NCBI RefSeq assembly: GCF_007752345.1
Contig: NZ_CP036299.1
Span: 4,498,001 to 4,562,000, forward strand
Direction: 5' to 3'
DNA: 64,000 nucleotides
DNA from: Planctopirus ephydatiae
GTDB taxonomy: Bacteria; Planctomycetota; Planctomycetia; Planctomycetales; Planctomycetaceae
Below the pieces are notes generated by a model. That model saw only the letters and a list, made by a program, of their open reading frames with translations, ran no database searches and was not told the origin of the DNA. Positions within the stretch are counted from its first letter, which is position 1. Each line of letters starts with the position of its first letter. The translations under genes were made by a program, and so were the position numbers. This document shows, in pieces, positions 1 through 64,000 of this stretch.

Positions 1-510
1 CAATTGAGGAACACTAGCCAGTTGACAGCCAAAAGCCTGCGGGCAGGCATGGAGAAGGCATGCGGCTACGAAGACCAGGAGCCAGCCGACCGAATTCACA
101 ATTTCTGAGGTTTTGTGAAGTGCATCAAAAGCATCGCATCGTGGTTGGCCGGGCGGTGTGATCAATTCCAGCAGTGGTCGATAGACCAGCAGGTAATCGC
201 CGACGGCAAGAGTTCCCGCGAGGAGTAATAGACCGAAAATCACACAATCACGGCCCCATTTTCTGAAGCAGCACAAAACGCCTGCACAACTGATGGCACC
301 AGCCAGACAGACCCACTGAAAGCCGTAAAAAACAGGGAAACGGCGACTGACGAGGAGATCTTTCACGGCATCAGAAAGCTCGGGAGTGGTGACTTCTCGA
401 ACCCCGGCAGCAACAAAAAGTGCCGCTGCCCCGAGCCAGAAGGATGTCAGGAATCTCGCTGCCGAAGCTGTCTGCTCGATCCACCGCGGTTGACCTCCAC
501 ACGCACTCAT
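1..510 (-). CDS. DUF4149/TMEM205-like membrane protein, C-terminus off the window
   Basis: An open frame runs from an ATG at 510 to the left edge without a stop, giving 170 codons of an unfinished protein. The translation is hydrophobic, with about four membrane segments (around residues 20-36, 62-82, 92-112 and 140-158). The stretch FDALHKTSEIVNSVGWLL near residues 130-147 resembles the 'FD.LH..S..LN' signature I associate with DUF4149/TMEM205-like inner-membrane proteins; this link is family memory, not a search. The last 15 or so residues look less membrane-like, so the true end lies outside. It is the first gene of a divergent pair with the gene starting at 751. The reading frame is solid; the family name is tentative. 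Confidence 0.55.
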   Translation of the reverse strand, partial: MSACGGQPRWIEQTASAARFLTSFWLGAAALFVAAGVREVTTPELSDAVKDLLVSRRFPVFYGFQWVCLAGAISCAGVLCCFRKWGRDCVIFGLLLLAGTLAVGDYLLVYRPLLELITPPGQPRCDAFDALHKTSEIVNSVGWLLVFVAACLLHACPQAFGCQLASVPQL

Positions 511-750
511 GATTACGGCACCTTGGGCTCTATTCACCGTAGACAACCTGGCAGGTAACAAACATCGCGCTGCGATTTTTGGTGTACCATCGCGACAACA
601 ATCAACATAATGAAATGAAGAGGGGTTCCACCAGAGAGCAAATTCAACGCTTGTGTTGCAGGTAACCCATATTTCGGAAATGAGTTACGGGGCCTGTGAT
701 ACGCGGATGTTGCTGCAGCGACTGACTAATAACGACGTTATCATTAATTA

Positions 751-1386
751 ATGGTGGGATTGTTGAACTATTTTGAACCAAGGGTGGACTTTTCGCTCAG
801 GGGTGTTCCTATCGTGACCAGTGCCCAGAAAGCTTACATCATGCTTGGCAAGGAATCGCTGTGGCACGTAGCGACCCGTTGTCACGAACTATTCGATTCG
901 GCTCAAATTCCCTATTCGATCGCTCGTGGTGTGGCTGTTTGCCTGCACGGATACCAAAGGAACACCACAGACATCGATCTCATTATTCACGCAAATGATT
1001 CTCAGCGAGTCAGAGAATCTTTAGTCCATGCTGGCTTTGAATGGGCGCCCGAGAAAGTCGAGTTTCGGAGCCCTGAAGGAGTTACCATACAATTTCTGAT
1101 TGCCGGTCACCTGGCAGGGAAACATGCGGAAGTTCGTATTCCCGAACCGACTGGCGAACTGAATGTCGAGCATAAGGAAGGTCTGAATGTTGTTCGCTTA
1201 TCACGATTGATTGAAATGAAGATTGCCTGCGGAACAGGAAATCTTCGCAGAACTCACAAAGATTTCGCCGACGTTGTGGAACTGATTGCCATTCGTCAAC
1301 TCGATCCATCTTTTGCTCGATATCTGCATCCATCGTTACGAAAAACGTTCAAAGAACTGGTTCGGGTGGCTAACGACAACCAGTGA
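751..1386 (+). CDS. Nucleotidyltransferase-like protein (AbiEii/MNT-type fold)
   Basis: 211 codons. Residues 58-80 (ARGVAVCLHGYQRNTTDIDL and on) carry the look of a minimal nucleotidyltransferase fold: a Gly-rich turn followed by D74-x-D76 on a beta strand, then a helix and a GF motif at 92-93. Such domains occur in AbiEii-type toxins and MNT-type antitoxins, and in stand-alone proteins of unknown substrate. I see no HEPN or AbiEi-like partner next to it, so a toxin-antitoxin role is not supported here. The 60 bases before the ATG are AT-rich with no clear ribosome-binding site, so a later start (for example Met31) is possible. Confidence 0.55.
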   Translation: MVGLLNYFEPRVDFSLRGVPIVTSAQKAYIMLGKESLWHVATRCHELFDSAQIPYSIARGVAVCLHGYQRNTTDIDLIIHANDSQRVRESLVHAGFEWAPEKVEFRSPEGVTIQFLIAGHLAGKHAEVRIPEPTGELNVEHKEGLNVVRLSRLIEMKIACGTGNLRRTHKDFADVVELIAIRQLDPSFARYLHPSLRKTFKELVRVANDNQ

Positions 1387-1609
1387 TTGATGGCCATAAC
1401 TTCGGTCGTTATCGGTGGGATCTGCTGTTGATGACCACCTGGTAACAGCACAGGACTGGCCCCCATAAGGAAGCCAGTCCTGATAGAAATCGCTCGCAAA
1501 TCCGCTTTCCCCCGTGGTGCTTTCTCCTTAAAGCCATCATTTCTGGCTCACGTTATGCCAGCCACGTCCTGAGCGATTGCGGCGAATTAGCCATTGTTTC
1601 CTGTAAACT

Positions 1610-1984
1610 TCAGTTCGAGGCTAGGACTGTTTCACCGACCAGTGGCTCGCGATGGGAAGGCTTCGTGTAACCCAGGCTGCGAACGACTTCCAGCACTTCG
1701 CTCCACGTGGGAAACATGCGGCCGCTTTTGCGTTTGTAGTCGTCCATGGCCTTCATGAACTCGACTTCATCGCCTGAGTAATCTCGTTCGCAGGTGGTCG
1801 GATCAATCATCCGGCGACGCTCAACTTTGCGGCGAGGTGCTGCAGCAGCACGCCTTTCGCCACCGGCGAGTTTTTCTTCGACCTTCGAGCGACGTTCGCC
1901 AACCACACGGCGGTTGCGGTTCCGCTGTTCCGTCTTGGCAATCGCATCCAGTTTAGCGGCATCCAAAGTCGCAGATCGAGGCAT
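1610..1984 (-). CDS. Planctomycete conserved hypothetical protein, basic with C-terminal motif
   Basis: 124 codons from the ATG at 1984, preceded by AGGA about eight bases upstream. An in-frame upstream ATG at 2047 would add 21 residues of low-complexity sequence and lacks such a site. The protein has an Arg/Lys-rich middle (many RR and ERR pairs, residues 20-60) and an acidic to amphipathic end with [19 protein letters not shown] and [19 protein letters not shown] recall this C-terminal block as a recurring short domain in planctomycete hypothetical proteins. The basic middle suggests binding to nucleic acid or another acidic partner, which is inference. No function can be named. Confidence 0.6.
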
Positions 1985-2452
1985 TTGTAATTCCTGAATT
2001 CGAAGGAGAGTCGAAAACGCACCAGCCTGTTCATCAGACGAATGCATGGGGGATACTCGATTATGCCCATATCTTTTTCGATCAGGCTGAGTTCAACTTC
2101 TTTGACGAATTGATAATCTGCGGAAACATTGCGGCCGTATCGATTCTTTCGATTCTAAGGATTATGTCGAAAACAACACCTTGCTATTGGTCAAGAAACC
2201 GTGTTGTGATCACCCGAGAAGGGGAGAAGACCCAAAACTGTCTAGAGCCAGTTTTCAACTTGCGTTTTGAGTCGAAATCATCCCACCATACTGAACTAAG
2301 AATTACGCACCACAGGTCTACTGAACTGTTTCTTCCCCTGATTAGTTTCCTCACCTCTTGATTTAGAATTGCCGCTTATGCAGACCGATCTGCCAAAGTC
2401 GCATTTGATCAGTACGACGTCACTGCGTCCCCTCCAGTCATCAGGCGGGACA
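1985..2452. other. Gene-less stretch between divergent genes
   Basis: About 470 bases separate the start of the minus-strand hypothetical gene from the likely start of the plus-strand DUF1570 gene. It should hold both promoters. There is a short direct repeat of CGATTCT near 2140-2156, and no convincing coding frame. The in-frame extension of the DUF1570 frame back to 2369 looks non-coding. Confidence 0.4.
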
Positions 2453-3793
2453 ATGCTGAAGCTCTGTCTTTGCGTGATGCTTTTGTGCCTCACAATGATC
2501 GACAGGGTTGTCGCACAGACCAGTCCTCCAGGTGAACCGAAGGCGAAAGCTGCGGGTAAGGCCGCACAAACTCCCGATCGCAATCGCGGGAAACCATTAC
2601 CGCCCGGTGTGCGCGATTACACATCTCGCAATTTTCTCATGCATACCGATCTTCCGCCGGAGGATGCGAAAGAGTTACTCACCCGGCTCGAAACAATGCT
2701 GACCTTGATCTCGAAATACTGGGGCAAACCCAATCGAGCAGTCATCGAAATGTATGTCGTGAAAGATCTCTCGGTCTGGCCGCCTGGTTCTATCGATGGG
2801 CGCGGGTTGCAAAGCATCGAAGCGGGTGCAGGAGTCACACTGGGTCAGACGGCGTTTATCGGAAACGAGGCTGTCGATGCCAAGGCGGTCGTTTACTCAG
2901 TGGCCGACCGCGGGACACCGCAACATGAAGCGGTTCACGCCTACTGCCAACTGAATTTTGGACGAACCGGCCCGACGTGGTATTCCGAAGGGATGGCCGA
3001 GATGGGGCAATACTGGAAAGAGAAAGATACTTCAGTAGCCATCCATCCGGTGGTGTTTGATTATCTCAAGAAATCGGAACCGAAGTCGCTCGACGAAATC
3101 ATCGCCCCCGGGCAGACGACGGGAGATAGCTGGGAGAATTATGCCTGGCGCTGGGCCCTGTGCCATTTGCTGGCGAACAATACCAACTATGCTTCGCGTT
3201 TTCGGCCCCTCGGGCTCTCATTACTTTCCAGCCGGCCAGGAAGCTTTGAATTGACCTACGGTCCATCGGCTCGCGAAATCAGTTTCGAATATGATTTCTT
3301 CCTCAAGCACCTCGAACAAGGCTTTCGAGCCGATCTGTGCAGTTGGGATTGGCAAACCAAACCGGTGGCTGTCAGAGGGACAGCTACTGTCCAATCCAAG
3401 ATTGATGCCAAAAAGGGGTGGCAGGCTTCGAGGCTTCTGGCCAAAGCCGGTGAAACGTATCAGTTCACGACGACTGGCACCTGGAAAACAGGCACTGAAG
3501 GGGAAGCGATTTCACCCGGCAGTGCGGAATCAGAAACTGGCCGACTGGCAGGAGTTCTCTTCAACGATTACGAGTTGAGCGAGCCGTTTATTATCGACAT
3601 AGCCAACGGCTGGACAGCCCCCAGCGATGGAGCCTTATATCTGCGTTGCCACGAGGGTTGGGGCGCACTCCAGGACAACACTGGAACAGTCGCTGTCAAA
3701 ATCAAGCGAGGCACAGAAAGTGTCCGCACGCCCGCAAATGGCGAGCCTGCAGAAACTCTTCCCGCAAGCAAAGAAACTGCTACAGGAAAGTAG
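2453..3793 (+). CDS. Secreted DUF1570-type zinc peptidase-like protein
   Basis: 446 codons from the ATG at 2453, which opens a clean signal peptide (MLKLCLCVMLLCLTMIDRVVAQ). A frame opening at 2369 has no signal in front and is less likely. The core holds HEAVH at about residues 158-162, followed by WYSEGMAEMG near 176-184, the arrangement expected for a gluzincin-type zinc site (HExxH plus a downstream Glu). This matches planctomycete DUF1570 proteins. The last 150 residues form a separate beta-rich region (WQASRLLAKAGETYQFTTTG, later DGALYLRCHEGWG), probably a binding module. It acts outside the cytoplasm; the substrate is unknown. It stands alone on its strand. Confidence 0.75.
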   Translation: MLKLCLCVMLLCLTMIDRVVAQTSPPGEPKAKAAGKAAQTPDRNRGKPLPPGVRDYTSRNFLMHTDLPPEDAKELLTRLETMLTLISKYWGKPNRAVIEMYVVKDLSVWPPGSIDGRGLQSIEAGAGVTLGQTAFIGNEAVDAKAVVYSVADRGTPQHEAVHAYCQLNFGRTGPTWYSEGMAEMGQYWKEKDTSVAIHPVVFDYLKKSEPKSLDEIIAPGQTTGDSWENYAWRWALCHLLANNTNYASRFRPLGLSLLSSRPGSFELTYGPSAREISFEYDFFLKHLEQGFRADLCSWDWQTKPVAVRGTATVQSKIDAKKGWQASRLLAKAGETYQFTTTGTWKTGTEGEAISPGSAESETGRLAGVLFNDYELSEPFIIDIANGWTAPSDGALYLRCHEGWGALQDNTGTVAVKIKRGTESVRTPANGEPAETLPASKETATGK

Positions 3794-4149
3794 TTGTTAT
3801 GGAGGTCATGATCGGGAAAGCATGCGGGAGTATGCCCTACTGGAGTCCTCATGACAAGAGCTGGTGCAATCCGTAGGAACTTCTTGCACCCTACTAAACA
3901 CGAACTATTGGTGGCTGATACTTCGCGGCCTGCGAGAGAGAAGTGGCATCCATGCCGACAGACCATCCCTGGGATCTCAACGTGGTGGGAAAGAGGGATC
4001 GAAGAGGGGCCTGTCCTTCTCTCGCAGACATCAGGCAACAATATGGATTTTAAGCTGGCAGCAAAACACCGTTGACGGCACTCGACGAAGGCTGTTACTG
4101 CACTTTTGCAGCACTGCGCGATGCTCGATTTGCAGTTTTGCGCAATCAG
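3794..4149. other. Gene-less stretch with two inverted repeats
   Basis: It lies between the convergent DUF1570 and mraZ genes. A 23-bp palindromic unit at 3820-3842 recurs at 60687-60709. A second inverted repeat has arms GGTGCAA (3863-3869) and TTGCACC (3884-3890). Overlapping short frames here have no recognisable protein signal. Confidence 0.4.
3820..3842 (+). repeat. Dispersed palindromic unit B, copy 1
   Basis: The unit reads GCATGC, GGGAG, then TATGCCCTACTG. It differs at only two of 23 positions from 60687-60709. The first half can pair with the reverse complement in GTATGC, giving a short hairpin. It lies between convergent genes. Confidence 0.45.
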
Positions 4150-4629
4150 TTATTGGCTCAAATCCTGAAAGAGCGGGTTGAACTGAGGCATCTCCGCCTT
4201 TAAGTGTTCCAGCCAGGCTGTCGGCTGCCATAGCTCCACGCAAATGACAGCACCAACCACAATCACTTCCTGGTTCGCCGAAACTCCGAGAAACTCACGA
4301 AAGCCATCGGGTAACAACAGACGAGATCGATTCGCCAGCTGGACTGTCCGGAACCGGGTCGAAAGTAGTCGCCCCAGTCGCTGCACTTCCGCATAGCGCT
4401 GCTCCATGCGACCTGCCTGGATCTTCTGATGAATCAGGGAAACCCCCTGTTTCAGCTTGAGCTGCCAATCACTGGCTCGCCACAAACTCAAACACCCGGC
4501 CCGCTCCTTAACCAGAATCGTCTGGCCATTTTCATCAGCAATCGCCTGAGCAAATTCCGGTGGTAAAGTCAGTCGAAATCTCTCGTCGAGAGTCCGGCTC
4601 ACTTCGCCCGAAATCATACCCTGTGCCAC
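4150..4629 (-). CDS. mraZ: MraZ-like AbrB-fold transcriptional regulator
   Basis: About 159 codons if translation begins at the GTG at 4629, which has GGGGA eight bases upstream; the ATG at 4617 is the other candidate, and a longer frame to 4716 looks non-coding. Two MraZ half-domains are visible: [19 protein letters not shown] near the N-terminus, and [21 protein letters not shown] in the second half followed by [20 protein letters not shown]. The usual DxKGR core is DERFR in the first half and NRSRL in the second, so the DNA-contact loops have diverged. In most bacteria mraZ heads the division and cell-wall cluster; here none of rsmH, ftsL, ftsI or mur genes is adjacent, which agrees with planctomycetes lacking FtsZ. 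Confidence 0.8.
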
Positions 4630-4763
4630 CAGAACATCCCCGCGGAGAAAATCCTCGACAGGCGAAGTTCCTCCCGGCGATGAGCCTGAATCCAACGGTG
4701 GCAAAGCTCCTGCCAATCCAGCCTCTCAATTCTGAAACACTTGCACAACAAAGGGCCTGATCC

Positions 4764-4842
4764 ACCCACAAGATCTTAGAATCTGGGCTTAAAATCCACA
4801 TTTAAATCATTTTTCAAAGAGCTTTTGGGTAAAAAACCCACA
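4764..4842 (-). promoter_or_regulatory. Possible MraZ boxes upstream of mraZ
   Basis: Read on the minus strand, TGTGGGT (4842-4836), TGTGGAT (4800-4794) and TGTGGGT (4770-4764) recur 5' of the gene. MraZ is known to bind direct repeats with a TGGG core upstream of its own operon. The spacing here (42 and 30 bases) is wider than the roughly 10-base period known in Escherichia coli, so autoregulation is only a possibility. Confidence 0.25.
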
Positions 4843-5078
4843 TCGGCAGAATCCTACCGAGGGGCAATCGGAAGTTCAAAACAAATTGCTCCACTTTTAT
4901 CGTTTTTTACGATTTCAATGATTTTGCCGGTTCGCAGGAGCACTCCTGTTGTGAGCGCGGCATTCCGTTGAGTAAGACCTCTCCAGCATTTCGAAAATCA
5001 CCAATCATTACAGAACGTTCAACGGCACTCAGTTGACGATCCGATTCAGAAGCCAATGGCATTACAGAACAGATTTTA

Positions 5079-5855
5079 ATGGAACCTGCCATGTCGTCTG
5101 AGTTCGATGACCATCCCTCCGGCCACATGTCCTGGCAGGAAGATGAAGTGAGTGCAGGCTCCACGAGCGAACAACCTGTACCTGACAGTCAGGAGCCAGT
5201 CGTCCTGAAAACATACGCTGAGATTCCTGAGGTTTTGCCACCTAATGCCACTCGCTGGAAGATCAGGACGACCGTGGATGGCTATTGCCTGGCTTCACGC
5301 GGACGCTGGACGTTTCAGGGGTTGGGAGTTCTGTTCCTGCTGAATCTGTTCTGGAATGGAGTCGTGGTATTGGTCTCGTGGGAAGCTCTGCTCAAACCAG
5401 GTATTGAACGATTCAACATCGACTGGCTGATGAAAGCAGCTTTCCTCTCGATCTTTGGTGTGATTGGCCTCTTTCTGTTGCTGCTGCTGATTCTTGAACT
5501 GGTCGAGCCGTTTCATACCCGCACCTGGGAATATGGCAGTGTACTCGTGGTTTGCCGTCTGGCGTGGTTTGGTATTGGCTACACATGGGCGTATCCTCGT
5601 CAGAGTCTGGTGCGAATCGATGTCACTCATTTGCCGCGAGTTGATCCTTCTAAGAGTCAACAGAGGAAGCGTCGCCGCAAACAGAACCGATCCAATTCTC
5701 AGCAGCTGGAGCCTTACGAAAAAGCCTCACGCATCTTCACTCTCGCATTGATCACCGAGAACGAAGAAGTCGTTTGCACCTGGGAGGGCTTGAACCTCGA
5801 AGAGTGCGATGTCATCGGCCCGTCACTCTTATGGATGGATCGCCAATTGAGTTGA
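5079..5855 (+). CDS. Two-helix membrane protein of unknown function
   Basis: 258 codons (Met5 at 5091 is an alternative start). The N-terminal 60 residues are acidic and Ser/Pro-rich. Two strongly hydrophobic segments follow (around 82-101, GVLFLLNLFWNGVVVLVSW, and 120-142, with a run of Leu). The remainder is soluble, with a basic cluster (QQRKRRRKQNR near 198-208) and a C-terminal beta-rich part. The order, two membrane spans then a soluble domain, resembles small planctomycete PH-like membrane proteins, but I cannot assign a family. It ends eight bases before the convergent stop of the xylR-type gene, so the two transcripts may overlap. Confidence 0.7.
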   Translation: MEPAMSSEFDDHPSGHMSWQEDEVSAGSTSEQPVPDSQEPVVLKTYAEIPEVLPPNATRWKIRTTVDGYCLASRGRWTFQGLGVLFLLNLFWNGVVVLVSWEALLKPGIERFNIDWLMKAAFLSIFGVIGLFLLLLLILELVEPFHTRTWEYGSVLVVCRLAWFGIGYTWAYPRQSLVRIDVTHLPRVDPSKSQQRKRRRKQNRSNSQQLEPYEKASRIFTLALITENEEVVCTWEGLNLEECDVIGPSLLWMDRQLS

Positions 5856-5863
5856 ACGAAGTG

Positions 5864-7024
5864 TTACCTGCGGTACGGCTCTGTCTGTTCCCGTCGCCAC
5901 ACACTGGGGGCCACACCCATGGCCCGCTTGAAAGCTACGCTGAAATATTCGTCGTGCGCAAAGCCCGAGCGATGTGCAATTGTTGAGAGGGAAAGATCCG
6001 TCTCGACCATGAGCTGTCGGGCTCGCTCAAGCTTCAATCTCAAAATTTCGGCATGGGGTGTGCGCCCCAGCCGCCGCTCAAACCGCTGTTCGAGAACGCG
6101 TCTGGAAAGAGGCACAATTTTGAGCACATCGTTCACATGAATGCCCTCAAAAGCATGTTCGCGAATGAACCGCAACGCCAGAGCCACATCGCGGTCGTCC
6201 AACGCGAGGACGTCCGTCGATTGCCGCGTGATCACACCCAGTGGTGGAACTCGCAGACAATCCTCCTTCAGGTTGACTCCCTGCATCTGTTCATCGAGGA
6301 ATTGGGCAGCTACCGCCCCTGCTCTCACCGCGTTGGGTGCAATACTGGTTAAGGGAGGATCGGCGAGTTCGCACAACAATTCGTCGTTATCAACGCCAAT
6401 GACAGCGACATCATCGGGCACAGACAGCCCCAGATCTCGACAGGCATCGAGCACCTGGCGAGCCGTACTGTCATAACAACCCATGACACCGACAGGTTTG
6501 GGCAACAGACGCAGCCACTCGATCAGCGATTTCTCAGCGACTTCGGGCGCTAATCCCTGATGATCAAACATCTCACAGCGGCCACCAGCCGCCAGGACGG
6601 CTTCGAGAAATGCCTGCTTTCGCCAGTTCGACCAGTTGAAAGAACTGTCACCGCAATAGGCAAAATTCTGAAAGCCGCGTTCGAGTAAATGAGTGACAGC
6701 CATTTCGGCAATCGCCACATCGTCTGTTTCCACCCACGGAATCTGTGGCCACAAGCGGGCCGCACTCACATCGACGACCGGAATTTTCAGCGCCTGCAAT
6801 CGTTCCGCAATCAACGGCGTCTCGACACGGGCAATCACGCCATGAAAGTTTGTTTTTGAAAGCCACTCCGGCGGTGCATCACCTCGACCCTGCTCAGTCA
6901 AATGAATGGACCAGCGCCTGTGCTGCTGGCGGAGGTATTGCTGAATCCCCATAAGCACTCCACGGGCATACGCATTCGAAGATTCAATCAGTAATGCGAC
7001 ACGCAGCCGGGGAGGAGTTTGCAT
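5864..7024 (-). CDS. XylR-family transcriptional regulator (sugar-binding domain plus AraC HTH)
   Basis: 386 codons. Residues 1-270 have the periplasmic-binding-protein/LacI fold (RVALLIESSNAYARGVLMGI at the start; VMGCYDSTARQVLDACRDLG and DDVAVIGVDNDELLCELADP in the second lobe). Residues 285-380 are a double AraC-type helix-turn-helix (VNDVLKIVPLSRRVLEQRFE, then LSLSTIAHRSGFAHDEYFSV). This is the XylR architecture, in which sugar binding to the first domain changes DNA binding by the second. It is divergent from the Gfo/Idh/MocA gene at 7431, and palindromes in the shared spacer are candidate operators, so that gene and perhaps the large dehydrogenase after it are the likely targets. Which sugar it senses cannot be read from sequence. 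Confidence 0.88.
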   Translation of the reverse strand: MQTPPRLRVALLIESSNAYARGVLMGIQQYLRQQHRRWSIHLTEQGRGDAPPEWLSKTNFHGVIARVETPLIAERLQALKIPVVDVSAARLWPQIPWVETDDVAIAEMAVTHLLERGFQNFAYCGDSSFNWSNWRKQAFLEAVLAAGGRCEMFDHQGLAPEVAEKSLIEWLRLLPKPVGVMGCYDSTARQVLDACRDLGLSVPDDVAVIGVDNDELLCELADPPLTSIAPNAVRAGAVAAQFLDEQMQGVNLKEDCLRVPPLGVITRQSTDVLALDDRDVALALRFIREHAFEGIHVNDVLKIVPLSRRVLEQRFERRLGRTPHAEILRLKLERARQLMVETDLSLSTIAHRSGFAHDEYFSVAFKRAMGVAPSVWRREQTEPYRR

Positions 7025-7430
7025 CGATGGAAATTTCTTCCTTCAAAGGAAGTGTCAAAGCTTCACCACAAACGACAGATTTGATGCGATCCAGACAAGC
7101 ACAACGAAAAGATCATCCCGTTCAAGAATCCGAGCAGCACCTGGAAACAAGTGATCTTTCTCATATGATCAATAACTTTTGCGTTGAAGCCCACCTCATT
7201 TCAAGCTTTGATCGTTAGATTTCACGTTTTCTTGTTCAGGTAAATTTTCTCAACTATTTGAATCAAAACCTCATTGTGACGTCATCCCCGCCAGTTATGT
7301 TGAATGCGTCGAGCCTGGACGACGCTTGTCGTCGCTCTTTGGTCGATCCCCCTGAAATCGACTCTTTCATGCTCCGCGATATCCCACTGTTACCAGCAAA
7401 TCACTCCGAATTCATCGAGCCGAGATCATC
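7025..7430. promoter_or_regulatory. Divergent spacer with candidate operators
   Basis: 406 bases between the xylR-type gene and the oxidoreductase gene. It holds a perfect 16-base palindrome CTTCCTTCAAAGGAAG (7-base arms) at 7037-7052, right beside the regulator's start, and a second inverted repeat with arms TGATC (7152-7156) and GATCA (7167-7171). These are plausible regulator sites; no coding frame is convincing. Confidence 0.4.
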
Positions 7431-8564
7431 ATGAGTTTCCCGAATTCTTCCTCGTCACCCCGCTTTCGTGTTGCCATTGTCGGGCTTGGTTTTGGAGCCG
7501 AGTTTATTCCCATTTATCAGCGGCATCCCGGTGCCGAGATGTATGCCATCTGCCAGCGGAATGAAGCTCATTTGCACGAAGTTGGCGATCGTTTCGAAAT
7601 TGGAACCCGCTACACCAGCTACGATGATGTGCTGGCCGACCCCAAGGTCGATTTCGTCCATATCAATTCGCCCATTCCCGATCACGCGTGGATGTCGCTC
7701 AAAGCCCTGGAAGCGGGCAAGCATGTGATGTGCACAGTTCCTATGGCAACGACCATTGAAGAGTGCGACCAGATCTGTGAAGCAGTCGCCCGGACTGGCA
7801 AGAAGTATATGATGGCGGAAACCGTGGTTTATTCCCGCGAGTTTCTGTTCATCAAGGATCTGTATCTCAAGGGGGAACTGGGCGAGATTCAGCATCTGGC
7901 CGCTTCTCATCCTCAGGATATGGATGGCTGGCCGGCTTACTGGGAAAAAATGATTCCCATGCATTATGCCACGCATGTCGTCAGCCCGTGCCTGGGTCTG
8001 CTTGATAAACGGGCTGAGTATGTGAGCTGCTTTGGTTCGGGTAAAGTTCGAGATGATATTCGTGAAAAATCAGGCAATCGTTTTGCAGTCGAAACCTGCC
8101 ACATCAAAGTGCAGGACAGCGATGTCGTCGCTCACATCTGGCGATTCCTGTACGACGTAGCTCGCCAGTACCGCGAAAGCTTCGATGTCTATGGCACGAA
8201 AAAGAGCTTCGAGTGGACACTGGTGGAAGATGAACCCCACGTGATTCATACGGCGAAAAAACCTGAACCCGAGATTCCTTCCAAGATCGAAGTTCCCGAT
8301 TTTGCCCATCTACTTCCTGAACCCATTCGTATGTTTACGAAAACGATTCAGGATGCTGAGCATCTTTCCTTCGTTCAGGGAGGCGGGCACGGAGGTTCTC
8401 ACCCGCACATGGTGCACGAATTCCTCTCGGCTTTGGCACAGAATCGCGACCCCTGGCCTAATGCCACACAGTCTGCCAACTGGACATGTGTGGGATTGTG
8501 TGCCCATCAGTCAGCACTCAAGGGTGGTGAAATTGTCAAACTCCCAGCCTTCACTTTGAAGTAA
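7431..8564 (+). CDS. Gfo/Idh/MocA-family oxidoreductase lacking the EKP lysine
   Basis: 377 codons. The N-terminal Rossmann fold shows FRVAIVGLGFGAEF near residues 12-25 for NAD(P) binding. Where the family has its EKP motif the sequence reads HVMCTVPMATT (about residues 97-107), so Glu and catalytic Lys are replaced by Thr and Val. The C-terminal half is the usual beta-sheet domain and includes GGGHGGSHPHMVHEFLSAL near 330-348. Members act on sugars, inositols and related alcohols; without the lysine this one may be a variant catalyst or not a simple dehydrogenase. It is divergent from the xylR-type gene and about 165 bases before the PVC dehydrogenase gene on the same strand. Confidence 0.88.
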   Translation: MSFPNSSSSPRFRVAIVGLGFGAEFIPIYQRHPGAEMYAICQRNEAHLHEVGDRFEIGTRYTSYDDVLADPKVDFVHINSPIPDHAWMSLKALEAGKHVMCTVPMATTIEECDQICEAVARTGKKYMMAETVVYSREFLFIKDLYLKGELGEIQHLAASHPQDMDGWPAYWEKMIPMHYATHVVSPCLGLLDKRAEYVSCFGSGKVRDDIREKSGNRFAVETCHIKVQDSDVVAHIWRFLYDVARQYRESFDVYGTKKSFEWTLVEDEPHVIHTAKKPEPEIPSKIEVPDFAHLLPEPIRMFTKTIQDAEHLSFVQGGGHGGSHPHMVHEFLSALAQNRDPWPNATQSANWTCVGLCAHQSALKGGEIVKLPAFTLK

Positions 8565-8729
8565 GAAATTTTTCCACAGACGAGGGAGTCGCCCACCACG
8601 CATCGAGGCACGACTTCACCCACACCAAGGGGAATTCCAGCCTCAGTGGTCATCCCGATTTCTCTCACCAGAATCCTTAGTGAAACAGTTTTTCTTTTGA
8701 TCGACCATTTTCCAGTCGGCAGGTCTTCT

Positions 8730-11700
8730 ATGCGACAACTTATGAATTTCTCTCAGCGAATGCTGGCCTCTTTACTGCTTGCCAGTCTGGTTTTGATGAA
8801 CTGGCCAACGCTGACAACTGGGGCCGAGAGTGGGCCCCTGAATGTCCTTTTCCTCGGTGACAAAGGCCATCATCAACCCCAGGCGCGTTTTAATGATCTG
8901 CAACCTGCACTGGCCAAGCGCGGCATCAACCTGACCTACACAGAAGACCCTGGTGTTCTGAGTGCTGCCGGGTTAGCTCCTTACAAAGCCCTGGTCGTTT
9001 ATGCCAATATCGACAAGATCACGCCCGATCAGGAAACGGCTCTCATCGAGTACGTGCAGAATGGTGGCGGGTTCGTGCCACTCCACTGCGCTTCGTTCTG
9101 CTTCCGCAACTCGCCCAAGTATGTGGCTCTGGTTGGCGCCCAGTTTTCGAAGCATGGAACAGGCGTCGTCGAGACACGGCTCGAAGCCATCGATCATCCC
9201 ATTCTTAAAGGTTTTTCCGGCTTCAAGAGCTGGGACGAAACATATCGTCATTCGATGCACAACCCTGTGGGCCGCACGGTCCTCGAGTATCATCCTTTGA
9301 GTGCCGACGAACTCAAGAAAGATCCCAAGGCATCGGCTGAAGAGCCCTGGACATGGGTTCGTAATGAGGGAAAAGGCCGTGTCTTTTACACCGCCTGGGG
9401 GCATGACGGACGAACATTCACCAACCCTGGTTTTCATAACCTGGTCGAACGCGGCATTCGCTGGGCAGCCAAAGATGAAACCACAGTCCCGGAATACAAG
9501 GAAAAAGCCAGCTTCCAGCCCCCGGCAATGACAACTATCAAGCCCTCAGCGGCTCCATTTGAGTACATCGATGTCGGGAGCAAAATTCCCAACTACGTCG
9601 CCGGTGCTCAATGGGGCAAACAGGAAAAGCCACTGTCACTCATGCAGTTGCCTTTACCCCCTGAGAAGTCAATCGAGCATTATGTGCACCCCGAAGGGAG
9701 CCAGCTCAAACTCTTTGCTGCCGATCCAGAGCTGGGTGGCAAACCGATTGCATTCAACTGGGATGAAGCGGGGCGGCTGTGGGTTTGTGAAACCATGGAT
9801 TACCCCAATGAGCTGCAGCCTAAAGGCAAAGGCCGCGACCGTATCCGCATTGTCTCGGACACGAATAACGATGGCGTCGCCGATCGCTTTGATGTTTTCG
9901 CGGAAGGACTGAGTATCCCGACTGCGATCGTTTGTGTCCGCGGCGGTGCCATTGTGCAGGATGGGCCGGAGACCATCTTCCTCAAAGATACGAATGGCGA
10001 CGGCAAAGCCGATGTCCGAAAACTGCTGATCAGTGGCTGGGCCATTGGCGATACCCACGGCGGCGTCAGCAACTTCCAGTATGGTCTCGACAACTGGATC
10101 TGGGCCATGCAAGGCTATAACGATTCACAGCCGATCTTGACGAATGGTCAGGCGGCTGGTCGATTTAAGCAGGGCTTTTTCCGCTTCAAGGTTTCTGTCG
10201 GTGCTGATGGCCTGCCCGAAGTCAACGAACTGGAGTTCATCCGTTCGACGAACAACAACACATGGGGGTTAGGCATCAGCGAAGATGGGCTGATTTTTGG
10301 TTCGACAGCCAACCATAATCCATCGGTGTATATGCCCATTCCTAACCGTTACTACGAACAGGTTCGTGGCTGGGCCGCCCGTGGCTTGGGAACGATTGCC
10401 GATACTCATCTCTTCAAGCCGATTACCACCAAGGTACGACAGGTCGATCATCACGGTGGATATACTGCCGGTTGCGGCCACGCAATCTATACTGCCCGTA
10501 ACTATCCCGAATCCTGGTGGAATCGCACAGCGTTTGTGTGCGGCCCCACAGGTCACCTCGTGGGCACCTTTGTACTGACTCAGAACGGGACAGATTTCTC
10601 ATCCACCAGCCCGAATAACCTGGTCGCCAGTGAAGACGAATGGTCTGCACCCATCATGGCGGAAGTGGGCCCGGACGGAAATGTCTGGATCCTCGACTGG
10701 TATAACTACATTGTGCAGCATAACCCGACACCCGCTGGCTTCAAGACTGGTAAAGGGAATGCGTACGAAACCGATCTGCGGGATAAGAAGCATGGTCGCA
10801 TCTTCCGTTTAATCTGGAACAACCGGCCTGGTACTGGTTCCGCAGATCAATCGACCACACGCAGCCTGGCAGGTGCTGATCCACAGACTCTCGTCAAAGC
10901 CCTCGAAGACAACAATTTCTTCTGGCGAAAGCAGGCCCAGCGTTTGCTCGTTGAGCGACAGGATCAATCCGTCGCGCCTGCACTGCTGGCTCGGCTGGGA
11001 GAACACCACGTTGATGCCATCGGGATCGACCCCGGTGCGATTCATAGTGCATGGACACTCAAGGGTCTGGGACAGCTTGAAAGTCTCAGTGATCCCGCGA
11101 CCGTCAAGGCCCTCACAGCAGGCCTGACTCATCCCTCAGCAGCGGTCCGCAGAAATGTGATCCAGACGTTGCCACCTGTCCCCATGACACCTTCATTGAT
11201 TGCCAAAACAAAAGTGGCAACTGATGAAGAACCTCTTGTCAGGCTGGCGGCTTTTCTGGCACTGGCCGATGCACCAGCCACCAGCGAATCAGCAACCATC
11301 ATTGCCGGTGCGTTGCGTGATCCTGCGGTCTTTGCTGATCGATATCTACCTGAGGCATTAACAGCAGCGGCTGCTCGTAACGACGTCCTGGTCATTGAGG
11401 CTCTGGCGGAAAAGACTGCTCAGACCACTCCTTCTCAAACCCCACTAGCCGGACCTGCTCTGGAGCTATTGAAACGCGTAGCGGAACATTCGGCCCGTAG
11501 TGACAAACCCGCATCTGGCGCCGCGATACTCGCTCAGATTTCAAAAATGCCTCAAGATGCTGCCGAAGCGATTATTGCCGGTCTGTCAACAGGCTGGCCT
11601 CGCAAGTCGGCAGAGGCAGCCAATGCAACCCCCGAGCAGGTTGAGGCCATTACAAAACTTTATCGCGAGGTTTCACCAGCCAGCCGCTCGCAGCTTCTCG

Positions 11701-13241
11701 CCGTGAGTCAGCGGATGGGGCTGAATGTGCTCGAAAAGTTCTCTGGCGAACTGGCTGCACAGTTTCTCGCCAAGGTGAAAGACGCCAAGCTGCCCGAAGC
11801 AGAACGACTGGCTGCCGCCCGCGATTCGATCGCACTACTCCCCACCAAGGCCGAGATTGCCGGCCAGCTCCTGGATCAGCTTTCGGTGAAGTCAACTCCG
11901 CAGTTGACCAATGGGATTCTGTCTGCACTCACAGCTTCCGAATCGCCCATGACAGGCACAGCCCTGATCAATCACTTGGGAAGCATTACTCCAGGTTCCC
12001 GCCCACAGGCTTTGCGAATGCTGCTCGCTCGCAACGACTGGACACTTTCGCTCCTCGAAGCCAGTCAAGCCGGTAAACTGAGTCTGGGTGAATTGCCACT
12101 CGATCAGCAGCAGTCTCTGGCGGCTCACCCCGATGCTAAAATTCAGAAACTGGCTCGCGAAATTCTCGCCAAGGGGGGTGGCCTGGCCAGTGCCGACCGC
12201 CAGACGGTGATTGATCAACTCGATCATGTGACGAAAGAAACAGGCGATCCTGTTGCGGGCAAGCTGATCTACACCCAGCAGTGTGCCAAGTGCCACGTGT
12301 ACGGTGATCTGGGTCAAAAAGTCGGGCCGAATCTGACAGGGATGTCGGTGCATCCGAAGCATGAGTTACTGGTGCATATTCTTGACCCGAGCCGCAGTGT
12401 CGAAGGGAACTATCGGGCCTATTCCGTGGTACTGGAAGATGGCCGTGTCTTTACAGGACTGCTCGCTTCGGAAACAAGAACCACCATTGAATTGCTCGAT
12501 GCCGAAGGTAAGCCTCAATCAATTCAGCGGGACGAGATCGAAGAACTCGTTGCTTCGACGAAATCGTTGATGCCCGAAGGCTTCGAGAAGCAGATCACTC
12601 CCGCCGGGATGCGCGATCTACTGGAGTTCCTCAAGCAGCCCGGGAAGTATCTGCCCCTGCCACTGGAGAAGTTTGCCACCATCAATACGACTCGGGGAAT
12701 GTTCTACAGTGCCGATGCTCAGGCAGAACGGTTGATCCTGGAGAACTATGCCCCCCGCAATGTTGGCGATGTTCCTTTTGCTTTCGTTGACCCGAAGGGT
12801 GCGACCACCCCCAATGCCATCATGCTCTACAGTGCGAATGGCAAGTTCCCTCCCGAAATGCCGAAACAAGTCACGCTCGCTTGCGGCCTCAAGGTGAAGA
12901 CGATTCATCTGTTGGGTGGTGTGGGTGGCTGGGCCTTCCCTGCCTCAGAAAAAGGAACAACCTCAATGATTGTCCGGCTGAAGTACAGCGATGGGTCGAC
13001 CGAAGATCACAAGCTGATCAATGGTGAGCACATTGCCGATTACATCCGCCGGGTGGATGTCCCTCAATCGACCTTTGCCTTCTCGGCTCGTGGGCAGCAG
13101 TTGCGCACCGTCTCGATTAACTGCGGCAAAGACCTCCCTCTGGAGACGATTGAACTCATCAAAGGAAACGACGGGACAGCACCTGTGGTCATGGCCGTCA
13201 CACTGGAGATGGGACAGCAGCCCGTCGCCAAAAAGGAATAA
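8730..13241 (+). CDS. Exported ThuA / PVC-type dehydrogenase / HEAT / cytochrome c fusion protein
   Basis: 1503 codons from the ATG at 8730, which opens a signal peptide (MRQLMNFSQRMLASLLLASL and on); the open frame reaches back to 8646 without signal-like sequence. Domains in order: ThuA-like (NVLFLGDKGHHQPQAR through ERGIRWAAKDE, about 35-250); PVC-type membrane-bound dehydrogenase beta-propeller (FNWDEAGRLWVCETMDYPNE, DTNNDGVADRF, DTNGDGKADVR, about 320-720); HEAT-like helical repeats (about 735-1150); a c-type cytochrome with CAKCH near residue 1185 and downstream GPNLTGM as likely methionine ligand; and a C-terminal beta-rich domain. Such proteins are typical of planctomycetes and are thought to oxidise sugars or alcohols at the cell surface and pass electrons to the heme. 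A terminator follows at 13307. Confidence 0.9.
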   Translation: MRQLMNFSQRMLASLLLASLVLMNWPTLTTGAESGPLNVLFLGDKGHHQPQARFNDLQPALAKRGINLTYTEDPGVLSAAGLAPYKALVVYANIDKITPDQETALIEYVQNGGGFVPLHCASFCFRNSPKYVALVGAQFSKHGTGVVETRLEAIDHPILKGFSGFKSWDETYRHSMHNPVGRTVLEYHPLSADELKKDPKASAEEPWTWVRNEGKGRVFYTAWGHDGRTFTNPGFHNLVERGIRWAAKDETTVPEYKEKASFQPPAMTTIKPSAAPFEYIDVGSKIPNYVAGAQWGKQEKPLSLMQLPLPPEKSIEHYVHPEGSQLKLFAADPELGGKPIAFNWDEAGRLWVCETMDYPNELQPKGKGRDRIRIVSDTNNDGVADRFDVFAEGLSIPTAIVCVRGGAIVQDGPETIFLKDTNGDGKADVRKLLISGWAIGDTHGGVSNFQYGLDNWIWAMQGYNDSQPILTNGQAAGRFKQGFFRFKVSVGADGLPEVNELEFIRSTNNNTWGLGISEDGLIFGSTANHNPSVYMPIPNRYYEQVRGWAARGLGTIADTHLFKPITTKVRQVDHHGGYTAGCGHAIYTARNYPESWWNRTAFVCGPTGHLVGTFVLTQNGTDFSSTSPNNLVASEDEWSAPIMAEVGPDGNVWILDWYNYIVQHNPTPAGFKTGKGNAYETDLRDKKHGRIFRLIWNNRPGTGSADQSTTRSLAGADPQTLVKALEDNNFFWRKQAQRLLVERQDQSVAPALLARLGEHHVDAIGIDPGAIHSAWTLKGLGQLESLSDPATVKALTAGLTHPSAAVRRNVIQTLPPVPMTPSLIAKTKVATDEEPLVRLAAFLALADAPATSESATIIAGALRDPAVFADRYLPEALTAAAARNDVLVIEALAEKTAQTTPSQTPLAGPALELLKRVAEHSARSDKPASGAAILAQISKMPQDAAEAIIAGLSTGWPRKSAEAANATPEQVEAITKLYREVSPASRSQLLAVSQRMGLNVLEKFSGELAAQFLAKVKDAKLPEAERLAAARDSIALLPTKAEIAGQLLDQLSVKSTPQLTNGILSALTASESPMTGTALINHLGSITPGSRPQALRMLLARNDWTLSLLEASQAGKLSLGELPLDQQQSLAAHPDAKIQKLAREILAKGGGLASADRQTVIDQLDHVTKETGDPVAGKLIYTQQCAKCHVYGDLGQKVGPNLTGMSVHPKHELLVHILDPSRSVEGNYRAYSVVLEDGRVFTGLLASETRTTIELLDAEGKPQSIQRDEIEELVASTKSLMPEGFEKQITPAGMRDLLEFLKQPGKYLPLPLEKFATINTTRGMFYSADAQAERLILENYAPRNVGDVPFAFVDPKGATTPNAIMLYSANGKFPPEMPKQVTLACGLKVKTIHLLGGVGGWAFPASEKGTTSMIVRLKYSDGSTEDHKLINGEHIADYIRRVDVPQSTFAFSARGQQLRTVSINCGKDLPLETIELIKGNDGTAPVVMAVTLEMGQQPVAKKE

Positions 13242-13306
13242 GTTTCCACAAAGGAGCTGATGGATTCGTCATCAACCTTGGCAAGACTCGCTTACATTTT
13301 GACTTG

Positions 13307-13340
13307 AAATCCCGTTCTCAATCCGAGAACGGGATTTTTT
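13307..13340 (+). terminator. Rho-independent terminator of the PVC dehydrogenase gene
   Basis: A perfect stem has arms AAATCCCGTTCTC (13307-13319) and GAGAACGGGATTT (13325-13337) around a five-base loop, running into TTTTTT. It starts 65 bases after the stop codon. Confidence 0.9.
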
Positions 13341-13550
13341 GTTCCTCGAGTGCTCATTTCGAATGTCCAAGACTCGGAAGCAGTGGATTCGTGAGGAGAT
13401 TGGCACACGGGACAGAGCTTGCGGAACGATGTCCAGAAATCTGGTATCATCGATTCAATCGCTACATTCTTCCAAGGTGGAAAGATCAATCTCAAGTATT
13501 GGTGGCCGCTTGATAAGCCCTGTCACTCAACGAGACGAGAAGGCTTTTTC

Positions 13551-13596
13551 CCGAGGCATTTCCACCGGGGAACCCGAGGTATTTCCACCGGCGAAG
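13551..13596 (+). repeat. Two tandem 23-bp units
   Basis: The units at 13551-13573 and 13574-13596 each begin CCGAGG, share ATTTCCACCGG, and differ at three of 23 positions. The array lies 45 bases before the next start codon. Confidence 0.7.
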
Positions 13597-13640
13597 CTGT
13601 GAACGAATCACCAGTCAACTCTTTGAAGAAGCGTGATTGA

Positions 13641-13976
13641 ATGCTGAAGAGGTTTTTCCGTAACTACCTTTCGCGACATAAAGATCCAGTCAATATCGTA
13701 CTGCATGTCGTAGGGCTGCCACTCACCTTTGTGGCCCCCGTTGTCTGGCTGGTGAATGGTGGAGAACTGGTGAGCGCCTGGAGCCTCTTTTTGACTGGGT
13801 ACGCACTGCAGTTCACTGGACATGCGTGGGAGGGGAACGACCCTGGCGAAGTGATTGTTGTGAGGAAAATGCGGGGTATACCGTTCGTAGAGGTTGCTCC
13901 TCAGAAGCCTGATGAAGCGACACAGTTTTCAAACAAGTTCGCAGCAGCAAGCGACGATAGACCCAACGACCAATAG
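13641..13976 (+). CDS. Mpo1-like (DUF962) membrane protein
   Basis: 111 codons. The family pattern is clear: RHKDPVNIVLHVVGLPLTF at residues 12-30, one hydrophobic helix, then QFTGHAWEGNDPGE at 57-70. Conserved His13, His22 and His61 match the iron ligands expected of Mpo1/DUF962 proteins, which in yeast act as a dioxygenase in alpha-oxidation of 2-hydroxy fatty acids. It is shorter than many members, with one or two membrane spans. The last 30 residues look variable. It precedes the TolC-family gene by about 160 bases on the same strand, with no obvious functional tie. Confidence 0.82.
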   Translation: MLKRFFRNYLSRHKDPVNIVLHVVGLPLTFVAPVVWLVNGGELVSAWSLFLTGYALQFTGHAWEGNDPGEVIVVRKMRGIPFVEVAPQKPDEATQFSNKFAAASDDRPNDQ

Positions 13977-14133
13977 CAGAGGCATGCACTTTGGGGGTTG
14001 ATCCACCGAAATCGTGGATTGTCGAAGGCAGGGTGGAACCCTGAGTTCGCGGGTTGCTCACGCAGCCTTCTTTGATGATTGGAAGGAACCAATCATCATT
14101 CCCAGACGTGCATGATGGCAAGGGAGCCTCTTC

Positions 14134-16191
14134 ATGCCGTGGCAACGTTGGAAAAAATTGATTGCATTGGCCCTGACGGCAGTTCTGCTGCCAGGATGCT
14201 CCGGTACGAATCGGAATGTGTCGTATCTGGGTGATGCCGAGCTGAACTACTACAAAAATGCTTCTCTGACGACCGAATACGCGGCGGTTGATCAGGCAAC
14301 GCCCATCGACATTGTCAATTCGGATCGGCCACGCACCATCCGGGATCGTACTCAGGACGAGATCTGGGATCTCTCACTGATGGAGTCGATCCATATGTCG
14401 ATTGCCAACAACAAGATGATTCGTACCAGAGCGCAGTTCCTGGCACAGAGTCAACTGCTGTTGAACCCGGCCCTGGCCCCTTCGATCTATGATCCCGCAT
14501 TAAGGCAAACCGGTTTTCTGTTCGGCACACGAGGTGTGGAAGCAGCTCTCGCTGACTTCGATACCCAGTTCACGAGTTCGATGCTCTGGGGACGCAACGA
14601 GACTATCGCTAACAGTTCCTTTGGAACCTCCCCGCTGTTCGGACTTTCCCAGGAAACCGGGAATTTTAATGCTGCTTTGCAGAAGACGATGGCGAACGGT
14701 GGCACCGTCACTTTAAACCACAGTATGAACTACCTGGGGACCAATCAGCCCTTCACCACGTATCCATCGAGTTATACGGGTTCGGCGAATATCAACTACA
14801 CGCTCCCCTTGTGGGGTGGTTCGGGCGTGGAATACACACGCATTGCCGGGCCGAGTGGCGGTGGTTTGGGCGCGATTACCGGCGTTTCTCAAGGTGTGGT
14901 GATCGCCCGTATCAACGAAGATATCGCTCTGGCAGATTTCGAAAACTCCGTGATCAACATGGTCAAGGATGTGGAAGATCTGTACTGGGATCTGTACCTG
15001 GCTTACCGCCAATACGATGCCGACGTGGCCAACCGCGACAGCTCACTCCGATCATGGCGGGAAGTGAAAGCGCGGATGGAAGTCGGTGCGACAGGTGGTA
15101 ACGCTGCCGCCGAAGCGCAGGCCCGCGAAAACTATTTCGATACTCGGGCCCGTGTCGAAAACTCACTGGCCAGTATCTATGATCTCGAAAACCAGTTCCG
15201 CCGCCTGATTGGCCTGGGTGTGAATGATGGCCGCATCATCCGGCCTGCCGATAGTCCTGTCGAAGGCGAGTATCTCGTCAACTGGGAAACCAGCCTGACA
15301 GAAGCACTGGTTCGACGCGTCGAATTGCGTCGCCAGAAGTGGCAGATCAAGAGTCTGGAACTGCAGACGATTGCCGCCAAGAGCCTGACGAATCCTCAAT
15401 TGAATTTTGTTTCTCAGTACGGCCTGAATGCTTTTGGCAACAAGCTCATTTCTGAGCAGACGTCCAACTACAACAGTGCCTATGGGACTATGAAAGATCG
15501 GGATCTCGAAAACTGGACATTGGGCTTTCAGCTCTCCATGCCAATCGGCTTCCGCCAGGCCTATGCCCAGTTGCGGAACACCGAACTGCAATTGACCAAG
15601 GCCCGTGCGGCACTGGCCACTCAGGAGCAGGATATTTCTCATGAGTTGGCGAATGCGATTCAAAAACTCGAAACAGCGTTTGTGACCGCCCGTACGAACC
15701 TCGACCGGCGTATTGCTTCCGCCCGCCGAGTGGAAGCCACTCAAGCCGAGTACGAAGCAGGTGTTCGCGATGCCACGCTGGACCTCGTGTTGCGGGCTCA
15801 GGCCAGCCAGGCACTTGCTGAAATCGCGTTGTTCACCAGTCTGGTCAATTACAACAAAGCGATTAACGACCTGAACTATCGCAAGGGGACCATTCTCGAC
15901 AATTCAAATATCAGTCTGGGCGAAGGCGAATGGACATACGAAGCGCAGCAGCAGGCACTTCAGAAAGCCTGGGCACGCAGTTACGCCTTCCGCAATCCTT
16001 TGCTCAAGTCCAGCCCGGAAGATTTCTCCTCACCTGTGCCTTACCCCAAAACAGATCTCACCTGGCAAGGGATCAACGGGGATGATGGGTTAATTCCACA
16101 GCCGGCACCCACTGGTGGAACCATTCCGCCAGCACCAGGGATAGAACAACCAGTGGCGCCTGTGGTGCCGCCGCAAGATGAGACTCCATAA
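14134..16191 (+). CDS. TolC-family outer-membrane efflux lipoprotein
   Basis: 685 codons. The N-terminus is a lipoprotein signal (LIALALTAVLLPGC, lipid-bearing Cys22). Two long alpha-helical hairpins typical of TolC-like factors are visible (FENSVINMVKDVEDLYWDLYLAYRQYDADVANRD near 270-305, repeated in the second half as ALATQEQDISHELANAIQKLETAFVTARTNLD near 490-525), with LDLVLRAQASQALAEIALFTSLVNYNKA after it. The protein should form the outer-membrane channel of a tripartite exporter. The C-terminal 60 residues are Pro-rich. The inner-membrane pump and adaptor are not encoded nearby. The convergent gene downstream is a copper-storage protein, so a metal role is possible but unproven. Confidence 0.9.
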   Translation: MPWQRWKKLIALALTAVLLPGCSGTNRNVSYLGDAELNYYKNASLTTEYAAVDQATPIDIVNSDRPRTIRDRTQDEIWDLSLMESIHMSIANNKMIRTRAQFLAQSQLLLNPALAPSIYDPALRQTGFLFGTRGVEAALADFDTQFTSSMLWGRNETIANSSFGTSPLFGLSQETGNFNAALQKTMANGGTVTLNHSMNYLGTNQPFTTYPSSYTGSANINYTLPLWGGSGVEYTRIAGPSGGGLGAITGVSQGVVIARINEDIALADFENSVINMVKDVEDLYWDLYLAYRQYDADVANRDSSLRSWREVKARMEVGATGGNAAAEAQARENYFDTRARVENSLASIYDLENQFRRLIGLGVNDGRIIRPADSPVEGEYLVNWETSLTEALVRRVELRRQKWQIKSLELQTIAAKSLTNPQLNFVSQYGLNAFGNKLISEQTSNYNSAYGTMKDRDLENWTLGFQLSMPIGFRQAYAQLRNTELQLTKARAALATQEQDISHELANAIQKLETAFVTARTNLDRRIASARRVEATQAEYEAGVRDATLDLVLRAQASQALAEIALFTSLVNYNKAINDLNYRKGTILDNSNISLGEGEWTYEAQQQALQKAWARSYAFRNPLLKSSPEDFSSPVPYPKTDLTWQGINGDDGLIPQPAPTGGTIPPAPGIEQPVAPVVPPQDETP

Positions 16192-16203
16192 GAAAGTGGC
16201 CAT

Positions 16204-16302
16204 GGTGAAATCCATTGTGAATTTCACCGCCAAACGACTTACTGACAACGCAAGCAGGGCCGGCCGAATGCAAGAACATTCGACCGGCCCTGCGATTTTG
16301 TT
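16204..16302. terminator. Bidirectional terminator between tolC-like and csp-like genes
   Basis: A first hairpin has arms GGTGAAAT (16204-16211) and ATTTCACC (16221-16228). A second, much stronger one spans 16254-16293, from GCAGGGCCGG to CCGGCCCTGC with one bulged base on each side, followed by GATTTTGTT on the plus strand. Both lie between two convergent stop codons and can serve both genes. Confidence 0.8.
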
Positions 16303-16328
16303 ATGGACTTTGTTACACAGAGCTCTGA

Positions 16329-16736
16329 TTACTTACCGAGCATCTTGGCACAGGCCTTGGCACACTTGGCGCACATCTCAGCGCATTCCTTGCAGCAGGC
16401 CTTCGAACTCTTTTCGCACATTTTTACGCAGTCGAGGCAAGTCTGTTCGCAGAGGGCACAGGCTGCCTTCCAGTTGGGATTCTTCGTCTCAACCATCCCG
16501 GCGCAAACTGTGCACATCGACGAGCAGATCTCGCAGCAGGCCGCACATTCTGGACGATCTTTCTTGCAGCACTCAATGCAGTCTGCACATACGGCCGCAC
16601 ATTCGCGGCAGTGCTTGGCACAACTGTCTTCAGCATTGAGAGCTTCGGCTGCACCCATCGAAATGCCACCGGCACTCAATGCAGCCACAGCAGCCATCGC
16701 ACCCAGCATAGAATTCAAAGCCATACGACGATTCAT
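16329..16736 (-). CDS. Exported copper-storage protein (Csp-like four-helix bundle)
   Basis: 135 codons from the ATG at 16736, with AGAGGA eight bases upstream; an earlier in-frame start at 16769 adds nothing. The N-terminus MNRRMALNSMLG followed by an Ala-rich stretch looks like a Tat signal, pointing to an exported Csp1-type protein. After residue 38 there are 24 cysteines in about 97 residues, mostly spaced CxxxC, CxxC or CC along amphipathic helices. That is the pattern of Csp proteins, which load Cu(I) on thiols facing the inside of a four-helix bundle. Twenty-four is more than the 13 described for Methylosinus Csp1. It is convergent with the TolC-family gene and followed upstream by another exported Cys-rich gene. 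Confidence 0.88.
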   Translation of the reverse strand: MNRRMALNSMLGAMAAVAALSAGGISMGAAEALNAEDSCAKHCRECAAVCADCIECCKKDRPECAACCEICSSMCTVCAGMVETKNPNWKAACALCEQTCLDCVKMCEKSSKACCKECAEMCAKCAKACAKMLGK

Positions 16737-17073
16737 GATCAATCCTCTTAAATGGGGAGCAAAACACATTTAGGAAAAACAGATATGTCATACTTATCTC
16801 AGGAAATCACAGCGCGATGCTGATTGCTAAAACATGCTTGCCCAGAGCTGCAAGCATGGCACACATGGCACTATTTTTCTTGAGAGGAGCATCTGTGCAC
16901 AGCATTCAGCAGAATGCCGGTGCAATTCGATTCAGTACCCACAGAGCAAGATTGGCCACAGGAATTCAGGCACACTCGCGTGACTCAAAAGACCTCTCAA
17001 CCGACGAGCAACGGGAGCACAAACATTGTGACCGAAGAACTCGTGCGTCCCTGCTAACCAGCTACGAGCATTC
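16737..17073. other. Gene-less stretch with a REP-like element
   Basis: It contains the palindromic repeat at 16834-16864 and must hold the csp-like promoter. I see no coding frame of note. Confidence 0.4.
16834..16864 (+). repeat. REP-like palindromic element A, copy 1
   Basis: Arms ATGCTTG (16834-16840) and CAAGCAT (16851-16857) flank a ten-base centre CCCAGAGCTG and are followed by GGCACAC. It is identical to the copy at 49660-49690. Confidence 0.75.
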
Positions 17074-17604
17074 TCAACATTGCCACGAGCAATGGAGAAT
17101 CTGCCGATCCGGAGGCATGGCATGGGGTGAATCCAAAGGATTCATCACCGGGCGAGAATGCTGTTCACCCCTGGGCCACACATCACTCGGAATAACTAGC
17201 CAGCCAATGATGGCAGTGAAATCAGCCACTCGAATATTAAGTCTTTCAGCCATGATCGCGCGATCAGGATCCGCCGCTTCGATCATCGGGCAAGGTCGAT
17301 CTTTATTGATCAGACCATAAGGATCCAGGCAGCAATGCAGGCGTACCAAACGTGTGGAAGGGCTGGCTGAGCTGGCGACCTGCGTGGGCACAACGTCATG
17401 GCAGGTCAAATTTTTTGACTGACAGCAGGCCGGGAGTGCCTCGTGCTGAACTTCGACAATAGAGTTCTCTGAAGTATCCGCAGAACTCTCGTTTTGAGCA
17501 GGATCGATGGGAGAAGTCACACAGCAACGAGTCAGCAGCAGCCCAGGGACAAACCCGGAACTGAATTGCAGCAGACAGAGAGTGGCCACCAGAAATCGAA
17601 GCAT
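17074..17604 (-). CDS. Exported cysteine-rich protein of unknown function
   Basis: 176 codons from the ATG at 17604, which opens a signal-like segment (MLRFLVATLCLLQFSSGFVPG); the open frame extends to 17727 without signal-like sequence. The mature part has three CC pairs (TRCCV, ACCQS, HCCLD) and C-terminal CSWQC. This spacing is not that of Csp proteins, but a thiol-rich exported protein directly upstream of the copper-storage gene suggests a shared metal or redox role; this is inference from context. About 340 bases separate the two genes, so they need not be co-transcribed. I know no family for it. Confidence 0.5.
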   Translation of the reverse strand: MLRFLVATLCLLQFSSGFVPGLLLTRCCVTSPIDPAQNESSADTSENSIVEVQHEALPACCQSKNLTCHDVVPTQVASSASPSTRLVRLHCCLDPYGLINKDRPCPMIEAADPDRAIMAERLNIRVADFTAIIGWLVIPSDVWPRGEQHSRPVMNPLDSPHAMPPDRQILHCSWQC

Positions 17605-17761
17605 CTGAAACCTGAATCTCAATGTTGTTGAGAATCGTTTTCGAGGAAGTCGCAAAGAACAGTTATCAGTCTTTGCTAAGTTCAAGTATACGACGATGCA
17701 GCGAGTCTGGCGAGATGTGTTTGGCAAAGAACTGGCGCAGGTTCAAAACCCTACCAAGAAA

Positions 17762-18322
17762 TCAGACTTCCAGTTCGGCTGGAGCAATCAGGAGAGCAGT
17801 CTCGACAGATCCTGCGTATTGCGGCAATTCGCAGCGGGTCGCTCGCCAGCCGGAATGCACAATCGATCCGGTAAAAGGTGGCCCACCTTCGACTTTGCCA
17901 GTCACTTTCCACAGACGGGCCTGAGTCGCATCAATCGTCACGCGACTCCCTTCTTCCCGCGACTCCACTCGTTCAAGAGCAAAAGCTCGTTTCACGACAG
18001 TGCGACAATCGCGATGGATATCCCGGGCGACAGCCCCAATCTGGGCATCATCAAAGCCACTGAGATCTTCCTGCAGGAAATCAACGAACCGGGCTTCTCG
18101 CTGCAACATCGCGAGGAATGTCACCGCAGGGTTCTGCGACGGCTCAGCCACCTGAGACCTCGCAGGTGGAGTTGCCTGAGAAACGCTCGTCTGACGGGCT
18201 GCTGGTGCCGGCAATGACGCAGCGGCACTTTTCCCTTCCAGTGCCTCTTCAACCAAAGCGGCTTTCTGATCATTGAAGAGCGTGCCGAAGAATGCTCGAA
18301 ATGCTGTTCCCAGGTGCATCAT
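17762..18322 (-). CDS. DUF2760-domain protein
   Basis: 186 codons from the ATG at 18322 with GAGGAG just upstream (ATG at 18319 is equally placed). The N-terminus HLGTAFRAFFGTLFND is the lead helix usual for DUF2760. A Pro/Ala/Ser-rich linker spans about residues 30-65. The domain proper follows: FLAMLQREARFVDFLQEDLSGFDDAQIGAVARDIHRDC and, near the end, GSIVHSGWRATRCELP. Function is unknown; some family members sit beside Hsp70-like genes, but none is seen here. It precedes the homoserine dehydrogenase stop by about 100 bases on the same strand. Confidence 0.82.
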   Translation of the reverse strand: MMHLGTAFRAFFGTLFNDQKAALVEEALEGKSAAASLPAPAARQTSVSQATPPARSQVAEPSQNPAVTFLAMLQREARFVDFLQEDLSGFDDAQIGAVARDIHRDCRTVVKRAFALERVESREEGSRVTIDATQARLWKVTGKVEGGPPFTGSIVHSGWRATRCELPQYAGSVETALLIAPAELEV

Positions 18323-18424
18323 GCCAGCTCCTCCATTCCCTATCTCTTGAGGCTCGCAGTCTTCCGAACTCAATGATCAATTGATGAGCCGTCCAGAACA
18401 CCTGACGAAACAATCGGTTGCAGT

Positions 18425-19738
18425 TCAATCCGCCACAGCAAGGCAGATTCTGGGGCCGCGGACACTGCTTGAAAGATCCAGCTCACTCATCGCCTCTTGC
18501 AATTGGCCAGCCGTCGTACGATGCGTCATGATCACGAGTGGCACCACAGGGGTGTTGCTCTTGGCATCGACTTCAGGAGCTTCCGGTTGCACAATCGAAG
18601 CCAGGCTGATTCCCTTAGCCCCCAGAATGCCCGTGACTTCGGCCATCACGTTCGGTTTATCTTCAACCCGCAATCGTAGGAAATAGCGGCTCGTCGTCTG
18701 ATCGGCAGGCATCACCGGGTATTCGGGACGCTCACGCCACAGATCGAGACGTTCGAAAGTCAGCTGTGCTCGACCCACGGCAAGATCGATCAGGTCGGCT
18801 GCACAGGCTGATGCCGTCGGTGCCTGCCCTGCTCCACGGCCCGAATACCACATTTTGCCAACCATGTCGCCTTCGAGCAAAACCGCATTAAACGGGCCAG
18901 AAATCTGCGAAAGGGGCGTATCCTTACGAATCAAAGTGGGCCGGACACTCATTTCCAGCTCGCGATTGGTGAGCCGGGCCTGTGCCAGCAACTTGATGTG
19001 ATAACCCAGATCACTGGCACATTTGAGGTCGCTCAAATCGAGCGAATCGATCCCTTGAATTTCGAACTGGCTGGTGGTGACGCGGGTGCCAAAGGCCAGT
19101 TGGCACAAAATCCCCAGCTTCTGGGCAGCATCCAGCCCATTGACATCCAAAGTTGGGTCGGACTCGGCATAGCCAAGATCCTGGGCCTGTTTGAGAGCCG
19201 TGTGATAATGCTGGTGGTTGGCCTGCATCTCCGTGAGAATGTAGTTACTCGTTCCATTCAAAATCGCCTGAATGGCAATGATCTGATTGGCCGCCATCGA
19301 CTGCCCGACAGCCGCAATAATGGGAATCCCACCCGCCACAGCCGCTTCAAAGCAAACTGTACGCCCGTATTCTCTGGCGGCATGGAAAATCTCGTTCCCA
19401 TGTTCGCACAAGAGGGCTTTATTGGCCGTGACGACGTCTTTTCCCGCTTTGAGAAGTGCCAGAATGACTTCTCGTGCGGGATGAATCCCCCCCATCAGTT
19501 CCATGGCGACAGTGATTTCCGGATCGTTGATCACAGCCTGAATATCATTCGTCAAGACACCGCTTTCGAGGCGGATGTCCCTTGGCTTATTCAGGTTACG
19601 AACAACTGCCCGCTTGAGGACAATGGGGCGGCCAGCCCGTTCGGCAATGCGATGCGGGTGATCCGTGAGAATCCGAGCCACGCCTGTGCCCACGTTGCCT
19701 AAACCAACAATCCCAACCTTCAATGGTGCGACCGCCAT
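18425..19738 (-). CDS. hom: Homoserine dehydrogenase with C-terminal ACT domain
   Basis: 437 codons from the ATG at 19738 (GGAG nine bases upstream); the frame reaches back to 19756 but without such a site. Homoserine dehydrogenase reduces aspartate semialdehyde to homoserine with NAD(P)H, feeding threonine and methionine. Visible: Rossmann motif VGIVGLGNVGTG (about 8-19), EAAVAGGIPII (about 130), NGTSNYILTEM (about 165), substrate-binding KLGILCQLAFG, and a C-terminal ACT domain (FLRLRVEDKPNVMAEVTGILG, about 345-420) that normally gives threonine feedback. No thrB or thrC is adjacent. It is divergent from mqnA. Confidence 0.95.
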   Translation of the reverse strand: MAVAPLKVGIVGLGNVGTGVARILTDHPHRIAERAGRPIVLKRAVVRNLNKPRDIRLESGVLTNDIQAVINDPEITVAMELMGGIHPAREVILALLKAGKDVVTANKALLCEHGNEIFHAAREYGRTVCFEAAVAGGIPIIAAVGQSMAANQIIAIQAILNGTSNYILTEMQANHQHYHTALKQAQDLGYAESDPTLDVNGLDAAQKLGILCQLAFGTRVTTSQFEIQGIDSLDLSDLKCASDLGYHIKLLAQARLTNRELEMSVRPTLIRKDTPLSQISGPFNAVLLEGDMVGKMWYSGRGAGQAPTASACAADLIDLAVGRAQLTFERLDLWRERPEYPVMPADQTTSRYFLRLRVEDKPNVMAEVTGILGAKGISLASIVQPEAPEVDAKSNTPVVPLVIMTHRTTAGQLQEAMSELDLSSSVRGPRICLAVAD

Positions 19739-19973
19739 GGGGTCTCCGACATACAACAGTTAAGAGCGCTTGCAGAATTCGGTTTTGAATAGAGAGAAGT
19801 CATGTTAGAAACAGCTTTTCGCCATCCAATAATGTTGTCATCGTAATGGCGGTGAAGATGTCCTGCCACACTACAGGCGTACTTCAAGCCGACCACCCAC
19901 TGAACATCCGTGACAATCCGGCTGATCCGCTCTCAACAGTTTTCCATCTTCCACTTTGAAAGGAGACTTGGGC

Positions 19974-20870
19974 ATGTCCATCACAACCCCTGCTTTCCAG
20001 GTGGGAGCGGTGACTTATCTGAATTCCAAGCCGCTGATTGAAGACCTGCCTGAACTTTTTCCCAACTCCACGTTGAAGCTCGATTATCCCAGCCGACTAG
20101 CGGATGCTCTGGCGGCCCATCAACTCGATGTGGCACTCATTCCATCCATCGAATACTTCCGGCTGGCACCAAAAACTCCCTGCAGGATTGTCTCCGACGC
20201 CTGTGTGGCCACACACGGCCCGGTGCACAGCGTGAAACTCTACAGCAGAGTCCCCTGGAGCAAAGTTCGGACACTGGCGCTGGATGAAGGTTCCCGTACC
20301 AGTGCCACACTTGCCCGGATTCTGCTGCACGAACGCCTGGGACTGAAGCCGAGACTCACCTCATTCCCATTGGGTTCATCGATCGAAGAGACCGATGCCG
20401 ACGCTGTGCTGATGATTGGCGATCGCGCGATGTCAGCTCCCAGGGAGACATTTTTCGATGCGTGGGACCTGGGCGAAGAGTGGCATCGCGATACGAACCT
20501 CCCTTTTGTGTTCGCTATGTGGGTGGCTACTGGCCGCCTGGTGGAATCCTCACACATCAAGCCAGACCGAATTCATCAACCGACCAATCCTGATGCCTCT
20601 GAGCCATTCCATCTCGACCATCTGGCAACCTTGCTTGCTGAAGCCCGCGATCGAGGCGTGGCTCGCTGTGAAGCTGTGGCTGCCCGAGAAGCACAACACA
20701 TGCGGCTGACAACTGAAGAGATTGTCCGCTACTTTACTGAGAATCTGTTTTTCACCATGGGGCCAGACGAAAAGCGAGGACTGCAGTTGTACTATCAACT
20801 TGCCACCCGCCTGAATCTGGCCCCGTCAGGAGTTCAATGTGAGTTCTGCGATCCAGTCCATTCTCGATAA
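19974..20870 (+). CDS. mqnA: Chorismate dehydratase MqnA (futalosine menaquinone pathway)
   Basis: 298 codons from the ATG at 19974, preceded by AAGGAG; a TTG at 19956 lies within that site and is rejected. MqnA dehydrates chorismate to 3-[(1-carboxyvinyl)oxy]benzoate, the first step of the futalosine route to menaquinone. The family start VGAVTYLNSKPLIEDLP is present, followed by DVALIPSIEYFR, the SRTSATLARILL block and a W-D-L-G-E-E-W segment near residue 165. The stop overlaps the start of the next gene by 32 bases, so the two are co-transcribed and probably translationally coupled. Confidence 0.92.
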   Translation: MSITTPAFQVGAVTYLNSKPLIEDLPELFPNSTLKLDYPSRLADALAAHQLDVALIPSIEYFRLAPKTPCRIVSDACVATHGPVHSVKLYSRVPWSKVRTLALDEGSRTSATLARILLHERLGLKPRLTSFPLGSSIEETDADAVLMIGDRAMSAPRETFFDAWDLGEEWHRDTNLPFVFAMWVATGRLVESSHIKPDRIHQPTNPDASEPFHLDHLATLLAEARDRGVARCEAVAAREAQHMRLTTEEIVRYFTENLFFTMGPDEKRGLQLYYQLATRLNLAPSGVQCEFCDPVHSR

Positions 20871-22047
20871 AGCCACCCAGGGAGATCGCCTGTCCTTCGA
20901 TGAAGGCCTCGCCCTGATCTCATCGCACGATTTACCCGCGATTGGAGATGCGGCTCATCGTGTGACCCATCGCCTCCATCCCGAACTATTTCGAACTTAT
21001 AACATCGACCGGAATATCAACTACACCAATATCTGCACGGCTGTCTGCGATTTCTGTGCGTTCTATCGACCGCCCAAACATGCCGAAGGGTACGTGCTTT
21101 CGAAAGAAGAACTGCACCAGAAAATTGCCGAGACGGTTGAACTTGGTGGAGATCAGATTCTGCTCCAGGGGGGATTGCATCCTCATTACAAACTGGAGTG
21201 GTACGAGGAGATGTTGAGCGGGATCAAGTCGGCCTTTCCGCAAGTCAACATTCATGGCTTCTCCCCTCCTGAAATTTACCACTTCACGAAGGTGAATAAG
21301 CTTCCACTCAAGACCATCCTCGAGCGGCTCAAAGAGGCTGGGTTAGGGAGTTTGCCCGGAGGTGGCGGTGAAATTCTCGTGGATCGCGTCCGCAAGGAAA
21401 TCACCCGCGGAAAAGTGCTCACTGATGATTGGCTCGACGTGCATCGTGAATGGCACAAGCTTGGCGGGAAATCGACCTGCACGATGATGTACGGTCATGT
21501 CGAAACATTGGCAGAACGAATTGAGCACCTCGAACGATTGCGTCAGCTGCAGGATGAAACCGGCGGCTTCACCGCGTTCATCTGCTGGTCTTTCCAGCCC
21601 GATCATACCGAGATGGCTCACATTCCACCGGCTGGCGCTTTTGAATATCTGAAGACTCAGGCCGTCGCGAGGCTCTACCTCGACAATATTCCTAATATCC
21701 AGTCTTCATGGGTCACTCAAGGTGAGAAAATTGGAGGCCTCGCTTTGTTCTACGGGGCCAACGATATGGGAAGCCTGATGATCGAAGAGAACGTGGTGGC
21801 ACAAGCCGGGACAGTCCATCATTTGACACTGGCCACAATTCGCCGACTTATTGAGGATGCGGGCTATATTCCCAGACAACGCAATGTCTTCTACGAGTAT
21901 ATCGACCAGTATCCACCAGCGCCCGGGACAACCTTACCCGAGTTACCGCTGGCCCGACCTGCAGATGATCATACTGCGTGTGCTTCCACACAAAACACCG
22001 TTGTACCGATGAAAGCCGACAACGAACTTCTTACGATTCTCAACTAA
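20839..22047 (+). CDS. mqnC: Cyclic dehypoxanthinyl futalosine synthase MqnC (radical SAM)
   Basis: 402 codons with a GTG start at 20839; AGGAG eight bases upstream lies inside the end of mqnA. The radical SAM cluster motif is CTAVCDFC, within NYTNICTAVCDFCAFYR (about residues 62-78). PGGGGEILVDRVR (about 173-185) and FICWSFQPDHTEM near 250 also match the MqnC/MqnE group. I favour MqnC, which closes the ring of dehypoxanthine futalosine, because of the CDFCAFYR form and the pairing with mqnA; MqnE is the alternative. The last 35 residues are variable. The remaining pathway genes are not in the window. Confidence 0.87.
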   Translation: MSSAIQSILDKATQGDRLSFDEGLALISSHDLPAIGDAAHRVTHRLHPELFRTYNIDRNINYTNICTAVCDFCAFYRPPKHAEGYVLSKEELHQKIAETVELGGDQILLQGGLHPHYKLEWYEEMLSGIKSAFPQVNIHGFSPPEIYHFTKVNKLPLKTILERLKEAGLGSLPGGGGEILVDRVRKEITRGKVLTDDWLDVHREWHKLGGKSTCTMMYGHVETLAERIEHLERLRQLQDETGGFTAFICWSFQPDHTEMAHIPPAGAFEYLKTQAVARLYLDNIPNIQSSWVTQGEKIGGLALFYGANDMGSLMIEENVVAQAGTVHHLTLATIRRLIEDAGYIPRQRNVFYEYIDQYPPAPGTTLPELPLARPADDHTACASTQNTVVPMKADNELLTILN

Positions 22048-22139
22048 ATCGTTGCCATTTGAGCCAGCACGAGATCATCGTAGTTCATACAGTATCTCGA
22101 CCCTCAAAATCGTAGGAAGTATCGTATCCCCAAGTGATC

Positions 22140-22496
22140 ATGAACAATATTCAACGTTACGGAACAACTCGCCGCTGGTCAGATTCCGTCGTGCATGGTG
22201 GGGTGGCTTACTTCGTCGAAGTGCCAGCCGATGCAGCAGCCGCTCCAGAGGCACAGTTCTCACAGATCTTTCAGCAGGTCGAAGCCACGCTTCAGAGTGT
22301 CGGGAGTCGCTTAGACCGGCTGCTGCAGGTAATGGTCTATCTGCCCTATCCTGAGGATCTGGCCGAGTTCAACCGCCAGTGGGATAACTGGATTCCCGAA
22401 GGCCATGCCCCGTCGCGTGCTTGTCTGCATGCGGCATTGGTCAATCCTGCTTATCGAGTCGAACTCGTGATGACTGCAGCAGTCATCGAGCGCTAA
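22140..22496 (+). CDS. RidA-family (YjgF/UK114) protein
   Basis: 118 codons from the ATG at 22140; an in-frame GTG at 22134 is possible. RidA-type proteins hydrolyse reactive enamine/imine intermediates from amino-acid metabolism or have related roles. The fold is visible: RWSDSVVHGGVAYFVEVP at the start, QIFQQVEATLQSVGSRLDRLLQVMVYLP in the middle, and APSRACLHAALVNPAYRVELVMTAA at the end. The conserved Arg that binds carboxylates is likely the one in PSRAC. It differs in detail from canonical RidA, so it may belong to a sister group. It is close behind mqnC on the same strand. Confidence 0.85.
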   Translation: MNNIQRYGTTRRWSDSVVHGGVAYFVEVPADAAAAPEAQFSQIFQQVEATLQSVGSRLDRLLQVMVYLPYPEDLAEFNRQWDNWIPEGHAPSRACLHAALVNPAYRVELVMTAAVIER

Positions 22497-22499
22497 GGT

Positions 22500-22530
22500 A
22501 TGCTTGCTCGGAGCCGCAAGCATGGCACAC
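22500..22530 (+). repeat. REP-like palindromic element A, copy 2
   Basis: Arms ATGCTTG (22500-22506) and CAAGCAT (22517-22523), then GGCACAC. The centre is CTCGGAGCCG, differing from copy 1 at three positions. It lies immediately after the RidA-type stop, between convergent genes. Confidence 0.75.
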
Positions 22531-22561
22531 AGAGCGATATCATTTCACAGAAGTGCATGGC

Positions 22562-23764
22562 TCAAGATTTGTCCGCAAAGTGGCTTTCGAGCCATCTTCG
22601 ATCAACGTCTGGCCAGCCGGCACTGAACTCAAGTCGCTTGCCAATCATCGGATGGGTGAATCCTAACCTGGCTGCATGCAGGTAGAGCCGGGGAACTCCA
22701 TCGAGAGAATGTGTCCCGTAGACATCATCTCCCACAATGGGGTTTCCTTTTTCGGAGAGATGAATTCGTACCTGATGTGTCCGCCCGGTCTCAAGCTGGC
22801 AGCGGATCCAGCTGACAGATGCAAACTCACCAGTTCCTGACTTGAAGTGACCCTGCCGACTGGCCACGAGATTGGTCGACGCCAATTTTCCTGGTGGTAA
22901 TGGATTGGTTACAGGACTTTCTTCGGCCCCCGCTTCGAGCATAGTTACCGGCTGGCGGCTTCCTCGGCGGCCATCGCCCCGGTCTCGTATCAGTTCACTT
23001 TCCAAGCGTTGAGGCTCAATCCAGCCCCAGACCAGAGCCTCGTACTCCCGCAGCACATCATGAGCTTGAAACTGAGCGTAGAGCTTTGCTCCCGCTTCAG
23101 GAACCCGGCTCAAGACAACGAGTCCACTGGTCTGACGATCGAGCCGGTGAGCGGCTCTCACATGACACGGCGGGGCTTTCGGTGTATGCAATCTCGATTT
23201 TGCAGGACTGCCTGTCGCATCGCGCCGCTGAGAATCACGACGCATCTGGTCTCGACGATGAACAGGGCGCTGACCGGCGGGTAACGATTGCGGCCTGCCA
23301 GGCGATGTCGGGTTTGTTCTCCCGGCAATGGTGGCCTCCCGCCCTCCCATCAAACGAATGGTGACTGCTTCATCGAGTGTCAATGCACGCCAGCGTAACT
23401 CGGGCGAATCTGGCAGATCGTCATGCCGGCGCTCTGTGACCATCCCTTCAGGCTTCAGTGCGACCACGATCTGTTCATCGACATAGAGCAGTTCAATCGA
23501 GTTTTCATCGGGCAATGCAACCGCCGGATGAGCGAGAACTTCCAGTCGATCACGCTCTGTAAGACGGCGGGTTTCATCGAAGCAGGCGTAACGATTGACG
23601 AGCACTCGGCGCTGCTCGATCAGTTTACGGACTGCACTCCAGCTTTGATCGGGGAGCAACTTCCGCAATGTGGCAACAATCGTCTGGCCAACGAGCGAAG
23701 AATCGACAACGACAGGAAGCATAACCACAGGAGCAGGAACTGGACGAGGCACTGGAGATTCCAT
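22562..23764 (-). CDS. RluA-family pseudouridine synthase with a basic insertion
   Basis: 400 codons. The N-terminus has an S4-like RNA-binding domain (SWSAVRKLIEQRRVLVNRYACFD, about 41-63). The catalytic motif HRLDRQTSG lies at 206-214, with Asp209 as nucleophile; the domain continues with ETGRTHQVRIHL and NPIVGDDVYG. It converts specific uridines of rRNA or tRNA to pseudouridine. Compared with ordinary RluA/C/D proteins (about 300 residues) it carries roughly 60 extra residues, rich in Arg, Pro and Ser, at about 140-200 just before the active site, and a smaller one near 270-300. The start ATG at 23764 is the first in frame. Confidence 0.9.
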   Translation of the reverse strand: MESPVPRPVPAPVVMLPVVVDSSLVGQTIVATLRKLLPDQSWSAVRKLIEQRRVLVNRYACFDETRRLTERDRLEVLAHPAVALPDENSIELLYVDEQIVVALKPEGMVTERRHDDLPDSPELRWRALTLDEAVTIRLMGGREATIAGRTNPTSPGRPQSLPAGQRPVHRRDQMRRDSQRRDATGSPAKSRLHTPKAPPCHVRAAHRLDRQTSGLVVLSRVPEAGAKLYAQFQAHDVLREYEALVWGWIEPQRLESELIRDRGDGRRGSRQPVTMLEAGAEESPVTNPLPPGKLASTNLVASRQGHFKSGTGEFASVSWIRCQLETGRTHQVRIHLSEKGNPIVGDDVYGTHSLDGVPRLYLHAARLGFTHPMIGKRLEFSAGWPDVDRRWLESHFADKS

Positions 23765-24309
23765 AAATGCAACGATTGAGGCGCAACATCCAAAGCGGAT
23801 TCAATAGTCTGGCTGGCCTAAAGAATATAACGCAAAATGATCCGCAGGTCGCGTGGATCGAGGCGGATGGCTGCCCAGTGCCGAGCTTTGGCCTAAGAGT
23901 GTTCTTTTACCACAGTGATCTGTTGCCGCAAGTCAGAACATTGTGATGACGATATACTTTAAGGATCTGCGTGTATCGAGCACGACAGGCCTCTTGGCAG
24001 GATCGGGATGCTCCATGAGTTTGGCCGCATCCTCCGGAGTAATGATCCCGATTTCTGCCGGTAAGACTTCTCCGATGAAGAGCATGGCGAAAGCCAGCAA
24101 AGCGACATGCAACGAAGTCTTCAGGGCATTTCTCATGGATTCCGGGCCATTCCGCTGCTGATGTTTCCACCGACACCCCTGCGGGTCGGACTCACCAACA
24201 ATCTTACGCCCATTAGAATATCACCGCCACTGAAGGCAGGTAGCTGTTGCTCGCGAACTGGCATGTGGCCATTGAAGTTCTTCAAGCGACTCATGACACG
24301 ATGACCGCT
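23765..24309. other. Spacer holding a rhodanese remnant
   Basis: About 545 bases between the pseudouridine synthase and MsrB genes. The only protein-like signal is the short minus-strand frame at 23933-24136. Confidence 0.35.
23933..24136 (-). pseudogene. Possible truncated exported rhodanese-like gene
   Basis: 67 codons with a signal-like start (MRNALKTSLHVALLAFAMLFIGEVLPAE), then IITPEDAAKLMEHPDPAKRPVVLDTR, which resembles the first third of a rhodanese domain (the 'lvDvR' strand). The expected continuation, a GHIPGA-like loop and the CxxGxR active-site loop, is missing: the frame ends 11 residues later in unrelated sequence. I read it as a deletion remnant. It could instead be a short expressed peptide. 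Confidence 0.35.
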
Positions 24310-24762
24310 TCAGGCCAGGTTCTGCACTTTCTTGAGTGAGACGGCATTGATGCAGTAGCGCAGGCCTGAGGGTGCCGGACCGTCGGGGAAGACGTGGCCC
24401 AGGTGTGCACCGCAGATGTTGCAGGTCACTTCCACGCGCACCATCCCATAGCTGTTATCGAGGTGATAGGCCACATGGCCGACATCCTGGGGCTGTGTAA
24501 ACGATGGCCAACCTGTCCCGCTCTCAAACTTTTCAGAGGCATCAAAGAGCGTTGTCCCACAACAGGTACAGGCATACTCGCCCGGCTCGAACAACCGACA
24601 CATTTGCGAACTATGGGCGCGCTCCGTTCCCTTTTCCCGGGTGATCCGAAACTGTTCGTCAGTCAGCAGGGCTTTCCACTCGGCGTCACTCTTCTCGACT
24701 TTTCGTGGCGGGACAGGATTCCCCTGTTGAGCAAAGTTCAGCACGTCTTTCCAGGTCAGCAT
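24310..24762 (-). CDS. msrB: Peptide-methionine (R)-S-oxide reductase MsrB
   Basis: 150 codons; the start at 24762 has GGGAGAG upstream. MsrB reduces the R-epimer of methionine sulfoxide in proteins. Both zinc-binding pairs are present (Cys65/Cys68 in CTCCG and Cys114/Cys117 in CNICG), together with GTGWPSF, HLGHVFPDGP and the catalytic block RYCINAVSL with Cys137. It has no signal peptide, so it is cytoplasmic. No msrA is adjacent. Cys55 in SSQMCRLF sits where many MsrB enzymes keep the recycling cysteine. Confidence 0.95.
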   Translation of the reverse strand: MLTWKDVLNFAQQGNPVPPRKVEKSDAEWKALLTDEQFRITREKGTERAHSSQMCRLFEPGEYACTCCGTTLFDASEKFESGTGWPSFTQPQDVGHVAYHLDNSYGMVRVEVTCNICGAHLGHVFPDGPAPSGLRYCINAVSLKKVQNLA

Positions 24763-24899
24763 CGAGTCTCTCCCGCGCGATTTGTCATCAACGAATCCGT
24801 AACGCTCCGACGGATGACTTTTCGTTCAACATACGAAGTCTATGGAGTATTGCAGGCATGAACTGTTGATGCGATCGACCTGATGTCAAAATCATGTCG

Positions 24900-26078
24900 C
24901 TATTTCACGTCCCGCAGACGGTCGAAAGTCACCCATTCATTCCATTCGGGCCCCCATTTGTCATACTTGACCAGATGCAGGCCGTGCTTCACTCCGATAA
25001 TCCTTCCTCGATACCATTCGCTTTTCCACTGAATCTCAACCGGGCTGTTGATGGGCCTGGTCACAGGAGTCGGCGTTCTCAAACGTTCGGGAGTCACCCA
25101 CTCGTCGTCACTTTCCTGATAGCCGTAGTAATGCACCCGACTTAATGCCCCATTGCGACCGATGACAAAGCCGCGATAGTACTTTCCTTGCCACTCGATT
25201 TCGGCTCGCTGGCCAATTTCCGGGTCAGTCGGTTTGTGCGATGTCCGGATGACGAAGTTCGGGTTGAACCCTTTCGTGAACAAACTCTGCGACATCTGAC
25301 GCTCGGCAAAAGCCATATCGAGTTGAATGTTCGCGTCCAGCTCTGAGAACGTGATCTGACCGTTGCCGTCATCATCCATGTAACCACGACCTCGAAAGGC
25401 CGAAATCAGGTTCTCGGTAAATGTCCAATTCCCTGTTGAACTCGAATTGTGGTGCGCCGATGCCAGCACTGCGAACGAAACTTTGGGATCAGGAAGCTGG
25501 CGTACCGCTTCGGCCATGGCACCGGAAAAGCAGTGATCGAGGGCGATGACCACCCGTTGTGCCCGGCATAACCGATTGATCTCACGGGCAATTGACGCGA
25601 CTTCCCAGCCGCGATTGGGACCAGCCGTATCATAACTGACGAGGAATGTCTGTTTGTGATCGCTCGTGTTGTAGCCGTGCCCGCAATAGTAAACGATGAC
25701 GAGATCGTCTTTCGCCGGCTGCTTGAGAAAACGAGTGAACTCCTTTTCGATGGCGGCTGTGGTTCCCTGCTCATCGCAGAGATACGTGATCTGAGCTGCC
25801 GGCACGCCGCACTCCTTAAGGACTTGCAGCATCTCGGCATCGCGCCGATGTTTCTGAGGAAACGGCCCGTGTTGCGGGTTTTCCCAACGCAACAGACCCA
25901 CGCAGAAGACCCACGTTCGAGCGGGTTGCCAGTTTGCATCTGCTCCACCGACTCCGGCTTCGGGCTGTGCGGCTGTAACAATCTCAGTCCGAGACCACAA
26001 CAGAATCAAAACAATCAGCGCGACCATCAGCCAACGTTCGAACCGGAAGAACAGAAGACCTGTCACGGTGACTTCCAC
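24900..26078 (-). CDS. Exported caspase-like protein with EF-hand and two Tudor/agenet-like repeats
   Basis: 392 codons from a GTG at 26078; the ATG at 26027 would remove 17 residues from the leader. Residues 14-36 form a signal peptide or membrane anchor. Residues 53-225 are a caspase p20-like fold: His134 in YYCGHGYN and Cys183 in ALDHCFSG are the expected catalytic pair. A canonical 12-residue EF-hand loop follows at 235-246 (DDDGNGQITFSE, with D, D, N at positions 1, 3, 5, Gly at 6 and Glu at 12). Two agenet/Tudor-like repeats end the protein (about 286-334 and 344-390), each with the pattern W..(K/W)YYRG.(V/I)IG, then (D/N)EWV...RLR. The layout suggests a calcium-responsive protease with ligand-binding modules, outside the inner membrane. 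It follows a DUF1559 gene on the same strand. Confidence 0.85.
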   Translation of the reverse strand: MEVTVTGLLFFRFERWLMVALIVLILLWSRTEIVTAAQPEAGVGGADANWQPARTWVFCVGLLRWENPQHGPFPQKHRRDAEMLQVLKECGVPAAQITYLCDEQGTTAAIEKEFTRFLKQPAKDDLVIVYYCGHGYNTSDHKQTFLVSYDTAGPNRGWEVASIAREINRLCRAQRVVIALDHCFSGAMAEAVRQLPDPKVSFAVLASAHHNSSSTGNWTFTENLISAFRGRGYMDDDGNGQITFSELDANIQLDMAFAERQMSQSLFTKGFNPNFVIRTSHKPTDPEIGQRAEIEWQGKYYRGFVIGRNGALSRVHYYGYQESDDEWVTPERLRTPTPVTRPINSPVEIQWKSEWYRGRIIGVKHGLHLVKYDKWGPEWNEWVTFDRLRDVK

Positions 26079-26260
26079 TGAGGGTTATGAACGGGGGAGA
26101 AAAGAAAGCTTCCGCCACTTTGGGAAAAGTTGCTCCCCGATCCGGACGAATCCGGCAGCGGAAATTCAAAATGCTCGCAAATGGAGCCAAGCCATCACCA
26201 TCATTCGATGGAGACGGCTCGGCCAAGTCAGTTGAAAAAGAGACGAACGCGAACCCGCAA

Positions 26261-27235
26261 TCAGAATTCACCAACGGTGGCTCCGTCGTTGATCATGGCT
26301 AAATTGCGATAAGTGCCGATATCCATATTCTCGCTGAGAAAACGAACGGTGCCGTCCCCCATGAGAAAGTGGGCTCCTCCCGTGTGAAGACTACCGAACC
26401 CCGGCGTCCAGCCCCGGTTGGAATTAGTGAGTTGGCTGTTGAGACGAAACCACGTATCGCCAATACTCGCTCGGCCCTCGACAGTTGACCGGTTAATCAC
26501 TCCGGCCCATGGGGCGTGACCGTCGTCGTCCAGTGCATTTGTGGCGGGGGTATAGCGCTCGCCAACGAGCAGCACGTTGCTTGAACCGTCTGTCATATCA
26601 CGCAGTCCTGTTCGACTGTTCTCAGTGAAAGTTCCACGATAGGTCGCGAATGTAGGAATTGCTGCATCCGAAATACCTGCCGCCACTCCTCCGGAAAAAA
26701 AAGTGCCAGCAACGGCGGGATAGTTGGAGCGGCCGAAGTTGATTCCCCTATCTTCCACCGCGGAGTTATCGGCCATGCGAACATTACCATTTGAAAGGGT
26801 CGGGCCACCCACATCCGATGGGCAGCGCAAGGCCCCCAGAGGTGTCTTCAGGGCGTCGGACATCGCTGTGGTGACAGCTGGCAATCCAATCGCTCCCGGA
26901 TAGGGAAACGATGATGAAAAACGCGGCGAAAGGACGTTGTAGAGCGGTGACTGATCCAACTGCGGCAGGATCATGACATTCCAGCCCCATCCAGAATACG
27001 AAGTTCCCGCTGCATTGGTGCCAATCCAGCCAGGCGGGAATACGTTGGCCTGATCATGATAATTGTGCAGCGCCAGACCCAGTTGCTTGAGATTGTTTCG
27101 ACACTGTGTCCGACGGGCCGCTTCACGAGCCTGTTGCACAGCAGGAAGTAAGAGTGCGATCAGGATCGCGATAATCGCAATGACAACCAATAATTCGATG
27201 AGTGTGAAACCATGCTTGTGAATCTTCCCGAGCAT
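26261..27235 (-). CDS. DUF1559 prepilin-like protein, copy A
   Basis: 324 codons from the ATG at 27235; the frame continues upstream to 27310 without a signal. The start [20 protein letters not shown] is a type IV prepilin leader with cleavage expected at Gly9-Phe10, followed by the planctomycete hallmark [33 protein letters not shown]. The C-terminus ends in HTGGAHFLMGDGTVRFLSENMD, the DUF1559 signature. These proteins are amplified to dozens or hundreds per planctomycete genome and are thought to be pseudopilin-like surface or periplasmic proteins. It lies 180 bases upstream of the caspase-like gene on the same strand. Confidence 0.93.
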   Translation of the reverse strand: MLGKIHKHGFTLIELLVVIAIIAILIALLLPAVQQAREAARRTQCRNNLKQLGLALHNYHDQANVFPPGWIGTNAAGTSYSGWGWNVMILPQLDQSPLYNVLSPRFSSSFPYPGAIGLPAVTTAMSDALKTPLGALRCPSDVGGPTLSNGNVRMADNSAVEDRGINFGRSNYPAVAGTFFSGGVAAGISDAAIPTFATYRGTFTENSRTGLRDMTDGSSNVLLVGERYTPATNALDDDGHAPWAGVINRSTVEGRASIGDTWFRLNSQLTNSNRGWTPGFGSLHTGGAHFLMGDGTVRFLSENMDIGTYRNLAMINDGATVGEF

Positions 27236-27647
27236 TACTCGAACCCTTGATATCGAAGAAGGAAATTGGCGATTCCAGATTCCACACACAATAGCAATAT
27301 TCGCGCCCAATAAACTCGATAACCATTAGAGATGACGACTGGAAGTTGAGAATGCGATTCATGGGCACATGGGCATGCTTCATCACCCCAAGCAAATCAG
27401 ACTTTAGCATTCTCTGATGGGCACAAAGCGGTGCCATTTGACCTCTCGCACATAGGTCGATGGACTCATCCATTTTCTATTGACATTCGTTCGCATAGAA
27501 CTCGCGCGAACCTTCGCCTACAGATTGGGCAAGCGGGGCCAGCAGAAAGAAAACTCCACGCGTACCCCGTGAGCATTCATACTCATGACTGCTAAGGACC
27601 GTAGGTGTTGTTACGGACAGAGAATCAACCCTGTTGATCCGAACTCC
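27236..27647. other. Gene-less stretch upstream of DUF1559 copy A
   Basis: About 410 bases between the sigma-factor stop and the DUF1559 start, both on the minus strand. It must hold the DUF1559 promoter. I find no gene and no strong repeat. Confidence 0.3.
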
Positions 27648-28256
27648 TCATGAAACATACCGTTCGAGAAATTCCCGCAGGTTTTCTCGGGCGCGGGCCA
27701 GGAGTGATTTCACCGCTGGCTGAGTGAGATCCATGGTTTCGGCAATATCGGCGTAGCTCATACCTTCGAATTTATGGAGCAGTACAGCCATGCGTTGCCG
27801 GCTGTTGAGTTGTTCCATGGCGGCACGCACAGCGGCCTGCAGTTCGGCTTTGTCGAGTTGCCGGGCTGGCATGAGTGCCGATTTCTCGACCACCAGTTGT
27901 TCTTCCGGGCGACTGCCCATGGAACCGGATTCACTCCCCGCGAGCGAGATTTCTTTTCGCCGACCTTTGTTCCGACGGGAGTTGCTCGCCAGATTATTGG
28001 CGACTTTGAAAAGCCAGGTCGAAAAGCGTGCTGTCGCGACATAGCTTTCGCGAGCGCGATAAATCCTCAAAAAAACTTCCTGGGCCAGATCTTCGGCTGT
28101 CTGCTGATCCTGAACCAGATGATGCAGAATCCCCACAAGGCGATCCTGATAAGCAGCCACCAACTGCGAAAAGGCAGCGTCATCTCCCTGCTTGGCACGG
28201 AGCATGAGCTGCACATCCGGATCGCGCAAATAGCCCGAATCGGTTCCTGCAGACAT
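27648..28256 (-). CDS. ECF RNA polymerase sigma factor
   Basis: About 202 codons from the ATG at 28256; a GTG at 28274 is possible. Region 2 is clear (AFSQLVAAYQDRLVGILHHLVQD then AEDLAQEVFLRIYR and FSTWLFKVANNLASNSRR), and region 4 ends the protein (LNSRQRMAVLLHKFEGMSYADIAETMDLTQPAVKSLLARARENL). A basic linker follows region 2. It directs RNA polymerase to a small promoter set. No anti-sigma gene is adjacent, and the next gene on the same strand is a DUF1559 protein 410 bases away, so its targets cannot be guessed from context. Confidence 0.93.
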   Translation of the reverse strand: MSAGTDSGYLRDPDVQLMLRAKQGDDAAFSQLVAAYQDRLVGILHHLVQDQQTAEDLAQEVFLRIYRARESYVATARFSTWLFKVANNLASNSRRNKGRRKEISLAGSESGSMGSRPEEQLVVEKSALMPARQLDKAELQAAVRAAMEQLNSRQRMAVLLHKFEGMSYADIAETMDLTQPAVKSLLARARENLREFLERYVS

Positions 28257-28649
28257 GAGAGCAGCCGATGTCACGTTACAAGGTCTCCGTCAGTCAACTT
28301 CTTCTCAGCAAATTCCCTTTTCAGCACTATACCAGATCAGTGAACCTTTCGTTTCCTGAAGATCTCCTGAAATTGTGACAATCTATGAGCCTTAACTTCC
28401 TGACCTGCCACGCGAAAGCTCTCGCAACTCCTCCCGCAGACTTGAACAGCGACCACAAGAATATACATTTGTCACCCATGGCGACTTGATGTCAACGGCC
28501 ATGGGGCTATGCTGTGACAAAATGATCAATTTTTGAATGGGCAACCCTCTCAGATCAAGACTTGCAGGGCTGACGCACAACATTGAATCTCCGCCATTTT
28601 GAATCATCCCGGCACCCCGAGTGCCTCGTTACCTTACTAGAGTGGTTTC
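28257..28649. other. Divergent spacer between sigma factor and serA
   Basis: About 390 bases with a large nested inverted repeat (28468-28521) and a small hairpin GGCAC/GTGCC (28611-28625) just before serA. No coding frame. Confidence 0.4.
28468..28521 (+). promoter_or_regulatory. Nested inverted repeat upstream of serA
   Basis: Outer arms TTTGTCAC (28468-28475) and GTGACAAA (28514-28521) enclose inner arms CCCATGGC (28475-28482) and GCCATGGG (28498-28505). Both pair perfectly, with an asymmetric eight-base bulge on one side and a 15-base loop. It lies 130 bases before the serA start codon and could be a protein-binding site or an RNA hairpin. Confidence 0.45.
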
Positions 28650-30290
28650 ATGTACAGAGTTCTGATCACTGACAATTTGTCTCCCGCTGGCCTGAAGATT
28701 CTCAAAGAAACTCCCGGCATCGAAGTCGATCTCCGCAAGGGGCTCACCCCCGACGAAGTTCGTGTCGCACTTCACGACGCCGATGGCATTATCATCCGCA
28801 GCGAAACCAAGCTCACTCCCGAGATACTCAAGGATCAGCCGCGACTGAAAGCCATCGTGCGGGCTGGTGTCGGGACTGACAACATCAACCTTCCCGCGGC
28901 CACGCGCGAAGGCATTGTGGTCATGAATACGCCGGCTGGTAATACGACCAGTACGGCGGAACATACCATTGCCATGATGATGGCTCTTTCCCGCAATATT
29001 GCTCCTGCTGCCTCCAAACTTCGCGATGGTGTCTGGGATCGCAAGAGTTTCACAGGAACACAGCTTGCAGGAAAGACGATTGCCATCGTTGGGCTGGGGC
29101 GCATCGGCCTGGCAGTCGCCCGCCGGGCGATTGGCCTCGAAATGAAGATTCTCGGCTTCGATCCTTTCATGTCAGTTGAGCGAGCTGCCGAGCAGGGGAT
29201 TGAGCTGTACCGTGATATCGACGAGATGATTACCAAGTGTGATTATCTTACGGTTCATACGCCCCTCTCCCCTGAAACGACGAACCTGATTGGAGCCGAA
29301 CGCCTGGCCAAAATGAAGAAAGGCGTCCGCATCATCAACTGTGCCCGCGGCGGCATCATTAATGAAGCGGAGCTGGCACAGGCGATTGAATCGGGGCATA
29401 TCGGCGGAGCGGCTCTCGATGTCTTCGTGAAAGAACCCACACCACCGGATAATCCTCTGCTCAAATTGCCACAAGTGCTCTGCACTCCCCACCTGGCGGC
29501 TTCGACCGATGAAGCTCAAGAACTGGTGGCAGTGGAAGCTGCCGAGATTATGGCTGGATTCCTGGTGCGGCACGAAGTTCGCCATGCCGTCAACATGGCC
29601 CCGATTTCTTCTGCCGAGATGGCCGACATGCGGATCTATCTCGATCTGGGTCTGAGACTGGGTGTGGTCCTCTCTCAGCTCAATAAGAGTGGTGTTCGCA
29701 GTGCCAAGCTGACCTTCCGTGGCGAAGCTGCCACCAAGAAGACCAAGCTGATTTCCAACGCCTTTGCAGCCGGTCTGCTTTCTTCAGCACTGGCAGAGAA
29801 CGTGAACATCGTGAATGCCGAGATGCTGGCTCACGAGCGCGGGATCCAGATCACGGAATCACTCTCTTCTGAAGTCTCTGATTTCTCGACGATGATCAGT
29901 GCTACCGTCTACACCGATGAAGGTGAATGCAGTGTGGCAGGGACGATCTTCGGTCGTCAGTTCCTCAGGCTGGTTCGCGTCAATCAGTTCCACCTGGATG
30001 CTTATCTCGACGGAACGTTACTGCTCTACAGGCACATCGACCGTCCGGGTGTCATTGGAACAATCGGCACAGCCTGTGGTCAGCACAACGTGAATATTGC
30101 TCACATGGCTGTCGGACGCGAGCGGAATGAACCAGGTGGAGAGGCACTGGCGATTCTGAATCTCGACAACGAGCCTTCGGCTGAAGCACTCGCTGCAGTG
30201 CAGGCGAATCCCGCCGTCACGAGTGTGCAACTGCTGCGTCTTCCCAAGGCTGGTAATCCACTCCCCTGGTTGACGACGCAATCGGTTTGA
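28650..30290 (+). CDS. serA: D-3-phosphoglycerate dehydrogenase
   Basis: 546 codons, the length of the long SerA type. It oxidises 3-phosphoglycerate to 3-phosphohydroxypyruvate, the first step of serine synthesis. The start YRVLITDNLSPAGLKIL, the NAD-binding motif GKTIAIVGLGRIGLAVARR (about 142-160), RGGIINEAELAQAIESGHIGGAALDVF (about 235-260) and the catalytic TPHLAAST block (about 280) are intact. An ASB-like domain follows (about 310-450), then a C-terminal ACT domain (RPGVIGTIGTACGQHNVNIAHMAVGR) that normally binds serine for feedback. A nested inverted repeat upstream may regulate it. Confidence 0.96.
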   Translation: MYRVLITDNLSPAGLKILKETPGIEVDLRKGLTPDEVRVALHDADGIIIRSETKLTPEILKDQPRLKAIVRAGVGTDNINLPAATREGIVVMNTPAGNTTSTAEHTIAMMMALSRNIAPAASKLRDGVWDRKSFTGTQLAGKTIAIVGLGRIGLAVARRAIGLEMKILGFDPFMSVERAAEQGIELYRDIDEMITKCDYLTVHTPLSPETTNLIGAERLAKMKKGVRIINCARGGIINEAELAQAIESGHIGGAALDVFVKEPTPPDNPLLKLPQVLCTPHLAASTDEAQELVAVEAAEIMAGFLVRHEVRHAVNMAPISSAEMADMRIYLDLGLRLGVVLSQLNKSGVRSAKLTFRGEAATKKTKLISNAFAAGLLSSALAENVNIVNAEMLAHERGIQITESLSSEVSDFSTMISATVYTDEGECSVAGTIFGRQFLRLVRVNQFHLDAYLDGTLLLYRHIDRPGVIGTIGTACGQHNVNIAHMAVGRERNEPGGEALAILNLDNEPSAEALAAVQANPAVTSVQLLRLPKAGNPLPWLTTQSV

Positions 30291-30322
30291 AACGCATTTC
30301 CTAAGAAAATGACAAGAGTTTC

Positions 30323-30352
30323 GTGGCATGCTTGCAGCCCCGGGCAAGCATG
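30323..30352 (-). repeat. REP-like palindromic element A, copy 3 (inverted)
   Basis: In opposite orientation to the other copies: GTGGCATGCTTGC, then AGCCCCG, then GGCAAGCATG. It follows the serA stop by about 35 bases and could help end the transcript. Confidence 0.7.
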
Positions 30353-30393
30353 CAGCGGGACAATGTTGTGCATGAATTACAGAGATATCGGGC

Positions 30394-30423
30394 ATGCTCA
30401 TCCAGAGCTATGAGCATGGCACA
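30394..30423 (+). repeat. REP-like palindromic element A, copy 4 (compensatory arms)
   Basis: Arms ATGCTCA and TGAGCAT replace ATGCTTG and CAAGCAT: two bases changed in each arm so pairing is kept. Centre and flank (TCCAGAGCTA, GGCACA) match the family. It forms a pair with copy 3, 41 bases away and in the opposite orientation. Confidence 0.7.
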
Positions 30424-30449
30424 GTGTGCATGTTGCCACAGGCTGGCCA

Positions 30450-31304
30450 CTACGAATTCAGTGAACCACCATCGGTGAGGTTCGATGGCACGCCCTTTGG
30501 ATAATTCTTTTTGAGCCATGCCTCGATTTGCTGAATCCGGCTTTCGGGATGGGGATGAGAAGCCAGAAACTCGGGCTGACGGTTGCCTTGGCTGGCCTCC
30601 GCCAGTATTCGCATGACGCCCAGCATTTGCGAGGGGTCGTATCCCGCCTCTGCCATCGCCACCAGACCATAAGCGTCCGATTCGGATTCATCTCCCCGGC
30701 TGTACTTCATCTGCAGCATCTGGTTGACAACCATGGCTGCCATTTGCGCATTTCTGCCACTGCTGTTTTCGTCACTGGCGGCGACTCCAGCGGCTGTGCC
30801 GAGCATCTGCCCTAATTGACCTTTGGCCATATGCTCGGCACTGTGTCGATTGATCACATGGCCGATTTCATGCCCCAGGACACCCGCCAGTTGAGCTTCG
30901 TTTTCCAATCGAGAATAGAGCCCCATCGTGATAAAAATCTGCCCGCCCGGGAGTGCAAAGGCATTGATGGTTTTCGGGTCGGCCAGCAGATGAAACTGAA
31001 ACTGCCAGGGGCTGTCTTTGGCTTTGGAAGATTCCACGAGCTTTCGCCCCACTTGCCGGACCATCGCAGCCCTGGGGTCATTGGGCGGAACCACGCCCCC
31101 CATTTCGCGCGCCATCTCGGGAGCCGATTGCTGGCCCAGTGCCAGTTCCTGCTGAGGCGACATCGCCACAAACTGCCGTTCACCAGTGACGGGGTTCACA
31201 TCCAGACTGGCGAAGTACCTCACCAGAGCAAACCCGGCAATCGCCAGTCCAATCAGGATCTGAACTCGAAACCCACGACGCCGAGGCTGATTTCCGTAAG
31301 ACAT
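30450..31304 (-). CDS. Membrane-anchored M48 family metallopeptidase
   Basis: 284 codons. An N-terminal basic stretch and a single hydrophobic segment (about 13-33) anchor it or act as an uncleaved signal. The zinc site is HEIGH at 145-149, with the third ligand Glu expected in the ESESDAYG segment near 208; INAFALPGGQIFITMGL (about 113-129) is the usual M48 substrate-groove strand. It resembles BepA/LoiP-type quality-control proteases working at the outer face of the inner membrane. It stands between serA (convergent) and hisF (same strand, about 110 bases away). Confidence 0.92.
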   Translation of the reverse strand: MSYGNQPRRRGFRVQILIGLAIAGFALVRYFASLDVNPVTGERQFVAMSPQQELALGQQSAPEMAREMGGVVPPNDPRAAMVRQVGRKLVESSKAKDSPWQFQFHLLADPKTINAFALPGGQIFITMGLYSRLENEAQLAGVLGHEIGHVINRHSAEHMAKGQLGQMLGTAAGVAASDENSSGRNAQMAAMVVNQMLQMKYSRGDESESDAYGLVAMAEAGYDPSQMLGVMRILAEASQGNRQPEFLASHPHPESRIQQIEAWLKKNYPKGVPSNLTDGGSLNS

Positions 31305-31411
31305 CGCACTGCCTCACACTTGATAAAGTTTGTCATCTGAAAGCCGATCGAACTCACGGTTAAAGTCTACAACGCTCGCGATGACTTCAACCACTCCATT
31401 TGCCGGGATCA

Positions 31412-32197
31412 TCAGGGAATGGGCTGATTCAGCCTGATGGGCACACCATGCTTGAGCAGGTACGCCTTAGTTTCACCAATGGGATGCGTGCCGTAGTGGA
31501 AGATGCTGGCTGCCAGGGCGGCACTGGCGTGGCCTTCCTGCAGAATCTGCCTTAGGTGTTCGGGATGCCCGGCACCGCCGCTGGCGACGACGGGAATCTC
31601 GACGGCATCCGCTACGGCACGGGTCATCTCGAAGTCGTAGCCGTCCTTGGTGCCGTCGGCATCCATGGAGGTGAGGACAATCTCCCCTGCCCCCAGACGT
31701 TCAACCTCTTTCGCCCAGGTGACCGCTTCCAGCCCTGTCGGTTTGCGGCCGCCATTGATGTGGACTTCCCACTTGACGGAACCATCGGGCTGTGTGACTC
31801 GTCGGGGATCGATGTTGACGACAATGCACTGTTTGCCAAACTTGAGAGCGGCGGCCCGCACAAATTCGGGGTCTTTGACGGCTGCAGAGTTGATCGAGAC
31901 CTTGTCGCAACCCGCCTGGAGCAGCGTGCGGATATCGTCGAGATTGCGGATCCCGCCGCCGACAGTCAGAGGCATGAAGCAGACTTCGCTGGTTCGCCGG
32001 ACGACATCATGGATGATACCCCGTTCCTCGTGGCTGGCGGTGATGTCGAGGAAGACCAGTTCATCGGCACCGTCGCGTTCGTAACGGGCAGCCACTTCGA
32101 CAGGATCGCCCGCATCCTGCAGATTGAGAAAGTTCACACCCTTCACGACGCGTCCTGCATGCACGTCGAGACAGGGAATAATTCGCTGATAAAGCAT
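31412..32197 (-). CDS. hisF: Imidazole glycerol phosphate synthase cyclase subunit HisF
   Basis: 261 codons from the ATG at 32197 ([20 protein letters not shown]), the usual HisF start and length; the open frame continues to 32425 but that extension is not protein-like. HisF joins PRFAR with ammonia from HisH to give imidazole glycerol phosphate and AICAR. Catalytic Asp11 (CLD) and the second Asp in VVNIDPRR (about 130) are present, with phosphate-binding GGGIRN and SGGAGH loops. No other his gene is adjacent, so the pathway is scattered in this genome. Confidence 0.96.
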
Positions 32198-32346
32198 GGC
32201 ACCACCCGGGAAGGAACGATTTCCTGCACAAGAATGGCAGCTACATCCACTTCTGGCAAGTTGACAGACGTTCGAGGAAATCGCTCGTAAGCTCTGACGA
32301 TGGGTGGCACCCAACATCTCCACCTCTTGCTCATGCAGCCTACCTC

Positions 32347-32520
32347 TCAAACGAACGGCCGGGCTTTTCCAAGGATCACCAGGAGGAAAGTGGCGATGGG
32401 GCCGAGCAGGAGGGAGAGAAGCCACCAGATGAGGCCACTGCGATCATAGGCGCGAGCGAGGCCCGCGTTGATCAACGAGAGTGTTCCCCAGCCGACAGCG
32501 AATTGAGCTTGATCATTCAT
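32347..32520 (-). CDS. Small membrane protein, 57 residues
   Basis: 57 codons from the ATG at 32520, which has AGAGGTGG eight bases upstream; the open frame reaches to 32649 but overlaps the upstream gene. The protein starts [20 protein letters not shown] and ends in one strong hydrophobic helix ([21 protein letters not shown]) with a short basic tail. It lies between the hisF gene and a two-gene unit on the same strand. No family recognised, but the ribosome-binding site and hydrophobic pattern argue that it is expressed. Confidence 0.6.
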
Positions 32521-32593
32521 GGCAAACCACCTCTTTTGAGATTCATTGGAAATTGATCCGTTTATTACAAGGCCTGTGCCGTTCTCATCATGA

Positions 32594-33049
32594 TCAGGGG
32601 GCTGACGGCGTTTCCCATCCCAGGGTCGAAAGCCAGGTTCCCATAGCATAGAGCAGATAAGCGAGCAGAAGGACGCGAACCGCGATACTGAACCAGGTGA
32701 ATTTCAATTGTCCCCGCTCGCGACGAACAGGAAAAGGCAACTCGCCTTTCCAGAACTTTCCCCAGCCATTCAAGCCAAAATGATAGGTCTTTTCTGGAGT
32801 TGTCACCGTGAGGATGTACCCTGGGATACGGAAAAACGACGACCGAAACGAGTACAGCACGGCATCAGTAACCTCGCCGTAAGGAATCATCCAGTTGCCA
32901 CATTCAAGACGGTCATCGAACACACGCAGTAAAGCTCTGCGAGCCGTCACCCAGCGCGGGCCATACTGACGTTGATCGCCTGTGGAAATCGTCGCCTTGG
33001 TGAAACATCGATAGAGGCAGGGTTTGCCATTCACCACGGCTCGTTCCAT
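32594..33049 (-). CDS. Hypothetical membrane protein coupled to the gene before it
   Basis: 151 codons from the ATG at 33049, whose A is also the last base of the upstream gene's TAA (a TAATG junction), so translation is probably coupled. The first 110 residues are beta-rich and soluble (LYRCFTKATISTGDQRQYGPRWVTARRALLRVFDDRLECGNWMIPYGEVTDAVLY), like a PH-fold membrane-associated domain. One hydrophobic segment lies near the C-terminus (IAVRVLLLAYLLYAMGTWL). No function can be named. Confidence 0.7.
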   Translation of the reverse strand: MERAVVNGKPCLYRCFTKATISTGDQRQYGPRWVTARRALLRVFDDRLECGNWMIPYGEVTDAVLYSFRSSFFRIPGYILTVTTPEKTYHFGLNGWGKFWKGELPFPVRRERGQLKFTWFSIAVRVLLLAYLLYAMGTWLSTLGWETPSAP

Positions 33050-34107
33050 TATCGCTGATAGATCGGCAGGTAGCCGTTTTCGATCAGCAGGATCGTGCAA
33101 TTCATGGCGGTGGTGTAGACCGGGCCGACGTGGCCTTCTTTCCAGGCACCGTTGGCGGATTGCTTTCGCATGATCTCTTTGGCAATCTCGGGAAAGTATT
33201 TATTCCACTTCTCATCGCCCAGTCGATACTGCACCTGGGCATAGTAGTAGTGTGTGTAGTGCCAATGGCCGAAGAACTGGGATTGATTTCCTGTGCCGAC
33301 AATCGACTTCTCGCAGTATTTCAATAACTTTTGAGCCAGGGCATCGTCATTGGCCTCGCCGGAGTTAAACAGGCAGGCAATGGCGGCGGCTGTAATGGGC
33401 GGCCTCGACCCTCCCCCGCGAATACTGTATTGAACGCCACCATCAGCCGCAGTGCATTTGTTGATGTATTCGACAGCTCGATCGACGACTTCTTTAGGAA
33501 CGGGAATCCCCGAGTTGCGACAGGCTCTTAAGCCCTGGACTTGCGTCACGCAGGTTGAGCCTTCATCAAAGTCGTTGCCATCTTTGGCCGAGACATATCC
33601 CCAGCCACCGGCTGCCGTCTGGGCTTCGCCACAAAACTGCACGGCTTTGGTGAGAACTTCCTTGAGTCGATCCCGTCGCCTTGCATCTTCCTCTTCGCCG
33701 AAGACCTGTGAGAGGAAGAGCATGGAGAAGCCATGACCGTAGGTGTAGTGATAATCGTTCTTATAGCCGATCAAGCCATTGGGCTGTGACATCTCGAGCA
33801 GGTAGTCGACTGCGAGACTGATGTTCTTGGAATACTTCCCGCGAGTGGTGGTACTCCCTTCGCAGAGCATGGCATTACCAGCCAGCGCCGTCATCGCCAC
33901 GCGATACTGACCGCCATTCGCTTCCCAGTAGCCTTGTCGGTGCTGTTCAGAGGCCAGCCAGTCCAATCCCTTGAGAGCACTGATGCGGACCTGGGGATCC
34001 TTCTTTTGTGCCCATGCGCAGGGACTCAATGCCATGACGATAGCCATCGCCGCACAAACCGGCAGCAAGCCCCGGCCTGCCATGTTCTGAAAGAAGTTCG
34101 CGGGCAT
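33049..34107 (-). CDS. Exported prenyltransferase/squalene-oxidase-repeat protein
   Basis: 352 codons from the ATG at 34107 (GGGAGAG upstream); a GTG two codons earlier is less likely. The signal peptide ends near AWAQKKD. The rest is built of alpha/alpha-toroid repeats of the terpene-cyclase/prenyltransferase type: ALKGLDWLASEQHRQGYWEA, AVDYLLEMSQPNGLIGY, AVQFCGEAQTAAGGWGY, AVEYINKCTAADGGVQYSI, AKEIMRKQSANGAWKEG. The DxDD motif of squalene-hopene cyclases is absent, so an enzyme of that type is unlikely; planctomycetes have many such exported proteins of unknown role. Coupled by a one-base overlap to the membrane protein after it. Confidence 0.85.
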   Translation of the reverse strand: MPANFFQNMAGRGLLPVCAAMAIVMALSPCAWAQKKDPQVRISALKGLDWLASEQHRQGYWEANGGQYRVAMTALAGNAMLCEGSTTTRGKYSKNISLAVDYLLEMSQPNGLIGYKNDYHYTYGHGFSMLFLSQVFGEEEDARRRDRLKEVLTKAVQFCGEAQTAAGGWGYVSAKDGNDFDEGSTCVTQVQGLRACRNSGIPVPKEVVDRAVEYINKCTAADGGVQYSIRGGGSRPPITAAAIACLFNSGEANDDALAQKLLKYCEKSIVGTGNQSQFFGHWHYTHYYYAQVQYRLGDEKWNKYFPEIAKEIMRKQSANGAWKEGHVGPVYTTAMNCTILLIENGYLPIYQR

Positions 34108-34495
34108 CTTCACTCTCCCTGCATTTGCCAGCCCTATTTCGATGTTCAGCAGGCAATGATAGATCCGTCAAAAACGTTCCTTCGACATTAACCCGCACCG
34201 GATGAGCCCGCAATTCGAGTTTCGGTCAAATGTTTCTCAAAACCTTTTGATTTCCTTCGAAAAGAGCAGCACGCCGATTTGCTCAACCATGATGAATCGA
34301 ACACTGCCTCCTTGCGTGATGACCGATTCGGGCGAGCCATTGTGATCTGAAAGACCATGTGATTTGCAACACCAAGCGAGTTGAAAGACAAACCGGGCCT
34401 CCCTGTGATACGCTCTTGTCGAAGGAAATCCTGGCGCTGGTAGAACATCCCACCGTATTTCTGAGTTTTTGACATCTTCCAGAGGCGACGAACGC
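34108..34495. other. Divergent spacer upstream of proC
   Basis: About 390 bases between divergent genes. It should hold both promoters; I find no gene and no distinct repeat. Confidence 0.3.
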
Positions 34496-35335
34496 ATGTT
34501 CTCAGGGAAAATCGGCTTCATTGGCTCCGGTCAAATGGCGACAGCACTGGCCAGCGGGATGCTTTCCGCAGGTCTTTTACAAAAAGATCAACTCCTGGCC
34601 TGCGATGTCTCGTCGGCTTCTGCCGAGAAGTTCGCCGCAGTCACGGGTGGGCAGATCTGCCCTTCGATTGCGATGCTGACAGAGAAGGCCGATGTGATTT
34701 TTCTTTCAGTCAAACCTCAATCGATGGCGGGTGTTTTACAGACACTTTCGCAAGTCAGTACCAGCCGGGAAAAGCTGATCATCTCGATTGCAGCAGGGAT
34801 TACTCTCGCCACACTGGAAGCAGGTCTCGGCGGGCCCGGTCGAATTGTGCGTGTGATGCCGAACACGCCAGCACTTGTCGGAGCTGGTGCTTCAGCCTTT
34901 GCGCTCTCCCAAGGGACACATGCAGCATCTGCCAATCGCCCGAGTGATTCTCAGATCGTTCGTCAGCTTCTCGAAACGGTCGGTGTAGCCGAAGAAGTTC
35001 CGGAATCACTGATGGATGCGGTAACCGGGCTTTCCGGCAGTGGACCGGCTTACGTCTATCAGATTATTGAAGCCTTGAGTGATGGTGGCGTGAGAGTCGG
35101 TTTGCCGCGAGCGACTGCAACTCGTCTGGCGGCACAAACCGTGCTGGGTGCTGCCCAGATGGTGCTTTCCACCAAAGAGCATCCCGGAGCTTTAAAAGAT
35201 GCCGTCACCAGCCCCGGCGGGACAACCATCGCCGGTCTGCATGCCCTCGAATCGGGAGGATTACGGGCTGCACTCATGACGGCGGTGGTGGCTGCCACTC
35301 AGCGAGCCAAAGAACTCGGCCAACCACCCCGTTAA
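34496..35335 (+). CDS. proC: Pyrroline-5-carboxylate reductase
   Basis: 279 codons from the ATG at 34496; a TTG at 34469 in frame is not needed. ProC makes proline from pyrroline-5-carboxylate with NAD(P)H. The family pattern is complete: IGFIGSGQMATALASGM at the start, VIFLSVKPQSM (about 70), RIVRVMPNTPALVGAGASAF (about 115-135), and the signature block VTGLSGSGPAYVYQIIEAL (about 178-196) with PGGTTIAGLHALE near the end. The gene stands alone. Confidence 0.96.
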   Translation: MFSGKIGFIGSGQMATALASGMLSAGLLQKDQLLACDVSSASAEKFAAVTGGQICPSIAMLTEKADVIFLSVKPQSMAGVLQTLSQVSTSREKLIISIAAGITLATLEAGLGGPGRIVRVMPNTPALVGAGASAFALSQGTHAASANRPSDSQIVRQLLETVGVAEEVPESLMDAVTGLSGSGPAYVYQIIEALSDGGVRVGLPRATATRLAAQTVLGAAQMVLSTKEHPGALKDAVTSPGGTTIAGLHALESGGLRAALMTAVVAATQRAKELGQPPR

Positions 35336-35673
35336 AATCTTGTGGATCGCCGGGATTCCGGGAACGAGTCCCATCGCGAGGCTGAATTGCTGCAAACCCA
35401 GTAACATCCATCGATTACGAACAAAATGTTCGCCACTGGTTTTTTCGGCACAACCAAGAAATCCGGAAAAATCGTCATTCTTTGGCAGGTTCTCCTCCGA
35501 TACCAGACATGACGAAGTCGGTTGCTCGGCAACTCAAAGTGCGTCATTGCGCTTAAGGTGCGGAGTCATCCCGGCTTTTCTGGGGGGAAAGTCGCCGCGT
35601 AGACATGTTGGCACCATCCATGGTGCTCATGACCATGAGGGGCGGCTGTGAGTCATTGTGGATGGATGGAAAC
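35336..35673. other. Gene-less stretch before the polysaccharide-export genes
   Basis: About 340 bases. An open frame from 35605 runs into the lipoprotein gene but lacks signal-like sequence before 35674. Nothing else recognised. Confidence 0.3.
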
Positions 35674-36753
35674 ATGCACCGGCTGATCACGACTCTTTCG
35701 CTTGCCGGCTGCCTGGGCCTTTTGGCCGGTGGCTGCGCGACAGTTTCGCCGGAAGGATGTATCGATTGCACGCCATCACAAATGCACCTGCACCACGAAT
35801 ACACACCCTGGATTGACGATCATCTTACGCGTCATACTGCCAAGAAGTGTGCCTGCCGTCATCTGGCGGCTTATTCCTCGACCTGCAATCAGCCAGTGAC
35901 GAAAGACTTCCGCCGAGGGTTTGAACAGGCCTTTGTGGATGTCGCAATGGGAGCACCTCAGGCAGTCCCTGCGGTGGCACCGTCTCGCTATTGGCAGGCC
36001 TATTACCGCTCGGGAGCCGGTCGGCCACTTGTTGAAGAATGGTTCGATGGCTATGCGACAGGTCTGGATTATGCGACGCGCAGCCAGGCTGCGGACCTCA
36101 ATCGTGTGGTTTCGACCGATAAGCCTTATCTGACACCGGAAGAACAGCATCATCAGGGCAACGCTCTCGATCGAAATGGATGGTCAGCACCACCTGTGAT
36201 TGCGCCGCAAGCCGCTCCGATCACTTCGATGCCCCATCCGATGGAGCCACTGCCAGAAATGCCGCCGACTCCAGGGAGTTATCAGCCCCATCGAACGAAT
36301 CTGGCACCCCATCCACTGCCTGAAGTTCCCTCGATGAACCAGTTCTTACCTGCTGTTGTGCCACCGGGCGCTGCTCCTGCAGGTACGAATTCCTGGCCAC
36401 AAGGGCCAGCACAGCCGTTTCAAGCACAGGCATATCAAATACAGCCTTATCAGGCTCCGCTCTCGCACGCACAGTCACAGCCACAGCCAACATTACAGCC
36501 ACCACCTGGCTATCAGGCGCCTCCCGCTCAGCCGAACTGGGGGGCATCGCGTGAAAACCGGTATGGGCAGACTCCACCTGTTCAACAGACAGGTTATTTT
36601 CCCGCGCCGGCACAAGGGATGAATCGAGCTGCGATCCCCATGACGGGTGGGTTTTCTGCACCAAATAGTCAACCCTCGCGTGCCGCTCAATACATTGAAA
36701 TGACAACACCAGAAGCGAATGCCAGCATGTATTCCGGGAGTGTGCAGCGATGA
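35674..36753 (+). CDS. Lipoprotein with Pro/Gln-rich C-terminal half
   Basis: 359 codons from the ATG at 35674, which gives a proper lipoprotein signal (MHRLITTLSLAGCLGLLAGG then Cys21). Residues 22-165 are a globular part with several cysteines (ECxDCT-like EGCIDCTP, KKCACRH) and a helical segment FRRGFEQAFVDVAMGAPQAVPAVAPSRYW. From about 170 on it is low-complexity, rich in Pro, Gln and Ala. Its last codons overlap the start of the export protein by four bases (ATGA), so the two are one operon. It is probably an outer-envelope partner of that exporter. Confidence 0.75.
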   Translation: MHRLITTLSLAGCLGLLAGGCATVSPEGCIDCTPSQMHLHHEYTPWIDDHLTRHTAKKCACRHLAAYSSTCNQPVTKDFRRGFEQAFVDVAMGAPQAVPAVAPSRYWQAYYRSGAGRPLVEEWFDGYATGLDYATRSQAADLNRVVSTDKPYLTPEEQHHQGNALDRNGWSAPPVIAPQAAPITSMPHPMEPLPEMPPTPGSYQPHRTNLAPHPLPEVPSMNQFLPAVVPPGAAPAGTNSWPQGPAQPFQAQAYQIQPYQAPLSHAQSQPQPTLQPPPGYQAPPAQPNWGASRENRYGQTPPVQQTGYFPAPAQGMNRAAIPMTGGFSAPNSQPSRAAQYIEMTTPEANASMYSGSVQR

Positions 36754-38657
36754 GTTTGTCACACACACATCAGAAAACATCCAAGCTGGCTTTACTCATG
36801 ATGTTCACATGGGTGGCAATCGTTTCGTTGGGTGGCTGTGCAGCCTTTCACCCGATGTCCGGAGTCCCGGCCCGTTACCTGCCCGATGAATTGCGGGGCC
36901 CTTCGCGAGCCGATCAGCGCACGATTGACCTTTCGCTGTTACGTCAGCCAGTTCCAGCCGCTTATCTGCTCGACAGTGGCGATGTTCTCGGTGTCTATAT
37001 TGAAGGTCTGCTGGGACGTAAAGAAGATGTCCCTCCCGTTCACTTTCCGCTGACGAACGATGTGCCACCTTCATTGGGATATCCATTGCCAGTCCGTGAA
37101 GATGGTACGATCTCGCTCCCCGTGATTGGTGCTTTGCCTGTGCGTGGTTTAACCATCATTCAGGCCGAACAAGCCGTTCGGCATGCCTATAGTTCGCCAA
37201 AGCAGATCCTGCAGCCACATCAACGGATCAGCCTGGCACTGCAACAACCACGGCTCTACCGGGTGCTGGTTATCCGGCAGGAAGCCAGCCAGCAGGCGAA
37301 TGTTGCTGCGCAAGGCCAGCTCAATATCGGTGTCATCAAGCGGGGTAGCGGTAAGATTGTCGCACTCCCTGCTTACAAGAATGATGTTCTGCATGCACTG
37401 ACCGATACAGGCGGTTTACCGGGGCTCGATGCTGAAAACGCTGTTTATATCATTCGCGCCAGGCACGCGGGCCAGAATGGACAGTCACCCTACCCAACGA
37501 CGATTCAGACGATATCTGTGAGTCAGAAACAGCCCTCCAGGCCCAGACTTTCGTTGAACTCAGGGCGTAACCCTCAAAATCAACCTGTGATTCGCGGACA
37601 ATCGAGTGATCCTTACGCGGATGTCAACTGGTCTGGGAACAGATCTCCACAGCAGAATCACTTCAGCGGATTTTCAGATCCTGCTCTCCAGCCAAACCGC
37701 GGCTACCCATCGCATCCAACCAGTTCGAGCCATCCCGCGTTAGCTGGTTTTTCGCAGCCGGCTTCGCAGATGGCTACGTCGAACCCTTCGGAATATGGAA
37801 GTTCACCGGCGCCATCAGCGGCTTACAAGTCACGGGGCCCGGTCATCCCTGCGCGGCACCAGACGGATCAGCCCTCGGTGTCACCTCGCCCCACCTGGCG
37901 TGGAACTGAGCAAAGCCAGGAAGCATTACCTTACCTAGCCAACCCTCATGGCAGTTATCTCCCACCCCAGAACTCTCCACTGGAAGCTGCACCGACTTAT
38001 GGAGTTGTGACTGGATCCCCCGTGATCCCGTGGGATGGGACTCAAAGGTTTGCCACAGGCCATCAGATGTTCGGAGCACCCACACCTGCATTTTTTGACG
38101 GCTACCAGGAAGACTCCATTCCCACGATCGACAACCCGGAGATCATTCGCATTCCGATTCGTCTCAAACCAGGCGAACAGATCGACTTCCACGAGCACGA
38201 TATCACCCTCAATGATGGTGACATCATCTTCATCGAATCCCGTGATACGGATGTCTTCTACACGGGTGGCCTACTGGGTGGCGGTCAATATACACTTCCC
38301 CGTGACTACGATGTCGATATTCTGGGGGCCATTGCGATTGCTCAAGGCCAGGGTGGCTCCCAGGGTTCATCGCGTCAAATTGGCGGAACATCCGCACTGA
38401 ATAATGATGTGACAATCAGTGCCTCGAATGCGATTGTCATCCGGCCCATGCCCGATGGCACACAGGTACCGATTCAGATCAATCTGTATCATGCACTACG
38501 CAATCCGGCAGAACGGATTATCATTCAACCAGGTGACTATATCTTACTGCAATATACCAAACTCGAAGCCTGCGGAGCCTTTATTGAACGCAATCTGCTC
38601 GAAGGCGCGTTGTTCGGTGTCGCTGCAGCACAGTTGAACAGCAACAATGGTAATTAA
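36750..38657 (+). CDS. Polysaccharide export lipoprotein (Wza-like, SLBB domains)
   Basis: 635 codons. Lipoprotein signal with Cys30 (VAIVSLGGC). The polysaccharide-export domain is visible (YLLDSGDVLGVYIEGLLG near 71-88, and VREDGTISLPVIGALPVRGLTIIQAEQAVRHAY near 112-145), followed by SLBB-like beta strands (RVLVIRQEASQQANVAAQGQ and, after the insert, LNDGDIIFIESRDTDVFYTGGLLGGGQYTLPRDYDVDILGAIAIAQ). A long Pro/Ser/Gln-rich insert (about 250-440) separates the SLBB parts, which is unusual. The protein should form the outer-membrane pore for an exported polysaccharide. No glycosyltransferases or Wzc-like kinase are adjacent. Confidence 0.88.
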   Translation: MSLSHTHQKTSKLALLMMFTWVAIVSLGGCAAFHPMSGVPARYLPDELRGPSRADQRTIDLSLLRQPVPAAYLLDSGDVLGVYIEGLLGRKEDVPPVHFPLTNDVPPSLGYPLPVREDGTISLPVIGALPVRGLTIIQAEQAVRHAYSSPKQILQPHQRISLALQQPRLYRVLVIRQEASQQANVAAQGQLNIGVIKRGSGKIVALPAYKNDVLHALTDTGGLPGLDAENAVYIIRARHAGQNGQSPYPTTIQTISVSQKQPSRPRLSLNSGRNPQNQPVIRGQSSDPYADVNWSGNRSPQQNHFSGFSDPALQPNRGYPSHPTSSSHPALAGFSQPASQMATSNPSEYGSSPAPSAAYKSRGPVIPARHQTDQPSVSPRPTWRGTEQSQEALPYLANPHGSYLPPQNSPLEAAPTYGVVTGSPVIPWDGTQRFATGHQMFGAPTPAFFDGYQEDSIPTIDNPEIIRIPIRLKPGEQIDFHEHDITLNDGDIIFIESRDTDVFYTGGLLGGGQYTLPRDYDVDILGAIAIAQGQGGSQGSSRQIGGTSALNNDVTISASNAIVIRPMPDGTQVPIQINLYHALRNPAERIIIQPGDYILLQYTKLEACGAFIERNLLEGALFGVAAAQLNSNNGN

Positions 38658-38749
38658 CTCTCTCTACTGACGGTTAGCGGTGTAGGCGACTATCTATCAC
38701 AAAGCCGTAGCCTGTTGATTATCCTGTCGCTGTATGGCTTTGAACTCTT

Positions 38750-39661
38750 ATGAGCAGCTTTCCCGACAATCCTGAGGAAGAAGAGAAGCCAGACACTGCT
38801 TCTGATGCCATTATCGATGAACCCACGTGGGATGTCGATGATCTTGAGGCGGCTTACCGCCTAGCTCTCGAAGCGTGTGAGGCAGCCGAAGAAGCCTACT
38901 CACAGCAACCCATTGATGAACTGGCATCCGGCGTAGTAAGTCCAGTTGACCCGATCACCCGATCCTCGCAGTCGATGCTGAATCATTCACAGGTAGCGAT
39001 TGAACAGGACGTATTCACGTCGAGTGAGAACCGGGTTACTGATGCTTTCGTTGACACTCACGTGGACAAAATGGCCCCGGCAGAAATCAATCCATCTGCT
39101 GCGACTCCACCAGCAAAAGCATCGCCAACGACAAGCCATGAGCCGACTGTCAGATCAGTCATCGAGGCCTGTCTGTTTGTGGGTGAGCCCGCTGTGACCA
39201 TCGCGAGACTGCGAGAGATTCTGCGTAACGATATCACCGATCAACGGATTGAACTCGCGATTGGTGAAGTTAAGCGTATGTACGATGATCAACAACGTCC
39301 TTATGAGGTGACTCATCAGGAGGGGGTTTATCGTCTATCGTTGCGTGCGGAGTTTGAAAAACTTCGAGCGAAAACCTATGGCCAGGGGCCCAAGGAAATC
39401 AAGCTTTCTCAAGAAGCGATTGAGGTGCTTTCGGTCGTGGCCTACCACCAGCCGATCGAAGAGCGGGAAGTCAACGAGATCTATGAGATCCCCTCTGGCG
39501 GGATCCTCAAGCAACTCTTGCGGCGGGAACTGCTCGCCGTCCAGCTCGACGCGGAGAGTCCCAAGGTCGTCCGCTACGTGACGACACCCCGCTTCCTCAA
39601 ACTCTTCCAACTCCGCCGTCTCGCCGACTTGCCCCGAGCCGAGACGTTCGCCTTCAAGTAG
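38750..39661 (+). CDS. scpB: Segregation and condensation protein B
   Basis: 303 codons. The conserved ScpB domain spans about residues 128-300: VRSVIEACLFVGEPAVTIARLREIL, RPYEVTHQEGVYRLSLRAEF, LSQEAIEVLSVVAYHQPIEEREVNEI and SPKVVRYVTTPRFLKLFQL, forming the paired winged helices that bind ScpA in the SMC complex. The first 125 residues are an acidic, Ser/Pro-rich extension not found in typical ScpB (about 190 residues). No scpA is adjacent. Confidence 0.93.
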   Translation: MSSFPDNPEEEEKPDTASDAIIDEPTWDVDDLEAAYRLALEACEAAEEAYSQQPIDELASGVVSPVDPITRSSQSMLNHSQVAIEQDVFTSSENRVTDAFVDTHVDKMAPAEINPSAATPPAKASPTTSHEPTVRSVIEACLFVGEPAVTIARLREILRNDITDQRIELAIGEVKRMYDDQQRPYEVTHQEGVYRLSLRAEFEKLRAKTYGQGPKEIKLSQEAIEVLSVVAYHQPIEEREVNEIYEIPSGGILKQLLRRELLAVQLDAESPKVVRYVTTPRFLKLFQLRRLADLPRAETFAFK

Positions 39662-39980
39662 GCGAAGAGTTCTCCGTACGCCGCTCGTCCGTCACCGAAG
39701 ATGCCGTGGGGGCCATGCACGCAGAAATACAAAAGAGCGCAGAGAGGGCGGAAGAGGGGCGGGTGCGACGATCGCTATTCTGAGGTTTCGCGACCGTCTT
39801 CCATGGTCGTGGATGTTGCAATCTGCTGTCTACGGAATTCCAAGTGTTCAATGTGATACGAATCGCAAGATGAAATGGCGCGGTGAAAGTCACAAAAACA
39901 TGCCCGCACTGTTTTCTCAAATGGGGCTGCGGGGCATGCCACCCGAGCGCTATTTCGTATTGAAACTTGTATGAGCTCGC

Positions 39981-40011
39981 ATACTTTTGCAAAGCCGGAA
40001 GCATGGCACAC
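39981..40011 (+). repeat. REP-like palindromic element A, copy 5 (degenerate)
   Basis: Same 31-base length and the same flank (GCATGGCACAC) as the other copies, but the left arm reads ATACTTT and the centre has changed, so pairing is weakened. Confidence 0.5.
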
Positions 40012-40327
40012 AAAAACATGCCACCCCGCCATGGGGGGTTCCGTGCGCTTCCCAAGAATCAACTGCACGTTGAGAGAGGGCATGGCGCAGAGAACACGAT
40101 TTCAGATTGAAATGTGGATGAGTTCCAAGGCATAGCGCAAATCGACGGCTGTCGATATCCCTATCTTCGATGAGATCATGGAGCCGTCGTCTCGTCGCCA
40201 GCGAATATCGGATTCGCCGCCCTCGTGAAATCGGGACTCGGACCAAGTGTTCGCGCAAGTTCTTTTTCAAGGACGACGAACATGTTGCAAACCTCCGTGG
40301 GAGGAACCCGTCTTTTGAAAACTCATG

Positions 40328-40349
40328 TTGACATTATTAGCCTTGTCAA
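40328..40349 (+). promoter_or_regulatory. Inverted repeat TTGACA...TGTCAA
   Basis: Perfect six-base arms at 40328-40333 and 40344-40349 with a ten-base spacer, the geometry of a dimeric regulator site. It lies 134 bases before the small secreted-protein gene. Confidence 0.35.
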
Positions 40350-40392
40350 TAGGTGGTTTGGGAAGGACCGGGATTTTTGGTAAAGTTTCTAC

Positions 40393-40420
40393 TTGCGGGG
40401 TCTTATCGGACTGTTATGCT
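40393..40420 (+). promoter_or_regulatory. Possible sigma-70-type promoter
   Basis: TTGCGG (40393-40398), 16-base spacer, TATGCT (40415-40420), placed 62 bases before the start codon at 40483. A weak match on its own; supported only by position. Confidence 0.3.
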
Positions 40421-40482
40421 AACTTTATGGAATTTTCAGCTGTTGATTCTTCCTCAAGACAATTCCTTAAGGAAATGCGCCA

Positions 40483-40905
40483 ATGAAGAAAACTGTACTC
40501 AGCACTTCGATTGCTTTTGTTATCGGCTTGATTTCGGCCAACGCCTCTTTTGCCGCCGATCTCAACGGAGCATGGACTCTCAGTTTTCCAAGTGAATCCA
40601 GTGCATGGACTTTCGTTCAAGCCACGCCGCAAAGTCGAGACTTCACGGCCTCCAGCACCGTTACCGTAGGTCCGTTGACATACGCCTATGCGATCAATCC
40701 CGGAATCACAGTTGGTAAGTATGTTGTTGGAGTGGAGACGTTGTCGGTCCAGCAGCAGACAGGGTTTCCAATCGGAGTTCTCGTCGCTAACTCTGATGGT
40801 GAAACGCTTTCGGGAGTTCTGTTTGGTTTGGATGCCAGTCAGACTCCTGTTTCCGGTACGAAGGTGGTGGTGGCGCCAAGCTCCGGAAATCGCGTACGGC
40901 GATAG
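40483..40905 (+). CDS. Small secreted protein of unknown function
   Basis: 140 codons. The start has AAGGAA nine bases upstream, inside a perfect palindrome TTCCTTAAGGAA (40463-40474). The signal peptide is clear (MKKTVLSTSIAFVIGL, cleavage after SFAA-like NASFA). The mature protein is short, beta-rich and Ser/Thr/Val-rich (LNGAWTLSFPSESSAWTFVQ, TVGPLTYAYAINPG, GETLSGVLFGLDASQTPVSG), reminiscent of a small lipocalin-like or 'DLxGxWtl' fold, though I cannot name a family. It ends in RVRR. It stands alone between a long empty region and the duplicated locus. Confidence 0.65.
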   Translation: MKKTVLSTSIAFVIGLISANASFAADLNGAWTLSFPSESSAWTFVQATPQSRDFTASSTVTVGPLTYAYAINPGITVGKYVVGVETLSVQQQTGFPIGVLVANSDGETLSGVLFGLDASQTPVSGTKVVVAPSSGNRVRR

Positions 40906-41297
40906 TCCGTTGATTGTCGTTCTTCCTGCATTAAGCAGCATGAAACATTCTGACCACAGCAAATCGCCGGTTTCCAATGGTGAGGGGCTTGTTTCAGAGG
41001 ATGCTATAGGTTCCGAGTGATGTCAGTCATTTTCTGCAGCCGAGACACGGGCTGTTGATTGACGCCTCGATATTTAGCAGGTTGTTGTCTACGGCAGCTT
41101 TAGGTAGAGGCTGCAAAACAATCATTCAGGAGGCCGCTCCGGCGGGCGATGACAGCGCTCGGTGGGGTGGCCTTTGTTTGATGGCAGGCGAGCGGACAGC
41201 GTCTTCCGCGAGCGGGAGTGAGGGCTTCTTGATTCTTGAGAAGTATTACTCGTTGCGAATGTTGGTGACACTCGGTCTTGAAAATCTATTCAAGACT
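40906..41297. other. Gene-less stretch with a hairpin after the broken DUF1559 gene
   Basis: About 390 bases. Perfect arms GTCTTGAA (41275-41282) and TTCAAGAC (41289-41296) lie directly after the stop of the truncated DUF1559 frame. No coding frame is convincing. Confidence 0.35.
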
Positions 41298-41534
41298 CTA
41301 CTCTTTCATTGCGGCGAAGCGACCGAAGTGACGTTCAAGCCCATGAGCGAGACGGAGTGCAATGCCCAGCTGCTTGATATTGTTCCGGCATTGTGTGCGA
41401 CGAGCAGCCTCACGTGCCTGCTGTACGGCCGGCAACAGCAAAGCCATCAAAATCGCAATAATCGAGATCACCACCAGCAGTTCAATCAGAGTGAAACCGC
41501 CGGAACGTGATCGTGCCTTCGAGTCAGGCAGCAT
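41298..41534 (-). pseudogene. Truncated DUF1559 gene (first 60 codons duplicated)
   Basis: 78 codons starting at the same position in the repeat as the intact gene at 44917. The prepilin leader and [20 protein letters not shown] block are intact, then at the repeat edge (41354) the frame runs into unrelated residues ([18 protein letters not shown]) and stops. The DUF1559 body and C-terminal signature are missing. Its upstream sequence is the same as that of the intact copy, so it may still be transcribed. Confidence 0.85.
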
Positions 41535-42110
41535 TCTTACAACTCCATGAATCAGCTTTAAAGTCCTCGGCAAACGAACTCGCCCTCGTCAAGGCATCAT
41601 GAGCATCAGAGCAAAGGCTGATCAACAGAATTTCCGAAGTCGCTGATTCAGATCCCATAGAAACCTCAGATTGTAAGGATGAGAGCAGCACCAATCCGGT
41701 ATTTTCTAGGTATCCCCATCCACACATAAACAACCACACATAAGATGATCAGCAAAGATTAGTCCAGATCTCCGATTGGCCCCATCATTCATGGACACTT
41801 CCAGATACTGCTCAACCTTGGAAAGGCTCCGGCAGTGCACTGGACTTCGGGACTTCAAACGCTTTTTGGCGAAACTTTGTCAATGAAATGGGCGAAGATC
41901 ACGTTACGCCATGTACCGATGAGGTGATTTTGCAGCTTTATCGTAGACGCCGAAGTCGTTGAAGAACCACCGCTTGGCCAGGCGGTAGGCCCAGCTCTTT
42001 TCGGGAATGAGCTGTTCGGGTGTGGAAGTTCCCTGGGAGGGAAGTTTTTCCATCGCTTCGAGTTCAGCCAGTGCTGTTTTTCTCGCAGTGCCATCGGGAG
42101 CCTGGTGGTC
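41354..42110. repeat. 757-bp direct repeat, left copy
   Basis: By eye it matches 44737-45493 at a constant offset of 3383 bases with only two differences (41370 and 41400). It carries the tail of the radical SAM gene, the spacer, and the first 60 codons of the DUF1559 gene, so it duplicates the junction between those two genes. No inverted ends or target-site duplication are evident. Confidence 0.93.
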
Positions 42111-42113
42111 CCC
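41904..42113 (-). pseudogene. Orphan 3' fragment of the radical SAM gene
   Basis: It encodes the same last 68 or so residues as the intact gene at 45287-46525 (from DHQAPDGTARKTALAELEAM to PHRYMA). At 42110 the match ends and the sequence joins the 3' end of the glycosyltransferase gene. The longer open frame across this joint is a chance fusion, not a gene. Confidence 0.85.
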
Positions 42114-42139
42114 TTCCAAATCGCTAAGGCACAATCTGC

Positions 42140-43711
42140 TCAAGAGGCCAGAGTGGCACTTTCCATTGAGCCAGGCGTGAGTTCTGCCGCGGTGTTCTCT
42201 AAATGATCCTTTTGGGTGGATGAGAACGAGAAGGCTCGCTGGTCTTTGGTCGCCTCCCACAAAGATCCACCCAAAACCCACAGAAAGCCACCGATCCAGA
42301 GTACCTGCAGGGCGGCAATCATGTAGAACTGAAACATCAATGCAATCCAGCCACAAGCGATAAGATAGACAATAACCAGTGCATCAAGCCAGAAATACCA
42401 TGGTATCTTGACGCGACGACGTTTTGCCTGTGATGCGCCTGTACTGGAAAACCCTTTGGGAGTGACGACCCAGACATTTTTTTTGGTAAAAAAAGCCTCA
42501 AAGGCAGAGACTGTATGCTGACATGAAAGTCCGGAATGCAGCACCATCAGCATGCTTCCCAAAGGGATGACACCCAGTATCTTTTGCCAATGACTGCCTT
42601 CACCAAAACGGATTCTTCCCGTGCCGTAAACTAGAAACAGAACGGGAATCAGTGCTACTCCCAGCAATGTTGATGCCAACCAGTAGCGAGTTTCCGGATA
42701 CCACGTCACAATCAGCGGCACAGCCCCTGCGAGAATGATATTCGCAAATGTCACTGCTGACATTAGAGGGCCAAACAGGTGTGTCGTCGCATGTAGCTTC
42801 TTGGTGAGTGGGTAATCACTTTGCCAGACCTGGCGAATATACTTAATAGCAATTTGTAAATTTCCCTTCCACCAGCGGAAGAGTTGCAGCCTGAGGGCAA
42901 TCATTGAATCGGGTAACTCGCCAGGAGTCGTGTAGTCTTCGAGATAGACAATCCTTTTGCCTCGCAACTGGGCCCGATAACTCATATCGACATCTTCAAT
43001 GGCAGCTGTTGTCATCCAGCCCCCGCAATCCACGATCACCTGTTTTCGCCAGATGCCTGCAGATCCATTGTAAATTAAGAACAGATCGGTGTCGCCTCGC
43101 CCTCTCTGCTCGACTGAAAGATGCCCATCCAGAAAGAATTGCTGAACTCGAGTCACAATTGACGATTCAGGATTCAAATGCCCCCACCGACTCTGGACAA
43201 TGGCAATATCTTCGTTCTGGAAGTAACGGATGGTCTGCTGGAGATAGTCTGGTTTCGGTACAAAATCAGCATCGAAAATGGCAATAAACTCACCTGTCGC
43301 CCACGTAGTTCCTTCATCCAGATTTCCGGCTTTGTAACCTGTGCGATCGATGCGGTGTCGATACTGAATATTGAGGCTGGGATCTCGCTGTTGAATCTCG
43401 GAAACTTTTTCAACAAGAATCTTTGAGCAGTCATCTGTCGAGTCATCAAGCACCTGGATCTGTAACAGGTCATGAGGATAGTCTATTCGTGAAGCGGCTT
43501 CGAGGAGTCGATGAACGACTGGAGACTCGTTGTAAATAGGAAGTTGTATGGTCACTCGCGGTAGTGACTCAGGAAGGGGTGGTACCTCCCGCTGGCAATC
43601 TTTGCGGAGTACCGAGAACCAGTAGCGACGGTAAAGGTCGAGTTGCGCGATTGTCATCACAAATGTGAGCAACGTGACAACAATCAACCCGGCAACAATT
43701 AACCAGACCAT
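42140..43711 (-). CDS. Membrane glycosyltransferase, family 2 (cellulose-synthase-like)
   Basis: 523 codons from the ATG at 43711 (AGGGAGA upstream). One N-terminal membrane helix (2-22) precedes the GT-A domain: LDDSTD (about 88-93), the DAD metal motif at 147-149, IEDVDMS (acceptor Asp240, TED-like) and QLFRW at 276-280, matching the D, DxD, (E)D, QxxRW set of processive beta-glycan synthases. Four or more membrane helices follow, with a cytoplasmic loop containing KRRRVKIPWYFW. It should polymerise or transfer a sugar from a nucleotide sugar at the inner membrane. It lies inside the segment bracketed by the 757-bp repeats. Its composition looks a little more AT-rich than neighbours. Confidence 0.9.
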   Translation of the reverse strand: MVWLIVAGLIVVTLLTFVMTIAQLDLYRRYWFSVLRKDCQREVPPLPESLPRVTIQLPIYNESPVVHRLLEAASRIDYPHDLLQIQVLDDSTDDCSKILVEKVSEIQQRDPSLNIQYRHRIDRTGYKAGNLDEGTTWATGEFIAIFDADFVPKPDYLQQTIRYFQNEDIAIVQSRWGHLNPESSIVTRVQQFFLDGHLSVEQRGRGDTDLFLIYNGSAGIWRKQVIVDCGGWMTTAAIEDVDMSYRAQLRGKRIVYLEDYTTPGELPDSMIALRLQLFRWWKGNLQIAIKYIRQVWQSDYPLTKKLHATTHLFGPLMSAVTFANIILAGAVPLIVTWYPETRYWLASTLLGVALIPVLFLVYGTGRIRFGEGSHWQKILGVIPLGSMLMVLHSGLSCQHTVSAFEAFFTKKNVWVVTPKGFSSTGASQAKRRRVKIPWYFWLDALVIVYLIACGWIALMFQFYMIAALQVLWIGGFLWVLGGSLWEATKDQRAFSFSSTQKDHLENTAAELTPGSMESATLAS

Positions 43712-43870
43712 TGCGGTCTCCCTGCATCCCATTCTCGAAGTAGAACTGGATTCACTTAAGAGATGTCTTAAAGTTCAATAACAAGACGATCCTTTCAGTG
43801 AATCGTCCGTGTGAAACAGACCATTTTCAACCAGAGTCTTTACGACCTAGCTCTATCGAGAACCAGCTCA

Positions 43871-44917
43871 TTAGAATTCGGAAGTCAGTTCGCCCCCGGA
43901 TATACTGTTGAGATTGCGGTGAACCGTAAAATCCAGATTCTCAGAGATGAAACGGACACTTCCATCCCCCAGCAGCATATGCACGCCACCAGTATGCATG
44001 CTGCGGGGTGCCACTTCTCCATCGCCCCGGTCGAATGCACAACCCATTCCATTCTGTGGTGCGTTCGTGCAACCATCGACATCGTCAGCAAATGAGTCCC
44101 GGGCATTGATACCACTGCAATCGGCCAGTCCGGAAGTCCCGACATCGCAACCGCCCACGAGACTCGCACCAAAGCGGCCCAGGGCCCAGACTCCTCGCGG
44201 ATCCTGGTTATTTACGCCGACACGAATCTCCCAAACCATAGCCGAGTTACTGGTCCCATCCGTGAATTCACTGAGCTTTGAACCCGAGCCAAAACCCATG
44301 GCCCCTTTCTTTTGCGATGGAGTGGCTCGATGCTGAATCTGCCATTCGTACATTTCGCGACCGAGGTTGGCACCGTAATTTGCCCGAGCCCACGGTCTGC
44401 CTGGGGTAGTTGTTGCCCCTGTGTTGTCGAAAGTGTTGTATCGCTCGAGGGGAGCACCATTGAACGCATCGGAAGGACACAAGTATCCGGGAATGGTGGT
44501 GCTGCGAACTGTGGCATTGTTTCCGCTGGCAACGCTGAGCGGGGTATTGATATCCACCAGATTGTAGAGGGGCGACTGATCAATAAATGGTAACAATGAA
44601 ACCATCCAGTTCGTTCCCAGATGACGATTCTGATCGAGAACTGCAGCAAATCGGCTGGGAAGATCCTGAGTATTGTTTGTCGTCATCCTGACGATGAGAC
44701 CGGCGGGCAGAGTGCCGTGATTGTCGTGATAGTTGTGGAGTGCAATGCCCAGTTGCTTGATATTGTTCCGGCATTGTGTGCGGCGAGCAGCCTCACGTGC
44801 CTGCTGTACGGCCGGCAACAGCAAAGCCATCAAAATCGCAATAATCGAGATCACCACCAGCAGTTCAATCAGAGTGAAACCGCCGGAACGTGATCGTGCC
44901 TTCGAGTCAGGCAGCAT
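43871..44917 (-). CDS. DUF1559 prepilin-like protein, copy B
   Basis: 348 codons from the ATG at 44917 (GGAG nine bases upstream); an ATG at 44956 is also in frame. Prepilin leader [16 protein letters not shown], then [36 protein letters not shown]. The C-terminus reads MHTGGVHMLLGDGSVRFISENLDF, the DUF1559 signature. Its first 60 codons are present a second time at 41354-41534. It lies between the glycosyltransferase and radical SAM genes on the same strand. Confidence 0.93.
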   Translation of the reverse strand: MLPDSKARSRSGGFTLIELLVVISIIAILMALLLPAVQQAREAARRTQCRNNIKQLGIALHNYHDNHGTLPAGLIVRMTTNNTQDLPSRFAAVLDQNRHLGTNWMVSLLPFIDQSPLYNLVDINTPLSVASGNNATVRSTTIPGYLCPSDAFNGAPLERYNTFDNTGATTTPGRPWARANYGANLGREMYEWQIQHRATPSQKKGAMGFGSGSKLSEFTDGTSNSAMVWEIRVGVNNQDPRGVWALGRFGASLVGGCDVGTSGLADCSGINARDSFADDVDGCTNAPQNGMGCAFDRGDGEVAPRSMHTGGVHMLLGDGSVRFISENLDFTVHRNLNSISGGELTSEF

Positions 44918-45493
44918 TCTTACAACTCCATGAATCAGCTTTAAAGTCCTCGGCAAACGAACTCGCCCTCGTCAAGGCATCATGAGCATCAGAGCAAAGG
45001 CTGATCAACAGAATTTCCGAAGTCGCTGATTCAGATCCCATAGAAACCTCAGATTGTAAGGATGAGAGCAGCACCAATCCGGTATTTTCTAGGTATCCCC
45101 ATCCACACATAAACAACCACACATAAGATGATCAGCAAAGATTAGTCCAGATCTCCGATTGGCCCCATCATTCATGGACACTTCCAGATACTGCTCAACC
45201 TTGGAAAGGCTCCGGCAGTGCACTGGACTTCGGGACTTCAAACGCTTTTTGGCGAAACTTTGTCAATGAAATGGGCGAAGATCACGTTACGCCATGTACC
45301 GATGAGGTGATTTTGCAGCTTTATCGTAGACGCCGAAGTCGTTGAAGAACCACCGCTTGGCCAGGCGGTAGGCCCAGCTCTTTTCGGGAATGAGCTGTTC
45401 GGGTGTGGAAGTTCCCTGGGAGGGAAGTTTTTCCATCGCTTCGAGTTCAGCCAGTGCTGTTTTTCTCGCAGTGCCATCGGGAGCCTGGTGGTC
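44737..45493. repeat. 757-bp direct repeat, right copy (in the intact genes)
   Basis: This copy is continuous with the intact DUF1559 head on its left and the intact radical SAM body on its right, so it is most likely the original. It includes the gene-less spacer 44918-45286, which should hold the DUF1559 promoter. Confidence 0.93.
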
Positions 45494-46525
45494 TTCGACG
45501 AGCCGCTTCAGCAGGTCTGGTCGTTCGAGCACAATGCAGCCCCGTGTCGAAGAAGCAGCGAGCTTGCGGAAGTCTTCGAGAAAGACGGACTGCCGGAAGA
45601 CTTCGCGAATCGGTCGTTCATCATGGATCGACTCTTTGGCAAACTGGACAATCGGGCAAGGTTCGATACCTCCCCACGGGCTAATGTGATGGGAGATGCC
45701 GGTTGCAGCCGGGCACAGGGCACGCCCTTCTCCATCGTAATAGGCATCGACGACGCCAATGGGCTTCGTGGCGCGAATGTTGACGACAAACTGGCGAATT
45801 CGCAGTTGCTCTTCCTGAGAGAGTGCCAGTTGAGGCTGTGGATTGGGGCCCATAGGCCGGTAAACGTGGAACCAGGTATAGAGCACACCCATTTCAATCA
45901 GCCGGTCGACCCAGGCTTCTGTCAGCAGATCGTCGATGTTCGTCTTGCAGATACTCGTACAGACGCCTGTGACGAGACGTTGATTGAGGCAGTTCTGCAG
46001 ACCGATCATCGTTTTGCTGAGCACATTCGACCGGCCGCGTCGTTCATCGCTGACAATCTCGGTCCCTTCGACGCTGATCAGCGGAGTCACATTGCCGATC
46101 TGTCGTAATCGGCGGGCGACCTCTTGGGTAATAAAGTGTCCGTTGGTAAAGACCTGAAAATAGCAATCCGGGTGACTCGCCAGAATATCGAGAAGCTGTG
46201 GATGCATGAAAGGCTCACCCCCCACGATCCCGAAAAAGCTGTTGCCGGCCTGTTTCGCATCATTGATCAACCTGTTGGCGGCTTCCAGGCTGATGGTCTG
46301 CTGTTTGGAGGCGACATCGACCCAGCATCCCTGACACCTGAGGTTACAACTGTTGATAATAGAGATGTATAAGAACGGTGGAAAGCTCTCCCCCTGCTTG
46401 AGCCTTTGTTTGAATTTATGGACCGAGAGGGCACCTTTGACGCCCATATTCCAGGCCAGTTTCCAGGCGAGGCGTTTATCAGTGACTGTTAACAGGCGGG
46501 CAGCAAATTCAAGGTACATAAACAT
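45287..46525 (-). CDS. Radical SAM protein with C-terminal SPASM-like cysteines
   Basis: 412 codons (ATG at 46519 is the better-spaced alternative start). The cluster motif is CNLRCQGC (Cys60, 64, 67), a CxxxCxxC arrangement, within LYISIINSCNLRCQGCWVD. GGEPFMHP follows at 102-109. Near 275-300, ALCPAATGISHHISPWGGIEPCP carries extra cysteines, as in SPASM-type auxiliary cluster regions. The substrate is unknown; related enzymes mature peptides or modify lipids (HpnH), but the extra cysteines do not fit HpnH. The last 68 residues are duplicated at 41904. It lies between DUF1559 copy B and the CobW-type gene on the same strand. Confidence 0.85.
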   Translation of the reverse strand: MFMYLEFAARLLTVTDKRLAWKLAWNMGVKGALSVHKFKQRLKQGESFPPFLYISIINSCNLRCQGCWVDVASKQQTISLEAANRLINDAKQAGNSFFGIVGGEPFMHPQLLDILASHPDCYFQVFTNGHFITQEVARRLRQIGNVTPLISVEGTEIVSDERRGRSNVLSKTMIGLQNCLNQRLVTGVCTSICKTNIDDLLTEAWVDRLIEMGVLYTWFHVYRPMGPNPQPQLALSQEEQLRIRQFVVNIRATKPIGVVDAYYDGEGRALCPAATGISHHISPWGGIEPCPIVQFAKESIHDERPIREVFRQSVFLEDFRKLAASSTRGCIVLERPDLLKRLVEDHQAPDGTARKTALAELEAMEKLPSQGTSTPEQLIPEKSWAYRLAKRWFFNDFGVYDKAAKSPHRYMA

Positions 46526-46603
46526 GCCTCTCTGGCGATCAGATTTTTGCCAGATGTTTGATCTATCAACGATGACTTCTCAGATTCAACATTCGAAAAC
46601 ATC

Positions 46604-47758
46604 TTACACTGTGGTGGCGAGTCGATGGGTCGGATTCGGGCGTCCGGGTCGAAAACTTTGCGTCTGTCGCAAGGTGACCTGAACCCCGAGTTCATCAGCG
46701 ACGGCCTGCAAGCTGGAAATCACCAGTTCTTGAAGGTGTTCGGGGTCAATGGCAACACGGGCATTCACCACCACTTCAGCTTCCTGGACGGCACATCGCG
46801 AAGGAAGAGAGAGTTCAGCCGGGCCATCACTGCTGGTGAGATTGGCCACACCAAAGAAACCTTCCCAGAGCCCGATGGCTTTGAGATGGGCAGTTTCCGC
46901 CCCCTTTTCTCCCAGCGATCTTTTCAATTTCTCAATGACTCCCAGCAGAAAGGTATCGAGTGCGACTGGTTGATCGCTGCGAATGGTGAGGCTGGTATTC
47001 AGCCAGCCAAGTTCAGCTTCGCCTTCGGCATAGATGTCGTAGTCGATATCCAGCACCTTTCTGCCAAAGATCCCTTCCTGTTCGAGAAACTCACAAAAAC
47101 CATCGAACCCTTCGCCAGTTTTCGCAGAAACTCGCAAGACGGGTGTTCCAGGGACTTTCTTTTGGACGAGCGAAACCAGTTCCTGCATCTGCTCGCCAGA
47201 TAATTCATCGGCGCGATTGATCAAGACAGCGTCCGCTTCTTCAAGCTGCTTTTCGAGGATGTACGCAGCCTTGGGTGAGAAGCCACTTCCTTCACCACGC
47301 AGGACTTTCAGACCATGTGAAGGCTTGAGCAGGACAGAATAGGGGGCAATCGAAAATCTGGCCGAATAAAGTTGTTTTAACGGCTGGACAACAGTCGCCA
47401 CCAGGTCGGTGCAACTTCCTACAGGTTCTGCCAATACGATACTGGGTGCCCGGGAATCATCGAGTTGCCCCAATGTGGCAATCAACTCGTTGAAGTGACA
47501 GCAGAAACAGGCCCCTGCCACTTCACCCACATCAAAGCCCTGCGACCTCAACGAATTGGTATCCACCAGATCGGTGGCCTGATCGTTGGTCACAATCCCG
47601 ACGGTATGGCCGGCGGCCATATATTGCCTGGCCAGACGGGCGAGTGTCGTGGTCTTGCCGGCTCCGAGAAAGCCACCCACCATGATGAAGCGAATGGTGC
47701 GGGATGTGGCTGCCACTGGTCGAGTTACGCCCTGCCCTGGCAGCTTTTCCGATGACAT
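46604..47758 (-). CDS. CobW/HypB/UreG-type P-loop GTPase
   Basis: 384 codons from the ATG at 47758. The P-loop [10 protein letters not shown] lies at about 29-38 and the metal-binding CxCC motif (CFCC) at 84-87, both typical of COG0523 metallochaperone GTPases. [32 protein letters not shown] and VLINRADEL (an NKxD-like NRAD) complete the G domain. The C-terminal 150 residues are not the usual CobW_C domain and may be substrate-specific. Such proteins deliver metals, often zinc or cobalt, to partner enzymes. Only 80 bases separate it from the radical SAM gene it precedes, so they probably share a transcript. Confidence 0.88.
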
Positions 47759-47971
47759 TTCAAAACTCCGAACTCTGAATTCAGCGACTGACACAATGAT
47801 GTGAGATCAAAACCGACTGTGGATTTTAGTGCGACGAGACGTCGAAAGCACCCTGAGATCCACGAATCTCCCGAAGATTGAACAATCAGAAACATGATTT
47901 TTGTCCATCACTTATCGCCTGTTCAAACTGTCTCATGAAGCCTGAACTCGATGATCAACCCGTAAGTTGAA

Positions 47972-49510
47972 TTACTCGGCCAACAGCCCCAGCGACCGCC
48001 GATAGCTCTTCCGAATCTGTTCAACTCCCACAGTTTCCACACCCGCGGCAAAACCATCGACAAGCTGTTGAGCAGCTGCTTCCCCTTGTGCGGGCTTGTC
48101 GAGCCACTGCCCCAGAGCTTTCTGTGTGGCTTCGATAAAGATCTCCTGCCCCAAAACCGGCAGGTAGGTGGTGACATCATTCGCCCGTAAGGCCTGAGCG
48201 ATCGCATCGAAGGCTTCTCCGGCACTGGCCGCGTTCAACCCGGAGATGGGCAATTGGCTCAAATTGGTCAATTGCGATTCCCGAGTCAGAGAGAGTGCCG
48301 CCCCAGGGAAAGCTTCGTCGGCGCGAAGGTCAATCAGAAGTTCCAGCAGGCTTGAGAGAGCCCCGAGTGTTTGAGTTTGCGAATGGCGAAACGTCAGGCT
48401 CCAACCATCGAAACCGACGAGTGCCGGACGATAACCCGCTGCATGCTTGAGCCATGTCTTCCGCAGCGGATCGTAGGCTTCTGCTGTGGCAGGGATGGGA
48501 GCGACGCCAATTTCGCCACTGCTGTTCAATTCCAGTGACGGGGATTCGTCGGCGATCGTGGCTGAAATTCCCGCATGAGCGACCGGCTCATAGCCAATCG
48601 CCATGGCGGCCTCACCTTTTAAGACTTTCGCTCGGGCTTCGACAGCGGTGAGCTGTGCCGATGCGGGATCGAGGAACTCACAGCGTCTGGCCAGCCAGGA
48701 AAAGATGGCATTGGCGACAGGTTGAGAAACTCTCGACGCACCACTTCCGATTTCGAACCAGACGGAATAATCGCCCATGCCGCGCAATAGTGGCACGAGT
48801 TGAGTGTGGAACCAGGTCGATCGCGTGGCCTCACCCCAGGGCTCGACGATTGGAAGTCCATTCGCCCACGCTTTCTGACTCATGAGTAAATTGTCGTAAT
48901 CACTCCAGGTTTGAGGAGCTTTAAGACCGGCTTTTTCCAGAAGATCCCGGCGGTAGTAGAGCAGATAGACTGGCTGCGAGATCGGCAACGCAATCAGCCG
49001 CTGATTTCTTGTGGCCAACCTTTGCTTGAGGCCGTTGAGAATATCGAGCTTCTGTGGTTCACCTGTCGAATCGACCGGCTCAAACGGGGAGAGCAGATTT
49101 TTCTCGTCGAAAGCAGTCAGTTGATCGTTGGCCACAAAAGCGAGTTGCGGGTGAGAAGCGGCCTCCATCGAGCTGTCGGTAAAATTCACTACGGCCCCCG
49201 TTTGGGCTTCCCATTCACCAATGAGGACTTCCCAGAAGTCGGCCAACTTCCAGGCGGAGGGGCTGGCAATCTCCAAAGAAACCCCACTGAGCGGTTTACC
49301 GACTGGCTCGGATTTTCCCCAGGGGCAACCGGATAAACTCAGGCAGCTGGCACTTACGGCCAGGGATGCACTCTGAAGAAATGTGCGGCGGGTGACGACA
49401 TGATTCTGCTGGGCGGGAAGAGAAACATGGCGGTATTCATCACAGGAGTTGCCCATGCTGGCATTTAAAGAAAGCGAGCCAGTGTTGTCATCCTGCGCGC
49501 GGGAATTCAT
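47972..49510 (-). CDS. Tat/lipoprotein-type extracellular solute-binding protein
   Basis: 512 codons from the ATG at 49510, with GGAG eight bases upstream; a TTG at 49525 is rejected. The N-terminus is unusual: about 40 hydrophilic residues, then TRRTFLQSASLAVSASC and a lipobox ending SLSGC (Cys62), so it appears both Tat-exported and lipidated. The rest resembles family 1 ABC sugar-binding proteins (LEIASPSAWKLADFWEVLIGEWEAQTGAVVNF; QPVYLLYYRRDLLEKAGLKAPQTWSDYDNLL). No permease or ATPase gene is adjacent. It is 213 bases upstream of the CobW-type gene on the same strand. Confidence 0.85.
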   Translation of the reverse strand: MNSRAQDDNTGSLSLNASMGNSCDEYRHVSLPAQQNHVVTRRTFLQSASLAVSASCLSLSGCPWGKSEPVGKPLSGVSLEIASPSAWKLADFWEVLIGEWEAQTGAVVNFTDSSMEAASHPQLAFVANDQLTAFDEKNLLSPFEPVDSTGEPQKLDILNGLKQRLATRNQRLIALPISQPVYLLYYRRDLLEKAGLKAPQTWSDYDNLLMSQKAWANGLPIVEPWGEATRSTWFHTQLVPLLRGMGDYSVWFEIGSGASRVSQPVANAIFSWLARRCEFLDPASAQLTAVEARAKVLKGEAAMAIGYEPVAHAGISATIADESPSLELNSSGEIGVAPIPATAEAYDPLRKTWLKHAAGYRPALVGFDGWSLTFRHSQTQTLGALSSLLELLIDLRADEAFPGAALSLTRESQLTNLSQLPISGLNAASAGEAFDAIAQALRANDVTTYLPVLGQEIFIEATQKALGQWLDKPAQGEAAAQQLVDGFAAGVETVGVEQIRKSYRRSLGLLAE

Positions 49511-49659
49511 GAACTTCTTCTCCAATTCTCTAAAGGATTGATGTCTCTCGTGTCTCTGGTTCGCTGTGGTCTGTGGCAGGTCACTCGTCTCGGCGTCCTG
49601 TGGTCAATCGACTCATTCGCTTTCTCAAAATCAACTCAGCATTGAGCGATTGGCAGGAG

Positions 49660-49690
49660 ATGCTTGCCCAGAGCTGCAAGCATGGCACAC
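49660..49690 (+). repeat. REP-like palindromic element A, copy 6
   Basis: Identical to copy 1 over all 31 bases (arms ATGCTTG and CAAGCAT, centre CCCAGAGCTG, flank GGCACAC). It lies between the ligA stop and the solute-binding gene start. Confidence 0.75.
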
Positions 49691-49758
49691 CTCAAGTCAC
49701 TCAGGCTGCAACAAGAAGCAAGATTGAACCATCAGTTACCTATTCTGGACACAGAACC

Positions 49759-51870
49759 TCAAGCCTTACCAACGAGTTTCATGAATTCGGCTTCATCGAT
49801 GACGGGGACTCCCAGCGATTGAGCCTTGGCCAGTTTGCTCCCGGCATTCTCACCAGCCACAACGAAGCTGGTCTTTTTCGAGACACTGCTCGCGGCATGG
49901 CCACCATGAAGACGAATCAGTTCTTCAATCTCCTCACGCCCCATGGAGGGCAAGGTACCCGTCACAACAAAAGTCTTCCCTGAGAGTGCTCCGTCTGTTG
50001 CAGCAATTTGCTGCTGTTCGCTTTCAGTGCCGAGATTCAGCCCCAGGTGCTTGAGTTCTTCGATGAGTTCTGACCCATATTCCGAGTGAAAGAAGTGATG
50101 CACGGATTCGGCAATCACTTCACCCACTTCGGGAGTTGCGGAAAGCTCTTCAATCGATTGAGCACGCAGTCGATCCATTGAACCAAATCGTGTGGCAAGG
50201 ATTTGTGCTGTCCGCTGCCCGACGTGTCGGATATTGAGTGCGGTCAGCAATCGCCAGAGGGGTTGTTGACGAGAAGCTTCCAATCCTGCCAGGAGTGAAT
50301 CGACAGATTTTTCGCCGAGTCGCTCGAGCTCAAGCAGCTCGGCTCGTTTATCAACGAGGCGGTAGAGATCGCTGATACTCTGCACCAAACGACTGGAAAC
50401 CAGTTGTTCAACCAGTTTTGTCCCCAGGCCTTCGATATCCATCGCCTGGCGGGAAGCGAAGTACCTGAGGGATTCGCGAAAGCGGGCCGGGCAATTGATG
50501 TTCGGGCAGCGAATGTAAACGCCCCCTTCATCCTGCTCGACGATTGTGGAACATTCGGGGCAAGTCTCGGGAAATCTATAGGGAGCTGTATTTGTGGGCC
50601 GAAGATGTTCCTCCACGCGAACAATGTGGGGAATGATCTTGCCGGCCTTTTCGACAATGACCGTATCGCCCACGCACAGACCCAACCGCTCAATTTCATC
50701 ACGATTGTGCAAGCTCGACCGCGAAACGGTGGTTCCGGCAATCTCGACAGGTTCGAGATCGGCGACTGGCGTCAATACGCCCGTTTTCCCGACCTGCACA
50801 GTGATGTTAAGGACCTCGGTCGCGGCCTCGTAGCGTTCCCACTTATAGGCGACAATCCAGCGCGGGCTTTTGCTGGTCATCCCCAGTTCGGCCCGTAAAG
50901 CCAGATTATTGACTTTGAAGACGAGTCCATCGACTTCAAAATCAAGTGTCGAGAGCGCTTCCATCATGGCTGGTGCTGCAGCAACCGCTGCTTCGAAGGA
51001 TGCATGGCAAGCCGTCATGGGGACAGTCGGCAATCCCACCTGATGAAAGAGCTCCAGATAATCGGCATGGGTCTTGAATCGAGTGGCCTCCTGCTCGTCG
51101 ATGGCTCCCAGGGAATGGGCAAAGAATCGAAGCTGCCTTTGGGCACACAACCTGGGATCGAGCAGCTTGAGTGACCCTGCCGTGGCATTGCGGCTGTTTT
51201 TAAAGGGTTCTTCGCCACGCTCCAGTTGATGAGCACGAACTTTGGCGAAATCCTGATTGCCGATATAGGCCTCACCACGAACTTCGAGCAATCGTGGGAT
51301 GTTTGATTCGGCAAAGAGCGATTTTTTCGACGAGCCATCCTCCAGAAATAGTGGCACGCCTTTGATCGTCCGGGCATTGTGGGTGACGTCGTCACCTACG
51401 CGGCCGTCGCCACGAGTGACAGCCCGGATGAGTTTGCCGTCTTCATAGATCAACGAGAGAGCGACGCCATCGACTTTGAATTCGGCCAGCCATTCCATGG
51501 GGTCTTTCCAGCCGACTTCATTGGCGCGCCGTGAAACTTTCTGGCCAAACTCCAGCAGGCCCGATTCGTCGTAGACGTTATCAATCGAAAGCATGGGGAC
51601 GGAGTGTGCGACCTGGACGAACCCTTCGATGGGTTCGCCACCCACTTTTTGCGATGGGCTGTCAGCGGTCACTAACTCGGGAAAGGCCGTCTCCACTTCG
51701 AGCAGGCGAGCCATCAGCCGGTCGTATTCGAGATCGCTGATCTCATTCTGGGCGAGCACATAGTACAGACGGTCATGCCGGCGGATCTCACTCCGCAATT
51801 TGTCGAGAAGATGGCGGGCCTGCTCTGCTGATGTCGGCAAAGGCCTGGCCAGGAGTTCTGCGATACTCAT
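49759..51870 (-). CDS. ligA: NAD-dependent DNA ligase
   Basis: About 703 codons from the ATG at 51870; the ATG at 51882 is equally possible. LigA seals nicks in DNA using NAD+. The YxH/Ia region (HDRLYYVLAQNEISDLEYDRLM) is followed by the adenylation motif EFKVDG with Lys132, the VTRGDGRVGDDVT block, an OB fold, a zinc finger CPECSTIVEQDEGGVYIRCP and CPA, helix-hairpin-helix repeats, and a C-terminal BRCT domain (GKTFVVTGTLPSMGREEIEELI). Length and order are standard. Confidence 0.97.
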   Translation of the reverse strand: MSIAELLARPLPTSAEQARHLLDKLRSEIRRHDRLYYVLAQNEISDLEYDRLMARLLEVETAFPELVTADSPSQKVGGEPIEGFVQVAHSVPMLSIDNVYDESGLLEFGQKVSRRANEVGWKDPMEWLAEFKVDGVALSLIYEDGKLIRAVTRGDGRVGDDVTHNARTIKGVPLFLEDGSSKKSLFAESNIPRLLEVRGEAYIGNQDFAKVRAHQLERGEEPFKNSRNATAGSLKLLDPRLCAQRQLRFFAHSLGAIDEQEATRFKTHADYLELFHQVGLPTVPMTACHASFEAAVAAAPAMMEALSTLDFEVDGLVFKVNNLALRAELGMTSKSPRWIVAYKWERYEAATEVLNITVQVGKTGVLTPVADLEPVEIAGTTVSRSSLHNRDEIERLGLCVGDTVIVEKAGKIIPHIVRVEEHLRPTNTAPYRFPETCPECSTIVEQDEGGVYIRCPNINCPARFRESLRYFASRQAMDIEGLGTKLVEQLVSSRLVQSISDLYRLVDKRAELLELERLGEKSVDSLLAGLEASRQQPLWRLLTALNIRHVGQRTAQILATRFGSMDRLRAQSIEELSATPEVGEVIAESVHHFFHSEYGSELIEELKHLGLNLGTESEQQQIAATDGALSGKTFVVTGTLPSMGREEIEELIRLHGGHAASSVSKKTSFVVAGENAGSKLAKAQSLGVPVIDEAEFMKLVGKA

Positions 51871-52137
51871 CGAGTCCCACATTGCTTCGAGGATTCCTGA
51901 ATGCTCTCTCGAAGGATCATAGCGGGAAAGATTCAATTCTCACAAATCGTGGGAGCCCCCTGTGCCTTCACTCGGCCAGTAAATCATTCTGTGATCTGAA
52001 TCCAGGCTTGTATGGAGGAGCTTGAAAACCATTATCCAAAAGAATGCCGGTCATGACATGGTTGGCAGTAAGTCCAAGGGGTTTTGCGCCATGTGTCGAC
52101 TAACGGAAAACGGTTCGGTCAGTCCGGTAAGCCCAGG

Positions 52138-52638
52138 TTATTTGCGTTTCTTCTTAGTCTTCTTGCTGTCCTCTTCGTCATCGAATTCATCGAAGATCTC
52201 CTCGGAGGCAGCTTCAAGGTCATCGGCACTTTCAAGGAACATTTCGTTAGAATCCTGTTCGATGGCATCGGTAAAATCATCATCGCCGTCGACCACAGGT
52301 TCAAAGGACGAAGTAGCTTCGAGATCATCTTCGATTTCAAGATCCTCATCCGCGTCGAGAACTTCCGCATCGTCCTCGTCGGCCACGGCTTGCGATTTTT
52401 TCCCCGCAGGTGATTTGGCAGCAGTCTTCTTAGCTGCTGAACGGCCGCCGAAAATCATAATCCCGACAGGCATCAAGGCGACTGTTCCGGCACAGAGCAG
52501 CGAGAGTCCCACAAAGATCTGCGACATGAGCTGCAGATTGGCGGCATGGCTCACGAAGGCCATGACCAGCAAATAACAGAGGAATCCTCCGGGAATGGCC
52601 GCGACGAGCGATGTTAATGCAAAAGAAACTTTTCCCAT
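52138..52638 (-). CDS. Small membrane protein with a long acidic tail
   Basis: 166 codons from the ATG at 52638 with AGGAG nine bases upstream. Two hydrophobic helices (about 5-30 and 38-63, SLVAAIPGGFLCYLLVMAFV and LSLLCAGTVALMPVGIMIF) are followed by a short Lys/Ala-rich stretch and then about 70 residues with a very high share of Asp and Glu (EVLDADEDLEIEDDLEA and on), ending in a Lys-rich tip. Such tails are common in planctomycete membrane proteins of unknown role. No family recognised. Confidence 0.7.
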   Translation of the reverse strand: MGKVSFALTSLVAAIPGGFLCYLLVMAFVSHAANLQLMSQIFVGLSLLCAGTVALMPVGIMIFGGRSAAKKTAAKSPAGKKSQAVADEDDAEVLDADEDLEIEDDLEATSSFEPVVDGDDDFTDAIEQDSNEMFLESADDLEAASEEIFDEFDDEEDSKKTKKKRK

Positions 52639-52804
52639 CAGATGCTCCTGTTGTCGAATCCCGGCCTGGCCCACATTTCGGAAGAATCTTTCCCATTAGA
52701 GCTTAAATTGGCGGAGGGAGCCGGAACAAGCCCTTGTTCAATGAGAGGCCGCACCGTGGTAAGGCTCCCGGCTGAATGTATCGATTCTGGCAAAGTGTTG
52801 TTTT

Positions 52805-52873
52805 TTCGCTGCGCGGAACGGTGTGGTCTTTTCGCTGCGCGGAACCGTGTTGTCTTATCGCTACGCGTTATGG
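52805..52873 (+). repeat. 26-bp tandem repeat
   Basis: Two adjacent 26-bp units (52805-52830 and 52831-52856) both begin TTCGCTGCGCGGAAC and differ at two positions. A third, partial and diverged unit follows (ATCGCTACGCG). It lies between the acidic membrane protein and metzincin genes. Confidence 0.7.
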
Positions 52874-52887
52874 CAAGACTGCGGTGG

Positions 52888-54711
52888 TTACCGGGAAAGC
52901 AGTGGATCCAGCCATAATCCCCAATCCTGATAAGTTCCGTCTTCTGAGGTGGAGGTGACAAGTTGCAATTGAGTGACATCGCTCACATCCACCTGAAAGG
53001 AAACGAGCTGATCAGCCTTGACGACTGGGGATTTCCATAATGTCTTGCCATCCCCCTGAATCTCGAAGATCACTGATCCTCCTGAACCCGTCGCCAATCC
53101 CACCTTCCCTGCGAGTTGTTTCCATTTCTTGCCGAGAGAGTAGACATGCTGAGCCGGTGCATGGGCATAGATTCCTTTCGCAAAGATTTCTCCCCGGCAC
53201 TCGAGCAGAATCGAGGTGTTGGGTAAGCGATTGAAGGCGGGCTGCATCCAGCCGACCTTGGCAGAGTCGGCTCGATAACTGGTGAGGCTGGACTCTTTAC
53301 GCTGGCCGGTTTCTTCCGCGGGTGTTTGAGAGGGTGGCGTCGTGTTGAAGAGGACGTTGGCGATGGTCTGAGCATCACGAACCTTCAGTTTGTCTTTTTC
53401 CTGCTTGGCGAGCTTCATATTCCCGCTGTTGATGGCGGCTAGAAAGGGGCCCAGCACCTGCCGGGTTTGAATGGCTTTTAACTCGGGAACACCCGCCTTC
53501 GTTACGAAGTACGAGTACTCCATCTCACCCTGAGCATGCTGACTCGAAGTGGCACCGTTGGCATGCAAGGCGACAAGACGCAAGGTTCCCCACTGGCCGG
53601 CAGTTAAGGCTTTGGAACTTAACTTAAAGGCTCCGTCCCGTGTGGGAATGGCTGTTGCCGATGTGGCGTTGTAGTCGCTGTTTCCTTCGGGATCAAAATA
53701 CGCCACCACACCGTAAGCGGGAGGCTCTCCCTGAATGTTTCCTTCGACAGAAATCGATTGATCTTCGGCGCGAATCCGCAGGTTTTTCAGAGTCAGATTC
53801 GTCTTGAATTCCCGTGGTTCCTGTCGACCACAGAAGAGGGGATGTGAGGCCAGGCGGAGAGCATGGGCAAATGTCAGAAAAGAGCCCCGGCCTTCCCCGC
53901 GAACTTCTTCAAAGTAGGTGCGATTCCCTGATCCCATTAACGCAGAGCCGAGGACGGTTTCATCAGGCCGGGCTGTGCAATGGGGTAATCCGAAAGCATG
54001 GCCGAGTTCGTGCGCCATGCCGCCGATGAAGATCGAGTTGTGCCTGCCTAAGGAAATGCGACCATATTCGCCGTCGCGAAGCATGGGTTCTTTCTTGGCA
54101 AGATTCAAAGTGTCGAGTTCGGGAGAGTCGAGTTGCCAGGCTGTCCCGCTGCGATAGGTGCCACCGGCGTAATAGGGTGATTTGTGCTCGAAGGTCAGCT
54201 TCTGTTCGTCCCAGGTGGCGAGATTACAGAAGATGGCGATGGTTTCCTGAGAGGCATTGATCCCGGCTGTTTGAAGGATGGGCAGACATTCCTTGCGAAT
54301 CTCGTCGCCCGATTTCTTTTCGTAATCGGCAAAGGATTTGGCTCCACGCACTTCGTGGATGACAACCTGGCCATTTTGTCCCAGCTGTAAGCCGAAAGAT
54401 TTCGGCCCAAAGCCATTCCGCTCCATCTGGGCCGCGTAGAAGGCCTGGATGTGCTGGAGCATGCGAGTCATGCGTGCCTGAAAATCTGCCGGGAACTCCC
54501 GATCTTTGGGTGTGAAGCAGACAATGTGGAGGTAGCGCTCAGTCGGTTGTGTATTGGCCTTCTGCCATGGTTCAAGAATCGCACTTGCTGCGGCGGCCTG
54601 CTGGGGAATTTCGGCGATGTCGGCAGCGACGAGAGGGGTGGCCACCCCATGGCCGGCCAAGAAAGTCAGGGCCGAGATCACCCACCCGGCGAAACATCGA
54701 ATAGAGGTCAT
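52888..54711 (-). CDS. Secreted metzincin-type metalloprotease with NPCBM-like C-terminus
   Basis: 607 codons from the ATG at 54711, opening a signal peptide (MTSIRCFAGWVISALTFLAG). The full metzincin zinc motif HExxHxxGxxH is present (His234, His238, His244 in HELGHAFGLPH), with a likely Met-turn at Met259 (GSALMGSG). A beta-sandwich region follows (about 310-410), and the last 140 residues (VGWMQPAFNRLPN, GIYAHAPAQHVYSLGKKWKQLAGKVGL, VSFQVDVSDVTQLQLVTS) match the NPCBM/NEW2-type carbohydrate-binding module. It probably cuts proteins bound to or bearing glycans outside the cell. The gene stands alone. Confidence 0.87.
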   Translation of the reverse strand: MTSIRCFAGWVISALTFLAGHGVATPLVAADIAEIPQQAAAASAILEPWQKANTQPTERYLHIVCFTPKDREFPADFQARMTRMLQHIQAFYAAQMERNGFGPKSFGLQLGQNGQVVIHEVRGAKSFADYEKKSGDEIRKECLPILQTAGINASQETIAIFCNLATWDEQKLTFEHKSPYYAGGTYRSGTAWQLDSPELDTLNLAKKEPMLRDGEYGRISLGRHNSIFIGGMAHELGHAFGLPHCTARPDETVLGSALMGSGNRTYFEEVRGEGRGSFLTFAHALRLASHPLFCGRQEPREFKTNLTLKNLRIRAEDQSISVEGNIQGEPPAYGVVAYFDPEGNSDYNATSATAIPTRDGAFKLSSKALTAGQWGTLRLVALHANGATSSQHAQGEMEYSYFVTKAGVPELKAIQTRQVLGPFLAAINSGNMKLAKQEKDKLKVRDAQTIANVLFNTTPPSQTPAEETGQRKESSLTSYRADSAKVGWMQPAFNRLPNTSILLECRGEIFAKGIYAHAPAQHVYSLGKKWKQLAGKVGLATGSGGSVIFEIQGDGKTLWKSPVVKADQLVSFQVDVSDVTQLQLVTSTSEDGTYQDWGLWLDPLLSR

Positions 54712-55208
54712 GAAGAAAGCGTTCGGCGAGATGCCAGAGGGGAAGAGAGTGGGGTTTTGCACGGTAAGGGCCTGTTCTGGAACCACGGGAGCGAATCCTC
54801 TGGGGAAGAGTCATACAGGACCAGAGTGGAATCATTTGCAGGCAAGTGGCAGTGGCTTTGCTCCGCGGAATGACGCTCTCTAGTCTTCCAGTCAACTCAT
54901 CTGTTTGCATGCACGATGAGTGTGACAGATAGAACAGTCGGGAGCAATTCCGGGAGTGGTAGTCTGAATGAAGACGTCAGGAAGAAAGTCAACGGATAGG
55001 GTTTGAAGCGAGAGTCGTGCATGGAGGCGTTGTCGGCCATCGTTGCACCATCAGCGTGGTCGTGGGTGGGAATCCGGCAGGCGAATCAACGCTGACCATT
55101 CGACCGATCTTCACTTGTTTTTCTTAATAACAGGGTCTCAATTTTGATCACGAGCAGGCTTACACTTTAGCCGCGCTTGAAAGAAATCCTCTCTCAAAGG
55201 GCCAAAGC
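54712..55208. other. Gene-less divergent spacer
   Basis: About 500 bases between the metzincin gene and the AT-rich orphan gene. It must hold both promoters; no repeat or coding frame stands out. Confidence 0.3.
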
Positions 55209-55574
55209 ATGCCGAAGACCTCTATTTTTGATGATCTCGTTCCATACTTAAATAAAAAGTATGATACAACGCTGTACTTCAGGCGAGGGGGTACTCTATG
55301 TAAAGGAGATTACGTCAAGATTGTATCTAAAAACGGAAATCATCAGTGGACAGGCCGCGTTAAAAAGGCTGGGGATAAGGCTTACCTACTAAAACTTGTG
55401 TTGGAATATAAGCGGATTCAAATTGCTGATATTGCAGCTCAGAATGTAAATGTTCCTTTGGAAGAAGACGAGGGCACTCCGGTCACCATCACTATCACGG
55501 ATGACGACAATCAGCCGGTGTACCCACCCGAGGACATTGAGGTTCCGGTGGAACCGGATGCTCCACTTACCTAA
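55209..55574 (+). CDS. AT-rich orphan gene, 121 residues
   Basis: 121 codons with AAAGGG upstream. The coding sequence is markedly more AT-rich than its neighbours and uses many A/T-ending codons (AAA, AAT, GAT, TTA), unlike the rest of the window. The protein starts MPKTSIFDDLVPYLNKKYDT, has a small basic beta-rich part (GGTLCKGDYVKIVSKNGNHQWTGRVKKAGDKAYLLKLVLEYKRIQI), perhaps SH3-like, and an acidic Pro-rich end. No family recognised. Composition suggests recent acquisition. It is convergent with the large kinase gene. Confidence 0.6.
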   Translation: MPKTSIFDDLVPYLNKKYDTTLYFRRGGTLCKGDYVKIVSKNGNHQWTGRVKKAGDKAYLLKLVLEYKRIQIADIAAQNVNVPLEEDEGTPVTITITDDDNQPVYPPEDIEVPVEPDAPLT

Positions 55575-55759
55575 GAGTATATTGAACCCAACCTGGAGAA
55601 TTACTAGCAGGATCTAGTTACAAATGGCTTCCGAATAGTGATTGTTAACGACGAACAGAGTCCGCTTCAACGGCTCAGATCTGTTAACTCCTATGGATAC
55701 GTCGCTGGTATATAGATCCACTCAAGTATTTTTGGGCGTCGCTAGAAGAGAAACTCTGA

Positions 55760-58657
55760 TTACATTGACGTGTCGGGCATCTCCCACTCCTCCAGACGCT
55801 GCTTGAGCGTCTGGAGGAGTTTTGGTTTTCGTAGGTTCTCCGGTTCGACGGTGATGAATTCATTGAGAACGTTGATTGACTCCTTGAGGGCGGCGGTCGC
55901 CTCCTGCGGTTGTCCGTTGGCACGCAGTGTCTCGGCTTTCTCTTCCAAGGTTCTCTGGAGACCGTCGAGATTGCTGCCATTGGCTTCGCTAGTCTTCAAG
56001 GGGCGGAGAATCGCCTCGGAATTTTCGAAGGCCACAAACGCGGGGGGGAATTCGGATCTCACCCGGTGCACCTTGCCGCGAGTCCGCCAGGCGCCGGCCA
56101 GAATGACCCGGAAGCTGATGCTTAACGGATTGTTTTTGCATCTTTCTTCGTAGAGAGCGATTGCCTCATCGATCTGCTGTGACTCCTCCTCGGAGACGGT
56201 GCCCCCTTTGGCTGCGCCATCGGCGTTCCAATGCAGGAGCCGGGCATAGGCGTACATGACGTTGGGGTCTCGTTGGTCGAGTGTCACCCACTGACGCGTC
56301 TTGGCGATTCCCGTGGTAAATACGACCCGGGCCTCTTCATGCCGTTTCAAGTCATCTAAGGCGAGTCCCTGTGCACTCATCGCCAGTGCCGCGTATGCCC
56401 GATCGACAAACGTCCCTTTGGGTGTCTCGCAATAGCTGAGGTATTCCTCCACGCAACGGCGGGCGATGGCTTCCGCCGCCGCGATGTCGCCACGGTCATT
56501 CTCCAGACTGATGCGACCATAGTCGGTGTGGGCTGCGATCTTTCGATAAGAGGAATTCTCCGGATCTGCCTCTCGCAGGGGAGCCAACGTTTCGATGGCT
56601 TTATCGAACGCCGTGGTGGCTGCTTGAAGTTTTCCCAGTGCGGTGAGGATTGTCCCGTGGTCGCGATAGGTTTCCGCCAGGAGCATGCGGGCCTTTTTCG
56701 GCTCCGGCGCAAGGGGAATGTATTTCAATTGCGCATCAATCGAAAATTGCATTCGCTGGTCGGCTAGTGGTCGCTGTGATACACGGGCCAGCTGATTGGC
56801 CGAATAGCGGGCCGACTTCGGCAACATTTCCGCGATCCGGAAATCGTCGGGATTGTCTTCGGCCAGGGTCTTGTGGGCTGCGAACGACTTCTCCATCAAG
56901 CGTGTGCGAAAATTGTCGGCTTCAGGAATGTTCGCCAGCCCATTCTCTGCTTCCAGAAGCAGTCTGACTGAAAGTTCAGTCAGCAGTGAAAGGTTTTTAT
57001 CCAGCCGGTCGCGCTGTTTCGAGATCTCGTTGTTCTTGGTGGTGAGGATGGTGTTCTGGCGGGTGACGAGGACTCCGATGATGAGCATGGCGACCAGGGT
57101 GGCCGCCAGGACGCTGGCGGTGGTGGTGGCCAGGGTTTGATGGCGGCGGATCCAGCGGAAGGCGCGTTGCCTCAGGGGTTCGCGGTAGACGGCGACGGGT
57201 TCGTCGTTGAGGAAAAGTTCGAGGTCCTCTGCCAGTTCCAGTGCAGATTGATAGCGGTTCGCCTGCACGGGGGACATGGCCTTGAGACAGATCGCCTCCA
57301 ATGCCGGGGGGGCTTGCGGAGCGAGATCGCGGGGAGGAGCATAGCGGCATTTGCGGACGGCTTCGACCAGTTCGTTCCTGGCGATCCGTTCATAGGGGGC
57401 CTGGCCAGTGAGAATCGAGTAGAGCGTTGCCCCCAGGCAGAAAACATCCGACGTCGGCCCGAGGGCATCGATTTCACCTCTGGCCTGTTCGGGACTCATG
57501 AAGGCCAGGGTGCCGATGACGCTGCCATCCTGGGTGGCCGACGAGCCTTCGCCGGAAAGGGGGGTGACAGTGGGTTCCTCGGCCTGTTCTTGGTTTCCCT
57601 TCTTGCCGATCGTCTTGGCGATGCCCCAATCGACGACGAGCGTTTCGCCGTACTTGCCGAGCATGATGTTGCCGGGCTTCAAATCGCGGTGGAGGACACC
57701 CCGGCTGTGCGAGTATTCGATCGCGTTGCAGACATCGATGAGCCGGCGGAGGAGTTTGTTGAGGGTCAGCCGCCGCTCATCGAGGGAGAGGGCATGCGAA
57801 TTGGCATTGTGCAGGCGGTCGATGGCCTCCTTGAGGCTGTCGCCGCGAATGAAGCGCATGACGTAGAAGGGGGAACCGGCTTCGGTAGCGCCGAGGCTGT
57901 AGACGGGGACGATGCCGGGATGTTCAAGGCAGCCAGTGACTTTGCCCTCAAGGAGAAACCTCGCCCGGCTGTTGGGGTCACCTCGAAAACGAGGCTGCAG
58001 TTCTTTCAAGGCGACCTCGCGTTGAAACTCGCAATCTTCCGCCAACGAGACCTGTCCCAGCCCTCCCTTAGCATGCAGTTTCAGGATACGGAAGCGGGGT
58101 TTGCCCGACTTGACGGGCTTGCTCGCCGCTTCGCCACTCTGTGGTACGCCACTCCTGGATTCGCCCGCCTCAAGCTCGCGTGCCGGCAATTCATCCGGTT
58201 GTTGGTTATCAAGTGGCGATTCGATGAGGATAGTGGGGAGCTTGGCCCAAGGCATCCCGGCGGTGGCATCGGACGACGGAACTGGTGACGAAGCCTCCCG
58301 TGAAGGAGTTCCGGGAGTGGCCATGCGGGTCTTGACGAGCTGGCTGATCGAAGCCTGGAGATCGGGATCGACCAGATCCTTGACCGACTCGACCATGTCG
58401 TCGACGGAACTGAGCGAAGCAAGACTCTGGGCCGCGGATCCACCATAAAGTTCGATGTACTTGGAGACGATCGATTTAATGAAGTCGCAAGTCTCGGCCG
58501 AGATGGACTGCTGCCGGAGGAGCAGGTCTTCAAGCGGCAGCTCTTTTTCAAAAACCCAGGCCTGCATACCTGCGATCAATTGGGTGGGCGTGATGCAGTT
58601 GAGCTGGAGCGCCATGACACCGGCGATAAGATTGCGATCGGTCAGTCTGGATTCCAT
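55760..58657 (-). CDS. Membrane-anchored Ser/Thr protein kinase with TPR-like region
   Basis: 965 codons from the ATG at 58657; a TTG at 58675 is in frame. Numbering here is from that TTG. An N-terminal helical region (7-115) and Pro/Ser-rich linker precede the kinase domain at 195-490: glycine loop AKGGLGQV (202-208), ATP-site Lys224 in VALKEL, catalytic HRDLKPGN (329-336), DWG in place of DFG (349-351), and the MSPEQA motif. One membrane helix (about 517-537) follows, then a coiled-coil-like stretch and a TPR-like helical region (600-960). This is a common planctomycete kinase architecture, with the C-terminal part probably outside the inner membrane sensing a ligand or partner. Confidence 0.93.
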   Translation of the reverse strand: MESRLTDRNLIAGVMALQLNCITPTQLIAGMQAWVFEKELPLEDLLLRQQSISAETCDFIKSIVSKYIELYGGSAAQSLASLSSVDDMVESVKDLVDPDLQASISQLVKTRMATPGTPSREASSPVPSSDATAGMPWAKLPTILIESPLDNQQPDELPARELEAGESRSGVPQSGEAASKPVKSGKPRFRILKLHAKGGLGQVSLAEDCEFQREVALKELQPRFRGDPNSRARFLLEGKVTGCLEHPGIVPVYSLGATEAGSPFYVMRFIRGDSLKEAIDRLHNANSHALSLDERRLTLNKLLRRLIDVCNAIEYSHSRGVLHRDLKPGNIMLGKYGETLVVDWGIAKTIGKKGNQEQAEEPTVTPLSGEGSSATQDGSVIGTLAFMSPEQARGEIDALGPTSDVFCLGATLYSILTGQAPYERIARNELVEAVRKCRYAPPRDLAPQAPPALEAICLKAMSPVQANRYQSALELAEDLELFLNDEPVAVYREPLRQRAFRWIRRHQTLATTTASVLAATLVAMLIIGVLVTRQNTILTTKNNEISKQRDRLDKNLSLLTELSVRLLLEAENGLANIPEADNFRTRLMEKSFAAHKTLAEDNPDDFRIAEMLPKSARYSANQLARVSQRPLADQRMQFSIDAQLKYIPLAPEPKKARMLLAETYRDHGTILTALGKLQAATTAFDKAIETLAPLREADPENSSYRKIAAHTDYGRISLENDRGDIAAAEAIARRCVEEYLSYCETPKGTFVDRAYAALAMSAQGLALDDLKRHEEARVVFTTGIAKTRQWVTLDQRDPNVMYAYARLLHWNADGAAKGGTVSEEESQQIDEAIALYEERCKNNPLSISFRVILAGAWRTRGKVHRVRSEFPPAFVAFENSEAILRPLKTSEANGSNLDGLQRTLEEKAETLRANGQPQEATAALKESINVLNEFITVEPENLRKPKLLQTLKQRLEEWEMPDTSM

Positions 58658-59134
58658 CGGCTCGTTTTCCCGCAATGATGATCCACTGCGCCCTGGTGTG
58701 GGCGTGATTCATAGCGAAGAATGTAAGCCAGTGTGTCTCCTCCAAGCCAAGGAAAAACGAGAAAGAGGTACTCGGAGGGTTCGAGAGGAAACCACCCTCA
58801 TCGGATGACCGTCGAGGTAGAGAGTTAGGAAACAGAATTGATCAGGAGAGTGTGTTGGTCGATCCTCGTTGTGTTCGGTGGAGGAAAAAGGCCTCACACG
58901 ATTCGCAACATGGAATGACGCGTCATTTCTAATTGAAATGCATTCAAGCTTGTTGTCCAAATACGAAAAGAGGCACCCAAAAGAATCGGGTGCCTCTTGA
59001 AGTTGGCTGCGGCATGGGCATTTGGATGTTGTGGACTTTCCGTTCCGTCGTGGCAAGTCATACATTGAACAGCGTAGAGGCGTAGGGGCCTATGATCGCG
59101 TTCAAGAACCTGCCATGACAGAATGAACTTCCAA
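58658..59134. other. Spacer with a terminator
   Basis: About 480 bases between two minus-strand genes. It holds the terminator at 58968-58998 and should hold the kinase promoter below it. No gene seen. Confidence 0.4.
58961..58998 (-). terminator. Terminator of the HTH/receiver gene
   Basis: Perfect 11-base arms AAGAGGCACCC (58968-58978) and GGGTGCCTCTT (58988-58998) around a nine-base loop; on the minus strand the stem is followed by TTCGTATT. It lies 137 bases after the stop of the gene at 59135-59707. Confidence 0.8.
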
Positions 59135-59707
59135 CTAGGCCAGTTGCTTTTTGCGGCCTACCAGGGTTCGAATTCGTTCTGCAAGCAGCGCGGCATCGAA
59201 TGGCTTACGGAATGTTTCGCTGAAGAGTGAGCGGTCGATACCACTCGCTGTGTCTTCATCGGTCAGCAATGCCACCAGAACTGCATCGGCATATTCGCCG
59301 TTTTTACGCAGATTCTGGGCAATCAGCATTGCTTCATGCCGTCCCATACTGAAATCGATGACTATCGCATCTGGATGCAGCGATTCTGCCTGAATGCCTG
59401 CTTCGAACCCGCTGGCTGCTGCTTCGATTTTGAAGTCTTCGATTGGCATCAGTTCAGTCAGGTTGTGGCGGACCTGGGAATCGAGACCCACGAGGAGCAG
59501 TTTGCCCATCGCTTCGTCTTCGAGTTCACCCAGAGGCATGCCGTGCTCCTTGAGGAAGCGGATTAAATGCTCCCTGGGAATGCGGCGATCCTGCGATCCG
59601 GGAATGCGGTAGCCGCGCAGACGCCCTGAATCAAACCATTTGGAGACGGTTCGAGGGGCAACTTTGCAGATCTTGGCGACCTGGCCAGTCGTAAAGATCG
59701 TTCTCAT
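59135..59707 (-). CDS. Helix-turn-helix plus receiver-like regulatory protein
   Basis: 190 codons from the ATG at 59707. Residues 1-58 are an excisionase/MerR-type winged helix (FTTGQVAKICKVAPRTVSKWFDSGRLRGYRIPGSQDRRIPREHLIRFLKEHGM). Residues 72-185 have a receiver fold: LLLVGLDSQVRHNL, the expected phospho-acceptor Asp in DAIVIDFSMG, LVALLTDED and the conserved Lys in FRKPFD. The first acidic pair is reduced (GLD), so phosphorylation is uncertain. Such HTH-receiver proteins recur in planctomycetes and deltaproteobacteria. It lies just upstream of the TPR kinase on the same strand, but a terminator separates them. Confidence 0.85.
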   Translation of the reverse strand: MRTIFTTGQVAKICKVAPRTVSKWFDSGRLRGYRIPGSQDRRIPREHLIRFLKEHGMPLGELEDEAMGKLLLVGLDSQVRHNLTELMPIEDFKIEAAASGFEAGIQAESLHPDAIVIDFSMGRHEAMLIAQNLRKNGEYADAVLVALLTDEDTASGIDRSLFSETFRKPFDAALLAERIRTLVGRKKQLA

Positions 59708-60274
59708 CGCGGGCACTCCAATCACCTATTATTGTTCACACACAGAAGGGTGTCGCGACCCTCCGGATCTTGACCCTCGCACGACGAATGTGGCTTTCAT
59801 GGCCGCAACCAAAATTGCTGTCAGAGAAAATCTCTGTCAGCTTTCCGCCTCTTGAGAAACTGTGCTGAGACTCCCGAAGAAGGCTCATCCAATCTCTCAA
59901 ATGTCGAACGCTGGAAAATCGAATCCGACCCGATCCTTAGTTTCGAATTCGAGTGAGGGGCGGGACGTAACCAAACTGGCAGAGCGTCCCTGCTCTGTGC
60001 ATGAATCAAATTGCCCGCTTGTATCCTGCCCCCCTGGCAGTCGGTTTACCGGCGTTTCCGCCACAACACGATTTCCCGTCCGAAGGCGTTTGTCGTGTCG
60101 TTCCGATGCAAACCGTCTGCGTGTTCTTTTCGGCTTTCCTGGCACGATGACTTCAATTCTCTTGTCAAGACTGTCTTTGACTCTTGACGAAGGCGCTGGT
60201 TGCCGAGTTTTCGCGCATTTTCAGGCGGTACTGCTTGCGTGAAATACGCCATTTATCATCACAGTTCAGGGCTC

Positions 60275-60342
60275 AAGGAATTCTCAGCAAGGAGGCTTGA
60301 GTGACAGAATTCCTTCAGTCGTGAAGCATCAGGACTGAAGGA
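60275..60342 (+). promoter_or_regulatory. Overlapping, mutually exclusive hairpins
   Basis: Arms AAGGAATTCT (60275-60284) and AGAATTCCTT (60306-60315) pair perfectly; so do TCCTTCAGTC (60311-60320) and GACTGAAGGA (60333-60342). Bases 60311-60315 belong to both stems, so only one hairpin can form at a time, as in attenuators. There is no strong T-run after the second stem. Confidence 0.4.
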
Positions 60343-60686
60343 TTTAAAACGAGTGGGAAAGGGCTAAAGTTTTCCTGCTGAAGCGCACTCGTCAGTCCTC
60401 TGAAGCCGGAAATTGACGATCTAATCAGTCATGTTGAACTTCATTGGAAGTCATGCCGCAGGTCTTGGTGGAATTGGTGCTGAGACGCAAATGGCGCGGC
60501 CTCTTGTCGTCGTGCCGTGACACGACCACGCTTAAGTGGTGCCGGGCCAAGTTGGCCGGGTGATCCGACACCCAAGTCTTGTCACCCGAGACCAGATGAA
60601 GAGGGGGCTTGCTCGGGATGTAAGCAGGGCATGAATCCGGTGACCACGAATGGAACGAAGAGTACGAAGGGGATTCGTTGTAAGTG

Positions 60687-60709
60687 GCATGCAGGAGCAT
60701 GCCCTACTG
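60687..60709 (+). repeat. Dispersed palindromic unit B, copy 2
   Basis: GCATGC, AGGAG, then CATGCCCTACTG: 21 of 23 positions match 3820-3842. Here both halves contain GCATGC, making the hairpin perfect. Confidence 0.45.
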
Positions 60710-60948
60710 AAGAGCTGGGACTCATCCTCTTGGAGAACTTCGCGGCTTCGCGTGAGGAAGAATTCGAAGTTCGATGGTTTCGCGCGAAGACTGCGAAGGT
60801 AACGAGTTGGTGCATTCCGCTGGTGCGGCATGGCAACCCGCGAGAAGAGAAAGACAGAAGACCCTCATCTTACCCTCTCTCCCACGAGGATGTGGGCGAG
60901 AGTTCAAGTGGCCTGATGGTATGGGAGACATCGTTTGAGTTGGATCAA

Positions 60949-62226
60949 TCATTCAGGGCTGGGTTTGGTGGAGTTTTCTTCGCGTTTGAGCCAGTCGAGG
61001 GGGAAGCGGGCGAAGGTTAATGTTTCGTAGGCGTGGCGGTCGCCGCATTCGTAGAGCAGGCCGATTTCGCCGTTGTCGAGAACTGTGAGGCAGGAGTAGG
61101 CACTGGGTCGGGAGTCGATGAGTCGGCCTTCTGACCACGATTTTCCCAGATCTTCACTGATGCGAACGGTCATGTTGGCCCGTTTTTGGGAAGACGCCGG
61201 GTTTGCAAAGAGGAGTGCTCCCGAGGGATGCCTCACGATGCTGGCCATACAGGTCGGATCGGGCAACTGGCTGTAAGGGGCTGACCATGTGCCATCGGCC
61301 AGCGAATTTTTGCCCGGCGTGAACCGTGACCAGAGTCTCTGGCCACGCTGGCTTTCATTCCGCATGGTGAAGAGGAGTGTGCCATCAGCGGCTTCTGCCA
61401 CCTGAGCTTCGGATGTGGCTGGTTGATTAGCGGCTGCCGGGGGCGTGAGGTGCCAGTTCTGGCCGTGATCGTTACTCCACAATAAACAGGCATGGACAAC
61501 GTTATCGGTTCCTTTGTATTGAGCCGCAAAAACGAGTGTCCCGTTATGTAATTGAATCCCAGCTCCCGGCCCTTGGAATAACAGCCGCCACGCGGACTGT
61601 TTGACTTGTGAAGTCATGGAGACGGGAGTTGACCAAGTGAGTCCATCGTCTTTGCTGGAGGCGATGACAAGCTGGCCGGTTTCTTCGGGAGAAAGTCCGG
61701 GGCCGGAACCATGCCAGGCTCGTTTTCCGAACGACCAGAGTGCGGTCACAAAGATTTCACCGGTCTCTCGATCGACGAGAATGGCCGGATCTCCGACACC
61801 ATTTCCTGCCGAGTTAGGGACAGTTTTGTCGTAATCCATGATGGTCTGGAGTGGCCCCCAGGTTTGGCCACCATCGGTGCTGCGGAGAAGTCCCACGTCG
61901 ATATCGCCCGGGAGATCGACGGCTGATTTATGGCGATTATCAAAGACGGCAAGGAGCGTGCCCTTGTTCGATGTGGCCAGTCCCGGAATTCGATAGGTGT
62001 GAATCCCGTCGTCTCCCTGTCGGCGAATGACGGTGCGGAAGAGGTTCTCGTCGCCTTTGAGAAGAGGAGCGGGATTTTCCTGCGAAGTGCAGAATTCGCA
62101 GGGAGTGGCGAAGGCGATGAGAGCGATTGTCCAGGCGATGCAGGGCGTGACAGTGATCGTGCCTACCCTGGAACTGCGCAAAGCCGCGAGGGAGGTTTTC
62201 AATGAGTTGTTCACAAGAGAGTTCAT
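60949..62226 (-). CDS. Exported sialidase (exo-alpha-sialidase type)
   Basis: 425 codons. An N-terminal hydrophobic region (about 22-45) acts as signal. The six-bladed propeller is marked by the RIP motif (YRIPGLA, about 78-84, Arg of the carboxylate-binding triad) and four Asp boxes: RSTDGGQTW, SSKDDGLTW, WSNDHGQNW and SEDLGKSW. LLYECGDRHAYETLTFARFPLDW near the end is typical of the last blade, with Tyr and Glu as the expected catalytic pair. It should release terminal sialic acids or related sugars from glycans outside the cell. It is divergent from the Tat-exported oxidoreductase. Confidence 0.9.
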   Translation of the reverse strand: MNSLVNNSLKTSLAALRSSRVGTITVTPCIAWTIALIAFATPCEFCTSQENPAPLLKGDENLFRTVIRRQGDDGIHTYRIPGLATSNKGTLLAVFDNRHKSAVDLPGDIDVGLLRSTDGGQTWGPLQTIMDYDKTVPNSAGNGVGDPAILVDRETGEIFVTALWSFGKRAWHGSGPGLSPEETGQLVIASSKDDGLTWSTPVSMTSQVKQSAWRLLFQGPGAGIQLHNGTLVFAAQYKGTDNVVHACLLWSNDHGQNWHLTPPAAANQPATSEAQVAEAADGTLLFTMRNESQRGQRLWSRFTPGKNSLADGTWSAPYSQLPDPTCMASIVRHPSGALLFANPASSQKRANMTVRISEDLGKSWSEGRLIDSRPSAYSCLTVLDNGEIGLLYECGDRHAYETLTFARFPLDWLKREENSTKPSPE

Positions 62227-62570
62227 GGAAGAGGCTTTCGAAGTCTGGGGGTTGCCAGCAAGCAGTGTGAGACCGGCAATCAGATCAGGAGTATGTCCGA
62301 TCTTTCGCCCGGTAACAAAAGTGAAAGCCTTCCAGTTCGGAGAGAAATGGAAAAAGCGGAGAGATCATGGTTGTCTTAAAAGTCAGGAAAATTTCGCAGG
62401 CGAAGTTTTACGCGCAGGAGGAAATTGATATATTCAGTGACCAACCGGTGAAATTTTGATCCGTTCCGGCTTCTGCTCACGGCCTTGAATTGGTTCTGCC
62501 CGCCGTTTGGATGTTTCGAGATAGACTCTCGATTTTGATCTCATTGACCTACCACTCCGAGGAAATCTCC
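62227..62570. other. Divergent spacer with a tight hairpin
   Basis: About 340 bases. A nearly perfect hairpin with arms AAAATTTCGC (62388-62397) and GCGAAGTTTT (62400-62409) has only a two-base loop. No gene before the ATG at 62571. Confidence 0.35.
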
Positions 62571-63914
62571 ATGCGACAGCCCAATCGACATTCCTCCGCT
62601 TCCAGCCGTCGAGAGTTTTTGAAGCAGACAGGTGCCCTGGGTGCCGCATTGTATGTGGGTAGCCAGAGTTTAAAGGCTCAGGAAACCGAGCGTTCGGCTA
62701 ACAACGAAATTCGCTTTGCCTGTATTGGCGTCGAAGGTAAGGGTTCGAGTGATCGCGATGACGCCGGGCGTCATGGCAAGATTGTCGCCTTGTGCGATGT
62801 CGATAGTGATCGCCTGGAAAAGGCCGCGGCCCGCTATCCTCAGGCCAAGAAGTACACCGACTTTCGCAAGATGTTCGACGAGATGTCGAAGGACATCGAT
62901 GCTGTAACAGTCAGTACTCCTGACCATACACATGCAGTTTCGGCAGCTCGTGCTTTGCGGGAAGGTAAGCACGTCTTCTGCCAGAAACCACTGACCTACA
63001 CCGTTCAGGAAGCTCGTCTGTTGCATGATCTGGCCAGCGAAAAGAAGCTGTGCACCCAGATGGGCAATCAGGGAACAGCTTCTGGCGGGTTGCGTGAAGC
63101 AGTGCAGATTATCCGCAAGGGTGATCTGGGCGCAGTGAAAGAAGTGCATATCTGGACGAATCGCCCCATCTGGCCACAAGGCTTAGGGCGTCCGACAGCT
63201 GTTGAAACTCCGCCTAAGACGCTCGACTGGGATCTGTGGCTCGGCCCTGCACCAGAACGTCCCTACAACTCGGCTTACGCTCCTTTCAAATGGCGCGGCT
63301 GGCTCGACTTCGGTACGGGTGCACTGGGCGATATGGCTTGCCATACGATGAATATGTCGGTGATGGCACTCGACCTGTTTGACCCTGTTTCGGTCGTGGC
63401 TGAATCTTCGGGGATTATCGAGAACGAGTCGTATCCCAAGAACTCGAAGATTACCTACAAGTTCAAGGCTAACGACAAGCGTGGGCCAGTGACGCTTTAC
63501 TGGTATGATGGTGGCAACCGCCCTGATCCTGCACTGATGCCTGGTGTCAAGCAGGGGGCGAGTGGTTCGCTGGTGATTGGCGAGAAAGGCCTGATCTTCT
63601 CGGATAACGATTACCACGGCACTTACACGCTGCTGCCGACCGAGCAGTGGAAGGACTACACGAAGCCCGAGTACAAGGTTTCGCCGGGCCACTTCAAGGA
63701 GTTCGCCGACGCCATTAAGGAAAACAAGCCTGAACTGGCAGTGTCGAACTTCGATTACGCCTGCCGCCTGACGGAAACGGTGCTGCTGGGCAACGTGGCT
63801 CTGCGTGCCGGTAAGGAAATTGAATGGGATGGCGTGAACATGAAGGTCACGAACCTTCCTGAAGCCAACAAGTTCCTGACTCGCGAATATCGCAAAGGTT
63901 GGGAATTGTTCTAG
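62571..63914 (+). CDS. Tat-exported Gfo/Idh/MocA-family oxidoreductase
   Basis: 447 codons from the ATG at 62571 with GAGGAAA upstream; a TTG-initiated frame to 62490 is rejected. The leader [20 protein letters not shown] is a Tat signal, so the enzyme is exported folded with its cofactor. The Rossmann motif is weak ([15 protein letters not shown]), and the EKP position reads [11 protein letters not shown], keeping the catalytic Lys. The C-terminal domain includes [20 protein letters not shown]. This is the common planctomycete secreted type, probably acting on sugars. A terminator follows at the window edge. Confidence 0.92.
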
Positions 63915-63965
63915 TTTGGCAAGAGCCTCGAGGGAGGCGATGATCTATCCCGCGAGTGGACTCTG

Positions 63966-63999
63966 GCCCCGGTATCTTTTCGAAGGTATCGGGGCTTTT
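63966..63999 (+). terminator. Terminator of the exported oxidoreductase gene
   Basis: Arms GCCCCGGTATC (63966-63976) and GGTATCGGGGC (63985-63995) pair over 11 positions with two G-T wobbles, followed by TTTT at the window edge, 52 bases after the stop codon. Confidence 0.75.
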
Positions 64000-64000
64000 C

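Follow-up and report, generated by a model that had tools for sequence, protein, structure and literature searches.

What would a planctomycete do with a protein in which a caspase-like protease, a calcium-type loop and two chromo-like repeats occur together, and how new is this combination? The question is raised by one ORF, 24900..26078 (-), of the window (the whole stretch of 64,000 nucleotides that was analysed). The ORF encodes 392 amino acids plus the stop and has a GTG start; in the 5.2-Mb genome to which it belongs, it is the sole match at E ≤ 10. The protein is a real, conserved and probably exported caspase with two chromo-like readers and lies within a published architecture class. 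What is added here is a near-invariant calcium-type loop that is re-assigned, from its position and its recurrence in other caspases, to the protease domain itself.

A second GTG (residue 5, 26066) may be the true start, since GGAAG is found just upstream of it and since it is conserved in a locus of the same genus (L002), in which the codon of residue 1 is TTG.

Family and distribution

In the loci L001 to L122, 122 ORFs match the family profile, of which 91 are distinct and 65 were kept (at least 231 profile positions matched, over 190 bits). These 65 members span about nine phylum-level groups. Among them are the window's own copy and close copies in sister genomes; L004, L085 and L088 are cut N-terminally, and L075 is cut in the repeats.

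Among 59 genomes around the own one (own included), 13 match at E ≤ 0.001. The match runs from the caspase through the repeats in seven of the 59 (G000, G001, G002, G035, G048, G011, G033) and is cut by a contig end in G003. At the scale of the phylum, the 8-row alignment A1 has matches in 129 of 392 genomes (E ≤ 1e-5), most of them covering just the caspase part. The sequence-only reading had proposed a search for the same domain order in other planctomycetes; counted from the listed rows, a match from the caspase into the repeats is present in 24 of the 392 genomes, one of which (G206) reaches the first repeat only, at a contig end. Named genome contigs gave 47 loci, the last four (L089-L092) by the caspase only. 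Groups with loci are Planctomycetota, Acidobacteriota, Verrucomicrobiota, Cyanobacteriota (Cylindrospermum sp. NIES-4074), Melainabacteria, Sericytochromatia, Deltaproteobacteria (Myxococcota in the tree labels), Elusimicrobiota and Bacteroidota. One holder in culture is Lacipirellula limnantheis (L060).

A tree was built from 97 caspase domains (62 of the family, three cut members being dropped, and 35 others). A branch of length 1.57 (support 100/100, in a bootstrap that is not fully settled) separates the family from the others. As the members were picked by whole-architecture similarity, the tree shows that the caspases of the sampled fused forms are related, not that an unfused sister is absent. 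The genus of the window groups with five acidobacterial copies (100/99), apart from the other copies of its own family, which suggests an older transfer between phyla.

Comparison with the same-genus loci L002 and L003 gave an overall dN/dS of 0.097 and 0.087, respectively. Residues 49-232 have values of 0.047 and 0.048, and the repeats have 0.19 and 0.11. Residues 1-48, where changes are few, reach 0.74 and 0.47. Against the partial L004, dN/dS is 0.047 with saturated dS. Judged by these ratios, the gene is under purifying selection.

The protease domain

The caspase-like domain (Peptidase_C14 type) covers residues about 49-279, 25242..25934 (-), according to Pfam (82-228) and to the fold search. 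It has p20 and p10 halves, "p10 half" here standing simply for what follows the catalytic Cys in the fold. The window protein scores 24.9 bits against Peptidase_C14 (PF00656, residues 82-228; curated cut-off 21.4). This profile is matched by 60 of the 65 members at E ≤ 0.01; the own genome is absent from the genome-level search at E ≤ 1e-10 (32 of 79 listed). Both Pfam passes, this one and that for Agenet given below, are modest, and by these scores the window protein is a divergent member of both families.

Catalytic His134, 25677..25679 (-), is H in 63 of the 65 members, with two gaps. Catalytic Cys183, 25530..25532 (-), lies in the motif DHCFSG and is C in all 65. Asp181, two residues before Cys183, is likewise invariant (65/65) and is a candidate S1 acid. 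Asp80 and Arg78 are found in 62 of the 65 members, with three gaps (Asp80: 62 of 62 ungapped). Gly186, Ser214, Thr215, Trp218 and Thr219 are each present in all members and F220 in 63 of them.

Acids of the Asp181 and Asp80 type have an S1 role in metacaspase structures. The conservation of both residues is an indirect hint at a putative specificity for Arg or Lys, which would also fit the abstract on orthocaspases, according to which these enzymes cleave after positively charged residues (PMC6426788). In the same source, sequences without a p10 domain are termed orthocaspases.

The full-length AF2 model (8-row alignment) has a mean pLDDT of 83.4 and a pTM of 0.80. Foldseek against the PDB places MALT1 at the top (1.5e-9) and legumain, metacaspases and the bacterial GSU0716 lower down. 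In VIA-align, where rank differences under 1 Z are ties, AtMCA4 has Z 18.8 (2.4 Å over 206 residues) and legumains are tied with it. The caspase fold with His134 and Cys183, proposed by the sequence-only reading, is borne out by the Pfam score above cut-off, by the near-invariant dyad and by the match of the AF2 model to metacaspases, legumains and MALT1.

The calcium-type loop

An EF-hand-type loop of 12 residues is found at 235-246 (DDDGNGQITFSE), 25341..25376 (-), inside the p10 half; it was identified by conservation and pattern. Asp235 is D in 64 of the 65 members and Asn in one. Over the same members, position 237 is D (41), N (22), S (1) or E (1); position 239 is D (51), N (13) or Q (1); position 242 is I (34), V (28) or L (3); position 246 is E (62), D (2) or Q (1). 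Downstream of the loop, Gln261 is present in all 65.

The strict loop pattern is found in 60 of the 65 members and the loose one in 64 (own included); L083 fails both. In 200 composition shuffles of the p10 regions, the strict pattern occurs in a mean of 0.045 of 65, so that by pattern the EF loop is beyond chance in the caspase and repeat family. The loop from Asp235 to Glu246 noticed earlier has exactly the residues given for it.

The window protein does not reach the Pfam cut-offs for EF-hand_1 (13.6 bits vs 25.4) or EF-hand_5 (12.6 bits vs 25.9), and EF-hand_5 is matched by only 7 of the 65 members at E ≤ 0.01. From its residues (D-x-D/N-x-D/N...Glu, 12 positions), 235-246 is classed as an EF-hand-type loop rather than an EF-hand domain. 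In the AF2 model, the blocks 231-240 and 241-250 have pLDDT 87 and 95. DSSP assigns a helix (219-229), a 5-residue linker, the loop, a short strand (241-243) and a helix (244-259). The model predicts a formed loop, as had been supposed, with a helix after it; the loop would bind Ca2+.

Loops of this type were also sought in other caspases. Of 46 loci given for comparison, 10 were dropped because the dyad pattern was not found (L123, L124, L126, L138, L143, L149, L152, L010, L011, L090) and 1 as a duplicate, which leaves 35. The sample is non-random: searches with the window protein or its alignment supplied 16 of the 46 loci, and planctomycetes supplied 34 of the 35 caspases, the other (L089, labelled Bdellovibrio) being without the loop. 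After the Cys, the strict pattern is found in 11 of the 35 and the loose one in 14 (shuffle means 0.005 and 0.415, respectively); in the stretch before the Cys, the counts are 0 and 1. Searching these 35 caspases for the repeats gave no convincing match (best repeat-profile match: E 0.056, 5.1 bits). The loop is therefore not restricted to proteins carrying repeats. As it occurs in the p10 half of caspases without them, it is part of a common p10 form and not a joined domain. An EF-hand inserted as a separate module between the protease and the readers, as pictured by the sequence-only reading, was thus rejected; the loop is part of the caspase domain. EF-hand motifs are among the additional domains reported in seven archaeal orthocaspases (PMC6426788). 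The calcium-type loop is a recurrent built-in part of planctomycete caspases, and control of these enzymes by calcium is directly testable by point mutation.

The tandem barrels

Two chromo-like/Agenet repeats follow. Repeat 1 covers residues 287-336, 25071..25220 (-), and repeat 2 residues 342-391, 24906..25055 (-). They are identical at 19 of 47 positions (E 4e-11, single comparison) and end in DDEWVTPERLR (324-334) and WNEWVTFDRLR (379-389); the earlier description of two tandem repeats ending (D/N)EWV...RLR is accurate. The window protein scores 30.2 bits against Agenet (PF05641; curated cut-off 27), the best stretch being 353-389 in repeat 2. Agenet is matched by 56 of the 65 members at E ≤ 0.01; at genome level, a search at E ≤ 0.01 listed 26 of 392 genomes, the own one not being among them.

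Two alignments of the repeats were used: A2 (structure and PDB search; 42 of the 65 members) and A4 (single repeats; 51 repeats, about every second member). L080, L081, L083, L085, L086, L087 and a few odd repeats were left out of A4.

The AF2 model of the repeats alone, made with 42 of the 65 members aligned, has a mean pLDDT of 96.1 and a pTM of 0.69. Foldseek returned the FMRP tandem Tudor (9.7e-6), FXR2 (1.8e-5) and the ADCP1 Agenet with H3K9me1 (2.5e-5). Matches across both barrels have an rmsd of about 11-12 Å and a TM of about 0.4; the mutual placement of the barrels therefore differs from that in FMRP and ADCP1. VIA-align, which mostly took one barrel at a time, gave TbTudor (Z 10.7; 1.3 Å, 54), the MRG2 chromodomain with H3K4me3 (Z 10.6; 0.9 Å over 53 residues) and MRG15 (Z 10.5; 1.2 Å, 55). 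MRG2 with H3K36me3 superposes at 0.7 Å over 52 residues. Relatives with nucleic acid exist among the VIA-align matches, e.g. Shuguo PWWP with ssDNA.

Searched against PDB sequences, the two-repeat profile matched FXR1 over both repeats (positions 10-104; 2.7e-8) and, at 1.1e-7, MRG701. L3MBTL3 took top ranks in the PDB profile searches by sums over three weak matches, and MRG2 and FXR1 were therefore relied on instead. Designed SAKe repeat proteins, at the top of the single-repeat search, are spurious (tiny scores summed over repeats). The pooled single-repeat profile matched MRG2 (At1g02740) at 2.7e-10 and placed H, Y, Y, W and W of MRG2 on five positions, which we take to be the MRG cage. 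The cage of MRG2 is given as five positions by Kaur et al. 2018 (PMC5906684).

According to the models, the repeats are SH3-like barrels close to Royal-family domains. The fold search could have put 286-390 outside the SH3/Tudor class suggested for it; it returned MRG chromo, FMRP/FXR Tudor and plant Agenet domains. At the cage positions, repeat 2 has five aromatics (W351, Y356, Y372, W375, W379) and repeat 1 has four (W296, Y301, Y317, Y320), the fifth position being D324. In repeat 2, five, four and three aromatics are found in 23, 29 and 7 of 59 ungapped members, respectively (four or five in 52 of 59). In repeat 1, five, four, three, two and one are found in 12, 37, 9, 4 and 1 of 63 (four or five in 49). 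The repeats are diverged in L080, L081, L083, L086 and L087; the acidobacterial L053 and L070 appear to keep one repeat only. The repeats may bind a methylated-lysine-like or other cationic group.

Probable export

The N-terminus is signal-peptide-like over about residues 5-37, 25968..26066 (-). A home-made heuristic finds a hydrophobic stretch (17-28) and a small-residue cleavage-like site near 34-37; AF2 gives a helix at 7-28, with low confidence there. The rule (hydrophobic stretch plus small-x-small site) is fitted by 58 of 62 members, the three cut ones being left out; L025, L066, L074 and L083 fail. Export of the window protein, put forward in the sequence-only reading, is probable in the sense that its N-terminus is of export type by this rule. 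Bacterial chromo-like domains are described as consistently occurring in secreted proteins (Kaur et al. 2018, PMC5906684).

Proposed function and alternatives

The best explanation of the whole, with a probability slightly above one half, is an exported, calcium-stabilised, Arg/Lys-specific caspase docked by aromatic cages. The protein would be an exported caspase-type (orthocaspase-like) cysteine endopeptidase. Its His134/Cys183 dyad would cleave behind basic residues, the likely S1 acids being Asp181 and Asp80. Ca2+ in the 235-246 loop of the p10 half would stabilise or license the active form, either in the periplasm or extracellularly. With their aromatic cages, the C-terminal chromo-like barrels would hold the enzyme to envelope or matrix peptides that bear a methylated-lysine-like or another cationic group, and docking would thereby select the cleavage sites. 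The analysis shows the domains, their predicted folds, a dyad and a loop that hardly vary, the kept cage aromatics and a single clade of the sampled family; export, Ca2+ binding, specificity and ligand are inferred, as is docking, rather than allosteric gating, for the repeats.

The part given to calcium may be simpler. If the ion in the loop is a fixed structural one and no switch, the protease would be constitutively active once secreted. The position of the loop inside p10, its recurrence in caspases without a repeat match (11 of 35 strict, 14 of 35 loose) and its near-invariance in the family, as expected of a structural site, favour this, as does the fact that extracellular calcium is usually ample. 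Metacaspases, which are close in fold, are however calcium-activated enzymes, and a purely structural ion is a serious contender whose chance falls somewhat short of even. The repeats, in turn, could be an autoinhibitory or gating tail that covers the active site until a ligand binds or self-cleavage occurs, which is the ligand-gated version of the sequence-only reading. Legumain zymogens, in which a C-terminal prodomain lies over the active site, belong to the best matches of the fold search, in which their model ranges extend to about residue 378-380, and the order protease, linker, repeats is compatible with such a tail. Yet the extended legumain alignments add few residues (by titles, about 192-201 aligned in VIA-align for mature forms and 199-218 for zymogens) and show no shared prodomain, and a single repeat seems to be left in two acidobacterial members; a tail of this kind is improbable.

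The ligand of the repeats can also be questioned. Nucleic acid might be bound instead, or a peptide without methylation (peptidoglycan stem peptide), and the aromatics would then be kept for the fold. In the alignment, the five positions fall on H, Y, Y, W and W of MRG2, taken to be its cage, and the cage aromatics are largely kept across about nine phylum-level groups, both of which count against such ligands. Peptidoglycan peptides and extracellular nucleic acids are nevertheless allowed by Kaur et al. 2018 (PMC5906684), and some fold relatives were solved with nucleic acid, as the Shuguo PWWP was; this reading is rather unlikely. Further out, and a long shot, is an extracytoplasmic "reader-protease", in which tandem methyl-ammonium cages of chromatin type, at work outside the cytoplasm, place a calcium-licensed caspase on a methylation mark. 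Candidate marks, at the same low probability, would be methyl-lysine on surface proteins or, in planctomycetes, the trimethylammonium head group of trimethylornithine lipids; the lipid part is speculation. Trimethylornithine lipids are known from planctomycetes (PMC7828035). If the reading were true, local envelope proteolysis would be written by methylation.

Relation to described systems

Secreted chromo-like domains fused to caspases, planctomycetes included, were described by Kaur et al. 2018 (PMC5906684). These domains were proposed there to bind murein or matrix peptides, likely at methylated-lysine-like groups, and to help anchor peptidases. The sequence-only reading had not recognised the combination as characterised; it overstated the novelty, because the fusion class and its predicted function have been in print since 2018. 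No bench study of the caspase and chromo-like family was found in the full-text literature, in which few subscription journals are covered. The window protein shares with this class the caspase-like peptidase (secreted in the class, probably so here), the chromo-like barrels, the cage residues and the tandem copies. The account of the class given there mentions no near-invariant EF-type loop within p10 of these caspases; the EF-hand figures in it as another partner of chromo-like domains. The interest of the window protein lies in ease of testing, not in novelty of the combination.

Orthocaspases and metacaspases have the same fold, the HG...DxC dyad and the Asp two residues before the Cys. 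Compared with them, the family of the window adds two chromo-like repeats, the EF-type loop (also found in some bacterial caspases) and a conserved S-T-x-x-W-T-F stretch. MRG/EAF3, FMRP/FXR and ADCP1 share with the repeats the barrel fold, the (S)WDEWV-type motif and the aromatic positions, and FXR1 also has two barrels in a row in sequence. Those proteins are eukaryotic and chromatin- or RNA-linked, whereas the repeats of the window stand behind a protease and are probably exported; in FMRP and ADCP1, the barrels are also placed differently. An earlier life of chromatin barrels outside the bacterial cell is a proposal of Kaur et al. (PMC5906684). A family as well conserved as this one could serve to test whether the methyl-reading barrels of eukaryotic chromatin had such an earlier life, tied to proteolysis.

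The EACC1-associated caspase (NF047832) is the only NCBIfam match at E ≤ 0.01; the window protein scores 61.1 bits over profile positions 27-203, below the cut-off of 140. The PADLOC profile PDLC02987 (anti-phage defence caspase) is matched weakly (1.8e-7, positions 46-130 of 453).

Neighbouring genes and related loci

The four neighbours of the caspase gene that were scanned in the window (Pfam) encode MsrB, DUF1559, a pseudouridine synthase and a sigma factor; they do not suggest a defence-system context. MsrB and DUF1559 are kept in L002, the sole same-genus locus compared. A conserved operon was also considered. The check covered the caspase gene with its four neighbours and, by Pfam, ten neighbours from seven related loci, selected among the genes called in ten loci; the scanned loci show no shared partner. 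For the caspase gene, a recent foreign origin was ruled out, as its G+C (0.548) is near that of the window (0.539).

In the acidobacterial L050 (3945-4664) and L049 (3249-3974), a double-zinc-ribbon gene lies just upstream of the caspase gene and overlaps it, given the starts chosen here. A contig of Sericytochromatia (L079) carries two adjoining members, 1649-2869 and 2844-4082, with slightly overlapping frames; they are sisters in the tree and look like a tandem duplication of the whole gene. In the elusimicrobial L087 (4926-6569), caspase and repeat are followed by a dual-specificity/tyrosine phosphatase domain (residues 400-505; PTP-NADK-type, 2.7e-19).

In two genomes of the same class, a long ORF (L010, 1411-3543; L011, 1-2133) has a caspase-like N-terminal domain without the catalytic Cys, FMDVQYKG being found instead; by eye, its later part is PDZ/S41-type protease-like. 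Proteins of phylum genomes (L018, L019, L020, L022, L023; 508-642 aa) have two or three chromo-like/Agenet repeats and no Pfam caspase match at E ≤ 0.001; a further match, of squalene-hopene-cyclase-like type, is found in L022. The window further contains an ORF of 1531 aa at 8646-13241 (+).
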